A stretch of DNA of 64,000 bases from Komagataeibacter swingsii (GTDB lineage: Bacteria > Pseudomonadota > Alphaproteobacteria > Acetobacterales > Acetobacteraceae): NCBI RefSeq assembly GCF_003207895.1, contig NZ_NKUB01000006.1, positions 1-64,000 on the forward strand, read 5' to 3'. A program made the translations under genes and the position numbers. The notes under the pieces were generated by a model, which saw only the letters and a program-made list of their open reading frames with translations, was not told where the DNA came from and searched no databases. Below, in pieces: positions 1-64,000 of the stretch. Position 1 is the first letter of the stretch; every line of letters starts with the position of its first letter.

Positions 1-332
1 GGGGCCACCATGACAGGTATGAACGATGTCCCGCCTTTGGCCTGCGCTTTGGCCCGAGCCTCTCGCCGCCAGCGAAACACCAGACTTGGATGGATCCCAT
101 ACTGTGCAGCCACCTCCCTTATTGGGCGTCGGCTCTCGTAGGACGCGATGACCACTCGCGCGCGAAATTCAGGGGCGTGCCAGCGGCGGCGATCCGAAAC
201 GATCTCGATCCGCGAGGCGTCCGCCAGCCTGTCCCGCTCGCCTGTCTCTCTACCGCTCCTTTGGAGCCTCTCTGCGGTACTACCTGCGACACTCGCAGGT
301 AGTACCGCGTCCCTATCTCTTAAATCGCTCAT
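1..332 (-). mobile_element. IS66-family TnpA-like protein, 3' end cut by window edge
   Basis: Read on the minus strand from an ATG at 330-332, the frame stays open to the window edge (about 110 residues). It contains the helix-turn-helix signature RRRWHAPEFRARVV, then EVAAQYGIHPSLVFRWRRE, then TSFIPVMVA. This arrangement is typical of the small DNA-binding accessory ORF (TnpA/OrfA) of IS66-type elements. The ORF is encoded by the insertion sequence and would help the transposase recognise its ends. Its start lies a few bases from a truncated relaxase fragment, so the element probably inserted into, or recombined with, conjugative DNA. The family assignment is by motif memory; the partner ORFs would lie before position 1. 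Confidence 0.75.
274..308. repeat. Perfect 16-bp inverted repeat with 3-nt loop
   Basis: Positions 274-289 and 293-308 are exact reverse complements separated by the three bases at 290-292. The hairpin lies inside the 5' part of the TnpA-like ORF. A perfect 16-bp stem in coding DNA is unusual. It could hide or regulate translation of the tnpA message, or be a recombination or binding site. What is seen is the palindrome; its role is not known. Confidence 0.85.
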
Positions 333-345
333 GCTTCATAGCTGA

Positions 346-744
346 ACCAGACCAGAAGTATTCAGCAAGGCGTCAGTCGCCGGGAGCTTACTGCTGATCG
401 AACGGGGTGACGCATGGCGCGACAGGGAAGGGAATGTGCGCTTCCGCAAGGGGCTGCTGGCGACGCTGGAACGGCGGGAACTGGACCGTGATGGCCAGGA
501 GCTGGGGGCATCACGCGGCACGTCATACCGCGTGATGGCAGACGGGGAGAAAATGCGCGGCACGCTGAAGGAGAAGGTCCGGCTGGCCAGCAGAGCCTAC
601 GGGCTGGTCGAAAATGCCCAAGAGTTTGTGCTGGTGCCCTGGAAGCCTGTCATCGAGAACCGGATAGGGCAGGAGATTGCCGGTGTCATGCGCGGAGGTG
701 CCCTGGACTGGCAACTCGGGCGGCAGCGGGGGCTGGGATTGTGA
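346..744 (+). pseudogene. C-terminal remnant of a DUF3363 (VirD2-like) relaxase
   Basis: An open frame from the stop at 343-345 to the TGA at 742-744 encodes SVAGSLLLIERGDAWRDREG, later GASRGTSYRVMADGEKMRG, VLVPWKPVIENRIGQEIAGV and ends RGGALDWQLGRQRGLGL. This matches the C-terminal DUF3363 domain of relaxases carried by alphaproteobacterial trb-type ICEs. The catalytic N-terminal part and the start codon are missing, so it cannot nick DNA. It is a fragment of roughly 130 residues where the full protein usually has several hundred. The break lies next to the TnpA-like ORF. Confidence 0.8.
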
Positions 745-777
745 CGATACGTAATCCTACATTGAATTTGTGCAGGA

Positions 778-1266
778 TTATTTGATTGAGAAATTCAATT
801 CCCTGTAGAGGATGAAATCATTAATGCACGTTACGCCAAATGTCTTGCATATATCGGGTATTTTTCGGCGCGAGCGTGTTGCGCTTGGTTTGGAACCCTC
901 TTTTGTGACGACGATGCGATCTGGTTTGACCATAGCTGCGGCAATAAGAAACGGGTCGCGGCCGATCTGTTCCATCTCAACGTCATCCAGATCAGGTGCA
1001 TATCCGAGAGCTAATACACGCTGCACAGTGGCGCGATCAGGGCTTTCCTCAAGAACTAAAGCCTCCTTTACGTCCGCCCGTTTTAGCCATTCAGCGAGCG
1101 GACCGTTCGAAGGAGTGACTTCATTATAGATTTCCAGGGGTATTTTCACGCAGTTCTGGCTTCCCATTTCCAGAAGCCATTCCCAGAACTGAGGAATTCG
1201 GTCGATCGGATAGTAGTCTCCGTGAGCACGAATCAGAACGTTTGCGTCGAGCAGATAGAGCGTCAT
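778..1266 (-). CDS. PIN-domain protein, DUF4411 family
   Basis: This 162-residue protein begins MTLYLLDANVLIRAH, the first acidic strand of a PIN nuclease domain (Asp8), and contains RDPFLIAAAMV and RIVVTKEG, which carry the later acidic positions. It ends near INDFILYRELNFSIK. DUF4411 proteins are PIN-fold and are presumed RNases in toxin-antitoxin-like modules. Its ATG overlaps the stop of the upstream HTH/ImmA-like gene by four bases (ATGA), so the two are translationally coupled. DUF4411 is often found with this type of HTH-peptidase partner. Toxic activity is inferred and not shown. Confidence 0.85.
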   Translation of the reverse strand: MTLYLLDANVLIRAHGDYYPIDRIPQFWEWLLEMGSQNCVKIPLEIYNEVTPSNGPLAEWLKRADVKEALVLEESPDRATVQRVLALGYAPDLDDVEMEQIGRDPFLIAAAMVKPDRIVVTKEGSKPSATRSRRKIPDICKTFGVTCINDFILYRELNFSIK

Positions 1267-2471
1267 GCAGCGAAGCTTCGCTCTTGAAGAAGGGTGTCGA
1301 CAGACGTCGGACGCACGCCCAGAATCTTCGCAGCTCTTGTGTGGGTCAGTGTTTCACCCTGGAGCGCACGACGAACCACATTCAAAAGGCTTGTTCCCAG
1401 GCGATGGCGACGAACCATGTAATACGAAGGACCACTACCAGTTGATTTCGACGTCCGTTGCTTCTGTTCCCGCCAACGTGCGGCGAATACCTGAAACACA
1501 GCTGCCGCAAGTTCATCGGAAATCTTGCCCGTGCTCGCGAGACGGTAGGTGACCACCGCCTGACTGACATTCCATGTCTGGGCGATATGGGTGGTAGCCG
1601 TGATAACTTCCGCTACATCGGCGTTATTCAGATCGGGGAGGAGCGGGTCGGTTTCTCGCGGCAGGAGAAACTCCCCCGCAACCTTGTTGCAGAACCGCTC
1701 GATCGCGTTTTCAGATACGCTTCCAAGTGGTCCGCTGATACCGCTTTCACCGATCCAGAGATGTGCGAGTTCGTGCATCAGCGTGAAGGCGCGAGCAGGA
1801 GCCGCGTCATTGTCGTTGATGACGACAAAAGGTGCGACGTCGTCCGCCAGGGCGAACCCACGAAAGATGTTCTCACCGATATCGGAATGATGAGAACCAA
1901 GATCGCCCAGCAGAAGGACATAAATCCCCGTCTTTTCCGCTGCCGCGCGGAGCAACGTGAATAGTGCTACCGGATCTTTCGCCGCCCGCTGCTCATCTAC
2001 AGTGACGGCCAGTGCAGCCCGGATCGAAGAGACGACTGGCTGGGAGCCTCTTTTCATGGTCGCCGATCCAACGAATGGGAGGCGTAGCTCTTCGTCCTCG
2101 TCTTCCAGCACTTCTCGGAGGAGTTGTTGGCGGGCTTTTACGTCCCGAACCAGAGCGTCGAGCAACGCATTCTCTCGAACCGATCCGCGACTCCCGGCGA
2201 TTGTACGAAAATCTTCGCCACGTTCTCCGCGCTGTGGAGGATGGGGAAGGTAGAACGATACCAGCGGACGCCGATATGCCGCAGCCGCTTTCTGGAGAAG
2301 TGTCTCAGTCAGGGGGCGCTCGCCCATTTCGATTGCGCGCAGTTTCTCGACGGCTGTCAGCTTCGCGCTGTCCTTCAGCGCAAGCTTTTCCGCTGCCTCC
2401 TCAAGGGATAGCCCTGCGGTCTCCCGCGCCCAGGTCATCATCCCAGGATTGATTTGCACGGTGTGGGCCAT
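1263..2471 (-). CDS. XRE-type regulator fused to ImmA/IrrE-like metallopeptidase
   Basis: The 402-residue protein has an N-terminal XRE-like helix-turn-helix (about residues 10-70, MMTWARETAGLSLEEAAEKL). A zinc-peptidase domain follows, with HELAH at 233-237 in FTLMHELAHLWIGE and a downstream acidic helix, ENAIERFCNKVAGEFLLP. The C-terminal 45 residues (GETLTHTRAAKILGVRPTSV) look like a second helix-turn-helix. This is the long COG2856 type. By analogy with ImmA and IrrE it may cleave or sequester a repressor. It is the first gene of a two-gene unit with the downstream PIN protein, and is probably the antitoxin or sensor. Confidence 0.85.
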   Translation of the reverse strand: MAHTVQINPGMMTWARETAGLSLEEAAEKLALKDSAKLTAVEKLRAIEMGERPLTETLLQKAAAAYRRPLVSFYLPHPPQRGERGEDFRTIAGSRGSVRENALLDALVRDVKARQQLLREVLEDEDEELRLPFVGSATMKRGSQPVVSSIRAALAVTVDEQRAAKDPVALFTLLRAAAEKTGIYVLLLGDLGSHHSDIGENIFRGFALADDVAPFVVINDNDAAPARAFTLMHELAHLWIGESGISGPLGSVSENAIERFCNKVAGEFLLPRETDPLLPDLNNADVAEVITATTHIAQTWNVSQAVVTYRLASTGKISDELAAAVFQVFAARWREQKQRTSKSTGSGPSYYMVRRHRLGTSLLNVVRRALQGETLTHTRAAKILGVRPTSVDTLLQERSFAA

Positions 2472-2579
2472 TGACTCTCAAAAATTATGCCGTCTGTTGT
2501 GACTGGATGATCGTACCTTGTGCGGAGATTACTGCCAAGCGGTGAATGCGTGCGATGCCGGCTGCCGCTCTCATGTGAG

Positions 2580-2831
2580 CTAATGGTTCATCTTGGATGC
2601 GTCGTCCAGAGCGGCAAGGATGACGTTTCCATTGATCCCGATGGCGGTCGTGATGTCGAGAAATTCGATCACATCGATCCGACGCTCGCCGGTTTCGTAT
2701 TTCGCAACGTAAGACTGCGGCTTGCCGAGCCGCTCCGCCAGCGTAGCCTGGGTCAGCCCCCTGCCGCGCCTTGCTGCGATCAGCAGTTCCATGAGACGGT
2801 GCTGTCGCGGAGAGCGCAGCGATTTCGGCAT
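2580..2831 (-). CDS. XRE-family helix-turn-helix regulator
   Basis: This 83-residue protein is almost entirely one Cro/C1-type helix-turn-helix. Recognition region: LTQATLAERLGKPQSYVAKYETGERRIDVIEFLDI. It is divergent from the DUF2285 gene at 2936, and a 21-bp palindrome lies between them, so it probably represses both promoters. XRE regulators next to DUF2285 genes upstream of traG are common in alphaproteobacterial conjugative elements, which fits the traG/trbE fragments just downstream. The length is normal for a stand-alone regulator and no damage is visible. Confidence 0.85.
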   Translation of the reverse strand: MPKSLRSPRQHRLMELLIAARRGRGLTQATLAERLGKPQSYVAKYETGERRIDVIEFLDITTAIGINGNVILAALDDASKMNH

Positions 2832-2868
2832 AGGGTGCGGTTCCGGTTGAAACTGAGGAACCGTCCCA

Positions 2869-2889
2869 ATAATCCCGTATCGGGATTAT
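2869..2889. promoter_or_regulatory. Palindromic operator candidate between divergent genes
   Basis: ATAATCCCG (2869-2877) and CGGGATTAT (2881-2889) form a perfect 9-bp inverted repeat around TAT. It sits between the start of the XRE gene (2831, minus) and the DUF2285 gene (2936, plus), as expected for an XRE dimer site. A further half-site-like GGATAT lies at 2899-2904. The function is inferred from position and symmetry. Confidence 0.6.
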
Positions 2890-2935
2890 CCCATTTCAGG
2901 ATATGATCTGCGGACCTGAAGGAAAGGGCAGGATC

Positions 2936-3226
2936 ATGACGTCCCAACCCGAGAACGGAGCCGTTCCAGCCGATGAGGCACCGGACTGCCCACTGCTGAC
3001 GGCGTACGACCATCTCCATCATGTCACCTATCTCCGCCTCCTCGACGCCGAGGAAGCAGGCGCCGACTGGTGCGAGGTCGCGCGGATCGTACTCGGCCGC
3101 GATCCGGCAGCCGACAGGGGCGGCGCGCGGCGATGCTGGGACTCGCATATGGCGCGGGCGCGCTGGATGCGTGACACCGGTTATCGCCAACTCCTGACCA
3201 TTCCCGGCGGAAAGACGCCGCATTGA
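2936..3226 (+). CDS. DUF2285 domain protein of an integrative conjugative element
   Basis: The 96-residue protein contains HHVTYLRLLDAEEAGADWCE, then ARIVLGRDP, then SHMARARWMRDTGYRQLL, which is the DUF2285 pattern (a small DNA-binding-like domain). The start at 2936 is preferred over an in-frame codon at 2903 because GGAAAGG lies at the right distance upstream. DUF2285 genes are carried by alphaproteobacterial ICEs close to traG. Here the gene is intact although the transfer genes next to it are broken. The molecular role is unknown; a transcription or excision regulator is a guess. Confidence 0.75.
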   Translation: MTSQPENGAVPADEAPDCPLLTAYDHLHHVTYLRLLDAEEAGADWCEVARIVLGRDPAADRGGARRCWDSHMARARWMRDTGYRQLLTIPGGKTPH

Positions 3227-3357
3227 ACGCTCCCTCCGATTTCTTACACAAAGACCGCCGATTGCCGCACGGCTCCTGAATTACCTTGCCCCGCGCGTGG
3301 TTATTCCTCCTGACGGACGGATCATCATCCTGTCACGGAGGTCTTCATGTCCGCGTC

Positions 3358-3429
3358 ACCGCCGGTTTCCGGAATCGCTTCGGGCGGGTGCTGCTGTTCG
3401 ATCCCACCAATCCGGCCTCGTCGGCCTAT
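3358..3429 (+). pseudogene. traG: traG (type IV coupling protein) internal fragment
   Basis: Only about 24 residues remain (TAGFRNRFGRVLLFDPTN followed by PASSAY). They match the stretch after Walker A in TraG/VirD4 coupling proteins, where GRVLLFDPTNP is highly conserved. The frame then runs straight into trbE-like sequence in a different frame. Everything from the rest of traG through trbB, trbC, trbD and most of trbE is therefore missing. No start codon belongs to this piece. The match is short but specific. Confidence 0.65.
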
Positions 3430-3436
3430 AGGTGGT

Positions 3437-3925
3437 ACCGACGTTGTGGTGTTCGAGACCGAAGGGCTGATCGGGTCCGGCGCGGCGTCTTCCGTTCTGT
3501 CCTATCTGTTCCATCGTATTGAGGGGAGGCTGGACGGACGGCCGACCCTGCTGGTGATCGACGAAGGCTGGCTGGTGCTGGATGACGGCGACTTCGCGGG
3601 TCAGCTCCGGGAGTGGCTGAAAACTCTGCGCAAGAAAAATGCGTCGGTGATTTTCGCGACCCAATCCCTGTCGGACATTGCCAATTCCCGCATTGCGCCG
3701 GCCGTGGTGGAAAGCTGCCCGACGCGGATATTCCTGCCCAACGAAAGGGCCATCGAGCCCCAGATCATGGCGCTCTATCGCGATTTCGGCCTGAACGACC
3801 GGCAGATTGCCATTATCGCCCGAGCGGCGTCGAAGCGGGAATATTACTGCCAGACCCAGCGAGGAAACCGCCTGTTCGAGCTTGGGCTTGGTCCCGTCGC
3901 ACTCGGCCTCTGCGCTGCCTCCAGT
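3437..3925 (+). pseudogene. trbE: trbE (VirB4-like ATPase) C-terminal fragment
   Basis: In frame 2 the sequence reads DVVVFETEGLIGSG, then the Walker B strand TLLVIDEGWLVLDD, then TLRKKNASVIFATQSLSDIA, PTRIFLPNERA and GNRLFELGLGPVAL. This is the C-terminal third of TrbE, the VirB4-type ATPase of trb mating-pair apparatuses. About 163 residues survive of a protein that normally exceeds 800. It starts at the deletion junction with traG. After LCAASS at about 3925 the family match stops, and an unrelated tail runs to a TGA at 3989-3991. Non-functional. Confidence 0.85.
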
Positions 3926-4022
3926 AGCCAAATGCAGCCCTGCCTAACGGTTTTGCGATCTCCTGCTACGCTTTTCCTTACAGTATCCTGACGACAGGTA
4001 GGTGTGGGAAAGGGGAAGCCAC

Positions 4023-4535
4023 ATGGCTCAGACATGGGGAGATTTTCAGGCGGTTGTCCAGCTGTCGGCTGGCCTGAATGTGGCGATCCTCAGTTTTGTG
4101 GATATCAGTCTGCCTGCCATAAAAGAGCGACGGCGCGTATTTGCCAAGGCACAGCAGGAACTGGACATGCATCGTTCCGCCCCCAGCAAGCTGACCAGCG
4201 CGGCACAACTGGAACATGATTGCCAGGTGGATGAAATGAACCAAAAGCTGTATATGTTGTGGAAGGAGTCATCCGCTTTTAGCAACGAAGAAGATTCCCT
4301 CATCCATTCTACCGGTATTCTTGGTTTCTTTGGTGCGGTGCTCAGTATGTTCCTGTTGTGGTATTCAGCGGAATACTATGATGTTGTCATTGGCATGACG
4401 GGAAAAATGATTATTTCCCTGTCATTTTGTTCCCTGGTCGGGGCATTTATCATCAACTTCATGACAGCATCACAGGCTAGCGTCTTTACTAAAAAGTGTA
4501 ACGCGATCCGGCAGGAAATGCGTCAGACCCTTTAG
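4023..4535 (+). CDS. Hypothetical membrane protein with two C-terminal TM helices
   Basis: I do not recognise this 170-residue protein. The start at 4023 is chosen because AGGGGAAG lies at good spacing before that ATG; an in-frame codon at 4002 lacks this. The N-terminal half is charged and helical (residues 30-90, KERRRVFAKAQQEL). Two hydrophobic helices follow at about 95-116 and 128-149, then a short basic tail. The codon use and lower GC differ from the core genes nearby. It lies just after the conjugative scar and just before an inverted-repeat element, so it may be cargo of the former mobile element. Confidence 0.7.
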   Translation: MAQTWGDFQAVVQLSAGLNVAILSFVDISLPAIKERRRVFAKAQQELDMHRSAPSKLTSAAQLEHDCQVDEMNQKLYMLWKESSAFSNEEDSLIHSTGILGFFGAVLSMFLLWYSAEYYDVVIGMTGKMIISLSFCSLVGAFIINFMTASQASVFTKKCNAIRQEMRQTL

Positions 4536-4644
4536 CAGCCTGTCGGGTTGGCCATTTTGAGGGTCATAAGGCGGAGGCTAACCTGGCTTATGCTGCGTGA
4601 AGCCGTGCCATTCTTTTGCAGTTGTACCCCAACCCGACAGGCTG
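4536..4644. repeat. 109-bp element bounded by perfect 16-bp inverted repeats
   Basis: CAGCCTGTCGGGTTGG (4536-4551) and its exact reverse complement (4629-4644) bound an interior without an ORF. It directly abuts the stop of the membrane-protein gene. The size and termini resemble a MITE or the fused ends of a deleted insertion sequence. I cannot name a parent element. Confidence 0.7.
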
Positions 4645-4651
4645 TTAGAGA

Positions 4652-4806
4652 CTGTTTGAAAAGTCAGCTCATGATAGTGCTTTAAAATTAAAGGAAGTTT
4701 TTGGTGAAGCTTTTTGCAAAAGCTTCGAAAGAACGCCGCCTTTTTGAGAAAAAGGCGACACCTAAAAATTTTTATTGTTTTTTATCAATGGGTTGTTTTC
4801 AAACAG
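4652..4806. repeat. 155-bp segment bounded by 11-bp inverted repeats
   Basis: CTGTTTGAAAA (4652-4662) is matched by TTTTCAAACAG (4796-4806). The segment encloses the dispersed two-hairpin repeat copy at 4691-4778. The outer arms look like transposon termini, but no transposase is present. It may be a mobile-element remnant or an outer stem that extends the repeat's secondary structure. Confidence 0.55.
4691..4778 (+). repeat. Dispersed two-hairpin repeat, copy A
   Basis: The unit begins AAGGAAGTTTTTGGTG. It has a first hairpin of 9-bp arms at 4706-4714 and 4718-4726 and a second of 9-bp arms at 4737-4745 and 4749-4757. It ends with ACACCTAAAAATTTTTATTG, which pairs with the beginning. It lies 32 bp past the stop of the minus-strand tetR gene, so it reads as a terminator-like structure for that gene. 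The same unit recurs seven more times in the window. Confidence 0.85.
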
Positions 4807-4810
4807 CTTC

Positions 4811-5503
4811 TTAGGGGCCTGCCGTGCAGTCCTGCTGGAAGCCTACCAGGAAAATCCGTACTGCATGGTGAAAGCGCGGGTACATGTTCTCTTCAATCCA
4901 TGACGATTCGGATGCGCAGGCCAAGCTCTGCAACATCAGGTCACCTATGGTCATGCCAAACAGCATGTTGCTGTACATATAAATGTCCTTCACCACATAA
5001 TGGTTCTGGCGGGCATAACGGTCCAGCCAGCTGGTCAGCACGTTTTCCTTGCCCCCTGCGCGCAGGCTGGTCAGGATCTGCCGGATGTCGGCCGATTCCT
5101 GTGATTCGGTAATCAGGGCGCGGATCAGGCTGATCCGGTCGGGCCGGAGAATGATCCGGCCAAGATTCATCAACAGTTCCGTCAGTTCATCCGTCGGGTT
5201 TTCACGGTAGTGGCATTTATCCGGCGTGACGTTGAACAACCGGCTGTTGATCAGGGCATGGAACAGGTCCTGCTTGGAATGGAACATCTGGTACAGCGTG
5301 CGCTTGGACATGGCGGAATGCTGCGCAACCTTGTCCATCGAGGCCGCGTGGTAGCCGCATTGCTGCAACACCTCGCTTGCGGCATCCAGAATCCGTTCCC
5401 GACGTTCGCATTCTTCCATTTCTGGCGGTCGGCCCGGTCCACGCCGGCGGCTGTCGCAATCGTGCGGCGCAGTCGCGGGGGCGTCATGTCCATTCTTGCT
5501 CAT
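4811..5503 (-). CDS. TetR/AcrR-family repressor of the adjacent RND pump
   Basis: The 230-residue regulator has a basic N-terminal tail (RRRGPGRPPEMEECERRERI), a TetR helix-turn-helix at about residues 35-80 (GYHAASMDKVAQHSAMSKRT, then LYQMFHSKQDLFHAL), and a C-terminal ligand and dimer domain of the AefR type. It is divergent from the three-gene RND efflux operon starting at 5696. A palindrome lies between them, the classic arrangement for an AcrR/MexR-like repressor that is released by pump substrates. The ligand is unknown. Intact and of normal length. Confidence 0.9.
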   Translation of the reverse strand: MSKNGHDAPATAPHDCDSRRRGPGRPPEMEECERRERILDAASEVLQQCGYHAASMDKVAQHSAMSKRTLYQMFHSKQDLFHALINSRLFNVTPDKCHYRENPTDELTELLMNLGRIILRPDRISLIRALITESQESADIRQILTSLRAGGKENVLTSWLDRYARQNHYVVKDIYMYSNMLFGMTIGDLMLQSLACASESSWIEENMYPRFHHAVRIFLVGFQQDCTAGP

Positions 5504-5581
5504 TCGTAATATGCTCCGACCGCTTTTGTGCGGGTGTCGTGCTTGACCGGCTTATGGAGACGATATAGTTTTCTATTCATT

Positions 5582-5612
5582 GAAAACCAAATGGTTTCGT
5601 TATTTGGCTTTC
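5582..5612. promoter_or_regulatory. TetR operator candidate upstream of the RND operon
   Basis: GAAAACCAAAT (5582-5592) and ATTTGGCTTTC (5602-5612) are reverse complements in 10 of 11 positions, separated by 9 bases. The site lies in the intergenic region between tetR and the adaptor gene and is markedly AT-rich. It fits a TetR-family dimer site controlling both directions; this is inferred. Confidence 0.55.
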
Positions 5613-5695
5613 TTATGGCGGCTATGTGCGGGAAACGGCACACCCGTGATTCAGAAACATTTTATATATAACGGCCTACAAGCCGGTTGGTGACC

Positions 5696-6838
5696 ATGAT
5701 GCATTACTCCCGTGTCGTAGCCCCGGCGGCTCTGATGCTTGCCCTGGCCGCATGCCAGCGGCATGCGGCTCCGCCCGCGCTTCCACCCCAGCCGGTCAAG
5801 GTCGTGACGCTCAGGGCGGAACCGGTGGAAATCCATACGATGCTGCCGGGGCGGACCGAAGCTTTTGAAATCGCGCAGGTCCGCCCGCAGGTCAGCGGCG
5901 TCATCCAGCAGCGCCTGTTTGTCGAAGGCACCGATGTGCAGGCAGGCCAGCAACTGTACCAGATCGACCCCCGTGTGTATCAGGCGGCAGTGGACAGCGC
6001 GCAGGGCCAGCTCCTGCACGCGCAGGGCAACGAGGTCACCGCCCACGCCAAGCTTAACCGCTATGGGCCATTGCTCAAGGCCCATGCCGTCAGCCAGCAG
6101 GACTATGATGACGCGCTGGCCGCCGAACGCGCGGCCCAGGGTGATGTCCTGACCGCCAGGGGACAACTGGAACGCGCAACCGTCGATCTGGGCTATACCC
6201 ACATGAATGCGCCGATCACCGGGCGCATCGGCCGCTCCATCCTGACCGTGGGGGCGCTGGTGACCGCCAACCAGACCAATAACGTCGCCATCGTGACCCG
6301 GCTTGACCCGATTTACGTGGATGTGAACCTGCCCGCGACCGAACTGCTGCGCTTCAAGCGCGAGCTGGCGCAGGGCCGGTTGACGCGTGCGGGCGACAAC
6401 GCCGCCGCCATCACCATTTCGCTGGAGGACGGCACGACGTACGAACATTCCGGCCGGATGGAATTTTCGGAAGTGAATGTTGACGAATCCACCGCCACGG
6501 TCGTGGTGCGGGCCGTCATGCCCAATCCCGAGCGCCTTCTGCTGCCGGGCATGTATGTCCATGCCCAACTGGCCGAGGGAACGGACCCCACCGCCCTGCT
6601 GGTGCCGCAGCAGGCGGTGCAGCGCAATTCCCATGGCGACCCGCAGGTATGGGTGGTTGACGCCGATAACAAGGTGAACCTGCGTCCCATCACCGTCGGC
6701 CAGGCCATTGGCACGAACTGGCTGGTGACGGACGGGCTGAAGGGTGGCGACCGCGTGGTGGTCGAGGGCCTGCAGAAGATCCATCCCGGCGATACCGTGG
6801 CCCCGGCGGATGCATCCGCCCCGTCCAAGGCAGGATAA
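5696..6838 (+). CDS. RND efflux periplasmic adaptor lipoprotein (AcrA/MexA type)
   Basis: This is the membrane-fusion subunit of a tripartite drug pump, bridging the inner-membrane RND transporter and the outer-membrane channel. The signal peptide ends in the lipobox LAAC (Cys20), so it is a lipoprotein. The lipoyl/barrel-sandwich half (VRPQVSGVIQQRLFVEGTDV), a coiled-coil hairpin (residues about 95-165) and the beta-barrel and C-terminal domains are all in order. The total of 380 residues is normal. An ATG at 5696 or 5699 is preferred; TTG and GTG codons lie just upstream. It is followed after 6 bp by the pump gene. Confidence 0.93.
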   Translation: MMHYSRVVAPAALMLALAACQRHAAPPALPPQPVKVVTLRAEPVEIHTMLPGRTEAFEIAQVRPQVSGVIQQRLFVEGTDVQAGQQLYQIDPRVYQAAVDSAQGQLLHAQGNEVTAHAKLNRYGPLLKAHAVSQQDYDDALAAERAAQGDVLTARGQLERATVDLGYTHMNAPITGRIGRSILTVGALVTANQTNNVAIVTRLDPIYVDVNLPATELLRFKRELAQGRLTRAGDNAAAITISLEDGTTYEHSGRMEFSEVNVDESTATVVVRAVMPNPERLLLPGMYVHAQLAEGTDPTALLVPQQAVQRNSHGDPQVWVVDADNKVNLRPITVGQAIGTNWLVTDGLKGGDRVVVEGLQKIHPGDTVAPADASAPSKAG

Positions 6839-6844
6839 GCCCCC

Positions 6845-9800
6845 ATGTCTCTGTCGCGCTTTTTTATTGACCGGCCCGTTTTCGCATGGGTGATCGGGCT
6901 GATCATCATGCTGGTGGGCGCGGTTTCGATCTTCCGCCTGCCTATCGCCCAGTATCCCAGTATCGCCCCGCCACAGATCGCGATTTCGGTCACCTATCCC
7001 GGCGCGTCCGCCGATACGGTGAACGATACGGTCGTGCGCCCGATCCTGCAGCAGATGTTCGGGCTGGATCATCTGGAATATATTTCCTCGCAGTCCTACG
7101 CATCGGGACAGATGGAAATCGACCTGACCTTCGCGCAGGGAACCAATCCCGACATCGCGCAGGTGCAGGTGCAGAACAAGCTGCAACTTGCGCAGCCCAA
7201 GCTGCCGCAGGAAGTGACGGCGCAGGGGCTGAGCATCACGAAGGCCGTCAAGAACTTCATGATGGTCATCGCCTTCATCTCGACCGATAACAGCATGAGC
7301 GGCGCGGACATCGCCGATTACGTGGCGTCCAACATCTCCGACCCCCTCAGCCGCGTGACGGGTGTGGGCGACCATACGCTGTTCGGTTCGGAATATGCCA
7401 TGCGCATCTGGCTCGACCCGTCCAAGCTGTACAAATACGGCCTGACGGTCGGTGACGTGCAGACCGGCATCCAGACACAGAACATCCAGGTCTCGTCCGG
7501 TGAACTGGGCGGCGTGCCTGCGGTCAAGGGCGCGCGTCTGGACGCCACCATCATCGGGCCGACGCGCCTGCGCTCGCCCGAGGAGTTCGAGAAGATCCTG
7601 CTCAAGGTGCAGCAGGACGGATCGCAGGTGCGCATCCGCGATGTCGCCCATGTGGAGCTGGGGCCGCAGACCTACAACACCCATTCCTTCTACAACAACA
7701 TGCCCGCATCGGGCATGGCGCTGAAACTCGCCCCCGGCGCCAACCAGCTCCAGACCGAAACCGCGGTGCGCGCGCAGATCAGGGAGCTGGAACAGTTCTT
7801 CCCACCGGGGCTGAAGACCGTTTATCCGCTGGATACGGAACCCTTCATCGTCCTGTCGATCAAGGACGTGATCATCACCCTGATCGAGGCCATCGCGCTG
7901 GTGTTCCTGGTGATGCTGGTGTTCCTGCAGAACTTCCGCGCCACTCTGATCCCGACCATCGCGGTGCCGGTGGTGCTGCTGGGTACGTTCGGCATCCTTG
8001 CCGTCCTTGGGTTTTCCATCAATACGCTGACCATGCTGGCCATGGTGCTGGCGGTCGGCCTGCTGGTGGATGACGCCATCGTGGTGGTGGAAAATGTCGA
8101 GCGCGTCATGACGGAAAAGAAGCTTTCGCCCAGGGAAGCCGCGCGTCAGTCGATGGATGAGATTTCGGGCGCGCTGGTCGGCATCGTGCTGGTGCTGACG
8201 GCGGTATTCCTGCCCATGGCGGCCTTCAGCGGGTCAACCGGGGTGATCTATCGCCAGTTTTCCATCACCATCGTCGCGGCCATGTGGCTGTCGGTGCTGG
8301 TGGCGATGGTCATGACGCCCGCCCTGTGCGCCACGATGCTCAAGCCCGGCAGCCATGAAAAGACCACGGGGTTCGCAGGCTGGTTCAACCGTCATTTCAG
8401 TCGCCTGACCAACAGCTACCAGAAGGGCGTGACCCGCGTGCTGGGGCATGTCGGCCTGTCCATGCTGGTGTTCGTGCTGATAACGGCGGGCGTGGGCTGG
8501 CTGTTCATGCGCCTGCCCGGTGGCTTCCTGCCCGATGAGGACCAGGGCCTGATCTTTGGCCAGGTGACCATGCCCGCCGGGTCCACGCTGGAGGAGACGG
8601 CGGCGGTCAACCGCAAGGTGGCCGACTATATCCTCAGGACCGAAGGCAGGAATGTCGAATCCGTCTATTCCATGAACGGGTTCAACTTCGCGGGGCAGGG
8701 GCAGAGCGCTGGCGCCTTCTTCATCCGGCTGAAGGACTGGGATGAACGCCCCGCCGCCAGCCAGACATCGGCCGCGATCGCCATGCGCATCATGATGCAT
8801 TTCTGGATGGACCCGGTGGCGCAGATCTTCGCCATCAACCCGCCCGCCGTGCTGGAACTGGGTAACGCCACCGGCTTCGACCTGGAACTGGAAGACCGTG
8901 GCCACCTTGGGCATTCCAGGCTGCTGGAGGCACGCAACATGGTGCTGGGCATGGCGGCGAAGGATCACCGCCTGACAGCCGTGCGCCCCAATGGCATGGA
9001 AGACGCGCCACAGTTCCACCTGAACATCGACCGTGAAAAGGCCAATGCGCTGGGCATCACCATCGCGGATATCAACACCACGATCGAAGGCGCGCTGGGG
9101 TCGATCTACGTCAACCAGTTCCTGCGTGATGACCGTGTGAAGCAGGTCTATATCCAGGGCGAGCCGGATGCCCGCATGATTCCTGATGACCTGAACAAGT
9201 GGTATATCCGCAACGCAACAGGCGGCATGGTGCCGTTCAATGCCTTTGTGTCCGGCGAGTGGATCATGGGGCCGCAGAAGGTGGAGGACTATAACGGCCT
9301 CAACGCCTTTGAAATCCTTGGGCAGCCGGCAGCGGGCTACAGTTCGGGTGATTCGATCGCCGCGATGAAGGAAATCCTGGCCAGGCTGCCAAAGGGCGTC
9401 GGCTATGAATGGACCGGCCTGTCCTTTGAACAGATGGCGTCGGGGTCTTCCACCGGGCCGCTTTACGCGCTGGCCATGATCGTCATCCTGTTCTGCCTTG
9501 CCGCCCTGTATGAAAGCTGGGCCATTCCCTTTGCCGTGCTGCTGGTCATTCCGCTGGGCGTGCTGGGGGCGATTGTCGCGACCCTTGGGCGCGGGCTGGC
9601 CAATGACGTGTATTTCCAGGTCGGCCTGCTAACCACCGTGGGGCTGGCGGTTAAGAACGCCATCCTGATCGTGGAATTCGCCAAGGCGTTTTTCGAACAG
9701 GGCGCAACGCTGGAGGAATCCGTGCTGGAAGCCGGGCGTGAACGCCTGCGTCCCATCCTCATGACCTCCATTGCCTTCGTGGTGGGCGTGTTCCCGCTGG

Positions 9801-9970
9801 CGATCGCCAGCGGGGCAGGGTCGGCTGCGCGTATTGCAATCGGCACGGCGGTGGTGGGCGGCATGGTGACGGCGACGTTGCTGGCCGTCTATTTCGTGCC
9901 GCTGTTCTTTGTGGTCGTGCTGCGCCTGTTCCGTGTGCAGCGCATGTCCGAACGGACAAAGGGAGAGTAA
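6845..9970 (+). CDS. RND (HAE1) multidrug efflux permease, AcrB/MexB type
   Basis: The 1041-residue inner-membrane proton/drug antiporter begins MSLSRFFIDRPVFAWVIGLI, the standard HAE1 start. It carries the TM4 proton-relay pair in VGLLVDDAIVVVENVERVM and a second-half ending RERLRPILMTSIAFVVGVFP. Two large periplasmic loops lie between TM1-2 and TM7-8. It captures substrates from the periplasm or outer leaflet and passes them to the outer-membrane factor. Substrates cannot be told from sequence; organic acids, solvents or antibiotics are plausible in this type of organism. Its last stop base overlaps the ATG of the next gene. Confidence 0.95.
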   Translation: MSLSRFFIDRPVFAWVIGLIIMLVGAVSIFRLPIAQYPSIAPPQIAISVTYPGASADTVNDTVVRPILQQMFGLDHLEYISSQSYASGQMEIDLTFAQGTNPDIAQVQVQNKLQLAQPKLPQEVTAQGLSITKAVKNFMMVIAFISTDNSMSGADIADYVASNISDPLSRVTGVGDHTLFGSEYAMRIWLDPSKLYKYGLTVGDVQTGIQTQNIQVSSGELGGVPAVKGARLDATIIGPTRLRSPEEFEKILLKVQQDGSQVRIRDVAHVELGPQTYNTHSFYNNMPASGMALKLAPGANQLQTETAVRAQIRELEQFFPPGLKTVYPLDTEPFIVLSIKDVIITLIEAIALVFLVMLVFLQNFRATLIPTIAVPVVLLGTFGILAVLGFSINTLTMLAMVLAVGLLVDDAIVVVENVERVMTEKKLSPREAARQSMDEISGALVGIVLVLTAVFLPMAAFSGSTGVIYRQFSITIVAAMWLSVLVAMVMTPALCATMLKPGSHEKTTGFAGWFNRHFSRLTNSYQKGVTRVLGHVGLSMLVFVLITAGVGWLFMRLPGGFLPDEDQGLIFGQVTMPAGSTLEETAAVNRKVADYILRTEGRNVESVYSMNGFNFAGQGQSAGAFFIRLKDWDERPAASQTSAAIAMRIMMHFWMDPVAQIFAINPPAVLELGNATGFDLELEDRGHLGHSRLLEARNMVLGMAAKDHRLTAVRPNGMEDAPQFHLNIDREKANALGITIADINTTIEGALGSIYVNQFLRDDRVKQVYIQGEPDARMIPDDLNKWYIRNATGGMVPFNAFVSGEWIMGPQKVEDYNGLNAFEILGQPAAGYSSGDSIAAMKEILARLPKGVGYEWTGLSFEQMASGSSTGPLYALAMIVILFCLAALYESWAIPFAVLLVIPLGVLGAIVATLGRGLANDVYFQVGLLTTVGLAVKNAILIVEFAKAFFEQGATLEESVLEAGRERLRPILMTSIAFVVGVFPLAIASGAGSAARIAIGTAVVGGMVTATLLAVYFVPLFFVVVLRLFRVQRMSERTKGE

Positions 9971-11472
9971 TGCAGATGACCGTTCTCCCCACGATCAGGC
10001 GCGCCGCCACGGCTGGCATGGCGGCAGTGCTGCTGGCGGGCTGTACCATGATCCCGCATTACAAGCGCCCCACGCCCCCGCTGGCCAAGGCTTGGCCGGC
10101 CTATGCCAATACCGGCGATCCAGTGCTTGAAAACCCGCTGGCGGCCGATCTGGGCTGGTCGGAATTCTTTACCGACCCCCGGTTGAAGGCGCTGATTGCC
10201 ATCGCCATCCGCCAGAACCGTGACCTGCGGCAGGCGGCGGCTGATATCCGCCGGGCACAGGGGCAGTACGATATCCAGCACGCCACCCTGTTCCCCGCCA
10301 TCAGCGGTGGGGGCGAGGCGATATTCCAGGGGCCATCGGATGCCGCCGGCCTGAGCTTCGCGCCGGGCCTGGATACCGGCAACCCACCCATGTTCAAATA
10401 CTACCAGATGGGCATTGGTGTTTCGTCGTACGAGATCGACCTGTTCGGGCGTATCCGCAGCATGTCGCGCGAAGCGGCGGAACATGCGCTGATGCAGCGC
10501 GAAAACGCCCGTGCGATGCTGATCAGCATCATATCGCAGGTGGCCACGGCCTATATTTCCTGGCTGGGCGACCAGGCGCAGCTTCGCCTGTCGGATGAAA
10601 CCATGGCCTCCCAGCAGCAGACGCTGGAGATGGTCAAGGCCCGTTTCGCGCATGGTGAGACGGATGAGATGAATGTGCGCCAGACCGAAACGCAGGTTGC
10701 GCAAAGCGGCGCCTTCCGCGATGAATCGCGCAGGCATGTGGCGCAGGATGAAAACCTGCTGGCCCTGCTGATCGGCCAGCCCATTCCCGATAACCTGCCC
10801 CCCGCGCATCCGCTGGGGCAACAGACCATCATGCAGGACCTGCCGCCGGGCCTGCCGGCGGATGTGCTGGAACACCGGCCGGACATCATGGCGGCCGAAC
10901 ATGACCTGCTGGCGGCCAATGCGGATATCGGCGCGGCCAAGGCTGCGTTCTACCCCCGCATTACCCTGACCGCATCGGACGGGATCAGCAGCCTGCAGCC
11001 GCACAAGCTGTTCACTTCGGCCGCTACGACATGGGGTGTTTCACCACAGTTGCAGGTACCCCTGCTGAACTGGGGCCAGAACAGCGGCAACCTGAAGGCA
11101 TCGCGCGCCATGCGGGCATCCAAGGCGGCGGCGTATGAAAAAACGGTGCAGTCCGCCTTCCGTGAAGTGGCGGATGCGCTGGCCGCGCGCGATACCTACC
11201 GTGATGAAACCGCGCAGATGGACCGTTATGTATCCACAACGGGGGATGCCTACCGGCTGGCCATGCTGCGCTACAGGGCGGGGACGGATTCCTACATCAC
11301 ATCCCTTGTCTCGCAACGTAGCTACCTGCAGGCGCAGCAGTGGCGGATATCCATTGCGGTGTCGCGTTACCAGAACCTCGTCACCCTGTACCGTGCGCTG
11401 GGTGGCGGCTGGACCGAGCATACCCCCACGCCCCAGCCTGCCAGGGGACAGAAGGCCACGCGCAAGGGATAG
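9970..11472 (+). CDS. RND outer-membrane factor lipoprotein (OprM/NodT type)
   Basis: This 500-residue protein is the TolC-like exit duct of the pump. A signal peptide ends in the lipobox LLAGC (Cys25), followed by YKRPTPPL, typical of the NodT family. Two outer-membrane efflux repeats follow: one with IRQNRDLRQAAADIRRAQGQYD and SSYEIDLFGRIRSMS, the second with DVLEHRPDIMAAEHDLLAAN and VPLLNWGQNSGNLKASRA. Its ATG overlaps the stop of the permease gene (TAATG), so translation is coupled. It closes the tetR-divergent operon. Confidence 0.94.
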   Translation: MQMTVLPTIRRAATAGMAAVLLAGCTMIPHYKRPTPPLAKAWPAYANTGDPVLENPLAADLGWSEFFTDPRLKALIAIAIRQNRDLRQAAADIRRAQGQYDIQHATLFPAISGGGEAIFQGPSDAAGLSFAPGLDTGNPPMFKYYQMGIGVSSYEIDLFGRIRSMSREAAEHALMQRENARAMLISIISQVATAYISWLGDQAQLRLSDETMASQQQTLEMVKARFAHGETDEMNVRQTETQVAQSGAFRDESRRHVAQDENLLALLIGQPIPDNLPPAHPLGQQTIMQDLPPGLPADVLEHRPDIMAAEHDLLAANADIGAAKAAFYPRITLTASDGISSLQPHKLFTSAATTWGVSPQLQVPLLNWGQNSGNLKASRAMRASKAAAYEKTVQSAFREVADALAARDTYRDETAQMDRYVSTTGDAYRLAMLRYRAGTDSYITSLVSQRSYLQAQQWRISIAVSRYQNLVTLYRALGGGWTEHTPTPQPARGQKATRKG

Positions 11473-11585
11473 TTACGGCCAGGGACCATTTTTAATGGCA
11501 TGGGGGCATGTTGCGGGACGTGGCACCAGGCATGTCCCGCCGGCTGGCGGCATGAAACGGTTTTTCGGGCTGTCGCCCGCCCCCT

Positions 11586-11993
11586 TCAATCCGTATAACG
11601 GCCGCTACGGCCCTGCTTGATGCGACTGCGGTGCTGTTTGTTGTCCAGCCGCTTCCTGCGCTGCGTGCGTGAGGGACGTGTGGGCACGCGATATGCCTGC
11701 ACGGTGCTGGCCTGCGCGATCATGTCCTGCAGGCGGGCGACCGCGTCCTCGCGGTTGCGGATCTGGCTGCGGAAACGCCGGGCCGTCAGCACGATCACGC
11801 CGTCGGCTGTCATCCGGCTGCCTGCCACCTCGATCAGCCGGTGCTTGACCCGGCCGGGCAGGGTGGGGGAGTTGCGCGCGTCAAAACGCAGCTGGGCTGC
11901 TGTTGCGACCTTGTTGACGTTCTGCCCGCCGGGGCCGGATGCCAGGATGTAGGTCACATGTAATTCATCATCGGGTATGATGGGGGATGACAT
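11586..11993 (-). CDS. arfB: Ribosome-rescue peptidyl-tRNA hydrolase ArfB
   Basis: The 135-residue protein carries the release-factor GGQ motif in SGPGGQNVNKVATAAQLRFD. A basic C-terminal tail (RPSRTQRRKRLDNKQHRSRI, then KQGRSGRYTD) would insert in the mRNA channel of stalled ribosomes. This is the ArfB/YaeJ family, which hydrolyses peptidyl-tRNA on ribosomes lacking a stop codon. No codon-recognition domain is present, as expected, and the length matches the family. It is convergent with the RND operon and divergent from the small genes that follow. Confidence 0.93.
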   Translation of the reverse strand: MSSPIIPDDELHVTYILASGPGGQNVNKVATAAQLRFDARNSPTLPGRVKHRLIEVAGSRMTADGVIVLTARRFRSQIRNREDAVARLQDMIAQASTVQAYRVPTRPSRTQRRKRLDNKQHRSRIKQGRSGRYTD

Positions 11994-12126
11994 GGCGGTT
12001 TACGGTCCTGTCGGGCGGAAGGTATATCGTAAGCTTATGGGCCGCCCTGCATGGGCAGCATTGCTGTGCTGGCCGTTTGCTATCACCATGCCTGCCGCAA
12101 GATGACAAGAGCGGAGTAGCACAATC

Positions 12127-12411
12127 ATGAATGATGAGGCGGTCACGGACCAGTTGCGCAAGGCCCTTGCGCAGGCAGCGGGCGATGCGGCGCAGGCCAA
12201 GGTGATGCCCGTGGTCAAGATGATTGCGGCCCAGCAGCTTGTGGTCATGGACCTTATGCAGATGCTGGTTGATGCCAGGGTGCTGCATGCGGATGAAATC
12301 GCCGCACGCATGCGCCACCATATCGACCATACCGATGCAAAGGACATGGCGGCACGGACCCTGTTTGAACAGGTACGCGCCCGGTTTGCATCCGGTGTCA
12401 AACCCTCCTGA
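12127..12411 (+). CDS. Small hypothetical helical protein
   Basis: I do not recognise this 94-residue protein. It is rich in Ala, Met and Gln, mostly predicted helix (MPVVKMIAAQQLVVMDLMQM), with no signal peptide and no obvious membrane span. It is the first of three short same-strand genes (the next start at 12432 and 12617), all with codon use like the core genome, so they are likely expressed together. No motif suggests a function; a small adaptor or coiled-coil partner is possible. Confidence 0.7.
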   Translation: MNDEAVTDQLRKALAQAAGDAAQAKVMPVVKMIAAQQLVVMDLMQMLVDARVLHADEIAARMRHHIDHTDAKDMAARTLFEQVRARFASGVKPS

Positions 12412-12431
12412 TATCATAAGGAAGTGTGCAT

Positions 12432-12587
12432 ATGGCTGATCATCCCCCCGCCCTGCGGGCCGAAATCGCGGCGCTGAAGACGGAACTGGCGCGTATGCGT
12501 GACGAACTGGCCATGGCGCGCAAGACGATACAGGACCTTAACCTGAAACTGCGGCGTGAGCAGACACGTCCCCCCACCGCGCGCTGA
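12432..12587 (+). CDS. Very short coiled-coil protein (51 aa)
   Basis: An ATG at 12432, preceded by AAGGAAG at good distance, opens a 51-residue frame ending at the TGA at 12585-12587. The core (LRAEIAALKTELARMRDELA, then MARKTIQDLNLKLRREQ) has clear heptad spacing of hydrophobics and alternating charges, so it should form a coiled coil and oligomerise. It sits between two other small genes 20 and 29 bp away and is probably co-transcribed. No function can be assigned. It is easily missed because of its size. Confidence 0.65.
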   Translation: MADHPPALRAEIAALKTELARMRDELAMARKTIQDLNLKLRREQTRPPTAR

Positions 12588-12616
12588 CACGGTGGCATGA
12601 CAAGGTATTTTCCATC

Positions 12617-12865
12617 ATGAATGAAGAACGCGACGCAGCCGGCCGGGCTGTGGTCTATCCCACCGTCAGTTGCGGGGCGGAAGCGGTGCAGGACTCCATC
12701 GTGGTCATGGACCTGTTCATGGCGACATCGCCCGAACACATGCCCAAGGGCAACAAACGTGTTGTAACCGTGCTGCCGCCGGAACTGGCCCTTAACCTTG
12801 CCGAACAACTGCGCCATGCCGCCGAACGCGTGCAGGCGGCACGGGCGGATAAAAAGGCTGAATGA
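12617..12865 (+). CDS. Small hypothetical protein (82 aa)
   Basis: I do not recognise this protein. It has a mixed beta/alpha look: TVSCGAEAVQDSIVVMDLFM, then KRVVTVLPPELALNLAEQLR, and a charged helical C-terminus. No signal peptide or TM helix is visible. It is the last of the three short plus-strand genes and is followed within 10 bp by dispersed repeat copy B, which could end transcription here. It was retained as real because of its start position, host-like codon use and tight spacing with the previous two genes. Confidence 0.65.
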   Translation: MNEERDAAGRAVVYPTVSCGAEAVQDSIVVMDLFMATSPEHMPKGNKRVVTVLPPELALNLAEQLRHAAERVQAARADKKAE

Positions 12866-12871
12866 CTATTT

Positions 12872-12965
12872 AAAAAACAATAAAGGTTTCTGGGTGCCGC
12901 CTTTTTTCAAAAAGGCGGCGTTCTTCGCAGCTTTTCGAAAAAAGCTTCACCAAAAACTTCCTTAT
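12872..12965 (-). repeat. Dispersed two-hairpin repeat, copy B
   Basis: Inverted relative to copy A: starting at 12965 on the minus strand it reads ATAAGGAAGTTTTTGGTGAA, then the AGCTTTTT hairpin, then the GCCGCC hairpin (12897-12919), then a region complementary to the start. The convergent genes at 12617 (plus) and 12962 (minus) both end at it, and the minus-strand gene's TAA stop (12962-12964) lies inside the repeat. Confidence 0.85.
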
Positions 12966-13942
12966 GACGGCGGGATGTTTTCCGGGCGGCCGTCATGACG
13001 CCTGAACTGGCGCATGCCGGCATAACGCAGGTTGAGCGCAACCCTTCCCCCCTGCACGGTAGGAATGGTCATGGTATTTTCCAGCCCGCCGCGCATGGCC
13101 TTCTGGGACGCCATATGCACGATGCCCACAGGTGGATGGGGAAAGAACAGGTTGGCCAGTTGCCCGGTGCTTTCATCCAGCAGCCAGGGACCAAGGTAGT
13201 TGTGGCCGTTATCAAGGAAGGTGACGGGCTGGCCGTCGATATAGACCGCCAGCGCCATGCACAGCTGGTCCTGCGTGAAGGCCATGCCGCGCCGGGGCAG
13301 GATCAGCGCCTGCCAGCGCCGCAACACGGGCCAGATCGTAGCATCGCGATGCAGGCAGAACACGCCCGCATTCAGCAGGGGCTTGGCGCCGATGCGCTTG
13401 CGGATATGGAATGGCAGCCGGGCGCGGCTGGCATTCTTGTAAAGGAAAGAGCGGATCTGCATCCACCCCGGGCAGATCCAGCGCACCCCCAGCAGGTTGG
13501 CGATCTTGGCGCCGATTTCCGGCACGATGGCCAGCGCGCCGCCCTCGCCCGCGGCAAATACCTGTTCCAGCGCCCCGCCGTCCTGCACCCATGTATCGGC
13601 ATCCAGCCACGCGATCAGGTCGAATTCCGGCAGCATCTGGTCCAGCCACAGCTTGCTTATGTTGATGGCAAGGCTGGGGCGGTTCCGGATGGCGCGCCTG
13701 GGGGCATGATCGGGGATATGGGGCGTGATGGTCCGTATGCCCCGTGCCCGCAGCCGCGCCACCTGTTCCGGCGTCATGCCGCAGTCGATGACCCCGATAG
13801 GGGTATCGGCATGATCGCGTATGGAGGCGACCAGTTCGTCCACCAGATGGAAATAGCTGTGATCGCATCCGGTGACGATAATCCGGCGGCTGGTCGATTG
13901 GGGTGTGGCGCTGGGGGCATGCGGTGTCATGCCCGGCATCAT
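12962..13942 (-). CDS. Glycosyltransferase-like protein (GT-A fold, DxD)
   Basis: The 326-residue soluble protein begins its core with RRIIVTGCDHSYFHLVDELV and GVIDCGMTPEQVARL. It has the metal-binding DxD in LIAWLDADTWVQDGG and later FTQDQLCMALAVY, a pattern seen in GT8-like and related nucleotide-sugar transferases. Donor and acceptor are unknown. It is the third gene, after a 180-bp gap holding repeat copy C, of a minus-strand glycosyltransferase cluster likely making a surface polysaccharide or glycoprotein glycan. Its stop codon is provided by the edge of repeat copy B. Confidence 0.7.
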   Translation of the reverse strand: MMPGMTPHAPSATPQSTSRRIIVTGCDHSYFHLVDELVASIRDHADTPIGVIDCGMTPEQVARLRARGIRTITPHIPDHAPRRAIRNRPSLAINISKLWLDQMLPEFDLIAWLDADTWVQDGGALEQVFAAGEGGALAIVPEIGAKIANLLGVRWICPGWMQIRSFLYKNASRARLPFHIRKRIGAKPLLNAGVFCLHRDATIWPVLRRWQALILPRRGMAFTQDQLCMALAVYIDGQPVTFLDNGHNYLGPWLLDESTGQLANLFFPHPPVGIVHMASQKAMRGGLENTMTIPTVQGGRVALNLRYAGMRQFRRHDGRPENIPPS

Positions 13943-14035
13943 AGGGACAAGCAGGGGGGGCGGAAATATCCCTTCGTCACAGGGGGTTCCGATATCCGCC
14001 TTGAGATACCCGCTTTGAGATATCGGGCCGATTCA

Positions 14036-14122
14036 TGAAAGGCTTCTGGTGGAGCTTTTTTCAGAAGGCTTCGGGAAACACCCCTTTTCTGAAAAAAGGC
14101 GACACCTGGAAACTTTTATATT
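14036..14122 (+). repeat. Dispersed two-hairpin repeat, copy C
   Basis: The unit reads AAAGGCTTCTGGTGGAGC, then a TTTTTTCAGAAGGC-type first hairpin, a second hairpin (CCTTTTCTGAAAAAAGG, 14083-14099), and ACACCTGGAAACTTTTATA. It is more diverged than copies A, B and H. It ends 2 bp from the stop of the minus-strand GT2 gene. With copy B it flanks the 12962-13942 gene in inverted orientation. Confidence 0.8.
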
Positions 14123-14124
14123 TT

Positions 14125-14943
14125 TCATGCCTTCCCGTCCGTAAGCGGATGGTAACCCGCGCTGAGTGCGGGGTGACGGAAGGCCATGATGGCGCGCAGG
14201 CTTTCATGGGCGGCCCATGCCTCGTTCGTGGTGCGTGAATTGCCATGCATGCGGTAGCGGCACAGGATTTCGGGCACGTAAGCGGCCTCGAAACCACGAC
14301 CGATGAATTTCAGCCAGAAATCATAATCTTCCCAGCCCTGGTCGATATGGCTGTAGCCATCCACATCCGCCCATGCCTGCCGGCGGATCAGGGCCATCAC
14401 ATCAACATAGTTCTCGCGCGCCATCTGGGTGGGGTCCCATATGTCGGCGGAGCCGATGCGCTGTTCCTTGCCGAAATATTCCAGCTGGCTGTACGTGGCG
14501 TCAAACCCGCCGTCGCGTGCGGCGTCATGCAGCCGGGCTATGGCGCGGGGGTAGATGGTGTTATCCGCGTCCATTACGAACACGAACGCGCCGACAGTGT
14601 GCTTGAAGGCGGTATTGCGGGCCTCGGATGGTCCCTGGTTGCGCGGGTGCACGATCAGGGTGCAACGCCAGAAACGGTCGCGGTTTTCTTCCATCCATGC
14701 GGTAATCAGGGCCACGGAATCGTCCCTGTCCGAATGGTCGTCCACCACGACCAGATCAAGGGCCGCATGCGTCTGGGCCGCGACTGAATCGAGGGCTTCG
14801 AGAACATACCGGCCATAATTGAAATTGGTGAGGCATATGCTGACAAGGTCAGCCGGCTTCTTGCGGCGGCTGCGGAATGTGAATGCTGTCTGGCCCGTGG
14901 CCATCCATGGGGCGGTGATGCTCATGCCTCCGGCGTGCTCCAT
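14125..14943 (-). CDS. Family 2 glycosyltransferase
   Basis: The 272-residue protein has the GT2 fold. Its nucleotide-binding start is LVSICLTNFNYGRYVLEALD, followed by LDLVVVDDHSDRDDSV, the DxD in FVFVMDADNTIYPRA, and the acceptor-side motif GWEDYDFWLKF. It has no membrane helix, so it acts in the cytoplasm on nucleotide-sugar donors. It overlaps the 3' end of the upstream 525-residue gene by 22 bp, so the pair is co-transcribed and coupled. The sugar is unknown. Confidence 0.88.
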   Translation of the reverse strand: MEHAGGMSITAPWMATGQTAFTFRSRRKKPADLVSICLTNFNYGRYVLEALDSVAAQTHAALDLVVVDDHSDRDDSVALITAWMEENRDRFWRCTLIVHPRNQGPSEARNTAFKHTVGAFVFVMDADNTIYPRAIARLHDAARDGGFDATYSQLEYFGKEQRIGSADIWDPTQMARENYVDVMALIRRQAWADVDGYSHIDQGWEDYDFWLKFIGRGFEAAYVPEILCRYRMHGNSRTTNEAWAAHESLRAIMAFRHPALSAGYHPLTDGKA

Positions 14944-16499
14944 ACATGCGAAATGAACCCGCGTATGCGCGTGCAGCGCGCACGGTTATGGGCGGGTGTC
15001 TCGATTGCCCGCATGGCGGCAAGGCGCACTTCCTCCGCCTTTGCCTGGCCATCGGGCGTGTTCAGCAGCCATTCGATCAGGTTGGGTATGTGGCGGCCAC
15101 TTTCTTCGAGGAAATGCACATTGGGGCGAAAGACCGGATGCGGCAGGCAGGGTTCGGATACCACCACGCTGCCATTGGCCATCGCCCCCTTGACGATGCG
15201 ATGCCACTCGAAAAATCCATAATCATCACGATGGATGTTCAGCGCGATACGGGAATGCCCCGCTACATGCGACGCTAGGCGTGACAGGGGGTTGTCCCGT
15301 GGGCTGCTGTCGATCGGGGTGGTGAATTTGCGGTAATAGAAGTAATTGCGGAACTGCGCGAAAAAGCCAGCATTGCGGGCGAAGAATTGCTCCCGGTGTT
15401 CGGACATGCCGCCAAAGAAACTGATGTCCAGTTGCCGGTCGGCAAAGGGGGTATGCCGATCAGGCCGGCTGCGGCACGCGGGTGGCAGGACGCGCACCAT
15501 GGCATGCTGCATGTCGCCTTTTTGCAGGTAATCCCGTTCAGCGCCGATATTGGGGGTGAAATGGATGGCGGGCAGTCCGGCCTGCCGGAAGCTTTCCGCC
15601 ATCTGGTGACAGATATCGATCACGCCTGCCGCCATCAGCAGGAAGGGAATGCCCCGTTCGAACCACAGCGTTTGTGGCTGTTCGGTGTTGAACATGATGG
15701 CGTCACGGATAATGGTTCCCGTGGCCCAGTCCTGGCCCTGTCCCAGATGGAAGAATTCATGCGGGGCCACGAAAATGCACAGTTCGGGCCGGTCATCGGG
15801 GTTGGTGGTTTCATCCAGCAGAACACAGTCCAGCCCGCTTTCGCGCAAGGTCGTGCATAGGTCGGATGCGATTTCATGGATGAATACATTCCCGCGGGAA
15901 TTGTAAAAGACCCCGATACTGTCGGGCACCAGCCCATCGGGGGCAATGTAGTCCGCATCATCCAGTCCCTTGGCCGCGCATAACGCGCCCAGCGTCCGGG
16001 AGACATGCAGGGCGCCGAAAATACGCCGCCCTTCCGGCACGCCATACAGCAGGGCATGTTCGGCCATGTCCGTGGTCGCACGTTCAATGTCGCGGTTGAT
16101 GTCGTGATAGAGATCAGGGACGAAGAACGGCAGTTGTTCCAGCGTCCTTGCGCCAATGCTCAGGTCTTCCAGATGGAAGCGGGGCAACAGCCCATGATGG
16201 GCGATATGGCAGCCACCATGTGTTTTCAGGAAATGGACGAAGGGATTGCGGTTGTTGGCGCCCGCATCGGGATACTGGCGCAGGTATGACGCGGGACGGA
16301 AATTGCGGTTGGGCTGGCGTCCTTCCCGGAAGCCGTACCGGACGTAGTGGAGCAGGGGGCCAATTTTCGACCCGGCGACATCCTGATGCACCGACAGGTA
16401 GAAATCAGCATCGAACAGACCTGATTTTTCTATGGTTTCAAGATCCTGCTGCTCGGTCGGGGTCAATGCCAGGGGCGGCTCCACGGACAATGTCTTCAC
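14922..16499 (-). CDS. Large polysaccharide-cluster protein with glycosyltransferase-like C-terminus
   Basis: This 525-residue protein opens with the pattern LFDADFYLSVHQDVAGSKIG, LLHYVRYGFREGRQPNRNF, a repeat common at the N-terminus of large glycosyltransferase and rhamnan-synthesis proteins. The rest (GVFYNSRGNVFIHEIASDLC, then HFTPNIGAERDYLQKGD, and NIHRDDYGFFEWHRIVKGAM) resembles GT-B proteins with a CgeB-like C-terminal half. It is the first gene of the minus-strand glycosyltransferase operon and overlaps the next by 22 bp. Exact chemistry is uncertain; a role in surface glycan assembly is inferred from context. Confidence 0.65.
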   Translation of the reverse strand: MKTLSVEPPLALTPTEQQDLETIEKSGLFDADFYLSVHQDVAGSKIGPLLHYVRYGFREGRQPNRNFRPASYLRQYPDAGANNRNPFVHFLKTHGGCHIAHHGLLPRFHLEDLSIGARTLEQLPFFVPDLYHDINRDIERATTDMAEHALLYGVPEGRRIFGALHVSRTLGALCAAKGLDDADYIAPDGLVPDSIGVFYNSRGNVFIHEIASDLCTTLRESGLDCVLLDETTNPDDRPELCIFVAPHEFFHLGQGQDWATGTIIRDAIMFNTEQPQTLWFERGIPFLLMAAGVIDICHQMAESFRQAGLPAIHFTPNIGAERDYLQKGDMQHAMVRVLPPACRSRPDRHTPFADRQLDISFFGGMSEHREQFFARNAGFFAQFRNYFYYRKFTTPIDSSPRDNPLSRLASHVAGHSRIALNIHRDDYGFFEWHRIVKGAMANGSVVVSEPCLPHPVFRPNVHFLEESGRHIPNLIEWLLNTPDGQAKAEEVRLAAMRAIETPAHNRARCTRIRGFISHVWSTPEA

Positions 16500-16573
16500 C
16501 TTGGCTGGGGCGGGATGGGATAACGGGTGGCAAGACCGCCGGGCGGGCGTGCACAGTCATTCTGCTAGGGCAG

Positions 16574-16590
16574 ATCAATTAATAATTGAT
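16574..16590. promoter_or_regulatory. AT-rich palindrome upstream of glycosyltransferase operon
   Basis: ATCAATT (16574-16580), AAT, AATTGAT (16584-16590) is a perfect palindrome 75 bp before the first gene of the minus-strand operon (start 16499). It could be an operator or part of a promoter. It stands out from the GC-rich surroundings; its function is unproven. Confidence 0.35.
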
Positions 16591-16721
16591 TATCCGGCTC
16601 GCCTCTTTTTTACCCGGATTGCCGGTGAAGCGTGGGGTACGGGGCCTACCCGTATCGCCCTGTCGGCAAGCCGGTGGCGTGGACACGGCCCGCCCAGGGC
16701 ATGGTCCTGACCGGCGGGCTG

Positions 16722-17441
16722 CTAGATGACAATCAGGCCAAGCGAGATGGCCCTGAGCACGGTCGTGACGCGGTTGGTGCATTCCAGCTTGCGCTGTGCG
16801 TTCTTGAGATGGAATTTTACGGTATTTTCATTCAGCGTCAGGATGTCCGCGATATCCACCGTCGTCCTGCCATTCGCCACCCATGACAGGCATTCGCATT
16901 CGCGCTGCGTCAGCAGGGGGATCTCGGATTCCGGCTGCGCGGTCAGGTAATGGTAGTGCTGGTAATATTGCATGGTCAGCATTGCAAGCGCCGCCTGCAC
17001 GCGCCGCGACACCATCCTGCGCGCGCGTTGTCCGAAATTGACCAGGAAGACCGAAGAATCCGGTCCATGGATCGGCATGACAAATCCATCCAGCAGGCCC
17101 AGGTCATGCATGTCGGCGACCAGTATTTTTTCCTGCTTCCTTACCGGGTCGCATGCATGCCACCCAAACCCGGTGTGGCTGGTCATGGCACGACGCAGTA
17201 CCGGGTCCACCCGCCCGTAATTGCTGTCCATATAATGACTGGTCCAGTGGGTCGGATAGCTGGATGTCGTGGGACGCAGCCCACCGGGCTGGAATTTCCT
17301 GATGATCCCAGCGACGCAGTAGAAATCCCCGATCTGGCTGACGGCTTTGTGGAACTGGGCAGCCAGTTCGTCCACGGTGCACGTATTCAGCATCGCTTCC
17401 AGCGTATCCATGGCCTGGCTGTTAAAAAGGTCGCGCTTCAA
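16722..17441 (-). CDS. LuxR-type regulator with autoinducer-binding domain (LuxR solo)
   Basis: The 239-residue protein has an N-terminal acyl-homoserine-lactone-binding domain with the key positions of the TraR/LuxR pocket: Trp66, Tyr70, Asp79, Pro80 and Trp94 (HWTSHYMDSN, GRVDP, GFGW). Its C-terminal GerE-type helix-turn-helix starts at about residue 176 (LTQRECECLSWVANGRTTVD, then ENTVKFHLKNAQRKL). It would bind DNA in response to a quorum signal. No luxI-like synthase is in the window, so it is a solo here or its synthase lies elsewhere. It lies downstream of the glycosyltransferase operon's promoter region, on the same strand. Confidence 0.88.
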   Translation of the reverse strand: MKRDLFNSQAMDTLEAMLNTCTVDELAAQFHKAVSQIGDFYCVAGIIRKFQPGGLRPTTSSYPTHWTSHYMDSNYGRVDPVLRRAMTSHTGFGWHACDPVRKQEKILVADMHDLGLLDGFVMPIHGPDSSVFLVNFGQRARRMVSRRVQAALAMLTMQYYQHYHYLTAQPESEIPLLTQRECECLSWVANGRTTVDIADILTLNENTVKFHLKNAQRKLECTNRVTTVLRAISLGLIVI

Positions 17442-17966
17442 AAAACCGTATCCTGCAATCAGTCTGGTTATGAAACAATCTGCTCCAGCAGGCCTATCAT
17501 ACCCACGGATGTGATACCAATACCCGGTGATGCGCGATGGGGAGATACCAGCAACCCGGCGCGATCAGCGGTTTGCGGGACGGCAAGGCGGCCATTCACG
17601 CCTGAGGACATGATCGGCGCCGATGACCGCCCGCAGGGGAAAGATGGCCCCTATGCCCTGTCCGGCCGGGCATGCCGGTGCATTCCGGACAGACCGGGCG
17701 GGATGACCGGCTGTGCATGAAGGCTGTCCGCCGGATTGCGCGTATGTGATCCCAAGCCGCGCGGGGCGGGGTTTGGTACGTGTGGCGCGGCGGATGCGCA
17801 ACGCAGGCCCCCGGCCCGCGCATGTTGCCGCCCGGGCCATGTCAGGCAGGTTAAGGGCATGACACGTATGGCCTGTGGCAGGCTCCCCTTTTTTTGACGC
17901 TGCCGAAAATTAATTCTAACATTACGCCTTTACCGTTTTAACCATTTCTGTTTTCGGTCAGGTTAT
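17442..17966. other. Intergenic region between divergent luxR and GT2 genes
   Basis: About 525 bp without a convincing gene; the short frames here have poor codon use. It must hold the luxR promoter on the left and the promoter of the 17967 operon on the right, where the sequence becomes AT-rich (17880-17960). A short symmetrical CTGCTCCAGCAG lies at 17482-17493 near the luxR start. I see no RNA gene or clear hairpin terminator. Confidence 0.5.
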
Positions 17967-18938
17967 ATGAATTCCCAGCCGCCTTCGCTGCCGCGTCTTG
18001 CCATTATCGTTCCCTGTTACAATGAATCGGAAGTCTTTTCTTACTGCCTGACGGAACTGGGCGGCTATCTTGACAGGTTGATTGGCGACGGGATGGTCAG
18101 TCCCGGCAGTTACCTGTTATTTGTGGATGATGGCAGCCGCGATGATACATGGCGGCAGATCAGTAACGCAATCCGGGTCCATGCCCATGTCCGTGGCCTG
18201 AAACTGTCATGCAACAAGGGCCACCAGGCCGCGCTGCTGACAGGTCTGGCCAATGCCGATAACGCCGATGCCATTGTCAGTATCGATGCTGATCTGCAGG
18301 ATGACATCAATGCCATCGGGGAAATGGTAAAGTCTTATGCAGCCGGACATGATGTCGTGTACGGGGTGCGGGCTTCGCGCCAGACGGATACGGCCTTCAA
18401 GCGCATGACGGCGGAGGTTTTCTACCGGCTCATGACCGTGATGGGGGTCAAGCAGGTCTTCAACCATGCCGATTTCCGTCTTTTAAGCTGCCGGGCGCGT
18501 GATGCGCTGCTGGAATATCATGAACGTAATATCTATATCCGCGGCCTTGTGCCACTGATCGGTTTCCCGTCGGCAGAAGTCTATTACGACCGTAAGGAAC
18601 GCACGGCGGGCGTTTCCAAATACCCGTTGCACAAGATGATGGCGCTGGCGCTGGAAGGTATTACTTCCATGACCGTCATGCCGCTGCGGATCATTACGCT
18701 GACTGGTTTCATCATCAGTGCCACCGCCATCATGGCAATCATGGCGGTGCTGATCAACAAGATGATAGGCAATCCCATTCAGGGCTGGGCTTCGGTTATT
18801 GTCGCCCTGTTCTTCATGGGTGGGGTACAGATGCTTTGCCTCGGGATCATTGGGGAATATCTGGGCAAGATATATCTGGAAACCAAGCGGCGTCCCCGTT
18901 CCCATATTGAAGAAAAAGCGGGTTTCAATAACTCATAG
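17967..18938 (+). CDS. GtrB/DPM1-like polyprenyl-phosphate glycosyltransferase
   Basis: The 323-residue GT2 protein has LAIIVPCYNESEVFSYCL, FVDDGSRDDTWRQI (about residue 51), IVSIDADLQDDINAIGEM and VYGVRASRQTDTAFKR. Two C-terminal membrane helices follow (about residues 235-258 and 268-290). This is the ArnC/GtrB/DPM1 family, which transfers a sugar from a nucleotide donor to undecaprenyl phosphate on the inner face of the membrane. It heads an operon with a PIG-V-like membrane transferase 55 bp downstream, the usual partner that uses the lipid-linked sugar outside. Codon use is noticeably AT-richer than the core genes. Confidence 0.9.
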   Translation: MNSQPPSLPRLAIIVPCYNESEVFSYCLTELGGYLDRLIGDGMVSPGSYLLFVDDGSRDDTWRQISNAIRVHAHVRGLKLSCNKGHQAALLTGLANADNADAIVSIDADLQDDINAIGEMVKSYAAGHDVVYGVRASRQTDTAFKRMTAEVFYRLMTVMGVKQVFNHADFRLLSCRARDALLEYHERNIYIRGLVPLIGFPSAEVYYDRKERTAGVSKYPLHKMMALALEGITSMTVMPLRIITLTGFIISATAIMAIMAVLINKMIGNPIQGWASVIVALFFMGGVQMLCLGIIGEYLGKIYLETKRRPRSHIEEKAGFNNS

Positions 18939-18993
18939 TTATTATGTGCCAGGGAGACGACATATGCCCATTGCGTGAAAAACAGGAAAAAAC

Positions 18994-20142
18994 ATGAAGC
19001 GCCATTTTCTGGATTTTAAAGAATATATCGACAGGAATAACTTGGCGTTTCTTGTTTTTATTTTCACGTTGTGTGGCCTTAATTTTGGTTTTCTTTCCGT
19101 GCTTTCCCTTTTGTCCCATTCTGGCGGCATCGTACAGGCGACATGCCAGTGGGACTGCAGATGGTACACGGGTATCGTCCGCCATGGTTACGAACGGCTG
19201 CCAAACTTGCACGGTCATGATGGCCTGACACAGGCAAACTGGGCCTTTTTTCCACTCTATCCCCTGGTGTCGCAGGCGGTACGGATGGGCCTGCATATCA
19301 GTGCGCTGTGGGCGGAACTATCGGTTAACCTGTTACTGTGGCCGGTGCTAATTTACCTGTGTTACCAGGAGCTTGCGGCCCGTGCGGTTGAACTGGACCG
19401 GATTGGCTTCGCCCTTTTCTGTATTATATATCCTTTTAATATCTGGTACACGTCACAGTATTCGGAAGCCGTCTATGGTGTACTCCTGGTCGGCACGCTG
19501 CTCCTGCTCCGCAAGAACCATATGGCATGGGCGGCGCTTGCCTGTTTCCTGCTTAGTCTTTCCCGTCCAACCGGGTTCCCCGCCGCAGTCATGATTGCGG
19601 GCTGGTGGTTTTTCAGGCGCACCGGCATCACGCCCCGGACACGATCCATTGACTGGGGCCGTATGGCGGTTCCCGCGCAGGAAAGTTTCCTGCTGGTTTC
19701 CGCCGCCGGGGCGGGGCTGTCGGTGTTCGTGATCTATCTTTATCACCTTATGGGGGACGGGTTTGCGTTTTCGCATGTAGAAGTAGGATGGGAAAAGCAT
19801 TTCAGCTTTTTCCTGACCAATTTCATTGGTTCATTCCTGCAGGCAAAGAAAATAAAACTTGGTATCTATTTTATGGCTTCCTGCTATTTCATTTATGGAA
19901 TGCTTGTAAAAAAGTGGTACCTGAATTTTTCCATCATGGCCTTCATTGCCTTGATGGTAGGATCGACCGGCCTGGAATCAATCGAACGTTATGTCTTTTC
20001 AAACCCGCTGATGATTGAATTCCTGGCCTTCCTGACCCTGACGCAGGCACGGATCAGGCGCTGGTCAATCTTGACGCTCCTGTTTGCCCTGCATATCGTT
20101 GTTATCGAACTGTGGTTCCGTGGACATATCGCCCTTATTTAA
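18994..20142 (+). CDS. Multi-pass membrane glycosyltransferase, PIG-V/GT-C-like
   Basis: The 382-residue protein has about eight to ten hydrophobic helices. An extracytoplasmic loop after the first helix reads CQWDCRWYTGIVRHGYERLP, then TQANWAFFPLYPLVSQAVRM, resembling the WD...WY and FFPLYP motifs of PIG-V-type mannosyltransferases. Such GT-C enzymes use polyprenyl-phosphate sugars on the outer side of the membrane. This fits the GtrB-like enzyme encoded just upstream, so the pair probably decorates an envelope polymer or protein. Its TAA stop is immediately followed by the ATG of a 52-residue membrane protein. Confidence 0.75.
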   Translation: MKRHFLDFKEYIDRNNLAFLVFIFTLCGLNFGFLSVLSLLSHSGGIVQATCQWDCRWYTGIVRHGYERLPNLHGHDGLTQANWAFFPLYPLVSQAVRMGLHISALWAELSVNLLLWPVLIYLCYQELAARAVELDRIGFALFCIIYPFNIWYTSQYSEAVYGVLLVGTLLLLRKNHMAWAALACFLLSLSRPTGFPAAVMIAGWWFFRRTGITPRTRSIDWGRMAVPAQESFLLVSAAGAGLSVFVIYLYHLMGDGFAFSHVEVGWEKHFSFFLTNFIGSFLQAKKIKLGIYFMASCYFIYGMLVKKWYLNFSIMAFIALMVGSTGLESIERYVFSNPLMIEFLAFLTLTQARIRRWSILTLLFALHIVVIELWFRGHIALI

Positions 20143-20301
20143 ATGAAAAAATATACATATATTTCAATAATATTATTCGCATTCGATGTATTCGCCTTCA
20201 TCCTTGGCATGAAGCCACAGGTATCACCTGATTATCGGCATTATTATATTGATCATACCATGGACATGGAGACATATGTCCGGCATATGCTGAACGGATA
20301 A
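20143..20301 (+). CDS. Small single-pass membrane protein (52 aa) coupled to the GT-C gene
   Basis: The ATG at 20143 directly follows the TAA of the membrane transferase with no intervening base, a strong sign of translational reinitiation. The product has a hydrophobic N-terminal helix (YISIILFAFDVFAFILGM) and a polar tail rich in Tyr, His and Asp, ending YVRHMLNG. I do not recognise it. Size, position and topology suggest an accessory subunit or chaperone of the GT-C transferase. Confidence that it is expressed rests on the zero-gap coupling and on its sharing the low-GC codon use of the operon. Confidence 0.6.
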   Translation: MKKYTYISIILFAFDVFAFILGMKPQVSPDYRHYYIDHTMDMETYVRHMLNG

Positions 20302-20983
20302 GATACATGGTCATTACAGTATCGGTCAGGGGATCGGTGATTTCTTGCTGGGAATATGTGTAAAGATATCTGCTGACCTGGCATGTTTCCTGTCCCTGGC
20401 ATCCGTTCCCCGCCCTGTCGGGCAGGCGGGATATGCCATGACCGCCGGAGGCGGCCATCTCGACGCTTTTTCGGATTGCAGGCTGTTTGCCGGTCTGCCT
20501 TTTCAAAGGGCTTCCAGAGGCACCCATCCAGTTGCGCCAGCGCATGCCACAGAACGGCGACAGTAACCATTCTCGTTGACCGGGAACACGGTCAAGCCGG
20601 GCGCTTTGGGAGAGACCGGCGCGTCACCCTGATGGATCGCTCCGGCTTGGATACAGGCCCATGCCATCAGGGTTTGTCGCCCGATGGCATGGCCACTGTC
20701 GTCGTGGCGCGCGCATGATCTGTCATGATCCTGTCCGGGCTGGCGGGGATGACAGGGCAGGATGGCCGCGCCCTATCCTGTGCTGCCGCCTGAATGACGG
20801 GCCTGCGCCGGCATACGGGCCATGATTCATTTTGTTGTTATCGGCTGTAACATATATGGAAAACGATCTGTCCAGGTCAGGGCATAACCGGTTGCGGGCG
20901 TAGTGCGGCTGTGGCTCTCCCCTTCCGGTGCGCATTGCGGGATAGTGGGGCCGGACATAAGGCAGGCAGGAACGGGAGGGCAC
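20302..20983. other. Gene-free region holding a strong hairpin
   Basis: About 680 bp with no convincing ORF. The clearest structure is at 20659-20692, where a 10-bp perfect stem (20659-20668 with 20683-20692) extends by three more pairs past a bulged A around a TTTGTCG loop. A smaller GACCG/CGGTC hairpin is near 20578-20593. There is no T-run, so it is not a classic terminator. It may be a decayed gene or hold a small RNA. Confidence 0.4.
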
Positions 20984-22303
20984 GTGGCCACGCTGGAATG
21001 GGAGGGCAAGCACGCCGTCGCGGCCTGTCTGGAACGGATGCGCGCGGGCGTGCTGCGGGTTGATCCCGCCCTGTCCCGTGGGGCGCCGCCGGGGGGTGAC
21101 ATGGTCATCGTGGGGGATAATCTGGCGGCCCTTGGCGCGCTCATGCCCGGTCATGCGGGGCGGGTGGGCATGGTGCTGATCGATCCGCCCTACAATACCG
21201 GCCGGCGCGACTGGCTGTATGATGACAGCGCCAGTCATCCCGCCGCCCGGTACTGGCTGGAGGGCGTGCTGGGCACGCAGCGGGCGGGCAGCCTGTCACG
21301 ACAGGACCGCTGGCTGTGCCTCATGTATCCACGCCTGCTGCAACTGCGGCGGCTCATGGCGGAAAACGGCGTGATCGCCTGCTGTATCGATGACCGCGAA
21401 TACCCCCGCCTGCGCCTGCTGATGGAGGAGGTATTCGGAGCGGAGAATTTTCTGGCGACGTTTGTCTGGGTCAATACCGGCAATATCGACAACCACAGCC
21501 GCATCAAGACCAACCATGAATATGTTGTGGTGTTCGCGCGCGACGCCAGACGCTTCGTGCCCGGCCCGGTGCTAGCCCCGCAGGTGGGCGCGCGCAGCAA
21601 GCTGCGGCGGCCGGTCATCCGCAATACCATCATCAAGAACGGACCACGCAACCCGGTGTCCGACCTTGTGCTGCCTGCCGGCTTTCCCGCCCGTCTTGGC
21701 GATGGCGTCATTCCCATCCCCGCCGATCCCGGCTTCTGGCCGCGTTTTGACGTGCCGATCATGGTCAGGGATGGCCGTCTGGCACAGGCCGTGACCCTGC
21801 GCAGCGGGTGGAGTTCGCGCCGCCAGTGCGCGGCCTTCATCGCGGCGGGGTTTTGCGACATCATCGACCGGCAGGGCCTGAAAACCCGCTTTTACCTGAC
21901 CCCCAGCGGGGCGGTCTTCATGGAAAAGGACCGCCCGGCCCGGCCCAGCCATATCCTGACCGTGCTGGAGGGCATGGGAACGGTGCAGCAGGCCGCGGCC
22001 GAACTGGCGCAATGTGGCGTGCGTTTTGATTATCCCAAGCCGCTTTCACTGGTGACATACCTGCTGCGCGCGTTGTGTCCGGGTCCCGATGCCGTGGTGC
22101 TGGATGCCTTCGGCGGTTCAGGCACGACAGCGCAGGCCGTCATGGACCTGAACGCGGAAGATGGCGGCACGCGCCGCTTTGTCGTGATGGAAATGGATGA
22201 ACGGATCGCCACGACGGTGATACAGCCCCGGCTTGCGCACGTGCTGGCGCGGTATGCCCGACCGGGGGCGGGGTTCCGGTTCTGCCGGCTGGGAATGCCC
22301 TGA
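20984..22303 (+). CDS. Orphan adenine-specific DNA methyltransferase (beta class)
   Basis: Motif IV (MVLIDPPYNTGRRDWLYDDS) precedes motif I (VLDAFGGSGTTAQAVMDLN), the permuted order of beta-class N6-adenine or N4-cytosine methyltransferases of the Mod type. GENGVIACCIDDREY-like blocks and KTNHEYVVVFARD match type III Mod and related enzymes. A GTG at 20984 is chosen as start because GGGAGG precedes it; an upstream in-frame ATG at 20903 lacks a ribosome-binding site. About 440 residues. No restriction subunit lies in the window, so it may act in epigenetic regulation. The target site is unknown. Confidence 0.82.
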   Translation: MATLEWEGKHAVAACLERMRAGVLRVDPALSRGAPPGGDMVIVGDNLAALGALMPGHAGRVGMVLIDPPYNTGRRDWLYDDSASHPAARYWLEGVLGTQRAGSLSRQDRWLCLMYPRLLQLRRLMAENGVIACCIDDREYPRLRLLMEEVFGAENFLATFVWVNTGNIDNHSRIKTNHEYVVVFARDARRFVPGPVLAPQVGARSKLRRPVIRNTIIKNGPRNPVSDLVLPAGFPARLGDGVIPIPADPGFWPRFDVPIMVRDGRLAQAVTLRSGWSSRRQCAAFIAAGFCDIIDRQGLKTRFYLTPSGAVFMEKDRPARPSHILTVLEGMGTVQQAAAELAQCGVRFDYPKPLSLVTYLLRALCPGPDAVVLDAFGGSGTTAQAVMDLNAEDGGTRRFVVMEMDERIATTVIQPRLAHVLARYARPGAGFRFCRLGMP

Positions 22304-22337
22304 ATGGCATCGCCAGGCCATTCACGGATGGAATGGA

Positions 22338-22380
22338 CGTTTTCGGGGGCGCCTTTTTTCAAAAAGGTGGCGATCCTGGC
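22338..22380 (-). repeat. Dispersed two-hairpin repeat, copy D (half element)
   Basis: Only the GCCGCC-type hairpin half is recognisable: GGCGCCTTTTTTCAAAAAGGTG around 22349-22371, with the preceding GTTTTCGGG corresponding to one outer arm. The AAGCTT hairpin half is lost. It lies 35 bp past the stop of the methyltransferase gene. Confidence 0.6.
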
Positions 22381-22535
22381 CGGGGGCAGGGAATATATCC
22401 CTGCATGACAGCAATATGCCGGCTCTGCTAATATGGCCGGGTGGAAAAACGGCCCTGTCTGCAAGGGGCAGGAAACTGCCCGGCGCATGATGCATTCCTG
22501 TCAGGGCGGGTCATACAGTCGGGGAGAAGCGGTGG

Positions 22536-23213
22536 ATGATCATCTATCATCCGGTGCAGGCGCTGGAGCGTACGGGTCTATGGGCGTTCATGCGGCGGCA
22601 CCGGTGGATGTGCATGGCCCTGCCGGTCCTGCTGTGCCTGGTGGCCGGCTTTGGCGGCTACCTGAGCTGGAGCAGCCATAGCGATGCCAATTTCGTCAGG
22701 CATAACGTCCTGATGAAGCATTCACAGGAAGAGGCAGCCTACGCCCGGCAGGTGGCGGATTATGATGCGACGATCATCCGTGACCGCCGTGTGTTCCTTG
22801 ATATCACGCGCGCCGATTTCGCCCGCATCGCCCCCCCGGCACAGATGGCGTGGCTTTTGCAGGAATATCGCAAATTCGATATCAGTCGTGTCAAGCTCTA
22901 TGACGGGCATGAAACACGTCCCTTTGTTCCCGCCCCCTGTTCCGTGCCGCTCTGCTTCGTCCCGATCTTTGTCGAGGAACTGCATGATGACCCCGTAAAC
23001 CACACCAAATACGTGCAGGTGGGTGCGCTGGAAGACATGTCGCGCACGCTGATTATCGACGCCGAGCAGTTCTGGCGCCTGCGCAAGCTGGTCATTCGTG
23101 TCGATGCCATCCTGTTCGCCGCCAAACGTCAGGAAATAGCCGATTTTGAAAAGACAATGCAGCTGCGTGATTCGCTGGACATGCTGCGCGCGGCGTCACA
23201 GAAGGTCCACTAA
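22536..23213 (+). CDS. Hypothetical membrane-anchored protein upstream of manC
   Basis: I do not recognise this 225-residue protein. It has one N-terminal membrane helix (WMCMALPVLLCLVAGFGGYL, about residues 24-43), then a periplasmic or cytoplasmic domain. That domain has two cysteines in PAPCSVPLCFVPIFVEEL and a helical C-terminus (LFAAKRQEIADFEKTMQLRD). The start at 22536 has GGGGAGAA at ideal distance. It precedes manC by 53 bp on the same strand, so a link to envelope polysaccharide synthesis is possible, but nothing in the sequence proves it. Confidence 0.65.
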   Translation: MIIYHPVQALERTGLWAFMRRHRWMCMALPVLLCLVAGFGGYLSWSSHSDANFVRHNVLMKHSQEEAAYARQVADYDATIIRDRRVFLDITRADFARIAPPAQMAWLLQEYRKFDISRVKLYDGHETRPFVPAPCSVPLCFVPIFVEELHDDPVNHTKYVQVGALEDMSRTLIIDAEQFWRLRKLVIRVDAILFAAKRQEIADFEKTMQLRDSLDMLRAASQKVH

Positions 23214-23266
23214 GCGTTTCCGGCGGCCCGCACCATACCCCGGTTACCGGTTTTTCAGGAGTGAGA

Positions 23267-24727
23267 ATGGTCGTTTCCGTCACACATGCACCATTGCAGC
23301 CGTCCCCCCCTACGCCAGTGATACCTGTTATCCTGTCCGGCGGCAGCGGCAGCCGGTTGTGGCCGGTATCACGCAGTTCATATCCCAAGCAGTTCTGGCC
23401 GCTAGTCTCGCGGCGGACGATGGTGCAGGAGACCGCGCTGCGCAGCCAGGGTGCGGGATTCGCCGCCCCGATCATCGTGTGCAACAACGAACATCGCTTC
23501 ATCATGGCCGAACAGCTGAAGGAAGTCGGCATTACCGCGCCGCGCATCCTGCTGGAGCCGGTCGGCCGCAATTCGGCCCCCGCCATTGCGGCGGCGGCCC
23601 TGCTGGCGGCTGAAACCGATCCCGACGCCGTGCTGTGGGTCATGGCGGCGGATGCCGCGATCCAGAAGCCGGAGAATGTCACGCCCGCGCTGGATATCGC
23701 GGTCAGGGTGGCGCGTGCGGGCCGGATCGTGACATTCGGCATGACGCCCACCAGGGCGGAAACGGGATATGGCTATATCGAGAAGGGCGCGCCGCTGGCC
23801 GGGTACGAGGGTGCCTACAGCGTAGCGCGCTTTGTTGAAAAACCCGATGCCGCGAATGCCACCCGCATGCTGGAATCAGGGCAGTTCCTGTGGAATTCCG
23901 GCATGTTCGTGTTCACCGCCCGCACCATGCTGCAGGAAATGGAAAAATACGAACCGGCCATCCTGGACGCCGTGCGGCAGGCCGTGCGGGGGCGGAAGTC
24001 GGATATTGATTTTGAACGGCTGGATGCGAAGGCCTTCGCCAGTTCGCCCGACATCTCCATCGATTACGCGGTGGCCGAGCGCACCAGCCTCATGACCGTG
24101 ATCCCCGGTGATTTCGGCTGGTCCGACGTGGGGAGCTGGGACGCATTGTGGGAACTTGGCCCGAAGGACGACCATGGCAACGTGACCATCGGTGATGTCG
24201 CGGTGTTCAACACATCCAACAGCTATGTGCGTACCGATGGCGTCCTGACGGCCGTAGCCGGGGTGGAGGACCTGCTGGTGGTGGTCAATGACGATGCGGT
24301 GCTGGTGACGCACCGCGACAATGCGCAGGATGTAAAGACCATCGTGTCGCGGCTGAAAAAGGATGGCCGCAAGGAAGCGACCACCCATAGCCGCTGCTAC
24401 CGCCCGTGGGGTTTTTACGAGACCCTGATCGAAGGCAGCCGTTTCCAGGTCAAGCGGATCGTGGTGGAACCGGGGGAAAAGCTGTCGCTGCAGAAGCATT
24501 ATCACCGTGCCGAGCACTGGGTGGTGGTGGAAGGGACGGCGCAGGTGACGCGCAATGAGGAGGTGCTGCTGGTGCGTGAAAACGAGAGCGTCTACCTGCC
24601 GCTGGGCGCCGTGCACCGGCTGGAAAATCCCGGCCGCATTCCCCTGACCCTGATCGAGGTCCAGTCCGGCCCCTATCTGGGCGAGGATGACATCGTCCGG
24701 CTGGAGGATGTGTACAGCCGGACCTGA
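23267..24727 (+). CDS. manC: Mannose-1-phosphate guanylyltransferase / mannose-6-phosphate isomerase
   Basis: The 486-residue bifunctional enzyme makes GDP-mannose. The N-terminal nucleotidyltransferase has ILSGGSGSRLWPVSRSSYPK, WVMAADAAI and FVEKPDAANA. The C-terminal cupin isomerase domain has VEPGEKLSLQKHYHRAEHWV. The order and length match the XanB/AlgA/ManC family. The ATG at 23267 is preferred because CAGGAG lies at right spacing; a GTG at 23261 overlaps that site. GDP-mannose feeds acetan-like exopolysaccharides and mannose-containing glycans, fitting the glycosyltransferases in this window. A hairpin terminator follows. Confidence 0.95.
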   Translation: MVVSVTHAPLQPSPPTPVIPVILSGGSGSRLWPVSRSSYPKQFWPLVSRRTMVQETALRSQGAGFAAPIIVCNNEHRFIMAEQLKEVGITAPRILLEPVGRNSAPAIAAAALLAAETDPDAVLWVMAADAAIQKPENVTPALDIAVRVARAGRIVTFGMTPTRAETGYGYIEKGAPLAGYEGAYSVARFVEKPDAANATRMLESGQFLWNSGMFVFTARTMLQEMEKYEPAILDAVRQAVRGRKSDIDFERLDAKAFASSPDISIDYAVAERTSLMTVIPGDFGWSDVGSWDALWELGPKDDHGNVTIGDVAVFNTSNSYVRTDGVLTAVAGVEDLLVVVNDDAVLVTHRDNAQDVKTIVSRLKKDGRKEATTHSRCYRPWGFYETLIEGSRFQVKRIVVEPGEKLSLQKHYHRAEHWVVVEGTAQVTRNEEVLLVRENESVYLPLGAVHRLENPGRIPLTLIEVQSGPYLGEDDIVRLEDVYSRT

Positions 24728-24757
24728 CCCGTTCGGGCTGGCAGGCGTTCCTGTGCG

Positions 24758-24794
24758 GGGCATGGGGTGGCCGCGGCCATTCCATGCCCTTTTT
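24758..24794 (+). terminator. Rho-independent terminator after manC
   Basis: A 15-nt left arm (24758-24772) pairs with 24775-24789, including two G-U pairs, and is followed by five T (24790-24794). It lies 31 bp after the manC stop. The two-base gap means the innermost pairs open to make a loop. Confidence 0.8.
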
Positions 24795-24823
24795 GTTTCC
24801 GGGCGCGACCAGCGGGGCAGGAA

Positions 24824-24852
24824 ATTTCATTAATCCTTCATAAAACTGTCAT
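24824..24852 (+). promoter_or_regulatory. Pho box upstream of pstS
   Basis: Three 11-bp direct units occur in register: a weak ATTTCATTAAT (24824-24834), CCTTCATAAAA (24835-24845) and CTGTCAT (from 24846). The 18-mer at 24835-24852 matches the PhoB consensus CTGTCATAAATCTGTCAT in about 15 positions. It lies about 80 bp before pstS. PhoB control is expected for this gene. Confidence 0.75.
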
Positions 24853-24934
24853 GGACATATCATTGTTATTTGTTTCGGCAGTTTCTTAATGTTCGCCCAT
24901 GTCTGATGGATAGCCAGACACGTCTGTCTTCTTC

Positions 24935-25966
24935 ATGTCGGAGAACATGAGTATTATGTACTTTCCTGCTCGAATGCTTACATGTGCCCTGCTGGCGACC
25001 GCACTGCCGGTGATGGCGCATGCTGCGGATATTACCGGTGCCGGCTCCAGCTTTGCCGCGCCCATTTACGGGGCATGGGGGGCTGATGGACGGAGCGCTG
25101 CTGGCGTCAACCTGAATTACCAGACCGTGGGGTCCAGCGCCGGGCAGAACCAGATTCTGGCGGGCACGGTTGATTTTGGCGCATCCGATGTGCCCATGGA
25201 TCGCCAGAAGCTGGAAAATGCCCACCTGTTCCAGTTCCCCACCGTCATGGGCGGGATCGTGCCGGTCATCAACCTGCCCGGTATCGCCGCCAACCAGATC
25301 CAGCTTGATGGCCCGACGCTGGCCGCCATTTACCGTGGCGAGATCGAACAGTGGAATGACCCGAAGATCGCGGCCCTCAACCCCGGCCTGAAGCTGCCCG
25401 ATACCGCTGTTGCCACCGTGCATCGTGCGGATGGTTCGGGCACGACGGCGGTTTTCACCGGCTACCTGGCCCGTGTTTCCCCGGAATGGCGTGAAGGGCA
25501 GGGGGCAGGCGCTTCCATTTCATGGCCCGGCGGCATCGGCGCGCGTGGCAATGATGGCGTGGCCGCGTCCGTGCGCAATACGGAAGGGGCGATCGGCTAT
25601 GTCGAATATGCCTTTGCCGCCAATGCGCACATGACCACCGTGAAGCTGAAGAACCATAGCGGCGCCTTTGTCGCCCCCGGCATGGACAGCTTCAGCCGTG
25701 CGGCGGAAGCCGCGGACTGGAAGGATGCATCGCATTTCGCCGTTGACCTGCTGGACACCAGCGGGGCAGGTGCGTGGCCGATCGTCTCGCCTACCTATGT
25801 GCTGGTGCCGGTGCCGACGGCCAAGGCCGAACATGGCCCGGCCGTGCGCAAATTCTTTGGCTATGCGCTGAAGAACGGGGATGCCGCCGCCTATCGCCTT
25901 GATTACGTGCCGGTGCCCGCGAATGTGAAAACCGATATCCTGCAGCAGTGGGATGCGGCCAGATAA
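24935..25966 (+). CDS. pstS: Periplasmic phosphate-binding protein PstS
   Basis: The 343-residue protein has a signal peptide (cleavage after VMAHA) and then DITGAGSSFAAPIYGAWGAD, the hallmark start of PstS. The phosphate-contact region TVHRADGSGTTAVFTGYLAR and TVGSSAGQNQILAGTVDFGA are both present, and the length is right. It binds phosphate for the PstSCAB ABC importer. The importer genes pstC, pstA and pstB are not here; instead an OprO/P-type porin follows. A Pho box precedes it and a strong terminator follows, so it is its own transcription unit. ATG alternatives lie at 24935 and 24947. Confidence 0.95.
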   Translation: MSENMSIMYFPARMLTCALLATALPVMAHAADITGAGSSFAAPIYGAWGADGRSAAGVNLNYQTVGSSAGQNQILAGTVDFGASDVPMDRQKLENAHLFQFPTVMGGIVPVINLPGIAANQIQLDGPTLAAIYRGEIEQWNDPKIAALNPGLKLPDTAVATVHRADGSGTTAVFTGYLARVSPEWREGQGAGASISWPGGIGARGNDGVAASVRNTEGAIGYVEYAFAANAHMTTVKLKNHSGAFVAPGMDSFSRAAEAADWKDASHFAVDLLDTSGAGAWPIVSPTYVLVPVPTAKAEHGPAVRKFFGYALKNGDAAAYRLDYVPVPANVKTDILQQWDAAR

Positions 25967-25992
25967 TATAATCCATTAGTAATGACAGCATG

Positions 25993-26019
25993 AAGCCGCC
26001 CGGTTTCCGGGCGGCTTTT
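25993..26019 (+). terminator. Rho-independent terminator after pstS
   Basis: GCCGCCCGG (25995-26003) and CCGGGCGGC (26007-26015) form a perfect 9-bp GC stem with a TTT loop, flanked by AA and followed by TTTT. It lies 28 bp past the pstS stop and directly before the porin's Pho box, so the two genes are transcribed separately. Confidence 0.9.
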
Positions 26020-26031
26020 CTGTATTCCGGG

Positions 26032-26064
26032 CTGTCATAAATCCTTCATAAAACTGTATCGGAA
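26032..26064 (+). promoter_or_regulatory. Pho box upstream of the phosphate-selective porin
   Basis: CTGTCATAAAT (26032-26042), CCTTCATAAAA (26043-26053) and CTGTATCGGAA (26054-26064) are three in-phase 11-bp PhoB units; the first 18 bases match the consensus in 16 positions. It lies between the pstS terminator and the porin start. Confidence 0.82.
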
Positions 26065-26119
26065 ACATAACACACAAAACTGGGCGCCCATTCTAAATGA
26101 ACTCACCCTTCATTACGGA

Positions 26120-27820
26120 ATGATTAATATGATCCGCCGGTCCGCTGTTTCGCTGTTGCTTGGTTCATCTGCCCTCTGGGGTGCATCCTCCTTCCATCAG
26201 GCTCATGCGGCGTCCGCATCGGATGCCCAGCAGATACAGGCCCTGCAGCGTGAGATGCAGGAAATGCGTCGTGAAATGTCCGGTCAGATCAGCGTGCTGC
26301 GCCAGCGCCTGGTCCGTGCCGAAGCACGCAACACCCCCGCAGCCAACGCGGCACAGGCCCGTCGGGTTGCAGCCAGCAGGGGTGAACCGCTGCCCGACAG
26401 CTATGCACGTGATATCCATATCGGTGGCGATAGCGGCACGGGCACCGGAATGGGCAGCCTTATGAAGCGGGCCGACCTGGGCACGCCCCCGTCCGACCGT
26501 GGCGTGACATCGTCGTGGGAATCGTTCCGCGCCGCGACGGAAAAGGAAGAAGCCCTGCATATGGGGGGCATGATGGTGGGCTTCCCCGGTGGCCGCCCGA
26601 CCATCTCGTCTGATGACGGCATGTATGCCATGTCCATCGGCCTGGCTTTCCATGAGGATATTGGCGGCTTCATGGGCATGTCCCCGCGCGCGGGGGAAAA
26701 GAAGGGCGATTACGAAGGCCTGACCGAAAATGCCCGCCGCCTGCGTATTCCCATCTCGTTCCGGTACAAGAACTGGATTGCGAACATCACCCCGGATTTC
26801 GGGTCGTCCAATGCGGATGGTTCGGCCACGCTGTATGAAGCCAACCTGAACTATGCCGGCTTCCACAACACGGTCATCACCGCGGGTTACTTCCAGCCGC
26901 GCGTGACGGAGGAAGATTCCGAAAGCTCGAACGAATTCGAGATGATGGAACGCCCCGCCATTACCGATATCGTGCGTAACATCGCCGCCGGTGACGCCCG
27001 CATGAGCGTGGGCGCCCTGCATTACGGCAAGCGCTGGTGGATCGCGGGCTACCTGACGGGGCAGAGCTACGGCAAGCGCGCCGCCGGGTATGACAGCCAG
27101 ACGGGTGGCACCTTCCGTGTCGCGGGCCGGCCCTATATGTCCAAGGACATAGACGTGCATGTCGGCGTATCGGCGATCAGCGCCTTCAAGGTGGCGCAGG
27201 CGACCGCCTCTGATGACCGTTCGGCGACATTTGCCGAACAGCCGGAAGTTGATCTGACCACCACCAAGCTGCTGAGCGCAACCGTCGGTAACGTGGGCAG
27301 CATCTGGTCGGCTGGCCCGGAGCTGGGCTTCCGCTGGAAGCGGCTGGTGCTGAAGGGCGAGTATTACAATATCGGGGTCACGCGCGGGAACAATTCCAGC
27401 GCCAGTGCCGCCGACCAGGGCACGGTCAACTTCACCGGCTACTATGGCGCCGCCAACTACACCATTTTCGGCAAGCCGCGTTCCTATAACATCAAGGAAG
27501 GCGCATTCGCCGCCCCCGGCGTGGACCATGCCTTCGACCCCGCCAACGGGTACTGGGGCGCGCTGGAAGTCTCCGCCCGCTACAGCGTGACCGACCTGAA
27601 CAGCAACCTGAATTCGGCCAATGCCATCCGTGGTGGCCAGCAGACGGTCTGGTCGGCCGGGCTGAACTGGTATCCCAACCGTCACTTCCGCTTCATGCTG
27701 GACTTCAACCACTTCATTGTCAGCGATGACAGCAAGGCAAGCAGCGGCAGCACCTCGCTGTATGACATCATGGGCCGTCACGGCAATTCCGTTGCCGGGC
27801 GTATCCAGGCGGCGTTCTAG
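26120..27820 (+). CDS. Phosphate-selective porin, OprO/OprP family
   Basis: The 566-residue outer-membrane protein has a signal peptide (cleavage near FHQAHA) and a periplasmic coiled coil (IQALQREMQEMRREMSGQIS, residues about 40-70). A beta-barrel follows with many alternating strands and a final aromatic residue (GRIQAAF), which marks outer-membrane insertion. The OprO/P type forms trimeric anion channels that admit phosphate. A Pho box directly upstream and pstS as the previous gene support a phosphate-starvation role. An in-frame ATG at 26129 is better spaced from ACGGA than the one at 26120 and may be the true start. A strong terminator follows. Confidence 0.88.
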   Translation: MINMIRRSAVSLLLGSSALWGASSFHQAHAASASDAQQIQALQREMQEMRREMSGQISVLRQRLVRAEARNTPAANAAQARRVAASRGEPLPDSYARDIHIGGDSGTGTGMGSLMKRADLGTPPSDRGVTSSWESFRAATEKEEALHMGGMMVGFPGGRPTISSDDGMYAMSIGLAFHEDIGGFMGMSPRAGEKKGDYEGLTENARRLRIPISFRYKNWIANITPDFGSSNADGSATLYEANLNYAGFHNTVITAGYFQPRVTEEDSESSNEFEMMERPAITDIVRNIAAGDARMSVGALHYGKRWWIAGYLTGQSYGKRAAGYDSQTGGTFRVAGRPYMSKDIDVHVGVSAISAFKVAQATASDDRSATFAEQPEVDLTTTKLLSATVGNVGSIWSAGPELGFRWKRLVLKGEYYNIGVTRGNNSSASAADQGTVNFTGYYGAANYTIFGKPRSYNIKEGAFAAPGVDHAFDPANGYWGALEVSARYSVTDLNSNLNSANAIRGGQQTVWSAGLNWYPNRHFRFMLDFNHFIVSDDSKASSGSTSLYDIMGRHGNSVAGRIQAAF

Positions 27821-27849
27821 CATGCCTTTCATCACGGCATGACGCCATG

Positions 27850-27887
27850 CCTGCCAGTATCATGCGGATACTGGCAGGATGCTTTTT
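27850..27887 (+). terminator. Rho-independent terminator after the porin
   Basis: CCTGCCAGTATC (27850-27861) and GATACTGGCAGG (27867-27878) form a perfect 12-bp stem around ATGCG, followed by ATGC and five T (27883-27887). It lies 29 bp after the porin stop. Confidence 0.9.
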
Positions 27888-27963
27888 CATAAGACCGGAT
27901 TTCGTTCAGAAATAAGTAATTAAATAAAAAATCATAATAATAATTGATGTGGGGAATTTATTG

Positions 27964-30096
27964 ATGGATATTTCTGCACAGGCCGCGTCGTCCTCCTTTC
28001 TTGTCATGGGGGACATCGCCAGGAAGGGTCCCGTCATAAGGCCCTCCGATCTGGGGGAATGTCTTTTCGATCTTTTTCATGCGGACCCGGAACTGATGCT
28101 GGTTGCGGTTGTGGGGGAGGATGGTGTGCCTGTCGGTCTGGTTGAGCGGCAGGCTTTTTTTCTGAAAGTATCAGGCAAGTTCGGGCATTCGCTTTTCAGC
28201 CGCCGTCCCGTCGCCCTGCTGATGGATGCCAGCCCGGTCATGATTGACGCCCGGGTATCCGCATCCGATTTTACGGCCCAGACATTGATGGGCCAGCCAT
28301 CCGACCTGATCCGTGGCTATATTGTTACGGAAAATGGATGTTACCGGGGGACGGGATCGGCGCTGGACCTGATCAACGCATCCCATTCCCATGCGGTGGC
28401 GTCCGCCGCCAGCCTTGAAGAAGCGGCGGAAGACCTGCGCCGGGCAAATAAAAGGATATTACGCGACAAGCTGTTCATTGATACGATTGTGGAAAATATT
28501 CCCTCCGCCCTTGTCGTCCGGTCCGTGCGGCATGGTCATCCCGTTCTGGTCAACCGCGCGGCCGAGGAGATGATGGGATGCAGGCGTGACCTGCTGCTTG
28601 AAAAGGATCCGGCACGGGTTTTTGGTACGGATGAAATCGGTTTCCTGCTGGTCAGCCGGCCGGATGCGGACCGGCAGGGCGTGCGTGAGCAGGTCCTGTG
28701 CAACCAGCGCGGCGAACAGCGCGCCATTTCCACCCGTCATGTCACCATTGCCGATGAACGCGGCGGGCCGCGCTGGGAACTGTGCGTGGCCGATGATGTC
28801 ACGGAACGGCGCAATGCCCGGCACCAGGTCGAACAGCTTGCGCATTATGACCCGCTGACCGGCCTTGCCAACCGCGCGCTGTTCAGTTCCCGGCTGGATG
28901 CGCTGTGCGCGGACGCGCGGGGTGCCACATTGCTGTGTATCGACCTTGATTACTTCAAGACGGTCAATGACGTGTATGGCCACGCGGCGGGGGATGCGCT
29001 GCTGCGGCAGGTGGCGGAACGGCTGCGGGCCTGCAGCCGGCCCGAAGACCTGGTGGCCCGGCTGGGCGGGGATGAATTCGCCATTATCTGGCCGCTTGTT
29101 CCCGAACCGGCGGAACTGACGTGCCGGGCGCGTGAAATTGTCGAGACCGTAAGCAGGCCCTATGTCATTGACGGCCATCATGTCGTCATTGGGGCCAGCG
29201 TGGGTTCGGCGCTGTACCCGCAGGATGCGGATAACGCCGAAACCCTGCTGCAATATGCCGATATCGCCCTGTACCGCGCCAAGTCACAGGGGCGCAATGG
29301 CTTCCAGTTCTTTGATGCGGCCCTGCGTGATGAAATCCGGACACGCGTGCGGCTGGGCAATGAGCTGCGCGCCGCCATTGCCAGCAGCGGGATCAGCCTG
29401 CATTTCCAGCCCCTGTATTCAATGCCGGGCAACCGGATCAGCGCATGTGAGGCACTGGTGCGGTGGTTCCACCCCACGCATGGCATGATCCCGCCGGACC
29501 AGTTTGTGGGGCTGGCGGAAGAAAACGGCCTGATCCATGATCTGGGGGAATGGGTCCTGCGGGCGGCCTGCATGGAAGCGGCGGACTGGCCCGCGCAGGT
29601 CAAGATCGCGGTGAACGTGTCGCCCATCCAGTTACGTAACCCGCGCTTCCTCGGTATTGTCGAAAATGCGCTGGCGCATTCGGGCCTTGCGCCACACCGG
29701 CTGGAAATCGAGATTACGGAAAACATCTTTGTCCAGAACAGCGCCACCAACCGCGACATCCTGCGACAACTGGGCCGGATCGGATGCAGTATCGTGCTGG
29801 ATGATTTTGGTACGGGCTATTCCTCGCTGGGATACCTGCGTTCCTTCCAGTTCCAGAAAATCAAGATCGACCGTTCCTTCGTGCAGGAACTGCCCGAACG
29901 CAGCGCATCAGGCATCATACGGGCCATTATCAGCCTGGCGCAGAGCATGGATATCCCCATCACGGCGGAAGGGGTGGAAACGCATGACCAGTGGGCGCAC
30001 CTCAATGACCTCGGGTGCAATCAGGTCCAGGGTTTCCTGCTGGGCCGGCCGCAACCTTCCGACATGATCCGCCAGTCCATCATGTCACATGCCTGA
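27964..30096 (+). CDS. PAS-GGDEF-EAL cyclic-di-GMP turnover protein
   Basis: The 710-residue protein has an N-terminal CBS-like or sensor region, a PAS-like segment (NIPSALVVRSVRHGHPVLVN) and a GGDEF domain with intact RLGGDEF (about residues 366-372) and I-site RPED five residues before it. An EAL domain follows with CEALVRW (about 494), EITENIF, DDFGTGYSSLGYL, KIDRSF and AEGVETH. Both catalytic sites look complete, so it could synthesise and degrade c-di-GMP. In cellulose-making relatives this nucleotide activates BcsA. The ATG at 27964 is preferred (GGGG at proper spacing); a GTG at 27949 is upstream. No membrane helix is seen. Confidence 0.93.
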   Translation: MDISAQAASSSFLVMGDIARKGPVIRPSDLGECLFDLFHADPELMLVAVVGEDGVPVGLVERQAFFLKVSGKFGHSLFSRRPVALLMDASPVMIDARVSASDFTAQTLMGQPSDLIRGYIVTENGCYRGTGSALDLINASHSHAVASAASLEEAAEDLRRANKRILRDKLFIDTIVENIPSALVVRSVRHGHPVLVNRAAEEMMGCRRDLLLEKDPARVFGTDEIGFLLVSRPDADRQGVREQVLCNQRGEQRAISTRHVTIADERGGPRWELCVADDVTERRNARHQVEQLAHYDPLTGLANRALFSSRLDALCADARGATLLCIDLDYFKTVNDVYGHAAGDALLRQVAERLRACSRPEDLVARLGGDEFAIIWPLVPEPAELTCRAREIVETVSRPYVIDGHHVVIGASVGSALYPQDADNAETLLQYADIALYRAKSQGRNGFQFFDAALRDEIRTRVRLGNELRAAIASSGISLHFQPLYSMPGNRISACEALVRWFHPTHGMIPPDQFVGLAEENGLIHDLGEWVLRAACMEAADWPAQVKIAVNVSPIQLRNPRFLGIVENALAHSGLAPHRLEIEITENIFVQNSATNRDILRQLGRIGCSIVLDDFGTGYSSLGYLRSFQFQKIKIDRSFVQELPERSASGIIRAIISLAQSMDIPITAEGVETHDQWAHLNDLGCNQVQGFLLGRPQPSDMIRQSIMSHA

Positions 30097-30125
30097 ACGG
30101 TTTCGGCAGCCTGCCTGTGGACCGT

Positions 30126-30212
30126 AAGGAAGGTTCTGCCGAACCGTGTTGCCGAAAGAGCCGGACGGCGCCGCCTTTTTGGCAAAAGGCGGCGCCCCAG
30201 AACGTTCATTAC
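30126..30212 (+). repeat. Dispersed two-hairpin repeat, copy E (diverged)
   Basis: It begins AAGGAAGGTTCTGCCGAA. The first hairpin has decayed, but the second is perfect: GGCGCCGCCTTTT (30167-30179) and AAAAGGCGGCGCC (30184-30196). It ends CCCAGAACGTTCATT. It sits between the convergent ends of the GGDEF-EAL gene and the ATP-grasp gene and could terminate both. Confidence 0.7.
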
Positions 30213-30239
30213 CTTACCATCAATCTGTTATCCTGAAAT

Positions 30240-31568
30240 TTACAGGGTGGCCATGGGCATGTCCGTGATCATTCCGGCCCGCAGCAGCGTGGACAGCTTG
30301 CCCAGGGCTTCCCCCCTGTCCACCGACCTGCCATAGGGCATGTTGGGCCGCAGGCGTTCCTCCAGCCGCGCGACCGACCCGCGCCGGGGCCATGGGCGAC
30401 GCAGCAGCTCCTCCACCAGTTCAGGGTAGCGCCACGGGATGTCGATCCAGGCGGCCGTGCTGTGCAGCGTTTCCGGCTCGGTGCGCAGGATCTGCGGGAA
30501 CAGGGCGATCATGGTGTGTTCGCGCAGTTCCATGGCGGCGGAGGGCACGGCCACCTGCGCCCGGCCGCGCACATGCTGCAAAAAGCGGCGGATCAGGGTA
30601 TTACCGCCATGGCACAGGTGCCCGATCTGGGTCAGGCGGGGATTCATTTCTATGAAATGATAGGTGCCGGTCCGTGCGCAACGGACAAAATCCAGCCCAA
30701 AGAAACCCGACAGTTTCAATGTGGCGCAGGTGACCCGTGCCGCACGTTCCATATCGGCGGACTGTGTGATCTCGATGACCGTCGCCGCCCCCGTGCGCCC
30801 CTGATAGGACACGACATTGACCCCAAGCGTGCCGAGCACTTCCCCATCCCGGCAGGCTACCATGATATTGGCGGGCATGCCGGTTACATGTGCCTGTGCC
30901 ATGACAGGCAGCGGACGGCGCTCTGTCGCTTCCATGAAGGAATAGATATCGCGGTCCGCCAGCAGCACACGCAGCGCGCAGGCCATGCGCACCGGGTGCG
31001 ACAGACGATGAAAGCCGCTTTCGGCTTCCTGCAGCGTATCGGCGATCACCACGCCGGACCCGCCCCAACTGCGGTCACGCTTGAACACCCATGGCCCGGC
31101 TGTGCTGGCGCACCATCGCCTGACATCCTCCATGGTGGCCAGGCTGGCGGCGGCGGGGGTGGGGATGCCCCGTTCGCGCAGGACATCGATCAGGCTGAGC
31201 CGTGTCCGCGCATAGGCAAAATACTCGTGCCGCCCCAGTGAGCGTTCGATCGTGTCGCGACACAGCCGGCCCATGGCGGTTGCGCGATCGGCTTCACCAT
31301 AAACCTGATGCAGGGTCGCGACGACCCGGTCATCCGCCGGGATGATCAGGTCGGGCCGTATCTGCGCAATGGCGCCAGCCAGCGCCACGGTCGGCGCGAC
31401 ATAGGGATAGGTCCGTATGCTGTCGATCGCCTTCAGGCAGCGCAGGGAATGGCCGGCCGGACAGATGGCGTGGACGGCCACCCCGCTTTCGATGAATTCC
31501 ACCGCGGCGCGCGTAATGGCGGACCACCATACGGAAGAGATGATGAGAACTGTAAAATCGTTCTTCAT
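30240..31568 (-). CDS. ATP-grasp domain ligase of unknown substrate
   Basis: The 442-residue protein has a Rossmann-like N-terminal part (DFTVLIISSVWWSAITRAAV) and an ATP-grasp core. The core has GPWVFKRDRSWGGSGVVIAD (ATP-binding strand and glycine loop), GVNVVSYQGRTGAATVIEIT and the metal-binding GTYHFIEMNPRLTQIGHLCH. Such enzymes join a carboxylate to an amine or thiol with ATP. It is downstream of a flavin oxidoreductase gene (53 bp gap, same strand), suggesting a two-step modification pathway. The substrate is unknown. CarB-like and peptide-ligase relatives share the fold, so the family name is deliberately general. Confidence 0.82.
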   Translation of the reverse strand: MKNDFTVLIISSVWWSAITRAAVEFIESGVAVHAICPAGHSLRCLKAIDSIRTYPYVAPTVALAGAIAQIRPDLIIPADDRVVATLHQVYGEADRATAMGRLCRDTIERSLGRHEYFAYARTRLSLIDVLRERGIPTPAAASLATMEDVRRWCASTAGPWVFKRDRSWGGSGVVIADTLQEAESGFHRLSHPVRMACALRVLLADRDIYSFMEATERRPLPVMAQAHVTGMPANIMVACRDGEVLGTLGVNVVSYQGRTGAATVIEITQSADMERAARVTCATLKLSGFFGLDFVRCARTGTYHFIEMNPRLTQIGHLCHGGNTLIRRFLQHVRGRAQVAVPSAAMELREHTMIALFPQILRTEPETLHSTAAWIDIPWRYPELVEELLRRPWPRRGSVARLEERLRPNMPYGRSVDRGEALGKLSTLLRAGMITDMPMATL

Positions 31569-31621
31569 GATTCAGGACTTTCCAGCTCATGTCAGGGTGC
31601 GGGATTACAGGCGCACGGGTG

Positions 31622-32857
31622 TCACGACGCGAATGCGGGCTGCGGGGCGGGCTGTGACACGGATTGCCGTCCCAGCCGGGCGCTAAGGCGGCGTGCGGCA
31701 AAGCGCGCGCCCCAGGCAAAGCGTAAAAGGGGACCGAAACTGGCCGCCGCCATGGGACCGATGAAGTAAAGTCCCGGCACACTCGATTCAAAGCTGTGCG
31801 ACAGGGCGGGCATGCCGCCTTCGGTGCGGATGGCGGAGGCCACGGTACGGTCAAGGAATGGAATGCGGTCCACATTCACCTTGACCCCTGTGCCAAGGAA
31901 AACATGATCGACTTCCACGGCCCGTGGCCTGCCGGACTGTGTATCGCGGAATTCCAGATGCACGGCGTCATCATGCATCCGTGCCGATTGCAGGTCGACA
32001 TTAAGCCAGATCGGCACCTGATCGCGCACGACCTGGCCTGTCACCCACCCCGCCGCCGGCCCCAGGTGGCCACGCGTAATGCGCAGGCGCAGCCGTACGG
32101 GCAGCATGTGGAACACATCGGGCAGGTCACAGGCCATGCGCGACCGCCATCCTGTGCCCAGGCCCGAAACGGGTTTCCTGATCCGGGTCCACAGCAGCTT
32201 CAGGCCGCTGATCTTGCGGGGGGGATGATTGATCCAGATCTTGGGCCTGCGGGTGCAGATAAAGGTCTGTGCGCCCGCTTCATGCAGGAAACACGCGGTA
32301 TCCACCGCCGACGAACCCGCCCCGATCACCGCGACCCGCCTGCCGGCGAAGCGTTCGAACGCGGTCTCGTCGAATGTATGGCTGAACCGCCCTGGCGGCA
32401 GGCCGCGCACGGCCGGGGGGGTATGGGCGAAATGTTCGATCCCCACCGCCATGACCACATTCCGCGCCATGACGGTTTCCCCGGTATCCAGATGCATGAC
32501 AAAGCCATCCTGCGTGCGCGACAGGTGAGTGACCCGGCATGGCTGCAGTTGCGGCACGTGGGTTTTCTGGAACGTTTCGCCGTATTCCCTGAAGACTTCG
32601 GCGGGAATGGGCACCCCGATGGGGGCGTAGGGATATCCCCGTTCCCTGCAGAACCGCGCAAGGGTTGACCGGCGGCCGGGGTCGAACAGGTCAAGCGCGA
32701 ACCCTTCCGCCTTCAGCCGCAGGCTGGCGGGGACATGTTCGCGCCAGAATCCCATCGGGCGTCCGAAAATACGAAAGTTTACCCCCCTGTCGCGCAAATG
32801 GGCCGCAAGGGAGAGTCCATAGGGGCCAGCCCCTATAATGGCTACGTCGGTATTCAT
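31622..32857 (-). CDS. FAD/NAD(P)-dependent oxidoreductase (flavin monooxygenase-like)
   Basis: From the ATG at 32857 the protein (411 residues) begins MNTDVAIIGAGPYGLSLAAH, an FAD-binding Rossmann motif. A second dinucleotide motif, RRVAVIGAGSSAVDTACFLH, lies near residue 180, and a late GLYFIGPMAAASFGPLLRFA closes the FAD site. This two-motif layout is that of FMO- and lysine/ornithine-hydroxylase-like or thioredoxin-reductase-like enzymes. A longer frame to 32944 has no typical start. It is the first gene of a probable operon with the ATP-grasp gene. The substrate is unknown; N- or C-oxidation of a small molecule is an inference. Confidence 0.85.
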   Translation of the reverse strand: MNTDVAIIGAGPYGLSLAAHLRDRGVNFRIFGRPMGFWREHVPASLRLKAEGFALDLFDPGRRSTLARFCRERGYPYAPIGVPIPAEVFREYGETFQKTHVPQLQPCRVTHLSRTQDGFVMHLDTGETVMARNVVMAVGIEHFAHTPPAVRGLPPGRFSHTFDETAFERFAGRRVAVIGAGSSAVDTACFLHEAGAQTFICTRRPKIWINHPPRKISGLKLLWTRIRKPVSGLGTGWRSRMACDLPDVFHMLPVRLRLRITRGHLGPAAGWVTGQVVRDQVPIWLNVDLQSARMHDDAVHLEFRDTQSGRPRAVEVDHVFLGTGVKVNVDRIPFLDRTVASAIRTEGGMPALSHSFESSVPGLYFIGPMAAASFGPLLRFAWGARFAARRLSARLGRQSVSQPAPQPAFAS

Positions 32858-32944
32858 CAGAAATCCACCAGCCAGTAAGTCCGATAACGGATCGTTATTT
32901 GGTAAAGGGAAGAAAACGCATATCTTTATTTGATATGTGGACAA

Positions 32945-33507
32945 AATACGCGCGCGTTTCTTGTTTCAGGCCCATCATGACCTGAAGATCATTAAAACGG
33001 ACGCCATGTCTCGCCACATATTAACCATACATTTACCGTATCTCGGACAACAATCACAAAAAAAACAGATCGGTTCAGGAATGGCGGGACTGGTACAAAT
33101 CACACACTTTCGACGGTTTTCCATGCGCTGAATCGCGGTATGGCATATTTTTTCCATAAATTATTATGACCAGGGAACTTTTCTGCTGTTCACATACTTT
33201 ATGTTGGCAGGATATTTGCTGTTCGTTATGGGATTTTCATATATAAAATATAATAGAAATATTTTGTTATCTTAATGGGCCGTATTGGCGATAATTTTAT
33301 TTTTATGGCCTGATTCTGTATTTATATCCATATTGATAATAAATAAATATTAAAGTAATTATGTATCATTCATATATTTATTGAATGTGAATCCCTAAAT
33401 GAAAAATAAAGCATTTTAAAAAGCAGGGCGTGTTTTCTGATGGCCATGTTTATGGGAAACATCCGGATCCGTTGAAAACGTTGGCCTGTGCGCTATGGCG
33501 CGAATCA
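32945..33507. other. Long AT-rich gene-free stretch
   Basis: No gene of convincing length is present. From about 33165 to 33420 the base composition is strikingly AT-rich, unlike anything else in the window, with runs such as TATATAAAATATAATAG and AATAAATAAATATTAAAG. It may be a promoter or silencer-bound region, foreign DNA, or a replication- or nucleoid-protein site. I see no tRNA, CRISPR or repeat array. Confidence 0.6.
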
Positions 33508-33594
33508 TAAAGCCGTTTTCGGGCGCCGCCTTTTTTCCAAAAGACGGCCTTCCCTGAAGCTTACTGAAAAAGGCTTCATCAAAGACATCCTTAC
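33508..33594 (-). repeat. Dispersed two-hairpin repeat, copy F
   Basis: On the minus strand it reads GTAAGGATGTCTTTGATGAA, an AGCC..TTCAG..GCTTCA first hairpin, then a second hairpin (GCCGTCTTTTGG and AAAAGGCGGC), then CGCCCGAAAACGGCTTTAT. It is diverged but complete. It lies about 150 bp beyond the 3' end of the tRNA-Arg gene, on the same strand. Confidence 0.75.
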
Positions 33595-33746
33595 GGTTAT
33601 GGCGTTCAGGGCCGCGTGTCGCATGTGACCACCCTGTCAACAGCCATGCCCGCGCCCGGTTGTTCCGGGTGGGGCTACATCATGCGTGACCGCCCTGAAA
33701 ACCGTTTTTCAGGTTCCGGGTAGCAGCCACATGCATGTGGGATGTG

Positions 33747-34049
33747 TGGTGTCCGCGGCGGGATTCGAACCCACGGCCCCAGGATTCGTACCACTTCGGC
33801 TTTCACCGCCGCCATAGGGGTATGGCGTTCGTGGTCTGGACTGTCCCTTCACCATAAACCGCAAGCGGTTGACAGGTGCTGCCCATCCAGTCTCTACACC
33901 TTGCCGGAAAAACCGGCCTTGGCTCGGGATTGGCACGGCATTCGCCAGAGCGTTCCCCGAATTTGAGCAGATCCGCCACGTGGTTTCCCGTCGTGACGCC
34001 CAATTGCAAACCAGGAATCCTGTGCTCTATCCGGCTGAGCTACGCGGAC
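33747..34049 (-). tRNA. tRNA-Arg (anticodon CCT) interrupted by a group I intron
   Basis: The 5' exon (34049-34013) begins GTCCGCGTAGCTCAGCCGGA and ends in the anticodon CCT. The 3' exon (33786-33747) begins AATCCTGGGGCCGTGGGTTC and ends CGCGGACACCA with an encoded CCA. Joined, they give 77 nt with a 7-bp acceptor stem (GTCCGCG/CGCGGAC), a 5-bp anticodon stem (CAGGA/TCCTG), a TTCCTAA loop and a normal T-arm. The intron lies after anticodon position 36. It reads AGG arginine codons. Without recognising the intron, only half a tRNA would be found here. Confidence 0.95.
33787..34012 (-). ncRNA. Self-splicing group I intron (IC3-like) in tRNA-Arg
   Basis: The 226-nt insert has the conserved core seen in the Azoarcus tRNA-Ile intron: GACGGGAAACCACG near its start, CTCAAATTCGGGGAA (P/P4 region), ATCCCGAGCCAAG (P6/Q), AAGGTGTAGAGACTGGATGG (P7 and guanosine site), and ATGGTGAAGGGACAGTCCAG (P3/P8, S element). 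The 5' exon ends in T and the intron ends in G (33787), as group I chemistry requires. No homing endonuclease ORF is present, so it probably relies on its own fold. The subclass is assigned by motif comparison from memory. Confidence 0.93.
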
Positions 34050-34123
34050 ACACTTGGGTTTTCTAGACGAGGCCCCGCCGCGCGGCAAGATGTTTCACGA
34101 ACGGTGGGGGAATATTTCGTCCC

Positions 34124-35143
34124 TTACTGTCGCCTGCGCATCTGCTGCGCCTGCGCGCACAGCCGGGCGACGTGGCGCAGGCAGAGCACGACATCGGGGC
34201 TGCCGGTCTGCTTGCATGCCAGTTCCAGCGCCTGCGTTTCCTCCGCCGCGTGCAGCAGGGCGCTGGCCGACCAGATCGCCATGGCCTGCCCGAAGCTGTC
34301 GGTGCGTTTGAAGAATACGGGGGGACGCAACTGCCGCATGGCATCCGCCCGGCTTGCCCCCCCATCCACCGCAAGCCGTGCCCGGCGCAGCCGGTGGATG
34401 TGCGACAGCAGCACGCGCGTCAGGGCGACGGGGCTGCTGCCGTCGGTGGCCAGCGCGCGTTCGGCCGCGGCATCGGCCCCCCTGCGGTCGCCCGCCATGG
34501 CGGCAAAGGCCGCGTCTTCCAGTGATACGCCCGCCGCGTCGCCAACGCAGGCGCGCACGTCTTCCAGTCCCAGCCTGCCGCCCGTGCCGGCGAACAGGGC
34601 CAGTTTTTCCACCTCGCTGCGTGTCGCGGCCCGGTCGGGGCCGGCGCGTTCCACCATCCACCCCAGCGCATCGGGGTCGATGCCGACATCCTGCGCCGAT
34701 AGCATCTGCCGGATGGCGGCTTCCAGCGTGCGTCCTTCCTCGGGGTAACAGCCGATCACCCCGCACTGCCTGTCCTTTTCCGCAAAGGCCCGCAGTTTCG
34801 AACGCGCGGCAAGCCCCGGCGCTTCCATGATGACCAGCGTATCGGATGATTGGGCCAGGCTGCGCTGCAATGCCGCCAGCACGCTGTCGCCCGCGTCACG
34901 CAGCCAGACCACGCGACGGCCGCCGGTCAGGGCAAGGGCGGTGGTTTCTTCTTCCAGCCGGTCATGGTCATCGCGGCCCAGGATGGCGACGCGGAACGGG
35001 TCCTGCAGGTCCGGACAGACCGCCTTCGCCGCTGTCGTGGCCCGTTCGCGGATCAGGCCCGCGTCTTCCCCATGCAGGATGATGGCCCGCAGCGCGCCCG
35101 GTGCCTGCAGGGTGGCGTTGGTGCTGCGGGCATCGATCTTCAC
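34124..35143 (-). CDS. holA: DNA polymerase III delta subunit (clamp loader)
   Basis: The 339-residue HolA protein opens the beta sliding clamp within the gamma/tau-delta-delta' loader. Recognisable parts are AIILHGEDAGLIRERATTAA at the N-terminus, VVWLRDAGDSVLAALQRSLA in the second subdomain and a helical C-terminal collar domain (SSPVALTRVLLSHIHRLRRA). The start is GTG at 35141-35143. It lies 5 bp after lptE on the same strand, the conserved leuS-lptE-holA order of alphaproteobacteria. The intron-bearing tRNA-Arg lies 75 bp downstream. Confidence 0.92.
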   Translation of the reverse strand: MKIDARSTNATLQAPGALRAIILHGEDAGLIRERATTAAKAVCPDLQDPFRVAILGRDDHDRLEEETTALALTGGRRVVWLRDAGDSVLAALQRSLAQSSDTLVIMEAPGLAARSKLRAFAEKDRQCGVIGCYPEEGRTLEAAIRQMLSAQDVGIDPDALGWMVERAGPDRAATRSEVEKLALFAGTGGRLGLEDVRACVGDAAGVSLEDAAFAAMAGDRRGADAAAERALATDGSSPVALTRVLLSHIHRLRRARLAVDGGASRADAMRQLRPPVFFKRTDSFGQAMAIWSASALLHAAEETQALELACKQTGSPDVVLCLRHVARLCAQAQQMRRRQ

Positions 35144-35148
35144 CGGGC

Positions 35149-36000
35149 CTAGTTCCCACCGCCGATGCTGATGCCCGAACCGGGGACGGTATCGCCATCC
35201 GCTGGCGTGGCGCCGGACCGCGAACCGCCACCCGTGCCGGATTGGGGCTGGTTATCCATCGGCCCGCTTTCGGTGGTCAGGCTGCTGCCTTCGTTATTTT
35301 CCTCGTTTAGCTGAGAATCGGTCCGGCCCGTTGCCAGTGCAGGCAGGCCGTCCGCCCCCGGCTGCTGGGATGGCATCTGGTTGTTGGGATTGACGATGCT
35401 GTTGGGATCGACATAGCGGGGCTGGTTCTGGCCCGTCGCCGATCCATCTATTGCCGGGGTGGCATGGGTACGGAACCATGTCGCCACCTGCTGCGTCACC
35501 TGGTCGGCCATGTTCTTGGCGACACGGGTGCGCACGTTTTCCAGGTCCAGCGTCAGGGCGAAATACTGTTCATATGTATTGTTCACCCCGTCCACGACCG
35601 ACGCATCGCCGCCCGCCAGCAGGCGCGGCGTCTCCCCCAGCAGGTAAAGCTGCCAGTGGGCGAAGGCGGTTGTCCGCGTGCGGCCGCTGGTATTGTCCGC
35701 ATGGATGTCCACGGCCTCGTTCATGAGGTAGGTGCGGATCTGCAGCGCGTAGCGGGTCGGGTTTTCCGGTGACGCCCCGCTCAGGTCCTGCTGCAGGAAC
35801 TGCCGTAGCTGCTGGCCGTACCGTTCCTTGATGATGGGTACGTACACCTCTTTCAGTTCCGCCAGCACATCGGTCACGGTAGGCTGGCCATCCGCGCCGA
35901 TATGCTTTCCCGTCGTCGTGTACATGGGCGAAAAGCCGCACCCCGCCAGCAGCAGCAGCAGGGCGCCCAGGATGACGGGATGACGGACGGGACGGGCCAT
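35149..36000 (-). CDS. lptE: LPS-assembly lipoprotein LptE
   Basis: The 283-residue protein has a signal peptide ending in the lipobox LLAGC (Cys21), then GFSPMYTTTGK, typical of LptE. The core (VYVPIIKERYGQQLRQFLQQ) matches alphaproteobacterial LptE. It plugs the LptD barrel that delivers lipopolysaccharide to the outer leaflet. The last 110 residues are a low-complexity tail of Gln, Asn, Ser and Gly (GTGGGSRSGA) longer than in most relatives. It lies 3 bp after leuS and 5 bp before holA, so it is tightly operonic. Confidence 0.9.
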   Translation of the reverse strand: MARPVRHPVILGALLLLLAGCGFSPMYTTTGKHIGADGQPTVTDVLAELKEVYVPIIKERYGQQLRQFLQQDLSGASPENPTRYALQIRTYLMNEAVDIHADNTSGRTRTTAFAHWQLYLLGETPRLLAGGDASVVDGVNNTYEQYFALTLDLENVRTRVAKNMADQVTQQVATWFRTHATPAIDGSATGQNQPRYVDPNSIVNPNNQMPSQQPGADGLPALATGRTDSQLNEENNEGSSLTTESGPMDNQPQSGTGGGSRSGATPADGDTVPGSGISIGGGN

Positions 36001-36003
36001 GGA

Positions 36004-38637
36004 TTATTTCGCAACCACGAAATTGACGATCCGGCCCGGTACGTGGATGCGTTTTACGATCCGCGCCCCGTCCAGCAGGCGTGCGACATTCGGCTCGGCT
36101 TCCGCCAGGGCGATCACCCTGTCCGCCGGCAGGTCAGGCGCCACGGCAATGGTGCCGCGCAGCTTGCCCATGATCTGCACCGCAATGGTCAGTTCATTCG
36201 CCTTCAGCAGGTCGGCGATGGCGACCGGCCATGTGCGCTCCACCACCGGCGGGCCATCGGGTTCAAGCTGCGCCATCATCGTTTCCGCCTGATGGGGCAC
36301 CATCGGCGCGCATAGCAGCGCCAGCGTGGTGGCGGCTTCGCGCCGGGCGAACGCCATGCCGTCCTCACCCGCCGCCTTTTCCGCGTCCGCCAGGGCGGAG
36401 GTCAGCTCATGCAGCCGCGCGACCGCCACGTTGGCGCTGAAGGTTTCCAGCGCATCGGTCACCGCCGCGATGGTGCGGTGGGTGGCGCGGCGCAGGGCAT
36501 CGGCAGTGCGGGACAATGTCGCGGCGCACGGTGTGCCCGCCGGGACCTGTTCCGCTACCGTGCGGACAGTACGGAACAGGCGCTGCAGGAAGCGGGCGGC
36601 GGCGGCAACGCCGGCTTCCGTCCATTCCATGTCGCGTTCCGGCGGGCTGTCGGACAGCACGAACCACCGCGCCGTATCGGCGCCGAAGCGTTCGATGATG
36701 GCGACGGGGGCCACCGTATTGCGCTTGGACTTGGACATCTTTTCCACGCGCCCGATGGTGACGGGCTGGCCATTGTCGCGACGCACGGCGCTGTCGCCCC
36801 GGCGCTCGACCTCATCGGGGTACAGCCAGTTGCCCTGCGCGTCACGGTAGCTTTCGTGGTTGACCATCCCCTGCGTGAACAGCCCATTGAAGGGTTCATC
36901 CACATGCAGGTGGCCTGTCTCATGCATCGCGCGGGTGAAGAAGCGGGCATAGAGCAGGTGCAGGATCGCATGTTCGATCCCGCCGATATACTGGTCCACC
37001 GGCAGCCAGCCATCGGCTGCGGCTGGCACGGTGGGGGTCGGGGCATGTGGCGCGGTGAAGCGGGCGAAATACCATGAACTGTCCACAAAGGTGTCGCAGG
37101 TATCGGTTTCGCGCAGGGCGGGCTTGCCGCATTTGGGGCACGCCACATGCTTCCATGTCGGGTGGTGTTCCAGCGGGTTGCCGGGGCGGTCGAACGTCAC
37201 GTCCTCGGGCAGCTTGACCGGAAGCTGGTCATCGGGCACGGGCTGCGCGCCGCAATCGGTGCAGTGGATGACGGGAATGGGGCAGCCCCAGTAACGCTGG
37301 CGCGAAATGCCCCAGTCGCGCAGCCGCCAGTTGACCACGCCCTTGCCGATTCCCATGCCTTCCAGCCGGGTGATCGCTTCTTTCTTCGCCGCTTCGGTAT
37401 CAAGCCCGTCAAGGAAGCCGGAGTTGAACAGCGTGCCGTGGCCGTCACATGCCCTGTCGGTCATGGTGAAGGTGCCGGCTTCCGCCCCCGGCGGCAGGAT
37501 GACGGGGGTGAAGGGCAGGTTGTACTTGCGCGCGAAATCAAGGTCGCGCTGGTCGCCGCAGGGGCAGCCGAACACGGCACCCGTGCCGTAATCCATCAGC
37601 ACGAAATTCGCGATCCAGACCGGGAAGGACCTGTCGGGCATGAACGGGTGGGTGACCCGCAGCCCGGTATCGAAGCCGCGCTTTTCCGCCGTTTCAATCG
37701 CCTCTTCCGATGTGCCCAGGCGCTGGCATTCGGCAATGAATTCCCCCGCCGCCGCGTTTTTGGCCGCAACCTTGGCCGCCAGCGGATGGTCGGCGGCGAT
37801 GGCCAGGAAGGACATGCCGAACAATGTGTCGGGACGGGTGGTGAACACTTCGACCGAATCAAGGTCGGTATCGAAACCGGCGGGCGGTTCATGCAGGCCG
37901 AAACGAATCTTCGCCCCTTCCGAACGCCCGATCCAGCGTTCCTGCATGGTGCGCACCCGTTCGGGCCAGCGCGGCAGGGTGGACAGGCCATCCAGCAGTT
38001 GCGGGGCGAATTTCGTGATTTTCAGGAACCACTGCGACAGCTTCTTCTGCTCGATCAGCGCGCCCGAGCGCCAGCCGCGCCCATCGACCACCTGTTCGTT
38101 CGCCAGCACGGTGTTGTCCACCGGGTCCCAGTTGACCCAGCTTTCGCGCCGCTCGACCAGCCCGCCCCTGAGCATGTCGAGGAACAGCTTCTGCTGCTTG
38201 CCATAATATTCCGGCAGGCAGGTTGCGATTTCGCGGTCCCAGTTGAAGGAAAAGCCCAGCCGCTTGAGTGTCGCGCGCATGGCGGCGATGTTGTCCATCG
38301 TCCACTGGCCGGGATGCACGCCGCGTTCGCGCGCCGCGTTTTCCGCCGGCAGGCCGAAGGCGTCCCAGCCCATCGGGTGCAGCACGCTGAAGCCGCGCGC
38401 GCGCTTGTAGCGCGCCACCACGTCACCCAGCGTGTAGTTGCGCACATGGCCCATGTGCAACTGCCCCGACGGGTAGGGGAACATTTCCAGCACATAGTAT
38501 TTGGGCCGATCGGCGGGGGGCACGTCGGGGACATTGAAGATGCCGGAAGATTCCCAGCGTTCCTGCCACTGCGGCTCGGCCGTGTGGAAATCATAGGCGG
38601 GGGTGGCGCTGTCCGGTGGGGTGCTGGTTTCGGTCAT
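36004..38637 (-). CDS. leuS: Leucyl-tRNA synthetase
   Basis: The 877-residue class I synthetase charges tRNA-Leu. The HIGH-type signature is [19 protein letters not shown] (about residues 53-71). The editing CP1 domain lies between residues about 240 and 430, and the catalytic KMSKS loop is [12 protein letters not shown]. Two CxxC pairs ([11 protein letters not shown] and [10 protein letters not shown]) suggest a zinc-binding insert. The C-terminal anticodon-binding region ends RIVNFVVAK. It is the second gene of the operon DUF3576-leuS-lptE-holA. Confidence 0.97.
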
Positions 38638-38741
38638 CTTCTTCTGGTTCGGTATGCGGTGGGCAGGGATATCCCCGCCGGAAAGGTGCGGGCCGCGCGG
38701 TCACGCGCCACCTGGTGGGTCGGCAACGGGGCGGGCAGGGG

Positions 38742-39275
38742 TCAGTGCTGCCCGCTATCGGTGCGCAACTGGCGCGCGCGGGTCAGGATACGCGCGGTGA
38801 TGTCGGATACGGTATTGGCCGCGACCGGGGTATCGACCCACTGGTTGTCCTGGAACACCTGCCGGAACACCGATACGCGCACCGCGTCCGAACGCAGGCT
38901 GCGCGACAGGATGAAGCAGGTGATCTTGAAGCGTTCATCCTTGGTCGCGGGCGGCGTGTACCAGTCCGTCAGGATCACGCCCGCCACCGCATCAGCGGAT
39001 GCGAACGGCATGAAGGACAGCGTATCCAGCGCGCCACGCCACAGGAAGGCGTTGACCCCGTTGCTTTCCAGCGGGGTTGAGCCGCCATTCGCACCCCGGT
39101 CCTCCTTCAGCAGGCGATTCTGGGGAATGGCCAGCCCGCTTCTGTCGTGCTGGGGCGCGCTGCCACAGCCGGCCAGCAGGCTTATGGCCAGAAGTGCGGG
39201 GGCTGCCGCGCGCGGCAGCAGGTGGCGGCCCGGAAGGGCGGCGGGAGGGGCAAAACTGGGCGGACGAAGGGTCAT
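38742..39275 (-). CDS. DUF3576 outer-membrane lipoprotein
   Basis: The ATG at 39275 starts a 177-residue protein with signal peptide and lipobox SLLAGC (Cys37). A conserved DUF3576 core follows (NGVNAFLWRGALDTLSFMPF, GVILTDWYTP, DERFKITCFILSRSLRSDAV, RILTRARQLR). A much longer frame continues upstream on this strand but lacks plausible codon use. DUF3576 genes precede leuS in many alphaproteobacteria, as here (104 bp gap). The function is unknown; an envelope role beside lptE is suggested by the neighbourhood. Confidence 0.85.
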   Translation of the reverse strand: MTLRPPSFAPPAALPGRHLLPRAAAPALLAISLLAGCGSAPQHDRSGLAIPQNRLLKEDRGANGGSTPLESNGVNAFLWRGALDTLSFMPFASADAVAGVILTDWYTPPATKDERFKITCFILSRSLRSDAVRVSVFRQVFQDNQWVDTPVAANTVSDITARILTRARQLRTDSGQH

Positions 39276-39504
39276 GATGCCTCTATGGACGCCGGGGATG
39301 GCCCCCGCATGTGGTAATCCAGCCATGCGCCTGAACTGCCGGCCATGCCGGGCAGGGTGCGTTCTGGCCTGTCGCGTTATCCTTTCTTCATATCCTGCCC
39401 CGCCTGTCCCGCCAAGTCGCACGGCCACTTTACCCTGCGTTGCGTGACAATCCGTGCTCGCGGGCGCAAAAATGGCGTCATCTTCCAACAGCAATGGGAC
39501 ATGA

Positions 39505-41541
39505 ATGAGACATTCAGCCATATGGCGCGCCACCGCCCTGTGCATGGGGGCTGTCTTTCTGCCGCCATCGGCCATGCCCTCCCACGCGGCCGCGGTGGCG
39601 GGCGGCGGCACAGGGGCGTCCCACGCGGCGGACATGGCGGTGCGCCTGCAACCGGCCGAACAGCAGGCGGTGGTGCAGGCCCGTCCCGCCCCGGCATCCG
39701 GCGCGGGCATGGGGCCTGCTGACCTGCTGGCATGGCCGGGCGTGCCCCGGCTGGGGCTGCCGGTGCTGCGCATGCCCGATTTTGCGGTGCCGCCCCCATC
39801 TGGCGCCGGCATTACCAACCCGCCGCTGCCATGGCTGGCGCTGGCCGCGACATGGGACCCCGACCTTGCCCGCCGTGCGGGCAGCGCGCGCGCAAGGTCT
39901 GAATGGCAGCAGGCACGTGCGGTGCTGCGCGTGGGCGGGGTTGACCCGCTGCCATCGGGCCGCCTGCAGGCCGGCGAGGACCAGGTCCTTGCCGGCAGCA
40001 TGGCGGGCATGATCGGCGCGGGACTGCTGGCGGGGCATGTCCTGCCGGTCTTCGGTTCGGTCGCAAGGGAAGAACATGCCCGTGCCGATGGCGCCATGCC
40101 CGACCGCACGACGCAGGTGCCCGCGGCCGGCCTTGCGTCACAGGGGTTGCTTGGCGTCGCCATGGCGCTGGAAACCGCCCATGGGGGGGCCATACTGTGC
40201 GGGGGGCTGGCCCCATGCCAGACCGTGACCGGGCTGGGGGCGATGGTGCATGACGCATGGCGTTTTCCCGGCATGGTCATGGCGTCGCCCGGCGGGGCGG
40301 GCGTGGCCAGGGAGGGGGACATCGCCCCCACGCTGGCCGCCGTGGCGGCGGGGGTGGACATGGAACAGGTGGCGGCGGACGAGGGCAGCCGCGATGTGCT
40401 GGGCGCCGCCCTGCGGCAGGCGGTGCGCGAGGGCGGCGTGAAACCGGCGCAGGTGCAGGCCATGGTCACGCATATCCTTGCCTCGTTCTACATGTCGGGC
40501 AGCCTTGACCATCCCCCCTCGTTCGCCAGCGCGCGTAACGGGGCGCAGTCCGCAGCCGATACGCTGGTGGCGGATGTGGAGGCGCAGGGCGCGGTCCTGC
40601 TGCAGAATGAAAACAGGGTCGTGCCGTTTGATCCCGCCCTGGGGCCAGTGCTGATGCTGGTCCGGCCCGCGCTGCGCCCGGCTGCCGAAAAACTGGCGGA
40701 CGCGCTGCGCCATGCGGGGCTGAACGTGACGCTGTCCGTCACGACGGAGGGGGCAGGCCCCCCCGGCACCCTGCCGCCCGCCACCGCGCAGGCCGCGCGC
40801 ACGCTGGTGCTGAGTGACGGCAATGTCGACAACCGGATGATTTCCACGCTGGCTGAAATGGGCGGCCATGTCGCCGTCGTGCTGGCGGCCGACGACCCTG
40901 ACCGGCAGATGCCCTGGCTGGATACGGTGGACAGCGTGGTGCAGGCATGGGCGTGGCGCGATGAATACGCCCAGCCGCTGGCGGCCCTGCTGTCGGGACA
41001 GCAGGATTTTTCCGGCCACCTGCCGGTCACGCTGACCGGCGGCTTCTACCCGCCGGGCATGGCGGATGCCGATTATCGCGCCTTCACCCGCGCCCATGTC
41101 GTCCCGCTATTCCCGTTTGGCTATGGCCTGTCAACGCATGGGCACGTGACGTTGAGCGACCTGCGCGTCGTGCGTGACGGGAACCATATGGTCGCAAGCT
41201 TCGCCGTCACCAATCCCGATGATACGCCGGTGCGCGCGGTGCCGCAGCTTTACGTGGAAATGCCCGATGACCTGCCGGGCGCGGCGCGCAGGCTTGCCGG
41301 CTGGCGCAGCGTCATGGTGGCCCCGGGCCATACGGTGCGGCTGAGCGTGCCGGTCAGCCTGCGGCTGGTGGGGCAGTGGAACCCGGCGGGTGGCAACTGG
41401 AATGTGGCGGCGGGGGATTATACCCTGTCACTCGGGCTGTCATCGGTCATGATGGTGCGGCATGCGGTACTGCACCTGCCCGCACTGCATGTGCCCGGTG
41501 CGCTGGACAGCACGCCCGTGCCGGTCGTAACGGCTGAATAG
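39505..41541 (+). CDS. Secreted GH3-like protein lacking the catalytic aspartate
   Basis: The 678-residue protein has a signal peptide and the layout of GH3 beta-glucosidases: N-terminal barrel (ALAATWDPDLARRAG), C-terminal sandwich (DVEAQGAVLLQNENRVVPFD), LFPFGYGLSTH and an FN3-like end. At the position of the conserved nucleophile (normally V-x-S-D-W) it reads MVMASPGGAG (residues 257-266), with Pro in place of Asp. The K-H-F motif before it is absent (VLPVFGSVAREEH). It is probably a pseudoenzyme that binds a glucan or a partner. It stands alone, divergent from the DUF3576 gene. Confidence 0.8.
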   Translation: MRHSAIWRATALCMGAVFLPPSAMPSHAAAVAGGGTGASHAADMAVRLQPAEQQAVVQARPAPASGAGMGPADLLAWPGVPRLGLPVLRMPDFAVPPPSGAGITNPPLPWLALAATWDPDLARRAGSARARSEWQQARAVLRVGGVDPLPSGRLQAGEDQVLAGSMAGMIGAGLLAGHVLPVFGSVAREEHARADGAMPDRTTQVPAAGLASQGLLGVAMALETAHGGAILCGGLAPCQTVTGLGAMVHDAWRFPGMVMASPGGAGVAREGDIAPTLAAVAAGVDMEQVAADEGSRDVLGAALRQAVREGGVKPAQVQAMVTHILASFYMSGSLDHPPSFASARNGAQSAADTLVADVEAQGAVLLQNENRVVPFDPALGPVLMLVRPALRPAAEKLADALRHAGLNVTLSVTTEGAGPPGTLPPATAQAARTLVLSDGNVDNRMISTLAEMGGHVAVVLAADDPDRQMPWLDTVDSVVQAWAWRDEYAQPLAALLSGQQDFSGHLPVTLTGGFYPPGMADADYRAFTRAHVVPLFPFGYGLSTHGHVTLSDLRVVRDGNHMVASFAVTNPDDTPVRAVPQLYVEMPDDLPGAARRLAGWRSVMVAPGHTVRLSVPVSLRLVGQWNPAGGNWNVAAGDYTLSLGLSSVMMVRHAVLHLPALHVPGALDSTPVPVVTAE

Positions 41542-42133
41542 GCGATGGGGCGGCCTGCCCTGATGGCACGCTTGGCGGCTGTCCCGCCGCAGGCTCCGGG
41601 CAATCCCGGCCGGGCATGATGCCGGTGACGCCTGCCTTGGGGGAAGGTCCCGGCCGATACGGCAAAAGGGACACCGGCGCTGCCCAAAAGGGCGCGGCGG
41701 CTGCCGTCCACGCGGTGATGGTTCCCGGTGCGGGATGCGGGACGCCTGTGTCGGCCAGCGCGCATGAACCGCACCGGCAGGCCCCGGGGCCGAATGGCCC
41801 GGGCGCGGCCTGCCGCGCTTGCCGGGCGTAACGCGACCCAAGGCTCTTACAGAATTTTTACTTGCCCCGTCCCGGATGGGGGCGGCATGGTATGTTTAGG
41901 TATGAAAATAACAATAATAACATTCATTACGCAATAAGTGAAAAATTCTATGCCGTTGATCGGAAATATATCGTCTTTCTGGTCGGGTTTCCTCTTTCAT
42001 TCACGCCCGTTGCCGCCCTGGCCGCGCGGCGGCGCGGATGATGCCTGATCCCACGGCAAGGTTGCGTGTGATCCTGTAATGTTCCGGTCATCGCGATGCG
42101 GACATCCCTTTCCCGGCTTTAAATGACATTCCC
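41542..42133. other. Intergenic region between the GH3-like and oprB genes
   Basis: About 590 bp. The first part is GC-rich with decayed-looking frames. From 41840 to 41960 it turns AT-rich (ACAGAATTTTTACTTGCC, then GAAAATAACAATAATAAC), which likely marks a promoter for oprB or for a small RNA. No RNA gene or terminator with a T-run is evident. Confidence 0.45.
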
Positions 42134-43768
42134 ATGCCCCCATTTCGTCGCGTGCCCGCACGCCCGCATCCTGCTGCCGTCCGCTCTCCACCGCTGAATC
42201 GCGCAAGGTGGCCGGTGCGCGTCACGCCCGGTGCGCGCCCGCTGCGCCATGTGGGGGGCGTGGCAATGCTGGCCTGCACGCTTGCGACGACATTTGCGAC
42301 TTCAGCCGTGCAGGCCGCCGGACCCCGTCCGGCCGTCCCGTCCGGTACGGCCGCGCCGGATAGGGTGCCTGCCGTGGCTCCCGTGGCGGTGAACGCGGCA
42401 CCCGTGCGGCGCAAGCGCCCGATCGTGGAAACGCGGCTGGACGCGCTGTTCAATACCGAGAGCATTTCCGCATTGCTCAACCATAATGATGACGCCCTGC
42501 GCCACAGCGACCTGAGTGCGGGATATTTCGTGGCGGAACAGGCATTTGGTAACCTGGTGCCGCAGATCAGGCCGTGGCGGGACTGGCTGGGCGACCGGGG
42601 CTTTTCCTTCGAGCTGACCTACAAGGGCGAGGGCATGGCCAATGTGGGGGGTGGCCTGTCGAGGGGGATGGACTACGTGCATGACCTGCGCGTGAGCATG
42701 CTGTTCGACCTGGGGCGGCTTGCAGGGCTGAACGGGTGGTACCTGCACGGCATCATCATGAACCGCGAGGGCCGCCAGGTGGGCTGGGACCATGTGGGCG
42801 AGCGCAACGTGCTGCTGACCGAGGTATGGAGCATCCATGGCCCGGCGGCGGCGCGGCTGGCGGACCTGTATGTCGAGAAATCGTTCCTGCACAACCGCAT
42901 CAACATCAATATGGGCCGCATAGCCCTGACCCATACCTATGCCACCTCGGTCCTGCTGTGCACGTTCATGACCCAGTGCTCCGCCCCCATGGCGATTCGG
43001 GAGCCTGCGGGGTGGAGCGTGTATCCCAAGACATCATGGGGCGGCACGGTGCGCTTCCGCCCCACGCGCGACCTGACGCTGCGCACCGGCATATACAGGA
43101 TCGGTCCCAAGCCGCAGGACAATACCGGCTGGGCGTGGGGTAGCGAGACCACCACCGGCATCCAGACGCCGGTCGAGGTGACATGGGAGCCTTTTTTCGG
43201 CCCCCGCAAGCTGCCAGGCCATTACAAGCTGGGTTACGGGCATGATACGTCGCCCTATCCCGACCTGATCGGGGCGGTGCCGGCCGCCTATGCCGCCATC
43301 ATCCACGCGCATAGGGAAAAGCCGCGCGATACGTTCTATGTCGAAGCCGACCAGATGGTGTACCGCAAGCATGGCGAATACCAGATGGCGGGCGGCTACC
43401 TGCTGGCGGGCTATATCCACAACACGCCCAGCATCTCCAGCTTTGCCGATGAATTCTATTTTGGCGCGTCGCTTCTGGGCCTGATCCCGCACCGGCCGTT
43501 CGACCGCTTCGGGGTCATGTATTCGTACTACCAGATGAGTCCGCGCCTGACCTATGGCCAGAGCCTGCGCCAGTCCGCCGGGCTGGCGCTTGGTCCCTAC
43601 GTTACGGGACCGCAGACGCATTCCGCCATTCTGGAAGCCTATTACGGCATTCCCGTAACCCCGGGCCTGGTCATGACACCGGAGTTTGAATACGTGATGC
43701 GCCCCGGTGAGACATCGGTCATTCCCAACGCCATGCTGGTGGGGCTGAAGGTTATTGCAAACCTGTGA
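42134..43768 (+). CDS. oprB: Carbohydrate-selective porin OprB
   Basis: The 544-residue outer-membrane porin belongs to the OprB family (GFSFELTYKGEGMANVGGGL, then ALTHTYATSVLLCTFMTQCS and GPQTHSAILEAYYGIPVTPG). It admits glucose and other sugars or polyols. The beta-barrel strands alternate and the C-terminus is VGLKVIANL. The N-terminus is unusually long before the hydrophobic signal core (MLACTLATTFATSAVQAA, from 42266), so the true start may lie near 42266 or at a nearby GTG. In acetic acid bacteria such porins feed periplasmic dehydrogenases. An MFS carrier gene follows. Confidence 0.9.
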   Translation: MPPFRRVPARPHPAAVRSPPLNRARWPVRVTPGARPLRHVGGVAMLACTLATTFATSAVQAAGPRPAVPSGTAAPDRVPAVAPVAVNAAPVRRKRPIVETRLDALFNTESISALLNHNDDALRHSDLSAGYFVAEQAFGNLVPQIRPWRDWLGDRGFSFELTYKGEGMANVGGGLSRGMDYVHDLRVSMLFDLGRLAGLNGWYLHGIIMNREGRQVGWDHVGERNVLLTEVWSIHGPAAARLADLYVEKSFLHNRININMGRIALTHTYATSVLLCTFMTQCSAPMAIREPAGWSVYPKTSWGGTVRFRPTRDLTLRTGIYRIGPKPQDNTGWAWGSETTTGIQTPVEVTWEPFFGPRKLPGHYKLGYGHDTSPYPDLIGAVPAAYAAIIHAHREKPRDTFYVEADQMVYRKHGEYQMAGGYLLAGYIHNTPSISSFADEFYFGASLLGLIPHRPFDRFGVMYSYYQMSPRLTYGQSLRQSAGLALGPYVTGPQTHSAILEAYYGIPVTPGLVMTPEFEYVMRPGETSVIPNAMLVGLKVIANL

Positions 43769-43899
43769 CAATGCCGGGCGGTCGCCCGCCCCATGCGGGG
43801 CCGCGCAATCGTTCGGGCCATGGCCCTTTCGTGATCGTGCGGCCCATGGCCGGGCCGGCGGCGCCATGTCACATCCGGTAAAAAAGGATATTATGGACC

Positions 43900-45156
43900 A
43901 TGAACGCCAACGGGGATGGCCTGGCCATCGGAGCGGATACGGGATTGAGCCGGTCGGCGCTGGTTACGGCGCGGCATGTGGTTGCCGCCTCGTTCCTGGC
44001 GTGGATGCTGGATGCGTGTGACTTCTTTATCGTCCTGTTCACGCTGGATGACGTGGCGCGCGGCTTCGGCGTTTCGTTGCAGGGCGTGCTGCTGGCGCCC
44101 ACCCTTACGCTGCTGACCCGGCCCATCGGGGCCTTCCTGTGCGGGCGGGCGGCGGACCGTTACGGGCGCAAGCCGGCCATGATCACGATCATCATGGTCT
44201 ATTCCGCAATCGAGGTCCTGTCCGCCTTCGCGCCCACGCTTGCCACGTTCCTGCTGCTGCGCGCACTGTTCGGCATTGCCCTGGGGGGTGAATGGGGCGT
44301 GGGTACGTCGCTGATCATGGAAAGCGTGCCGCCATCATGGCGGGGCATGGCGTCGGGCATCCTGCAGGCGGGGTATCCGGCGGGGTACCTGCTGGCATCC
44401 CTGGTGTTCCTCCTGCTGCCGGTCCTGGGGTGGCGCGGGCTGTTCGTGCTGGGGGGCAGCGCGCTGTCCTCGGCGCTTTACATCTGGCTGCGCGTGCCCG
44501 AAAGCCCGGAATGGCTGGCGCGGCACAAGAACCGAGACGGGGCGGTGCCGCCGGCCACAGGGCTGTGGTCCCTCGTGCGGGGCAACATGGCGCTGTGCGC
44601 ATTCGCGGTGACACTGATGGCGGGCTTCAATTTCATGAGCCACGGGTCACAGGACCTGTATCCCAAGATATTCCTTGGCCTTGAGCGCGGGCTGTCCCAT
44701 CCGTCCATTACGCTGGTGGTGGTGCTGTACAACATCGCGGCCATCGCGGGCGGGCTGTTCTTTGGCATGCTGTCACAGCGGATCGGCCGCCAGTACAGCA
44801 TCGCCCTGGCGGCCCTGCTTACCCTGCCGCTGCTGCCGCTATGGACGCTGCCCCATTCAACCGCGTGGCTTACGCTCGGCGCCGTGTGCATCCAGTTCTG
44901 CATACAGGGGGCCTGGGGCGTGGTGCCTGCTTACCTGAGCGAGCTTTCACCCGCATGGGCGCGCGCCACGTTTCCCGGCCTGGCCTATCAGTGTGGCAAC
45001 CTTCTGGCCGCCAGCAATGCCCTGATCCAGACCAGCCTCGCCACCCTGCTGGGCACGGGGCTGGCCGTCCCGCTCATGCTGACCGTGGGGCTTGCCGCAC
45101 TGGTCGTGCTGGGGCTGACGCTGGCCAATGCCCGGCTGCATCCCGCCACGCGGTAG
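43900..45156 (+). CDS. MFS transporter, carboxylate/SHS-like
   Basis: The 418-residue carrier has 12 predicted helices. The MFS signature between TM2 and TM3 is GAFLCGRAADRYGRKPAMIT, and an acidic residue sits early in TM1 (WMLDACDFFIVLFTLDDVAR), as in sialate or lactate:proton symporters of the SHS family. The loop GIALGGEWGVGTSLIMESVP is typical of metabolite:H+ symporters. The substrate is therefore likely an organic acid, but sequence alone does not settle it. It follows oprB on the same strand by 131 bp and is convergent with the lytic transglycosylase gene. Confidence 0.85.
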   Translation: MNANGDGLAIGADTGLSRSALVTARHVVAASFLAWMLDACDFFIVLFTLDDVARGFGVSLQGVLLAPTLTLLTRPIGAFLCGRAADRYGRKPAMITIIMVYSAIEVLSAFAPTLATFLLLRALFGIALGGEWGVGTSLIMESVPPSWRGMASGILQAGYPAGYLLASLVFLLLPVLGWRGLFVLGGSALSSALYIWLRVPESPEWLARHKNRDGAVPPATGLWSLVRGNMALCAFAVTLMAGFNFMSHGSQDLYPKIFLGLERGLSHPSITLVVVLYNIAAIAGGLFFGMLSQRIGRQYSIALAALLTLPLLPLWTLPHSTAWLTLGAVCIQFCIQGAWGVVPAYLSELSPAWARATFPGLAYQCGNLLAASNALIQTSLATLLGTGLAVPLMLTVGLAALVVLGLTLANARLHPATR

Positions 45157-45303
45157 GGGCGTGCGGATGGATGGCGCATGAAAGAACCGGGGCGGGCACA
45201 GGTTGGGGGACCAGGCGACTGGCCCGATCGCAATGCCGGATGTCCGGCCCCGGGGCCGGGTGACACCGGCGCGGCGCCATGGTGCCTTTGGCGCCAGGGA
45301 ACT

Positions 45304-46386
45304 TTACTGTCCCGGCCGGATCACGGCGCAGGGCAGGCCCTGGTTTTTCAGCGTGGCGCAGGCCTGCGTGGCCGATGCCTGTGACAGCCCGGCAAGGCGG
45401 GCGCGATAGATCACGCCGCCAGCAGGCTTGTTGACCGGTATGACCATGCTGCGCGCGCCCTGCAGGGCGGCGAAATCCCCCTGCCGCGCCATGGTGGTGG
45501 CGAAGCGGGCCTGCCCTTCGGCGGTGAAGGCCCCGACCTGCACCATCCATGCGCCATAACCCGCGCCAGCGCTGGGCGCGGGTGCGGCGGCGGTGCGGGC
45601 GTCGGTATGGCAGGTGGTGCTGGCCGGGTCATACGCCAGGTTTGCGTCCTGCACGCAGGCGGTGCGGTGCTGCACGGGGGCGGGCGGGTTGATGGTGGCG
45701 TACTGGATATAGGTGTGGTCGGGCTGGATCGTGGTATTGATCGGGCCGAGTGCCGGCGGGTTGGCGGCCACGCGCTGGCCCGCGCCCCCATAGACCGCCA
45801 GTGGCCCGCTCAGCGCCACCTCGTTGCCAAGGTTGGGGGTGATGATGCGCAGGTAGCGCACCGTCTGGCTGGGCAGCGGCCGGCCGTTTTCAAGGTAATC
45901 GTTCAGCCGCAGCGTGCCCGCGTTATAGGCCGCAAGGAACCCCGGCGCGCCATACAGCCCGTACAGGATGCGGATATAGGCCGTGCCCGCAAGGATGTTG
46001 TCATGCGGGTTGTACGGGTCGGCGCCAAGGTGGTTGCGGCGCTGCATGTCGGCATAGGTGGGCGGCATGAGCTGCATGAGGCCGATCGCCCCGCTGGCCG
46101 AACGGGTCAGGTGCCCGTCGATATATTCATGGCCGCCGGATTCCTTCTGGATCACGGCGCGGATCCACTCCTGCGGCACGGAAAAACGGGTGGAGGCATC
46201 GGCAATGTAGGGCTGCCACGGGTCGGTCACGGGGCCGGGCGCGCGGTAGGCGGCCTTGCCCTGGTAATAGCTGTTGTAACGGGACGTTCCGCCCCCCGAA
46301 CTGGCGCAGGCGGCAAGGCCTATGCCGGTCAGCGCCAGCAGGCCAAGGCGCGCCATGCCCCGGATGGAGGGAAGGGTCGGGGACAT
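45304..46386 (-). CDS. Lytic transglycosylase with SPOR domain, lipoprotein
   Basis: The ATG at 46386 starts a 360-residue protein with lipobox GLAAC (Cys27). An SLT domain follows with the catalytic Glu in AVIQKESGGHEYIDGHLT and the GAIGLMQLMPPTY and FLAAYNAGT motifs. The C-terminal SPOR domain (AWMVQVGAFTAEGQARFATT, residues about 285-360) binds denuded peptidoglycan at the septum. It cleaves the glycan strand to anhydro-muropeptides. It is the last gene of the tight operon hemW-nucleoside hydrolase-DUF1489-SLT (2 bp gap). Confidence 0.92.
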   Translation of the reverse strand: MSPTLPSIRGMARLGLLALTGIGLAACASSGGGTSRYNSYYQGKAAYRAPGPVTDPWQPYIADASTRFSVPQEWIRAVIQKESGGHEYIDGHLTRSASGAIGLMQLMPPTYADMQRRNHLGADPYNPHDNILAGTAYIRILYGLYGAPGFLAAYNAGTLRLNDYLENGRPLPSQTVRYLRIITPNLGNEVALSGPLAVYGGAGQRVAANPPALGPINTTIQPDHTYIQYATINPPAPVQHRTACVQDANLAYDPASTTCHTDARTAAAPAPSAGAGYGAWMVQVGAFTAEGQARFATTMARQGDFAALQGARSMVIPVNKPAGGVIYRARLAGLSQASATQACATLKNQGLPCAVIRPGQ

Positions 46387-46388
46387 GT

Positions 46389-46832
46389 TCAGATCAGGCA
46401 CAGTTCCGCCAGTTCGTTGCGTAGGGCTTCGGGCAGCACGTCGCCCGTATGGCTGCTGGCCAGCAGGTCGGCCGGCGCGTCTTCGGGCCGCAGGTAGCGC
46501 CAGCCCTGGAACGGGCGCATGGCGCGGGGCTGGACGGGGATGATTTCGGGCGCCATGACCACCAGCGCGCAGGGCGTGCCATCCTCCCGCGTGTCGGGCT
46601 GGATGGCGGTAATGCGCTGGCGGCACAGGATGCGGCCCGCGATCACGCGGTAGATCGACCCCCCATCGAGTATTTCCGCGGCCCGGCGGGGATACATGCG
46701 CGTGCGGAACCATGGCATGCCGGCGGCGCTGGTGCCGTCCAGGTCATCGACCGGCGGGGTCTGGAGGGACTGGCGCGCGGCCAGGTCCTCGATGGAACCG
46801 ATGCCAACCGCCAGTTTGACCATGTGCAGCAT
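46389..46832 (-). CDS. DUF1489 family protein
   Basis: The 147-residue protein starts MLHMVKLAVGIGSIEDLAAR and contains FRTRMYPRRAAEILDGGSIY and GWRYLRPEDAPADL, the DUF1489 pattern of small cytoplasmic proteins conserved in alphaproteobacteria. The function is unknown. The ATG at 46832 has GGGAGG about 10 bp upstream and gives the standard family start; longer frames do not. It lies 16 bp after the nucleoside hydrolase stop and 2 bp before the lytic transglycosylase start. Confidence 0.85.
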   Translation of the reverse strand: MLHMVKLAVGIGSIEDLAARQSLQTPPVDDLDGTSAAGMPWFRTRMYPRRAAEILDGGSIYRVIAGRILCRQRITAIQPDTREDGTPCALVVMAPEIIPVQPRAMRPFQGWRYLRPEDAPADLLASSHTGDVLPEALRNELAELCLI

Positions 46833-46848
46833 GCGGCGCGTGCCTCCC

Positions 46849-48009
46849 TCAGTGGCCCTGAAGCGGCAGGTCGGCCTGCGCCTGCCGTGCGAAAGTATCG
46901 CGGAAGCGGTCGGCGTCAATGCTGCGCACGATATGCATGGTGCGCAGCGGGCTGTCATGCGGGGCAAGCGAATCGGGCACGACATAGGCATGGCCGTAAT
47001 GCGGGCCACGGCTGGTGTCGATATCCATGCGGGCGTCCACGGCCGATGTCACCAGCGATGGGTCGGCTGCGATGGCGGTCGTCATTTCATCCCACATGGG
47101 CAGGGGATCATAATATTTCCCGATATAGTCGGTCAGCGGGGTCTTTCGGGCCGTCAGCCGCGCCAGGTACTGTTTCGACAGCATGAGGTCGTTCGACACG
47201 CTGCCCACCACGGTAATCCTGTTCCACGGCGCGGTCAGGGTGATGTGGGCGGCCTCGGGATCAAAGATCATGTTGAAATCGGAGGCGAAGTCCGCATTGC
47301 CGGTAATCGACATCATGCTGGTGTCCAGCATGCCGCCCATGAACACAAGCTGCCTGGCCGTTGCGGCAAAGGTCGGGTCCTGGCGGATCGCCAGCGCAAG
47401 GTTGGTCAGCGGTCCCGCCGCGACAATCGTGACCTCATGCGGGTGGGCATGCACCTGCTCGATCAGGAACTGCGCCGCACCCTGCGCCGCGGCGGCCATA
47501 TGGGGCGCGCCTTCCTTCATGGCCGGGATGGCGGGCTGGGTATCGGGTGCCCTGTCGATCGAGCCGATTGCGCCCCACGCGCCTTTCCATGGAATGGCGC
47601 CATACTGCTGTTCATGCAGCTTCATTTCGGCGCGCGTGTTGACCAGCGGATAGACCGCGCCATCAACAACGGGCACGTCGGTGCGGCCCATGATTTCCAG
47701 CAGGCGGCGCAGATGCGCCGATTCCGCGTTTTCCCACCCGTCCCCGGTCACGACCGTAAAGCCCAGCACGCGCACATGTGGGTTGGCCAGCAGCGGAATG
47801 ATGGAAAGCTGGTCCGACCCGCCCGGCCCAAGGAAGTCATTATCCTCGATCACCAGTTCCGGCCCGGCTGTTGCGGGGGCCGGGGCGGCGAAGGCGGTGG
47901 TGGTGACCAGCACCATTGCCGTGGCGCATGCGGCAAGCCGCGCGGTCAGCGAAAGGGCGGATGAAAACACGCGGCGTACTCCATTGGCTTTCGGGAAGCG
48001 GGCAGCCAT
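46849..48009 (-). CDS. Periplasmic inosine-uridine-type nucleoside hydrolase
   Basis: From the ATG at 48009 the 386-residue protein has a signal peptide (ACATAMVLVTTTAFAAPAPA). The IUNH fold follows with ELVIEDNDFLGPGGSDQLSI (a variant of the Asp-rich calcium loop), GFTVVTGDGWENAESAHLRR, VTIVAAGPLTNLALAIRQDP and LVFMGGMLDT. It hydrolyses the N-glycosidic bond of nucleosides in the periplasm. The calcium loop is altered from the usual DTDxGxDD pattern, so activity and specificity may differ. It lies 16 bp downstream of hemW. Confidence 0.87.
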   Translation of the reverse strand: MAARFPKANGVRRVFSSALSLTARLAACATAMVLVTTTAFAAPAPATAGPELVIEDNDFLGPGGSDQLSIIPLLANPHVRVLGFTVVTGDGWENAESAHLRRLLEIMGRTDVPVVDGAVYPLVNTRAEMKLHEQQYGAIPWKGAWGAIGSIDRAPDTQPAIPAMKEGAPHMAAAAQGAAQFLIEQVHAHPHEVTIVAAGPLTNLALAIRQDPTFAATARQLVFMGGMLDTSMMSITGNADFASDFNMIFDPEAAHITLTAPWNRITVVGSVSNDLMLSKQYLARLTARKTPLTDYIGKYYDPLPMWDEMTTAIAADPSLVTSAVDARMDIDTSRGPHYGHAYVVPDSLAPHDSPLRTMHIVRSIDADRFRDTFARQAQADLPLQGH

Positions 48010-48025
48010 CGTATTGCCAAAATTC

Positions 48026-49198
48026 CTAAAGCACCAGCGCGGCCAGCAGGCTTTCCAGCCGCAGCCTGCCTGCGGCGGTGGCCCGCAGGGTGTGGTGGGC
48101 GGGATCAAGGACCAGATAGCCTTCCGCGATCGCGGCCGTCATGATGTCGGCATCGGTCGCATCCTGCACCGTCATGCCGGAGCGGCGGGCGAAGCGCGTG
48201 GTGGAAATCCCGTCCGCCAGCCGCAGCCCCATCAGCAGCATTTCACGCGCCCGGTCGCGGTTGTCCAGCCGTTCTTCCGCATGCGCGCCGGTGCCGGTGC
48301 GTTCCACCCGTTCCGCCCACGGTTCGGGCGCGCGGTGGCGGCGCGTGGCGCAGGTCACGCCATTGCGGGTCAGCCGCCCATGCGCCCCCGGGCCGATGCC
48401 CAGATAATCGCCATACCGCCAGTAGGTCAGGTTATGGCGGCTTTCGGCACCGGGGCGGGCGTAGTTGGATATTTCATACCCGCGCAGCCCGTGGCGGGAT
48501 GCGACCTCGGCGGTCAGTTCATACAGCCGGGCCGCGTCATCCCCATCGGGCAGGCGGAAGCGGCCCTGGCGATACAGGCTTTCGAATTTCGTGCCCGGCT
48601 CGATGGTCAGCTGGTACAGCGACAGGTGGTCCGACACCAGCGACAGCGCCGCCTCCAGCTCCGCGCGCCACGCCGCTTCGTCCTGCCCCGGGCGGGCGTA
48701 GATCAGGTCGAACGAGATGCGGTCAAACAGGCTGCGCGCCGTCTCCAGCGCCGCAATGGCCTGCGGCGCGTCATGCTCACGCCCCAGAAAGCGCAGGGCC
48801 GCGGCGTCAAGGCTCTGGATACCCACGGAAATGCGATTGACGCCGGCATCACGGAAGGCGCGCAGCCTGCCGGTTTCCACGCTGGTGGGGTTGGCTTCCA
48901 GCGTGATCTCGACATCATCCGTCAGGCCGAACAGGGCGCGGGTATCGCCAATCAGCCCGGCCACTGTCTCTGGCGCCATGAGCGACGGCGTGCCGCCGCC
49001 AAAGAAGATGGAGCCGATGGTCGGGCGCTCGGCCCGGTCGTCGCCCATGCGGGCTGCCTCATGCGCCAGTTCGCGCCGCAAGGCCGCGCCAAAGCGCGCA
49101 CGGGGGATTTCATCGCGCACATGGCTGTTGAAATCGCAGTACGGGCATTTGGACAGGCAGAACGGCCAGTGCACATACAGCGCCAGCGGTTCGGCCAT
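48026..49198 (-). CDS. hemW: HemW radical-SAM heme chaperone
   Basis: The ATG at 49198 starts MAEPLALYVHWPFCLSKCPY, with the radical-SAM cluster cysteines at positions 14, 18 and 21 (CX3CX2C). Further matches are ERPTIGSIFFGGGTPSLMAP, NRISVGIQSLDAAALRFLGR and DLIYARPGQDEAAW. HemW, formerly annotated as an oxygen-independent coproporphyrinogen oxidase, inserts or carries heme; it lacks the extra N-terminal residues of HemN. 390 residues. A TTG start at 49246 would add 16 residues of no conserved meaning. First gene of a four-gene operon. Confidence 0.9.
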   Translation of the reverse strand: MAEPLALYVHWPFCLSKCPYCDFNSHVRDEIPRARFGAALRRELAHEAARMGDDRAERPTIGSIFFGGGTPSLMAPETVAGLIGDTRALFGLTDDVEITLEANPTSVETGRLRAFRDAGVNRISVGIQSLDAAALRFLGREHDAPQAIAALETARSLFDRISFDLIYARPGQDEAAWRAELEAALSLVSDHLSLYQLTIEPGTKFESLYRQGRFRLPDGDDAARLYELTAEVASRHGLRGYEISNYARPGAESRHNLTYWRYGDYLGIGPGAHGRLTRNGVTCATRRHRAPEPWAERVERTGTGAHAEERLDNRDRAREMLLMGLRLADGISTTRFARRSGMTVQDATDADIMTAAIAEGYLVLDPAHHTLRATAAGRLRLESLLAALVL

Positions 49199-49251
49199 GC
49201 TGGATGCGGGATTGGGTGAAAACCCTGCCAAGGCAACTCCTTGCAAACCAT

Positions 49252-49340
49252 CAGAAGTTTCTGGTGAAGCTTTTTTCAGGAAGCTTCAAAAGGAATGCCG
49301 CCTTTTTGGGAAAAAGGCGGCATCCAAAAACTTTTATCCT
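49252..49340 (+). repeat. Dispersed two-hairpin repeat, copy G
   Basis: The unit reads AGAAGTTTCTGGTGAAGC, then GAAGCTTTTTTCAGGAAGCT (first hairpin), GCCGCCTTTTTGGGAAAAAG (second hairpin), and CATCCAAAAACTTTTATCCT. It is 11 bp beyond the stop of kup (minus strand) and upstream of hemW. Confidence 0.85.
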
Positions 49341-49351
49341 GTTCAGGAACG

Positions 49352-51355
49352 TCAGATCGCCAGCCGCACGCCCAGCTCCACCACGCGGTCGGGCGGGATG
49401 CGGAAGAACTCGGTCGCCGGCGTCGCGTTGCGCGCCATGAACAGGAACAGCGACATCCGCCACCGCGACAGCTTGGGCACCGACGAGCGCACAAGCAGTT
49501 CGCGGCTGGTGAAATAGGATGCCTGCAACGCATCGAAATCCAGCCCGCTGGCCTTCAGGTCCTCCAGCGCGCGGGGCAGGTTGGGCATTTCCATGAAACC
49601 GTAGCGCAGGATGATGCGGTAGATGTCGGGGGCCAGTTCCTGCAGCGCCACGCGGTGGCCGTGGTCGGCTTCGGGCTGGTCCAGCGTCTGCACGGTCACG
49701 AACAGCACGTGGTCATGCAGCACCTTGTTGTGCTTGAGGTTGTGCAGCAGGCAGGCCGGCACGAAATCCGGGTTCCCGGTCATGTACACCGCCGTGCCCG
49801 GCACGCGGATGATGCGCGACTGCGGCAGGCGGGCCAGGAACGAGTTCATCGGCATGCTGTCCTGCTTCTGCCGGTTCATGATCAGCTGGCGGCCCTTTTT
49901 CCACGTCGTCATCATAAGCGTCAGCACGATGCCCAGCAGCACCGGCACCCAGCCCCCCTGCGGGATCTTGAGCGCGTTGGAGGCAAAGAACGTCGTGTCC
50001 AGCAGGAAGAAGCCGCCGAATGTCGCGATCGAGGCGGCGCGTGACCAGTGGTACAGCCTGCGGAACACCACCATCGCCAGCACGCAGGTACACATGAACG
50101 TGCCCGTCACCGCGATGCCATAGGCCGAAGCCAGCGCATCCGAACTGCGGAAGGCCAGCACCAGCAGCAGCGCGCCCACCATCAGGAAGCGGTTGAATTC
50201 CGGCAGGTAGATCTGGCCTTCCTCCTCCGCATTGGTGTGGGTGACGCGCATGCGCGGCAGGTAGCCCAGCTGGATGATCTGGCGGCACAGCGAGAACCCG
50301 CCGGAGATGCCCGCCTGGCTGGCGATGACGGTCGCCATGGTGGACAGGATGATCATCGGCACCTGCAGCCAGTGGGGGCCAAGCAGGAAGAACGGGTTGG
50401 CCAGCGCCTTGGGGTCGGCGATGATCAGCGCGCCTTGGCCCAGGTAATTCAGCGCAAGGCAGGGCAGCACGCAGAACAGCCACGCATACCGGATGGGCTG
50501 GCGGCCGAAATGCCCCATGTCGGCATAAAGCGCCTCCGCCCCCGTGACCGACAGCACGACCGAACCCAGCGCGATGAACGACAGCCAGCCGTGATAGACA
50601 ATGAACTGCACGGCATAGGTTGGCGATATGGCCAGCAGGACGGCGGGGTGATGCAGGATCTGAAGCCCGCCCAGTATGCCCAGCAGGCTGAACCATACCA
50701 GCATGATCGGCCCGAACACGGTGCCCACCTTGCCCGTGCCGTAGCACTGGACCGAAAACAGCCCGACCAGCACCATCAGGGCTATGGGAATGACAAGGTC
50801 ACGGGCCGCGGGAAAGCTGACCTCCAGCCCTTCCACCGCCGAAAGCACGGAAATGGCGGGGGTGATCATGCCATCGCCAAAGAACAGGCAGGCCCCGCCA
50901 ATGCCCACCATGCCCAGTGCGATGCGCAGCCGGTTGCTGGGTGCGACACGCTGGGCAAGGGACATGAGCGAGATGATCCCGCCCTCCCCATTATGGTCGG
51001 CGCGCATGATCAGGATGACGTATTTCACCGTCACGATCAGCAGCAGCGACCAGATGATCAGGCTCAGGACGCCCAGCACTTCCCACGGTTCGATACGGTG
51101 ATGCTGCGATACGACCATGATGGTCGAGCGCAGGGCGTAGATCGGGCTTGTGCCGATATCGCCAAACACCACGCCCAGCACGCCCAGCAGGGCGGCGAAG
51201 CCCACGGGGTTGGCCGCGTGTTCGTGCTGGTCCGCGCCGTATTCGGTAATCTTGGGCGCGGTCGTGGCCCTGTTGTCCACGGCAGTTGCGTGATGACCTG
51301 CGCCATCCGGCGTCGTCGGGGATCCGGGGGCAGATGGCCCCGTGGGTTGCGTCAT
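49352..51355 (-). CDS. kup: Potassium uptake permease Kup
   Basis: The 667-residue protein is a Kup/HAK/KT-type K+:H+ symporter with 12 membrane helices. The family start [20 protein letters not shown] and [20 protein letters not shown] are clear, as is [22 protein letters not shown]-terminal cytoplasmic domain follows (about residues 460-667). The ATG at 51355 has GGAG upstream; the TTG at 51376 is less likely. It supports potassium uptake under acid or osmotic stress. It is followed by repeat copy G. Confidence 0.96.
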
Positions 51356-51481
51356 GTCGTGACGGCTCCGCGGCAATGAAGACAGAAAACCGGCATCACA
51401 TCGCGACCGGATAGTTCCGCATTACCGTCTCGTCCCATGCGCAGCAAGGGCCGTCTCCGCTCGGGTGCCATTCAGGCGCGT

Positions 51482-52165
51482 TCAGGCATGGGCCGGACGG
51501 GCGCCAAAAATCGCGCTGCCCACCCGCACCAGGGTGGCCCCGCAGGCGATCGCGCGTTCGAAATCGGCCGACATGCCCATGGACACCACCGGCAGCCCGT
51601 GCCGCGCCGCCATGTCCGCCAGCAGCCGGAAATGCGGCGTCGGGTCCTGGTCATGCGGCGGGATGCACATGAGGCCACGCACGCTTTTGCCAAAGCGCGT
51701 CGTGCTGCTGGTGATGAAGGCATCGGCTTCTTCCAGCCTCACGCCCGATTTCTGGGTCTCATCGCCGGTGTTCACCTGCACCAGCAGGTCGGGCAGGCGG
51801 CCCGCCTTCTCGCCCGCGCGTGCGATGGCGTCCGACAGGGAGGGGCGGTCGAGGCTTTCGATCATGTCCGCGATCCTGACGGCATCCAGCGCCTTGTTGG
51901 TCTGCAGTCCGCCGATGATGTGCAGCCGCAGGCCGGGCCAGCGTTCGCGCAGGCCGGGGAATTTCGCGGCGGCTTCCTGCACGCGGTTTTCACCGAATAT
52001 CCGCTGTCCCGCCTCCAGCGCCGCGATGACGCTGGCCTGTGGATGGAACTTGGAAACGGCCACGAGTTCGATGGTGGAAGGGTCGCGGCCCGCCGCCCGC
52101 GCACTGGTGGCGATGCGGGCGTGGATGCCCGTCAGGGCATCCGCTATGGATGTGGATGTTGACAT
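51482..52165 (-). CDS. yggS: YggS/PipY pyridoxal-phosphate homeostasis protein
   Basis: The 227-residue PLP-binding protein has the alanine-racemase-like barrel. The PLP lysine is in IELVAVSKFHPQASVIAALE, then QRIFGENRVQEAAAKFP, WPGLRLHIIGGLQTNKALDA, and the phosphate-binding end LPVVSMGMSADFERAIACGA. It buffers PLP and amino-acid pools and has no known catalytic activity. It is divergent from rsmB, with about 70 bp between the starts. Length and motifs are standard. Confidence 0.95.
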   Translation of the reverse strand: MSTSTSIADALTGIHARIATSARAAGRDPSTIELVAVSKFHPQASVIAALEAGQRIFGENRVQEAAAKFPGLRERWPGLRLHIIGGLQTNKALDAVRIADMIESLDRPSLSDAIARAGEKAGRLPDLLVQVNTGDETQKSGVRLEEADAFITSSTTRFGKSVRGLMCIPPHDQDPTPHFRLLADMAARHGLPVVSMGMSADFERAIACGATLVRVGSAIFGARPAHA

Positions 52166-52235
52166 GGCTCTAGGCTTGGCCTGAATACCTCCCCGGTCAA
52201 GCCCCCGCGTGCCGCAGCTTTCAGGTCAGGATTAC

Positions 52236-53570
52236 ATGAAGCCTTCCCCGTCCCCATCATCCCGCCCCACTGGTCGCAGGCCCGACAAGGACCGCCCCGA
52301 CCGGCGTGGTGGCAAGGCCGCCCCTGATCCCACGCGCGACATCGCGTTTGATATTGTCGAAGGGGTGATCGTCCATCGCCGCATGCTGGACACGTCGCTG
52401 GACCATTCGGCCGCCGCCCGCACGGCGGAACCGCGTGACCGTGCGGCCGGCCACCGGCTGGCCGCCACCGTGCTGCGGCACATGGGCACCGCGAACGAGG
52501 TGCTGTCGCCCTTCCTCAAGCGCGAGCCGCCCGAACCCGTGCGCGTGGTGCTGCTGGTGGGCGTGGCGCAGCTCCTGTTCCTTGATACGCCGGCGCATGC
52601 CGCCGTGGCCACCTCCGTCGCCCTTGCGCGCAGGCGGGGGCTGGTGCCGTTCGCGGGGCTGGTCAACGCCGTGCTGCGGCGCGTGGCCGCAGGTGGCGCG
52701 CAGGCGCTGGACGGGCTGGACCAGGCGCGGCTGGATGTGCCGCCGTGGCTGTGGCAGTCATGGGGCAGGCTTGCGCGCCCCATCGCCCGCGCGCTGGGCC
52801 ATGAGCCGCCGCTGGACCTGACCATCCGCCCCGGCGCCGAAGCCCCGCCGGGCGGCGAGGTGATGCCGGGCGGCAGCGTGCGCTTTGCCGCGGGATCGGC
52901 AAAGGTCGTGGACCTGCCCGGTTTTGCCGAAGGGGCGTTCTGGGTGCAGGACATGGCGGCCAGCCTGCCCGCGCGGCTGCTGGATGTGAAAGCGGGCGAG
53001 CGCGTGGCCGACCTGTGCGCGGCGCCGGGTGGCAAGACCGCGCAGCTGGCCTTTGCGGGGGCGGAGGTGTTCGCCATCGAGCGCGAAGGCCGCCGCATTG
53101 AACGCCTGCGCGCCAATCTGGCCCGCCTCGGGCTGTCGGGCGTGCAGGTGATCCATGAAGACGCGGCGCAGTGGCGGCCCGACGCCCCGCTGGATGCGAT
53201 CCTGCTGGACGCGCCGTGCTCGGCCACCGGCACCATCCGCCGCCACCCCGACGCCATGTGGATCAAGCGCCCGCGCGACATCGCCACCATGACCGAGGGG
53301 CAGGACCGGCTGCTGGCCGCCAGCCGCGACATGCTGCGACCGGGCGGGCGCGTGGTCTATGCCGTCTGTTCGCTGCAACCCGAGGAAGGCGAGCAGCGCG
53401 CCCTGGCCGCGGCCGCGATGGGGCTGGTGCCCGATCCCTTTACGCCGGATGAACTGGCCTTCCTGCCGCAGGCCCGCACGCCGGAGGGCTGGCTGCGCAC
53501 CCATCCCGGCATGCTGGCCGATCGCGGCGGGATGGACGGCTTCTTCGCCGCGCGTTTCCGTCGCGCCTGA
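52236..53570 (+). CDS. rsmB: 16S rRNA m5C967 methyltransferase RsmB
   Basis: The 444-residue protein has an N-terminal NusB-like RNA-binding domain (residues about 35-165) and a C-terminal SAM methyltransferase. The latter has VADLCAAPGGKTAQLAFAGA (motif I), ILLDAPCSATGTIRRHPD (the motif IV cysteine) and VVYAVCSLQPEEGEQR (catalytic motif VI). It methylates a cytosine in helix 31 of 16S rRNA. The ATG at 52236 is preceded by TCAGG; the GTG at 52209 is less likely. It heads the operon rsmB-rpe-heparinase-GT4. Confidence 0.94.
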   Translation: MKPSPSPSSRPTGRRPDKDRPDRRGGKAAPDPTRDIAFDIVEGVIVHRRMLDTSLDHSAAARTAEPRDRAAGHRLAATVLRHMGTANEVLSPFLKREPPEPVRVVLLVGVAQLLFLDTPAHAAVATSVALARRRGLVPFAGLVNAVLRRVAAGGAQALDGLDQARLDVPPWLWQSWGRLARPIARALGHEPPLDLTIRPGAEAPPGGEVMPGGSVRFAAGSAKVVDLPGFAEGAFWVQDMAASLPARLLDVKAGERVADLCAAPGGKTAQLAFAGAEVFAIEREGRRIERLRANLARLGLSGVQVIHEDAAQWRPDAPLDAILLDAPCSATGTIRRHPDAMWIKRPRDIATMTEGQDRLLAASRDMLRPGGRVVYAVCSLQPEEGEQRALAAAAMGLVPDPFTPDELAFLPQARTPEGWLRTHPGMLADRGGMDGFFAARFRRA

Positions 53571-53627
53571 CATGGCGGGGATGAGGAAAGATTCGCGTTA
53601 GTCATTGATTGCTGTTAAAAAACAGGC

Positions 53628-54305
53628 ATGGCTGCTCTCGAAACACCCCTCATTGCCCCCAGCGTCCTGTCGGCCGATTTTTCCCGCATGGCGGAGGAAG
53701 TCGCCGCTGTCGAACGGGCTGGCGCGGACTGGCTGCATCTGGATGTCATGGACGGGCATTTCGTGCCCAACCTGTCCATGGGGCCGCAACTGATCAAGGC
53801 GCTTCGCCCGAAATCGAAGCTGCCGTTTGACGTGCACCTGATGATCGCACCCGTCGATCCGTATATCGAAGCCTTCGCAAAGGCCGGGGCCGACCATATC
53901 CACCTGCATGTGGAAGCCGGTCCCCATACCCACCGCTCGCTCCAGCATGTGCGTGACCATGGGGTGAAGCCCGGCATCGCCATCTGCCCCGCCACCCCGC
54001 CCGAAGCGGTGGGTGAGGTGCTGGACCTGGTGGACATGATCCTGGTCATGACGGTCAATCCCGGGTTTGGCGGCCAGGAATTCCTGACCAGCCAGTTGCG
54101 CAAGATCGAAACCCTGCGCCGCATGGCGGATGCGACGGGACGCGACATCCGCATTGGCGTTGATGGCGGCATCACGCCACGGACCGCGCCGCTGGCGGTT
54201 GCCGCGGGGGCGGACATGCTGGTCGCCGGCACGGCCGTGTACGGGCAGGATGATTACGCCGCCGCCATAAAGAGCCTACGGACCGGGACGCATAACCCGG
54301 CGTGA
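53628..54305 (+). CDS. rpe: Ribulose-phosphate 3-epimerase
   Basis: The 225-residue TIM-barrel enzyme interconverts ribulose-5-phosphate and xylulose-5-phosphate in the pentose phosphate pathway, the main sugar route in acetic acid bacteria. Motifs are IAPSVLSADFSRMAEEVAAV, WLHLDVMDGHFVPNLSMGPQ (metal and catalytic Asp) and LVMTVNPGFGGQEFLTSQLR, with the second catalytic Asp in RIGVDGGITPRTAPLA. The length is normal. It lies 57 bp after rsmB and 37 bp before the heparinase-like gene. An upstream ATG is not needed. Confidence 0.97.
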   Translation: MAALETPLIAPSVLSADFSRMAEEVAAVERAGADWLHLDVMDGHFVPNLSMGPQLIKALRPKSKLPFDVHLMIAPVDPYIEAFAKAGADHIHLHVEAGPHTHRSLQHVRDHGVKPGIAICPATPPEAVGEVLDLVDMILVMTVNPGFGGQEFLTSQLRKIETLRRMADATGRDIRIGVDGGITPRTAPLAVAAGADMLVAGTAVYGQDDYAAAIKSLRTGTHNPA

Positions 54306-54342
54306 GGGTATGGTCCCTGATGGATCGGAGGGATAAGGCCCC

Positions 54343-56016
54343 ATGCCGCTGAAGCGTCTGGCGCGGGGGGCGCGCCTTTCCTTTGCGCGGATGCCCCTGC
54401 TGGGGGGTGGCAGGCACCTGCCCGTCGCCCCCGCCCATAACGTGCGTGACCTGTGGCCGGGCGACCCGGCGGCGGGTGCGCAGCTTGCCCGTGGCAGCCT
54501 GACATGGGCGGGCTATACCCATCCCGTCGGGCCGGGGCTGTGGAATTCACCTGATTTTGAACCCGCTTTCCGCGAAGGGCTGCTCAGCTTCCGCTGGTTG
54601 CGCGACCTGCGCGCGGTGGGTACCGATGCCGCGCGGCTGAAGGCGCGCGCGCTGGTTGACGACTGGCTGCACCATCCCGCGCAGGACCCGCTGGCGCTGG
54701 AATGCGGCGTGATTGGCGCGCGGGTCGCGGCATGGCTGGGGCATTATGATTTCTTTGCCGCGTCGGCCAGCGATTCCTTCCGCCAGCGCCTCATGGCCCG
54801 CATCCTGGTCGAAGGGCGCACCATTGCCGCCCTCATGCCGCCTGAACGGCACGGCTGGCAGTCCCTGACCGCGCTGAAGGGGCTGCTGGCGGTGGCCGTG
54901 GCCATGCCGGAATATACCGGCTTCCTGGCCCGCTACCGCCGCTATATCGATAACGAGGTGGAAAGCCAGGTCCTGGCCGATGGCTGGCATGTCGAACGCA
55001 GCCCCGAAGTGCAGTTGCGCGCCGTGCGGGAACTGGCGGAAATGCGGGCCATGATGCAGGCGGTGCAGCATGCGCTGCCGCATTCGGTCGCCATTGCGCT
55101 GGACAAGATGAGTCCCGTGCTGCGCGCCATGCGGCATGGCGATGGCGGGCTTGCCCTGTTCAATGGCAGCCATGAACGCAGCGCAACATTGATCGAGATG
55201 GTGCTGTCGCAGGCCACGCGCACCCGTGTCGTGGCCCATTCCATGCCTGATGGCGGTTTCATGCGCATGCAGGCCATGCGGTCGCTGCTGCTGGTGGATG
55301 TGGGAATTCCGGCCCCCCCCGAATATGACCGTAACGCGCATGCGGGTACGCTTTCATTCGAATTTTCCTGCGCGCGCCAGCGCCTGGTCGTCAATTGCGG
55401 CGGCGGCGTGCTGCCCGCGTGGAAAGAGGCCCTGCGCCAGACCGCCGCCCATTCCGTCGTGGTGGTGGAGGACATGTCGTCGTCCGAATTCGGGCCGGAT
55501 GGCACGGTGCGGCGCAGGCCGGCCCATGTGGGCGTGGACCACGCCGTGGCCGAGGGCGCGCACTGGCTGAACCTGTCGCATGACGGCTACCATCCCTCGG
55601 CTGGGATTACGTATTACCGCCGGCTGTATCTGGGTGGCGATGGCGAGGTCCTGCGCGGGGAGGAAATGCTGGAAGGCGAGCGTGAGGTGGCCTTTGTCCT
55701 GCGCCTGCACCTGCATCCCTCGGTCATGGCGGTCGATGCGCAGGATGGCTCCATCCTGCTGGAGGCAGGCGAGCAGCACTGGCGTTTCCGTGCGGCGGGC
55801 GGTGATGTCGCCATCGAGGACAGCGTCTATTCCGGCGGCCAGGTCCCGCAGCCGACCCTGCAACTGGTCGTGCGCGTTGATCCCGCTTCCCGCCGGCAGG
55901 ACGCGGATGGGGATGGCGACGATACCCGGATCACGCAGGCCGATGGGCCGCCGGGCAAGGTGCGGCAGGTGGTGCGCTGGGCGCTCAGGCGTGAAAAGCT
56001 GCTGTTGCTGGCATGA
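54343..56016 (+). CDS. Heparinase II/III family protein
   Basis: The 557-residue protein has an alpha-helical N-terminal half (GNRHL-type toroid, residues about 60-300) and a C-terminal beta-sandwich (FSCARQRLVVNCGGGVLPAW, then HDGYHPSAGITYYRRLYLGG). This is the heparinase II/III layout common next to rsmB in alphaproteobacteria. The family includes uronate-glycan lyases, but these alphaproteobacterial members have no known substrate. No signal peptide is seen, so it may act on an intracellular or membrane-linked glycan. It overlaps the next glycosyltransferase gene by four bases (ATGA). Confidence 0.83.
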   Translation: MPLKRLARGARLSFARMPLLGGGRHLPVAPAHNVRDLWPGDPAAGAQLARGSLTWAGYTHPVGPGLWNSPDFEPAFREGLLSFRWLRDLRAVGTDAARLKARALVDDWLHHPAQDPLALECGVIGARVAAWLGHYDFFAASASDSFRQRLMARILVEGRTIAALMPPERHGWQSLTALKGLLAVAVAMPEYTGFLARYRRYIDNEVESQVLADGWHVERSPEVQLRAVRELAEMRAMMQAVQHALPHSVAIALDKMSPVLRAMRHGDGGLALFNGSHERSATLIEMVLSQATRTRVVAHSMPDGGFMRMQAMRSLLLVDVGIPAPPEYDRNAHAGTLSFEFSCARQRLVVNCGGGVLPAWKEALRQTAAHSVVVVEDMSSSEFGPDGTVRRRPAHVGVDHAVAEGAHWLNLSHDGYHPSAGITYYRRLYLGGDGEVLRGEEMLEGEREVAFVLRLHLHPSVMAVDAQDGSILLEAGEQHWRFRAAGGDVAIEDSVYSGGQVPQPTLQLVVRVDPASRRQDADGDGDDTRITQADGPPGKVRQVVRWALRREKLLLLA

Positions 56017-57158
56017 AGATCCTTGAAATCACGAATGTTGATTTCTCGTTACGCCAGTTCCTGTTCCCCCTCATGCAGGCCCTGCGCGACCAGGGGCATG
56101 ATGTGGTCGGGGTCTGTGCCGATGGCCCCTTGCTGGCGGATGTCCGGGCATGTGGCCTGCGTGTCGAGGCCGTGCCCATGTCGCGCACCCTGTCCCCCCT
56201 TGCGCAATGGCGGGCATGGCGGGGGCTGGTGGGCCTGATCCGGGCGGAAAGGCCCGATATGGTCCATGCCCACATGCCCATAAGCGGCCTGCTGGCGCGT
56301 TTTGCGGCATGGTGGTGTGGCGTGCCCTGCATTGCCTATACCTGCCATGGTTTCCTGTTCAACCAGCCGGGGTCGCGTGTGCGGCGCGCCATGGCCCTTG
56401 TGCTGGAATGGCTGGCGGGGAAGGTGACCGATATTTACCTGACCGTGTCGGAACAGGAAGCCCGCGATGCCCGCAGGCTGCATATCCACCCCTGCGCCAC
56501 GGCCATTGGCAACGGGCGCGATCCGGCCGTTTTTCACCCCATGCCCGGACAGCGCGCGGCCCTGCGTGCGCAAATGGGCGTGGGGGCGGGGCAGGTCGTC
56601 ATCCTTGCCGTCTCCCGCCTGGTGCGCGGCAAGGGCTATCCCGAGCTGCTGGCGGCCATGCTCGCCTTGCCCGATAACGCGGTGTTGTGGATTGTGGGCG
56701 AACGCCTGCCCAGCGACCGTGGCGTGGACCTTGGCGCGTGTTTCGCCGCGGCACGGGCGGCCCTTGGCGCGCGCATGGTCATGTTCGGATATCGCGCGGA
56801 TGTGGCGCCGATCATGGCGGCGGCGGATATCTTTGTCCTGCCCAGCCATTTCGAGGGCCTGCCGATGAGCGTGATCGAAGCCATGCTGTGTGGCCTGCCG
56901 GTGGTGGCAAGCGACATTTCCGGCCCGTGCGAGCAGGTGGTGGCGGGTGAGACCGGCCTGCTGGTGCCACCGGGCGATGTCGCGCGGCTTGCCGCCGCGC
57001 TGGACCTTCTGGTGCATGATGGCGCGTTACGCCAGCGCATGGGGGACGCGGGACGGATACGCGCGCTGGCCTGTTACACGCAGGCCGAAACCATGGCGCG
57101 CACCGTGGCCCTGCTGGCGGCGGGGCGTCGGGCCGCCCACGGAACGCGCAGCCAATAA
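56013..57158 (+). CDS. Family 4 glycosyltransferase (GT-B)
   Basis: The 381-residue protein has the GT4 layout: DVVGVCADGPLLADVRACGL and MVHAHMPISGLLARFAAWWC in the N-terminal domain; donor-site RQVVILAVSRLVRGKGYPEL-type sequence, DIFVLPSHFEGLPMSVIEAM and LPVVASDISGPCEQVVAGET in the C-terminal domain. It is probably cytoplasmic and uses a nucleotide sugar. It overlaps the heparinase-like gene by four bases, so the two are coupled. Its TAA stop lies in the first bases of dispersed repeat copy H. Confidence 0.92.
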   Translation: MKILEITNVDFSLRQFLFPLMQALRDQGHDVVGVCADGPLLADVRACGLRVEAVPMSRTLSPLAQWRAWRGLVGLIRAERPDMVHAHMPISGLLARFAAWWCGVPCIAYTCHGFLFNQPGSRVRRAMALVLEWLAGKVTDIYLTVSEQEARDARRLHIHPCATAIGNGRDPAVFHPMPGQRAALRAQMGVGAGQVVILAVSRLVRGKGYPELLAAMLALPDNAVLWIVGERLPSDRGVDLGACFAAARAALGARMVMFGYRADVAPIMAAADIFVLPSHFEGLPMSVIEAMLCGLPVVASDISGPCEQVVAGETGLLVPPGDVARLAAALDLLVHDGALRQRMGDAGRIRALACYTQAETMARTVALLAAGRRAAHGTRSQ

Positions 57159-57255
57159 GGAAGAAGTTTTTGGTGAAGCTTTTTTCAAAAAGCCTCGAAG
57201 AATGCCGCCTTTTTGGGAAAAGGCGGCGTCCCGAAACTTTTATTGTTTTTTATCA
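57154..57255 (+). repeat. Dispersed two-hairpin repeat, copy H
   Basis: The unit reads AATAAGGAAGAAGTTTTTGG, then a GAAGCTTTTTTCAAAAAGCC hairpin, a GCCGCCTTTTTGGGAAAAGG hairpin, and CGTCCCGAAACTTTTATTG. It is near-identical to copies A and B. The upstream GT4 gene's stop codon (57156-57158) is the TAA of its first bases, and the opposite-strand gene ends at 57279. Confidence 0.88.
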
Positions 57256-57278
57256 AGAGACTGGCCTGAAATATCCCC

Positions 57279-57815
57279 TTAAGGTCCCGGGGCCTGCTGC
57301 TGCTGGCCGTCGCCGCCGCCCATGATCTGGATCAGCGCCTGCGTCTGTGCCGTATGGGACTTGAGCAGGCTGACATTGTCCGGGTTCAGCGGCGGCATTG
57401 ACTTGCTGTCCTGCGCGGGGTGCTGCATCACGGCGGCGGTCATGCCAAAGGTGGTGATGCCCATGACGAAATCACGCGCCGTCATGTGCGCCTGCTTCAG
57501 GATCGGCTCAAGCTGCGGCATGGCTTCCGTGCGCTTGATGGTGTCTTCAAGCGACATGTTCGGTGTTTCGGGGGGCGAGATGCGCGAATTGCGGATCTGT
57601 TCCATTACCGGCGTCATGCGGGTGAAGAAATCCTTGGGCAGCCTGTACCGCGCCACGGTTTCCATATCGTGCTGGATCGCCGCCTGCTGCGCGGGGCTGG
57701 GGGCCTGCTGCGTCATCTGCTGCGTGGGCTGCTGGGCCATGGCGGCGGAAAGGGGGGCCAGCGCAAGGGCGCATGTGGTGGCCAAAAGCGCCTTGCGCAC
57801 GAAGGAAGGTATCAT
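57279..57815 (-). CDS. Hypothetical secreted protein, Gln/Pro-rich ends
   Basis: The ATG at 57815 overlaps the stop of the upstream aminopeptidase gene (ATGA). The 178-residue product has a signal peptide (ALLATTCALALAPLSAAMAQ), a Gln-rich linker, a helical core (YRLPKDFFTRMTPVMEQIRN, then AMPQLEPILKQAHMTARDFV) and a Gln/Pro tail (GGGDGQQQQAPGP). I do not recognise a family. Translational coupling to the M29 peptidase suggests a shared envelope or periplasmic task, although the peptidase itself has no signal peptide. Confidence 0.75.
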   Translation of the reverse strand: MIPSFVRKALLATTCALALAPLSAAMAQQPTQQMTQQAPSPAQQAAIQHDMETVARYRLPKDFFTRMTPVMEQIRNSRISPPETPNMSLEDTIKRTEAMPQLEPILKQAHMTARDFVMGITTFGMTAAVMQHPAQDSKSMPPLNPDNVSLLKSHTAQTQALIQIMGGGDGQQQQAPGP

Positions 57816-59059
57816 GGCTGGTTGCTCCATTCGCCCTGTCTCATCAGGGGTTCGCGGGTGCCGTCATGGTTGATGGCGTCCACATCGATCTTGCTGGACC
57901 CGATCATCCAGTCAATATGGATAAAGCTGGTATTGGCCCCCTGCTGCGCCAGGTGGGCTTCGGTCAGGTTGTCGGTATCCAGCATGCACTTGGCATAGGA
58001 CTGGCCAAGGGCGATGTGGCTGGCCGCATTTTCATCAAACAGCGTGTTGCGGAACAGGATGCCGCTTTCGGAAATGGGGGATGACGCGGGCACCAGCGCC
58101 ACTTCGCCCAGCCTGCGCGCGCCGTCATCGGTATCCAGTATGCGTTCAAGCACATCCTGCCCGGTGCGGGCATGGGCTTCGACAATGCGGCCGTCCTCGA
58201 ACCGTACGGCGATATCGTCAATCAGCGTGCCCTGGTGGAACAGCGGCTTGGTCGCGCGCACCGTCCCGCTGACCCTGCGGGCGTGGGGGGTGGTGAACAC
58301 TTCCTCGGTCGGGATGTTGGGATTGCATATGATGCCGTTGCCCGCGGGTTCCGCGCCCCCGGCCCATGCATGGCCATCGGCCAGCCCCACGGTCAGGTCC
58401 GTGTCCGGCCCGCTGAAATGCAGGGCCGCGAAACGCCGGTCGTTCAGCCATGCCGCGCGCTTGTGCAGGTGGGCGTTATGGGCTTTCCATTCGGCCACCG
58501 GGTCATCCACCGTAACGCGGGACGCCTGGAAAATCGCATCCCACAACCGGCTGACCGCCGCATCCACCGACAGGTCGGGAAAGACCTGCTGCGCCCATGC
58601 GGGCGTGGCGAAGGCCACGATGTTCCAGTTGATGGCGAAACGGGTGATCAGTTCCATGGCCGGACGCCCCGCGCGCGACGCGGCACGGCCCACGCGGGAG
58701 ACGCGCTCGGCGTTTTCATTGGCCAGCAGCACGGGGTTGGCCCCGGTGATCGCCATGCGTGCCGCCCCCTTGCGGTAGGCATTGGCCATGCCGTCGTGCA
58801 GCCAGTCGGCGGCGGTGTCCAGCGTATCATCGGCGGCGTGGTGGAAGCGGGCAAGGGTCGCCACGTCATCGGCATAGAACGGCGTCACCAGCGATGCCCC
58901 GGCCCTGTAGGCATGTTCGGTTATGCGGCGGACCAGCGGCACGGCATCCAGCGGTGCCGTGATCAGAAGCTGCTGCCCATGCGCGATATTGACGCCAACC
59001 CGGACGGCGACTTCAGCCAGGCGGTCCAGAAGATGTTCATGCTGGGGGGAAAGAACCAT
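57812..59059 (-). CDS. M29-family aminopeptidase
   Basis: The 415-residue metallopeptidase matches aminopeptidase T/AmpS. The metal-binding segments are GIICNPNIPTEEVFTTPHAR (Glu ligand), LFDENAASHIALGQSYAKCM (Glu/His region) and NTSFIHIDWMIGSSKIDVDA (His and Asp ligands). It removes N-terminal residues from peptides in the cytoplasm and is usually dimeric with two metals. The ATG at 59059 gives the family-standard start, VLSPQHEHLLDRLAEVAVRV. The next gene on the same strand starts inside its stop codon. Confidence 0.92.
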   Translation of the reverse strand: MVLSPQHEHLLDRLAEVAVRVGVNIAHGQQLLITAPLDAVPLVRRITEHAYRAGASLVTPFYADDVATLARFHHAADDTLDTAADWLHDGMANAYRKGAARMAITGANPVLLANENAERVSRVGRAASRAGRPAMELITRFAINWNIVAFATPAWAQQVFPDLSVDAAVSRLWDAIFQASRVTVDDPVAEWKAHNAHLHKRAAWLNDRRFAALHFSGPDTDLTVGLADGHAWAGGAEPAGNGIICNPNIPTEEVFTTPHARRVSGTVRATKPLFHQGTLIDDIAVRFEDGRIVEAHARTGQDVLERILDTDDGARRLGEVALVPASSPISESGILFRNTLFDENAASHIALGQSYAKCMLDTDNLTEAHLAQQGANTSFIHIDWMIGSSKIDVDAINHDGTREPLMRQGEWSNQP

Positions 59060-59186
59060 GCGTCATCATATCCTGTTAATGTTGGCCGGTGCGCCGCCTG
59101 CATGCGACAGGGCGCAGGCACGATAGACGACACACCCCATTCACGTAAGATGGTAACTGCCGCGGCAGGGGGAAGGCATGGGTTCA

Positions 59187-59525
59187 ATGAAACAGGCGTT
59201 ACCGGGTTCCCGCCCATTATGTGCGTTATCCGCCGCGCGCGCGGCGCCGCAGCGCGTCCTGTGCGATGGCCGCGCGCTGGTGGTGTGGATGGTGGAGGAC
59301 GACCGCCCCGCCGTGCTGGATGACCGCTGCCCCCACGGCAATGCCCGGCTTTCCGCCGGTTACGTGCTGTATGGCCGCATTGTCTGCCCGCTGCATATGT
59401 GGACCTTTGGCCCCGATGGGCGCGCACAGGCCCCCGGTGGCCGGATGGAGGCGGCGGGACCGATGCCGCGATCATACGAATGCTGGGTCAGCGGGGATCA
59501 GGTCTGGGCGCGGATCGTGGCGTAG
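59187..59525 (+). CDS. Small Rieske [2Fe-2S] protein
   Basis: The 112-residue protein has the Rieske cluster motifs DRCPHGNARLSAG (Cys48, His50) and IVCPLHMW (Cys67, His70), with a short linker between. It resembles the ferredoxin component of dioxygenases or nitrite-reductase small subunits. It has no signal peptide or membrane anchor, so it is probably a cytoplasmic electron carrier. The ATG at 59187 is better spaced from GGGGGAAGG than the one at 59178. Its 3' end overlaps the convergent DUF4186 gene by 38 bp. No partner oxygenase is nearby. Confidence 0.87.
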   Translation: MKQALPGSRPLCALSAARAAPQRVLCDGRALVVWMVEDDRPAVLDDRCPHGNARLSAGYVLYGRIVCPLHMWTFGPDGRAQAPGGRMEAAGPMPRSYECWVSGDQVWARIVA

Positions 59526-60009
59526 GGGTCGCCGCATCGCGGCTGATCCATTCCTGTATGACCGACAGGATATAGGCCTGCTGCTGCGTATCCAGTGGCT
59601 GGCCCGCGGGCATGGCGTGCCATTTGGCGACACAGCCCCGGCAGCAGGTGCCGGTGGCATGCTGGGCAATGAAGACCGGGTGCCCCCGCCACGGGGTCTG
59701 GCGGCCGTCCCTGTCCGGATGGGCGGGCGCGAGTCGGGTGGCGATGAAGTCCGCCGCGTGCGCCATGACTTCCGGCAGGCCCCGCGTCGCCAGGTAATCG
59801 CGTTCCTTCGCCCCAAGGTGGAAACGCGCGCGAAAGCGCGAATAGGCCAGCCGGTCCCACAGTTCCCGTGGCGCGGCGGGCAGGGATTGCAGGTCTGGCG
59901 TGGCCGGGCGGGGACTTTGCGGCGGGGCGGGGGACGGTGGCGCGGCGGCCGCGAACAGGTCGGGCTGTCGTGCCTGCGTGCTGTCCCGGCCTGCCCGCCT
60001 GCGTGTCAT
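59488..60009 (-). CDS. DUF4186 domain protein
   Basis: The 173-residue protein has a Pro/Ala-rich N-terminal extension (about 50 residues) followed by the DUF4186 core: LAYSRFRARFHLGAKERDYL, DGRQTPWRGHPVFIAQHATG, and the Cys-rich TCCRGCVAKWHAMPAGQPLD, which may bind a metal. The function is unknown. It overlaps the convergent Rieske gene by 38 bp at the 3' ends and lies 11 bp before tyrS in transcription order, on the same strand. Confidence 0.88.
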   Translation of the reverse strand: MTRRRAGRDSTQARQPDLFAAAAPPSPAPPQSPRPATPDLQSLPAAPRELWDRLAYSRFRARFHLGAKERDYLATRGLPEVMAHAADFIATRLAPAHPDRDGRQTPWRGHPVFIAQHATGTCCRGCVAKWHAMPAGQPLDTQQQAYILSVIQEWISRDAATPTPRSAPRPDPR

Positions 60010-60020
60010 GGCCGTGGCCT

Positions 60021-61268
60021 TCAGGCCGGCTGGACCAGGATATGGCGCTTGCGGCCCGATGACAGCTTGAGCGAGCCGTCGATCAGGTCACTGTCGGACA
60101 CGACCTGCGCTTCATCCCTGACCACCACGTCATTCACCCGCGCCCCACCGCCACGGATCAGGCGACGGGCCTCGCCGTTGCTGGCGGCAAAACCGGCTTC
60201 CACAAACAGGCGGAAAGCGGGTACGCCCTCGCTCAGCAGGGCTGCGGGCAGGTGGATGGTGGGCAGGGCGCTTGCGGTCACGGCCCCTTCCTCAAACGTG
60301 CGGCGCGCGGCCTCGGCCGCTTCCTGCGCTGCGGCGCGGCCGTGGCACAGGGCCGTGGCCTCGGTGGCGAGGACTTTTTTCGCTTCGTTGATTTCAGCAC
60401 CGCCAAGGGCGGCCAGACGGTCGCATTCCGCGATCGGCAGGTCCGTGAACAGCTTGAGGAAGCGACCGACATCCGCATCCTCCACATTGCGCCAGAACTG
60501 CCAGTAGTCGAATACCGGCAGGCGTGCAGCCGACAGCCAGACCGCGCCCTGCGCCGTCTTGCCCATCTTTGCGCCGGAACTTGTGGTCAGCAGCGGCGTT
60601 GTCAGGCCGAATACCTGCGCGCCATTCATCCGGCGCACCAGGTCGATGCCCGATACGATGTTGCCCCACTGGTCCGATCCCCCCATCTGAAGGGTCACGC
60701 CATGACGGCTGTTGAGTTCACGGAAATCGTAGGACTGGAGGATGGAGTAATTGAACTCCAGGAACGTCAGGCCCTGCTCACGCTCCAGCCGCGAGCGGAC
60801 CGAGTCGAAGGACAGCATGCGGTTGACGGAAAAATGGATGCCCACATCACGCAGCAGGTCGATATAGGACAGCCGGTCCAGCCAGTCGGCATTGTTGGCC
60901 AGCAACGGGTCGTTTGGTCCCGTGCCCAGCGGCAGGAACTGCCGCAGGCAGGCTTCCACCCCGCGCATGTTGGTGGCGATGGTGTCCACCGTCATGAGCT
61001 TGCGCGCTTCCTCGCGGAAGGACGGATCACCGATCTTCGCCGTGCCGCCGCCCACCAGCGCCACCGGGCGGTGGCCATGGCGGTGCATCAGGCGCAGCAT
61101 CATGATCTGGATCAGGCTGCCCACGTGCAGGCTGTCCGCCGTGGGGTCGAACCCGATATAGCCCCCCACCGGACCGGCCAGCATGGCCGCATCAAGCGCG
61201 TCCATGTCGGTGCACTGGAAAATGAAGCCGCGTGCTTCGGCTTCCCGGAGGAATTCACTCTTGGGCAT
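60021..61268 (-). CDS. tyrS: Tyrosyl-tRNA synthetase
   Basis: The 415-residue class I synthetase activates tyrosine. The HIGH-like motif is [20 protein letters not shown], the KMSKS-like loop [19 protein letters not shown], the tyrosine pocket [17 protein letters not shown] and [21 protein letters not shown]-terminal S4 RNA-binding domain ends the protein ([19 protein letters not shown]). The ATG at 61268 ([21 protein letters not shown]) gives the usual start; in-frame ATGs at 61334 and 61340 would add about 24 non-conserved residues. Confidence 0.96.
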
Positions 61269-61386
61269 GATCTGTTCCGCGCTGTGATAGGCATCGCTGG
61301 CCGGGCCGCCCCGGCGCGGACCAGCCTCTAGCATGTTCACGGCCCATCATGGAACAGCCCGGCCCGGGCGGGGGGGGGTATGGGCG

Positions 61387-62052
61387 TCAGTCGGCGGCCA
61401 GCGCCAGCGCCTTGCGGTTCATGACCGTGCTGACGTGGTCTTCCAGCGCCTCGGCCACCTGGTCGGCATGGTTGGCGAAGACGTGGTCGGCGCCCTTGAA
61501 TATGCGGTAGTCCACGGTCACGCCCTTCTGGGTGTTCAGCTTGTCCACCAGCTTGCGCACGGCGGGTTCGGGCACGAGTTCGTCGTTTTCCCCCGCGATC
61601 ATAAGGCCGCCGCACGGGCACGGCGCAAGGAAGCCGAAATCATAGTGGTTGGCGGGCGGCGCGACACTGATCCAGCCGGTGATTTCCGGGCGGCGCATGA
61701 GCAGCTGCATGCCCACGAACGCACCGAACGAATACCCCGCGATCCACAGGCCGCTGGCGTTCGGGTTGACCATCTGCATCCAGTCAAGGGCTGCGGCAGC
61801 ATCCGAAATTTCGCCAATGCCCCCGTCATAGCGCCCCTGCGAGCGGCCAACCCCGCGCGAATTGTAGCGCATGACCGAGAAACCCATTTTCTCGAACGCG
61901 CGGTACATCGCATAGGTGATGCGGTTGTTCATGGTCCCGCCATGCAGCGGATGGGGATGAAGCACCAGCGCAAGCGGCGCGTTGGGCGCGCTTGAATGAT
62001 GGTATCGACCTTCCAGGCGGCCATCAGGGCCGGCAAACATGACCTCAGGCAT
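61387..62052 (-). CDS. Alpha/beta hydrolase (dienelactone/CocE-like small family)
   Basis: The 221-residue protein has the alpha/beta hydrolase fold. The nucleophile elbow is GLWIAGYSFGAFVGMQLLMR (GYSFG), the catalytic Asp probably lies in MIAGENDELVPEPAVRKLVD, and the His in FKGADHVFANHADQVAEALE. The oxyanion region is LALVLHPHPLHGGTMNNRIT, and SRGVGRSQGRYDGG matches the YtfB-like group of short hydrolases. It is soluble; the substrate is unknown. The gene is monocistronic. Confidence 0.9.
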   Translation of the reverse strand: MPEVMFAGPDGRLEGRYHHSSAPNAPLALVLHPHPLHGGTMNNRITYAMYRAFEKMGFSVMRYNSRGVGRSQGRYDGGIGEISDAAAALDWMQMVNPNASGLWIAGYSFGAFVGMQLLMRRPEITGWISVAPPANHYDFGFLAPCPCGGLMIAGENDELVPEPAVRKLVDKLNTQKGVTVDYRIFKGADHVFANHADQVAEALEDHVSTVMNRKALALAAD

Positions 62053-62628
62053 AGGTATCCCGCATTTGCATTTCCCCGCGCATTCCAGGCATTGCAGCGG
62101 GAAAGGTTGCTGTTACAGCCTGCCCGACCGGCGATGCCCCGTCAGGTCGGCAGGCAGAGAAAAATGCTGTCCTTCGGTGTCATCCATGCCGGAAGCAGGA
62201 ATACGCCGTGTATTCAACCGGTGGTGGCGGCACGAAAGACAGAATTGATCCGGTCTGGTCAGCCAGGCCGAAAGTATACCAACCCGCCAGATAATGGGCC
62301 TGTTGCCTACCGGACATAAAGTGCGTCTTTGGCAGGCGTGCCCTGCGCGGGGGGCAGATATGGTAATGCGTCGTAATCCATCCGGCGGGGGAAAGGTTTT
62401 TTCCGTCTCGGGCCGGATGTGTCGTGTCGGTTCGCTCTCCTTGCCATGGCCCGGATGACGGGCGGGCGACATTGAGGCAGCGGTATGGAAAAGGTGCGGA
62501 CACCCACCATAACACGTTGCAATAAATATTATGTTGCGCTGCCTTATAGCGGTGTGGATTCACAAAATGCCAGATAAATCGTAATCCACCTCGCAAAACG
62601 ACGTGGCGTAACCATATGGCTGGACAGC
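62053..62628. other. Promoter region upstream of the cysteine desulfurase operon
   Basis: About 575 bp with no convincing gene (the longest minus-strand frame has poor codon use). Close to the operon start, GTGGATT (62554-62560) and AATCCAC (62583-62589) form an inverted repeat 22 bp apart, within an AT-richer segment (AATAAATATTATGTTGCG at 62521). It may be a regulatory site for sulfur or iron-sulfur gene control; this is inferred. Confidence 0.45.
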
Positions 62629-63765
62629 ATGAACACCCGACGCGACAGTTTTACCTACCTTGACGCCAACGCGTCCGAACCGCTCCGGGCCGAGGCGCTG
62701 GCGGCCATGGTTTCGGCGGCTGGCGTGGTGGGCAATCCGTCATCCGTCCACCGCGCGGGACGCGCCGCGCGCGCCGTGCTGGAAACCGCGCGGGAGGATC
62801 TGGCCACCCTGTTTGGCGTGTCGGCTGAAAACTGTGTCCTGACATCGGGCGGGACGGAGGCGAACGTGCTGGCCATTACCGGGCAGGCACGGGGCCGGCG
62901 CGTGCTGGCGGGGGCTACCGAACACGATGCCGTGCGTGGTGCGGCACAGGGGCAGGTGGTGCCTGTCCGCCCCGATGGCGTGCTGGACCATGGGGCGCTG
63001 GAACGCATGCTGGCGGCCGGTGGGGGCACGCCCGCGCTGGTCTGTGTCATGCTGGCCAATAACGAAACCGGCGTCATCAACCCTGTGCGGGACATCGTGG
63101 CGCTGTGCCATGCCCATGGCGCGCTGGTGCATGTGGACGCGGTGCAGGCGGCGGGCCGCATTCCCTTCACCATAGGGGAACTGGGCGCGGACAGCGTTGC
63201 GATCTCGGGCCATAAATTCGGCGGCCCGAAGGGGGCGGGCGCATTGCTGCTGGCGGGCGCGCGCTTCCATGCCATCACCCCGCTTCTGGCCGGGGGCGGG
63301 CAGGAACAGGGACGGCGCGGCGGAACCCCGGCGCTGCCAGCCATCGCGGGCATGGCCGCGGCCGCCACGGTGGCGGTGGCAGGCATGGCGCAGCAGGCCG
63401 ACAGGCTTGGCGCATGGCGTGACCGGATCGAGGCGGCGGCGGTGGCCGCCGGCGCGCGGGTGTGCGGTGGCACGGCCCCGCGTCTGGCGAATACGACCAG
63501 CCTCGTGCTGCCCGGGCGGCGGGCGCAGACGCAATTGATCGCGCTGGACATGGCGGGATACTGCGTCTCGGCCGGGTCGGCATGTTCATCGGGCAAGGTC
63601 ACGCGCTCGCACGTGCTGGACGCCATGGGGTTCGGGGATGACGCGGGCTGCGCCATCCGCGTGTCCCTGCCATGGTCGGTGACGCAGGCGCAGGTGGATG
63701 GCTTCATTGCGGCCTATACCGCCATGGCCGGGCGGTTGCCCGCATTGCAGGCGGGGGCGGCATGA
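62629..63765 (+). CDS. Cysteine desulfurase, NifS/IscS-like
   Basis: The 378-residue PLP enzyme removes sulfur from cysteine for iron-sulfur clusters or tRNA thiolation. The PLP lysine is in [20 protein letters not shown], the active-site Cys loop in [20 protein letters not shown], and the start is [20 protein letters not shown]. The YLDxNA pattern fits group I (NifS/IscS) enzymes. Its stop overlaps the start of a second, distinct desulfurase gene (ATGA). No iscR or iscU is in this window; they could follow beyond the end. Confidence 0.92.
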
Positions 63766-64000
63766 ACGCGCTTTCCGACCTGATCTACCTTGACTATCAG
63801 GCCACCACGCCGTGCGATCCGCGCGTGGTGGCGGAGATGATGCCATGGTTTACCGAAAGCTTCGCCAATCCCCACAGCCTTGACCACGCGGCGGGGCGTG
63901 CAGCCCATGACGCGGTGGAGCAGGCCCGTGCCGAAGTGGCCGCGATACTGGGGGCGGAGGCGCGCGAAATCGTGCTGACATCCGGCGCGACGGAGGCCAA
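63762..64000 (+). CDS. Second cysteine desulfurase, 3' end beyond window
   Basis: The ATG at 63762 overlaps the stop of the previous gene. The partial product reads [20 protein letters not shown], then [20 protein letters not shown] and [13 protein letters not shown], which is the N-terminal third of an IscS/NifS-type cysteine desulfurase. It is clearly different in sequence from the first desulfurase, so this is an ancient tandem pair and not a recent duplication. The catalytic Lys and Cys would lie past position 64000. Confidence 0.9.

Follow-up and report, generated by a model that had tools for sequence, protein, structure and literature searches.

How does a bacterium obtain a functional tRNA from a gene whose two halves are held apart by more than 200 nt, and what is the sequence that separates them? 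The question arises in a 64-kb stretch of the Komagataeibacter swingsii genome, here called the window, where the gene for tRNA-Arg(CCU) occupies positions 34049-33747 of the minus strand, its encoded CCA included, and is split after U36. The insertion site thus lies between U36 and position 37, immediately 3' of the anticodon (Table 1). A sequence-only reading of this DNA had given the coordinates, the length of 226 nt, and a T before the intron and a G as its last base, and all of these are right to the base. It had also described the joined halves as a perfect 77-nt cloverleaf. The spliced exons are indeed 77 nt long and the tRNA-finder check proposed for them, carried out with ARAGORN, returns tRNA-Arg(cct), but the cloverleaf includes one G-U pair, in the T stem, so that "perfect" is only nearly right.

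The gene had been expected to escape ordinary tRNA finders, and it does. ARAGORN with default settings reports 0 tRNAs in the window, and Rfam at the gathering threshold gives 0 matches there. When introns are allowed, ARAGORN finds the tRNA-Arg gene with the identical 226-nt intron; two further candidates that it proposes in the window in this mode look spurious. The suggested search with the group I intron model RF00028 had a mixed outcome: there is a match at 34018-33828 (model positions 1-253) with an E-value of 8.7e-7, computed for 601 bases (33600-34200) and 4227 families, yet its 33.4 bits stay under the gathering score of 50. A default Rfam scan therefore misses the intron, and at the cut-off it also misses the introns of the three relatives scanned, which have Leu, Thr and Lys hosts. 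A simple scan found no promoter- or terminator-like site near the gene. What is filled here is an annotation gap: default scans overlook the one tRNA-Arg(CCU) gene that was seen in this genome.

Table 1. Features of the split tRNA-Arg(CCU) gene and its upstream neighbour (positions in the window).
Feature	Position	Strand	Remarks
5' exon, tRNA-Arg(CCU)	34013..34049	-	37 nt, ending in anticodon CCU (34015-34013)
Group I intron	33787..34012	-	226 nt, final base G; RF00028 match (E 8.7e-7), paired helices
3' exon, tRNA-Arg(CCU)	33747..33786	-	40 nt, CCA encoded at its end
Internal guide sequence GGG	33999..34001	-	Forms P1 with the CCU that ends the 5' exon; splice-site pair U-G
Possible P10	34004-34002	-	AUU, able to pair with the AAU that opens the 3' exon
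P2 hairpin, GAAA loop	33975..33997	-	Pairing
P3	33970-33965 with 33884-33879 (span 33879..33970)	-	Encloses P4, P5, P6, P6a and the 5' strand of P7; covariation and pairs
P7	33892-33888 with 33843-33839 (span 33839..33892)	-	P8/P8a between its strands; covariation and pairs
P9 and second hairpin with GAAA loop	33797..33827	-	Pairs
Upstream neighbour, probably holA	34124..35143	-	tblastn match in the flanks of related loci

Is the insert a group I intron? The expected core helices, P1, P2 and P3-P9, all pair in the window sequence, the U preceding the intron is paired with an internal G, and the intron ends in G, as group I introns do. From 61 extracted cores, 35 related introns were selected and assessed for covariation, with the structure named from the window sequence. 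The 35 core rows have a mean column identity of 70% and maintain pairing in 95.6% of the cells. Both sides change in 22 of the 40 pairs, against a mean of 12.6 among shuffled sets, and none of 500 shuffles reached either this number or the observed pairing percentage. Sliding the partners by 1-3 columns left pairing in only 30-47% of the cells, a control in which the structure is favoured because it was drawn on one of the 35 rows. In P7, which we take by homology to hold the guanosine site, four of the five pairs are invariant and the fifth covaries (G-C, A-U, U-A). The weak element is the outer arm of P5 (helix 3), with 81% pairing and one pair that fails in 19 of 32 rows. Apart from this arm, compensatory changes back the P3-P4-P5-P6-P7-P8 core with its P3/P7 pseudoknot. 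In minimum free energy the precursor does not surpass shuffled sequences (z -0.95), an uninformative result; folds of this kind are unable to contain the pseudoknot. The longest stop-free stretch in the 226-nt intron is 75 codons, which leaves no room for a homing endonuclease gene, and none is encoded. The complete core, the covariation, the exact splice geometry and the tRNA-Arg(cct) call together bear out the assignment to a group I intron in tRNA-Arg(CCU).

Within the known alphaproteobacterial tRNA-Arg(CCU) family, the intron is an unexceptional member. It has the host tRNA and the insertion point directly 3' of the anticodon that define this family, and common descent is supported by a tree, weakly resolved overall, of 138 cores in which 35 of the 39 tRNA-Arg(CCU) rows, from several families of bacteria, form one branch (98/98), the other four falling elsewhere; the rows do not include the published Agrobacterium and Bartonella sequences. 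The Azoarcus tRNA-Ile(CAU) intron, of subgroup IC3, is similar in architecture, length class and anticodon-loop site but resides in a different host tRNA, a comparison made by description. Proteobacterial Leu(UAA) introns have their core in common with the window intron and differ in host and in position (34/35). The Azoarcus intron is named in the available parts of PMC3984707 and PMC4033280, and tRNA anticodon-loop introns are treated in those of PMC4033280 and PMC8450103. One of the papers cited here refers the tRNA-Arg(CCU) family back to Agrobacterium and to Paquin 1999. In the text available of PMC7717549, the tRNA-Arg(CCU) intron of Bartonella bacilliformis (BbgpI) self-splices in vitro and is spliced in vivo; it and the Agrobacterium intron have in common with ours the host tRNA, the site after CCU, the group I core and an alphaproteobacterial host. 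A table note on the genome of Asaia bogorensis, likewise an acetic acid bacterium, mentions a single tRNA-Arg interrupted by a sequence of group I-like type (PMC4596401, in part). Compared by description, not by alignment, and within what these partial sources tell, the Agrobacterium, Bartonella and Asaia introns show no difference of substance from ours.

If the gene is split, is there another way to read AGG? The genome has 46 matches to the tRNA model RF00005. At these loci ARAGORN finds no CCT anticodon, the arginine anticodons there being TCT, CCG and ACG. The supposition that this is the only CCU gene thus holds in so far as no other CCU tRNA is seen in the assembly. This is a draft of 113 contigs from which Ile(GAU) and Ala(UGC), whose genes usually lie within rRNA operons, were also not recovered, so the absence of a second CCU gene is not absolute. 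An intact tRNA-Arg(UCU) gene is present, and tRNA-Arg(UCU) can read AGG by ordinary wobble. In 29 long open reading frames of the window, taken mechanically, 76 of the 14,401 codons are AGG. This usage is not negligible, and splicing is therefore probably needed for efficient AGG reading, in a housekeeping role.

The arrangement recurs in the genus. Full-length matches of 91-100% identity occur in 19 of 19 genus genomes, our own included and five of them assemblies in 4-8 contigs, and no intron-free tRNA-Arg(CCU) appeared among the matches of this search at E <= 0.001. The upstream neighbour is by our reading probably holA, and tblastn matches to it lie within the flanking sequence fetched at 19 of 19 genus loci and at 14 of 25 loci from other genera. 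Within the genus the intron looks like a vertically inherited, tolerated passenger.

How would the tRNA be made? Group I introns splice by an established mechanism initiated by guanosine. In the precursor, the guide GGG would form P1 with the anticodon CCU, with U-G as the splice-site pair. The first attack, after U36, would come from a free guanosine bound at P7, and the second, behind the last G of the intron, from the freed U36. The two halves, ligated in this step, would make up a normal tRNA-Arg(CCU). We are almost certain that the insert is a group I intron of the known tRNA-Arg(CCU) family, in the sole CCU gene seen, and that it is spliced by this P1/P7 route, and we infer its catalysis from the self-splicing of a relative and from the established group I mechanism.

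Several other readings deserve attention. The RNA alone might be inactive or slow, with splicing in the cell occurring only with the help of a protein. Group I introns are presumed to need helpers to some extent in vivo (PMC7717549, in the part available), and the unremarkable fold energy of the precursor goes in the same direction. Yet the Bartonella tRNA-Arg(CCU) relative splices by itself in vitro (same source), and here all the core helices are in place together with two GAAA-capped hairpins, so we hold a strict dependence on a helper to be unlikely. The most sceptical reading, that the insert is a dead insertion in a tRNA pseudogene, faces the full-length matches across all 19 genus genomes, the failure to see any other CCU tRNA and the compensatory changes in the cores of relatives; we give it practically no credence.

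The earlier reading had gone further in another direction, stating that splicing controls AGG decoding if this is the only CCU tRNA. A switch of this kind, in which splicing efficiency would set the rate of AGG decoding, agrees with the single CCU gene seen and with the use of AGG in the window. But the intact tRNA-Arg(UCU) offers a second reader of the codon, the intron is present in 19 of 19 genus genomes, nothing suggesting regulation was seen in the Rfam scans and the simple promoter and terminator scan, and relatives of the intron are spread over many different tRNAs, as is more to be expected of a passenger than of a switch. Regulation thus appears very improbable, and the claim is not supported. 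We retain self-splicing of a group I intron out of tRNA-Arg(CCU) as the preferred reading.

How widespread is this intron? We built a covariance model of the core (R1), trained on 35 introns including that of the window, which as a training member scores 164.5 bits. R1 matches occur in 115 of 249 genomes of the family Acetobacteraceae, in 49 of 385 genomes of the class and in 43 of 398 of the phylum, counts that are lower bounds given the strict filters and that all include the genome of the window. Introns of this type had been said to occur in "a few bacteria"; the family and class figures contradict this, although the host is not always tRNA-Arg. Thirteen of the 115 family genomes match twice, one second match being a remnant. 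In genome G185, which also has a whole tRNA-Arg gene, a truncated second copy (L116:1942-2100; R1 29.8 bits) comprises the 3' part of the intron and the 3' exon of tRNA-Arg. An integrated element may have left it behind as a duplicated attachment site.

Which tRNAs are occupied? Loci were fetched from part of the matches, with preference for hosts other than tRNA-Arg, so that the sites given below should be read as an inventory rather than a census. Hosts were labelled for 137 of 143 loci. A strict script assigned 106 of these labels, 9 were given by hand, and 22 loci were taken as Arg(CCU) because they match the window gene over its full length; six loci were dropped (L147, L196, L211, L213, L216 and L260). 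Ties in a number of placements were settled, by script or eye, from tRNA identity and the conserved intron end. ARAGORN anticodon calls for the relatives (Phe, Ser, Ile, Val, His and others) were rejected on reading the exons, as were its calls of His for some tRNA-Arg(CCU) genes. The 137 loci comprise Leu(UAA) at 34/35 (52 loci), Arg(CCU) at 36/37 (39), Thr(GGU) at 36/37 (12), Lys(UUU) at 35/36 (6) and 34/35 (2), Leu(CAA) at 33/34 (5) and 34/35 (4), Lys(CUU) at 35/36 (4), Arg(UCU) at 34/35 (3) and 36/37 (1), CAU tRNAs at 33/34 (3) and 36/37 (2), Thr(CGU) at 36/37 (2) and two odd Leu loci. Introns with the same core occupy fourteen combinations of tRNA and position, in Leu, Thr, Lys, Arg and CAU tRNAs of Proteobacteria and Actinobacteria. 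In two intron-bearing tRNA-Leu genes (L113 and L207, genomes G042 and G129) no regular U33 anticodon loop was found and function is uncertain. Three Leu(CAA) introns (L188, L212 and L215) are 355-431 nt long, the extra length lying at least partly between the splice site and P2.

Scanning named genomes by pattern added 53 loci, each with an R1 match. Placement in Lys(UUU) at 34/35 is allowed by 39 of them, from Microbacterium, Nesterenkonia, Tsukamurella, Prauserella, Frankiales and other Actinobacteria, with the reservation that for many of these the script tied this host with Asn(GUU) or Ser or ranked one of those first; many also have one mismatch in the anticodon stem. The host of twelve loci is Arg(CCU), Leu(UAA), Thr(GGU) or, for Magnetospirillum molischianum, Thr(UGU) at 34/35, and two had no placement. 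How much of this is new? Introns of 22-49 nt are too short to be group I introns. On this ground we do not count as prior reports the cyanobacterial "group I introns" of that length in Arg, Gly and Lys tRNAs given in the available part of PMC5733544. Apart from that doubtful source, the bacterial hosts reported in the literature searched, as far as available and 1990s primary papers aside, are Leu(UAA), fMet, Ile(CAU) and Arg(CCU). Part of the host range found here may thus be unreported, 1990s primary papers again aside, and we claim no priority.

What allows one core to sit in so many tRNAs? The letters just 5' of P2 track the host: GGG for CCU, GAG for C32-U33-U34, GCC for GGU, GCG for CGU and GGAG for CUYU. 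We examined 163 introns (137 labelled, 17 named and 9 viral), of which 146 have a defined guide, 14 have none and 3 had no P2 loop found. The guide fits the host within the 14 bases before P2 in 145 of the 146, where by our estimate a given triplet has a chance of about one in five per such stretch; the keys were read from the same data, though they are dictated by pairing. The sole exception, L106, has GGG and still pairs by wobble, and GGG stands beside P2 in 39 of 39 tRNA-Arg(CCU) introns. A separate pairing score, available for 134 of the 137 introns, is 3.00 on their own hosts and at most 2.44 in 2000 label permutations, which ignore relatedness. Several host classes score equal or higher on the exon of another host, partly because the score prefers C-G over U-G at the splice site.

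The tree of cores has 24 changes of host label, for a minimum of 14 and a mean of 75.8 after shuffling. Leu(CAA) introns at 34/35, from Proteobacteria outside the class, nest among Leu(UAA) introns (100/99, a group of nine), which on the sequences looks like a move between two leucine tRNAs. Read by eye, this first tree does not join rows from the same genome as sisters and thus shows no recent jump within a genome. A second tree took in 25 named loci out of the 53, among them 16 of the 39 from Actinobacteria, and left out eleven rows with long branches; its 16 Actinobacteria rows make up a single branch (100/99). Resolution is weak in both trees, with unsettled bootstraps and many weak deep forks.

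Are viruses among the carriers? In Gordonia phage Daredevil, part of the intron is matched by BLAST and R1 scores 115.8 bits. By our reading this intron (L243:838-1150) lies within an unannotated tRNA-Lys(UUU)-like gene with an unusual T loop; ARAGORN by default reports no tRNA there, and the classifier left a viral-contig copy (L371) unplaced. The gene is near integrase and HNH endonuclease genes. A pattern scan of viral contigs gave at least 120 stretches, 80 of them listed, with 82 R1 matches among these. The best 59 of these 82 were classified, 32 in tRNAs (two of them low-scoring) and 27 unplaced; by eye, several of the unplaced ones resemble introns of protein genes. The 32 placements are Leu(UAA) (14), Arg(UCU) at 34/35 (7) and 33/34 (1), Arg(CCU) (3), CAU (2), Asn(GUU) (2), Ala(UGC) at 34/35 (1), and Lys(CUU) at 35/36 (1) and 36/37 (1). 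In one viral stretch (L340), where ARAGORN reports 25 tRNA genes, a gap within the array contains a copy of the intron that the classifier assigned to Asn(GUU). At viral loci such as L316, L325 and L388 the core is flanked, by eye, by apparent protein-coding exons that are near-identical across several contigs. With such flanks, the intron lineage may extend beyond tRNA genes.

We tentatively propose, with confidence a little short of even, that the window intron belongs to a single bacterial lineage of very small introns which has spread into at least ten tRNA isoacceptors, in fourteen combinations of tRNA and position (33/34 to 36/37), swapping the three- or four-letter guide beside P2 while its core stayed recognisable, and that phages with intron-bearing tRNA genes might have served as vehicles between genera and phyla. 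A GAG guide fits any tRNA with C32-U33-U34, so that Leu(UAA), Lys(UUU), Arg(UCU), Thr(UGU) and Ala(UGC) would all be open to reverse splicing by a single intron RNA. The spread of group I introns by reverse splicing has circumstantial evidence and no direct experimental support according to the part of PMC3984707 available. With guides that suit many different tRNA sites, these related cores, some of which lie in viral contigs, provide ready donor and target pairs for a direct test of reverse splicing, and this wider host pattern matters more than the single feature of the window. The group I introns of tmRNA genes, which occupy four T-loop subsites mostly without a homing endonuclease (PMC11915505, in part), are alike in using several nearby subsites of one tRNA-like loop; the loop is the T loop there and the anticodon loop here, and the likeness is an analogy only.

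Plasmids carry the intron as well. Near-identical intron-bearing tRNA-Leu(UAA) genes, with at least 80% query coverage, were found in 1257 of 72,556 plasmid records, mostly enterobacterial according to the organism table. One is pCTX-M3 (NC_004464.2), where L241:2924-3222 is an unannotated, apparently intact tRNA-Leu(UAA) gene with an intron scoring 153.5 bits with R1. Its core groups weakly with the Leu(UAA) introns of the family and class of the window, which as a sequence grouping hints at the origin of that plasmid segment. The gene lies about 650 bases from aac(3)-IId, and the same neighbour is predicted in L244, the only other region examined.
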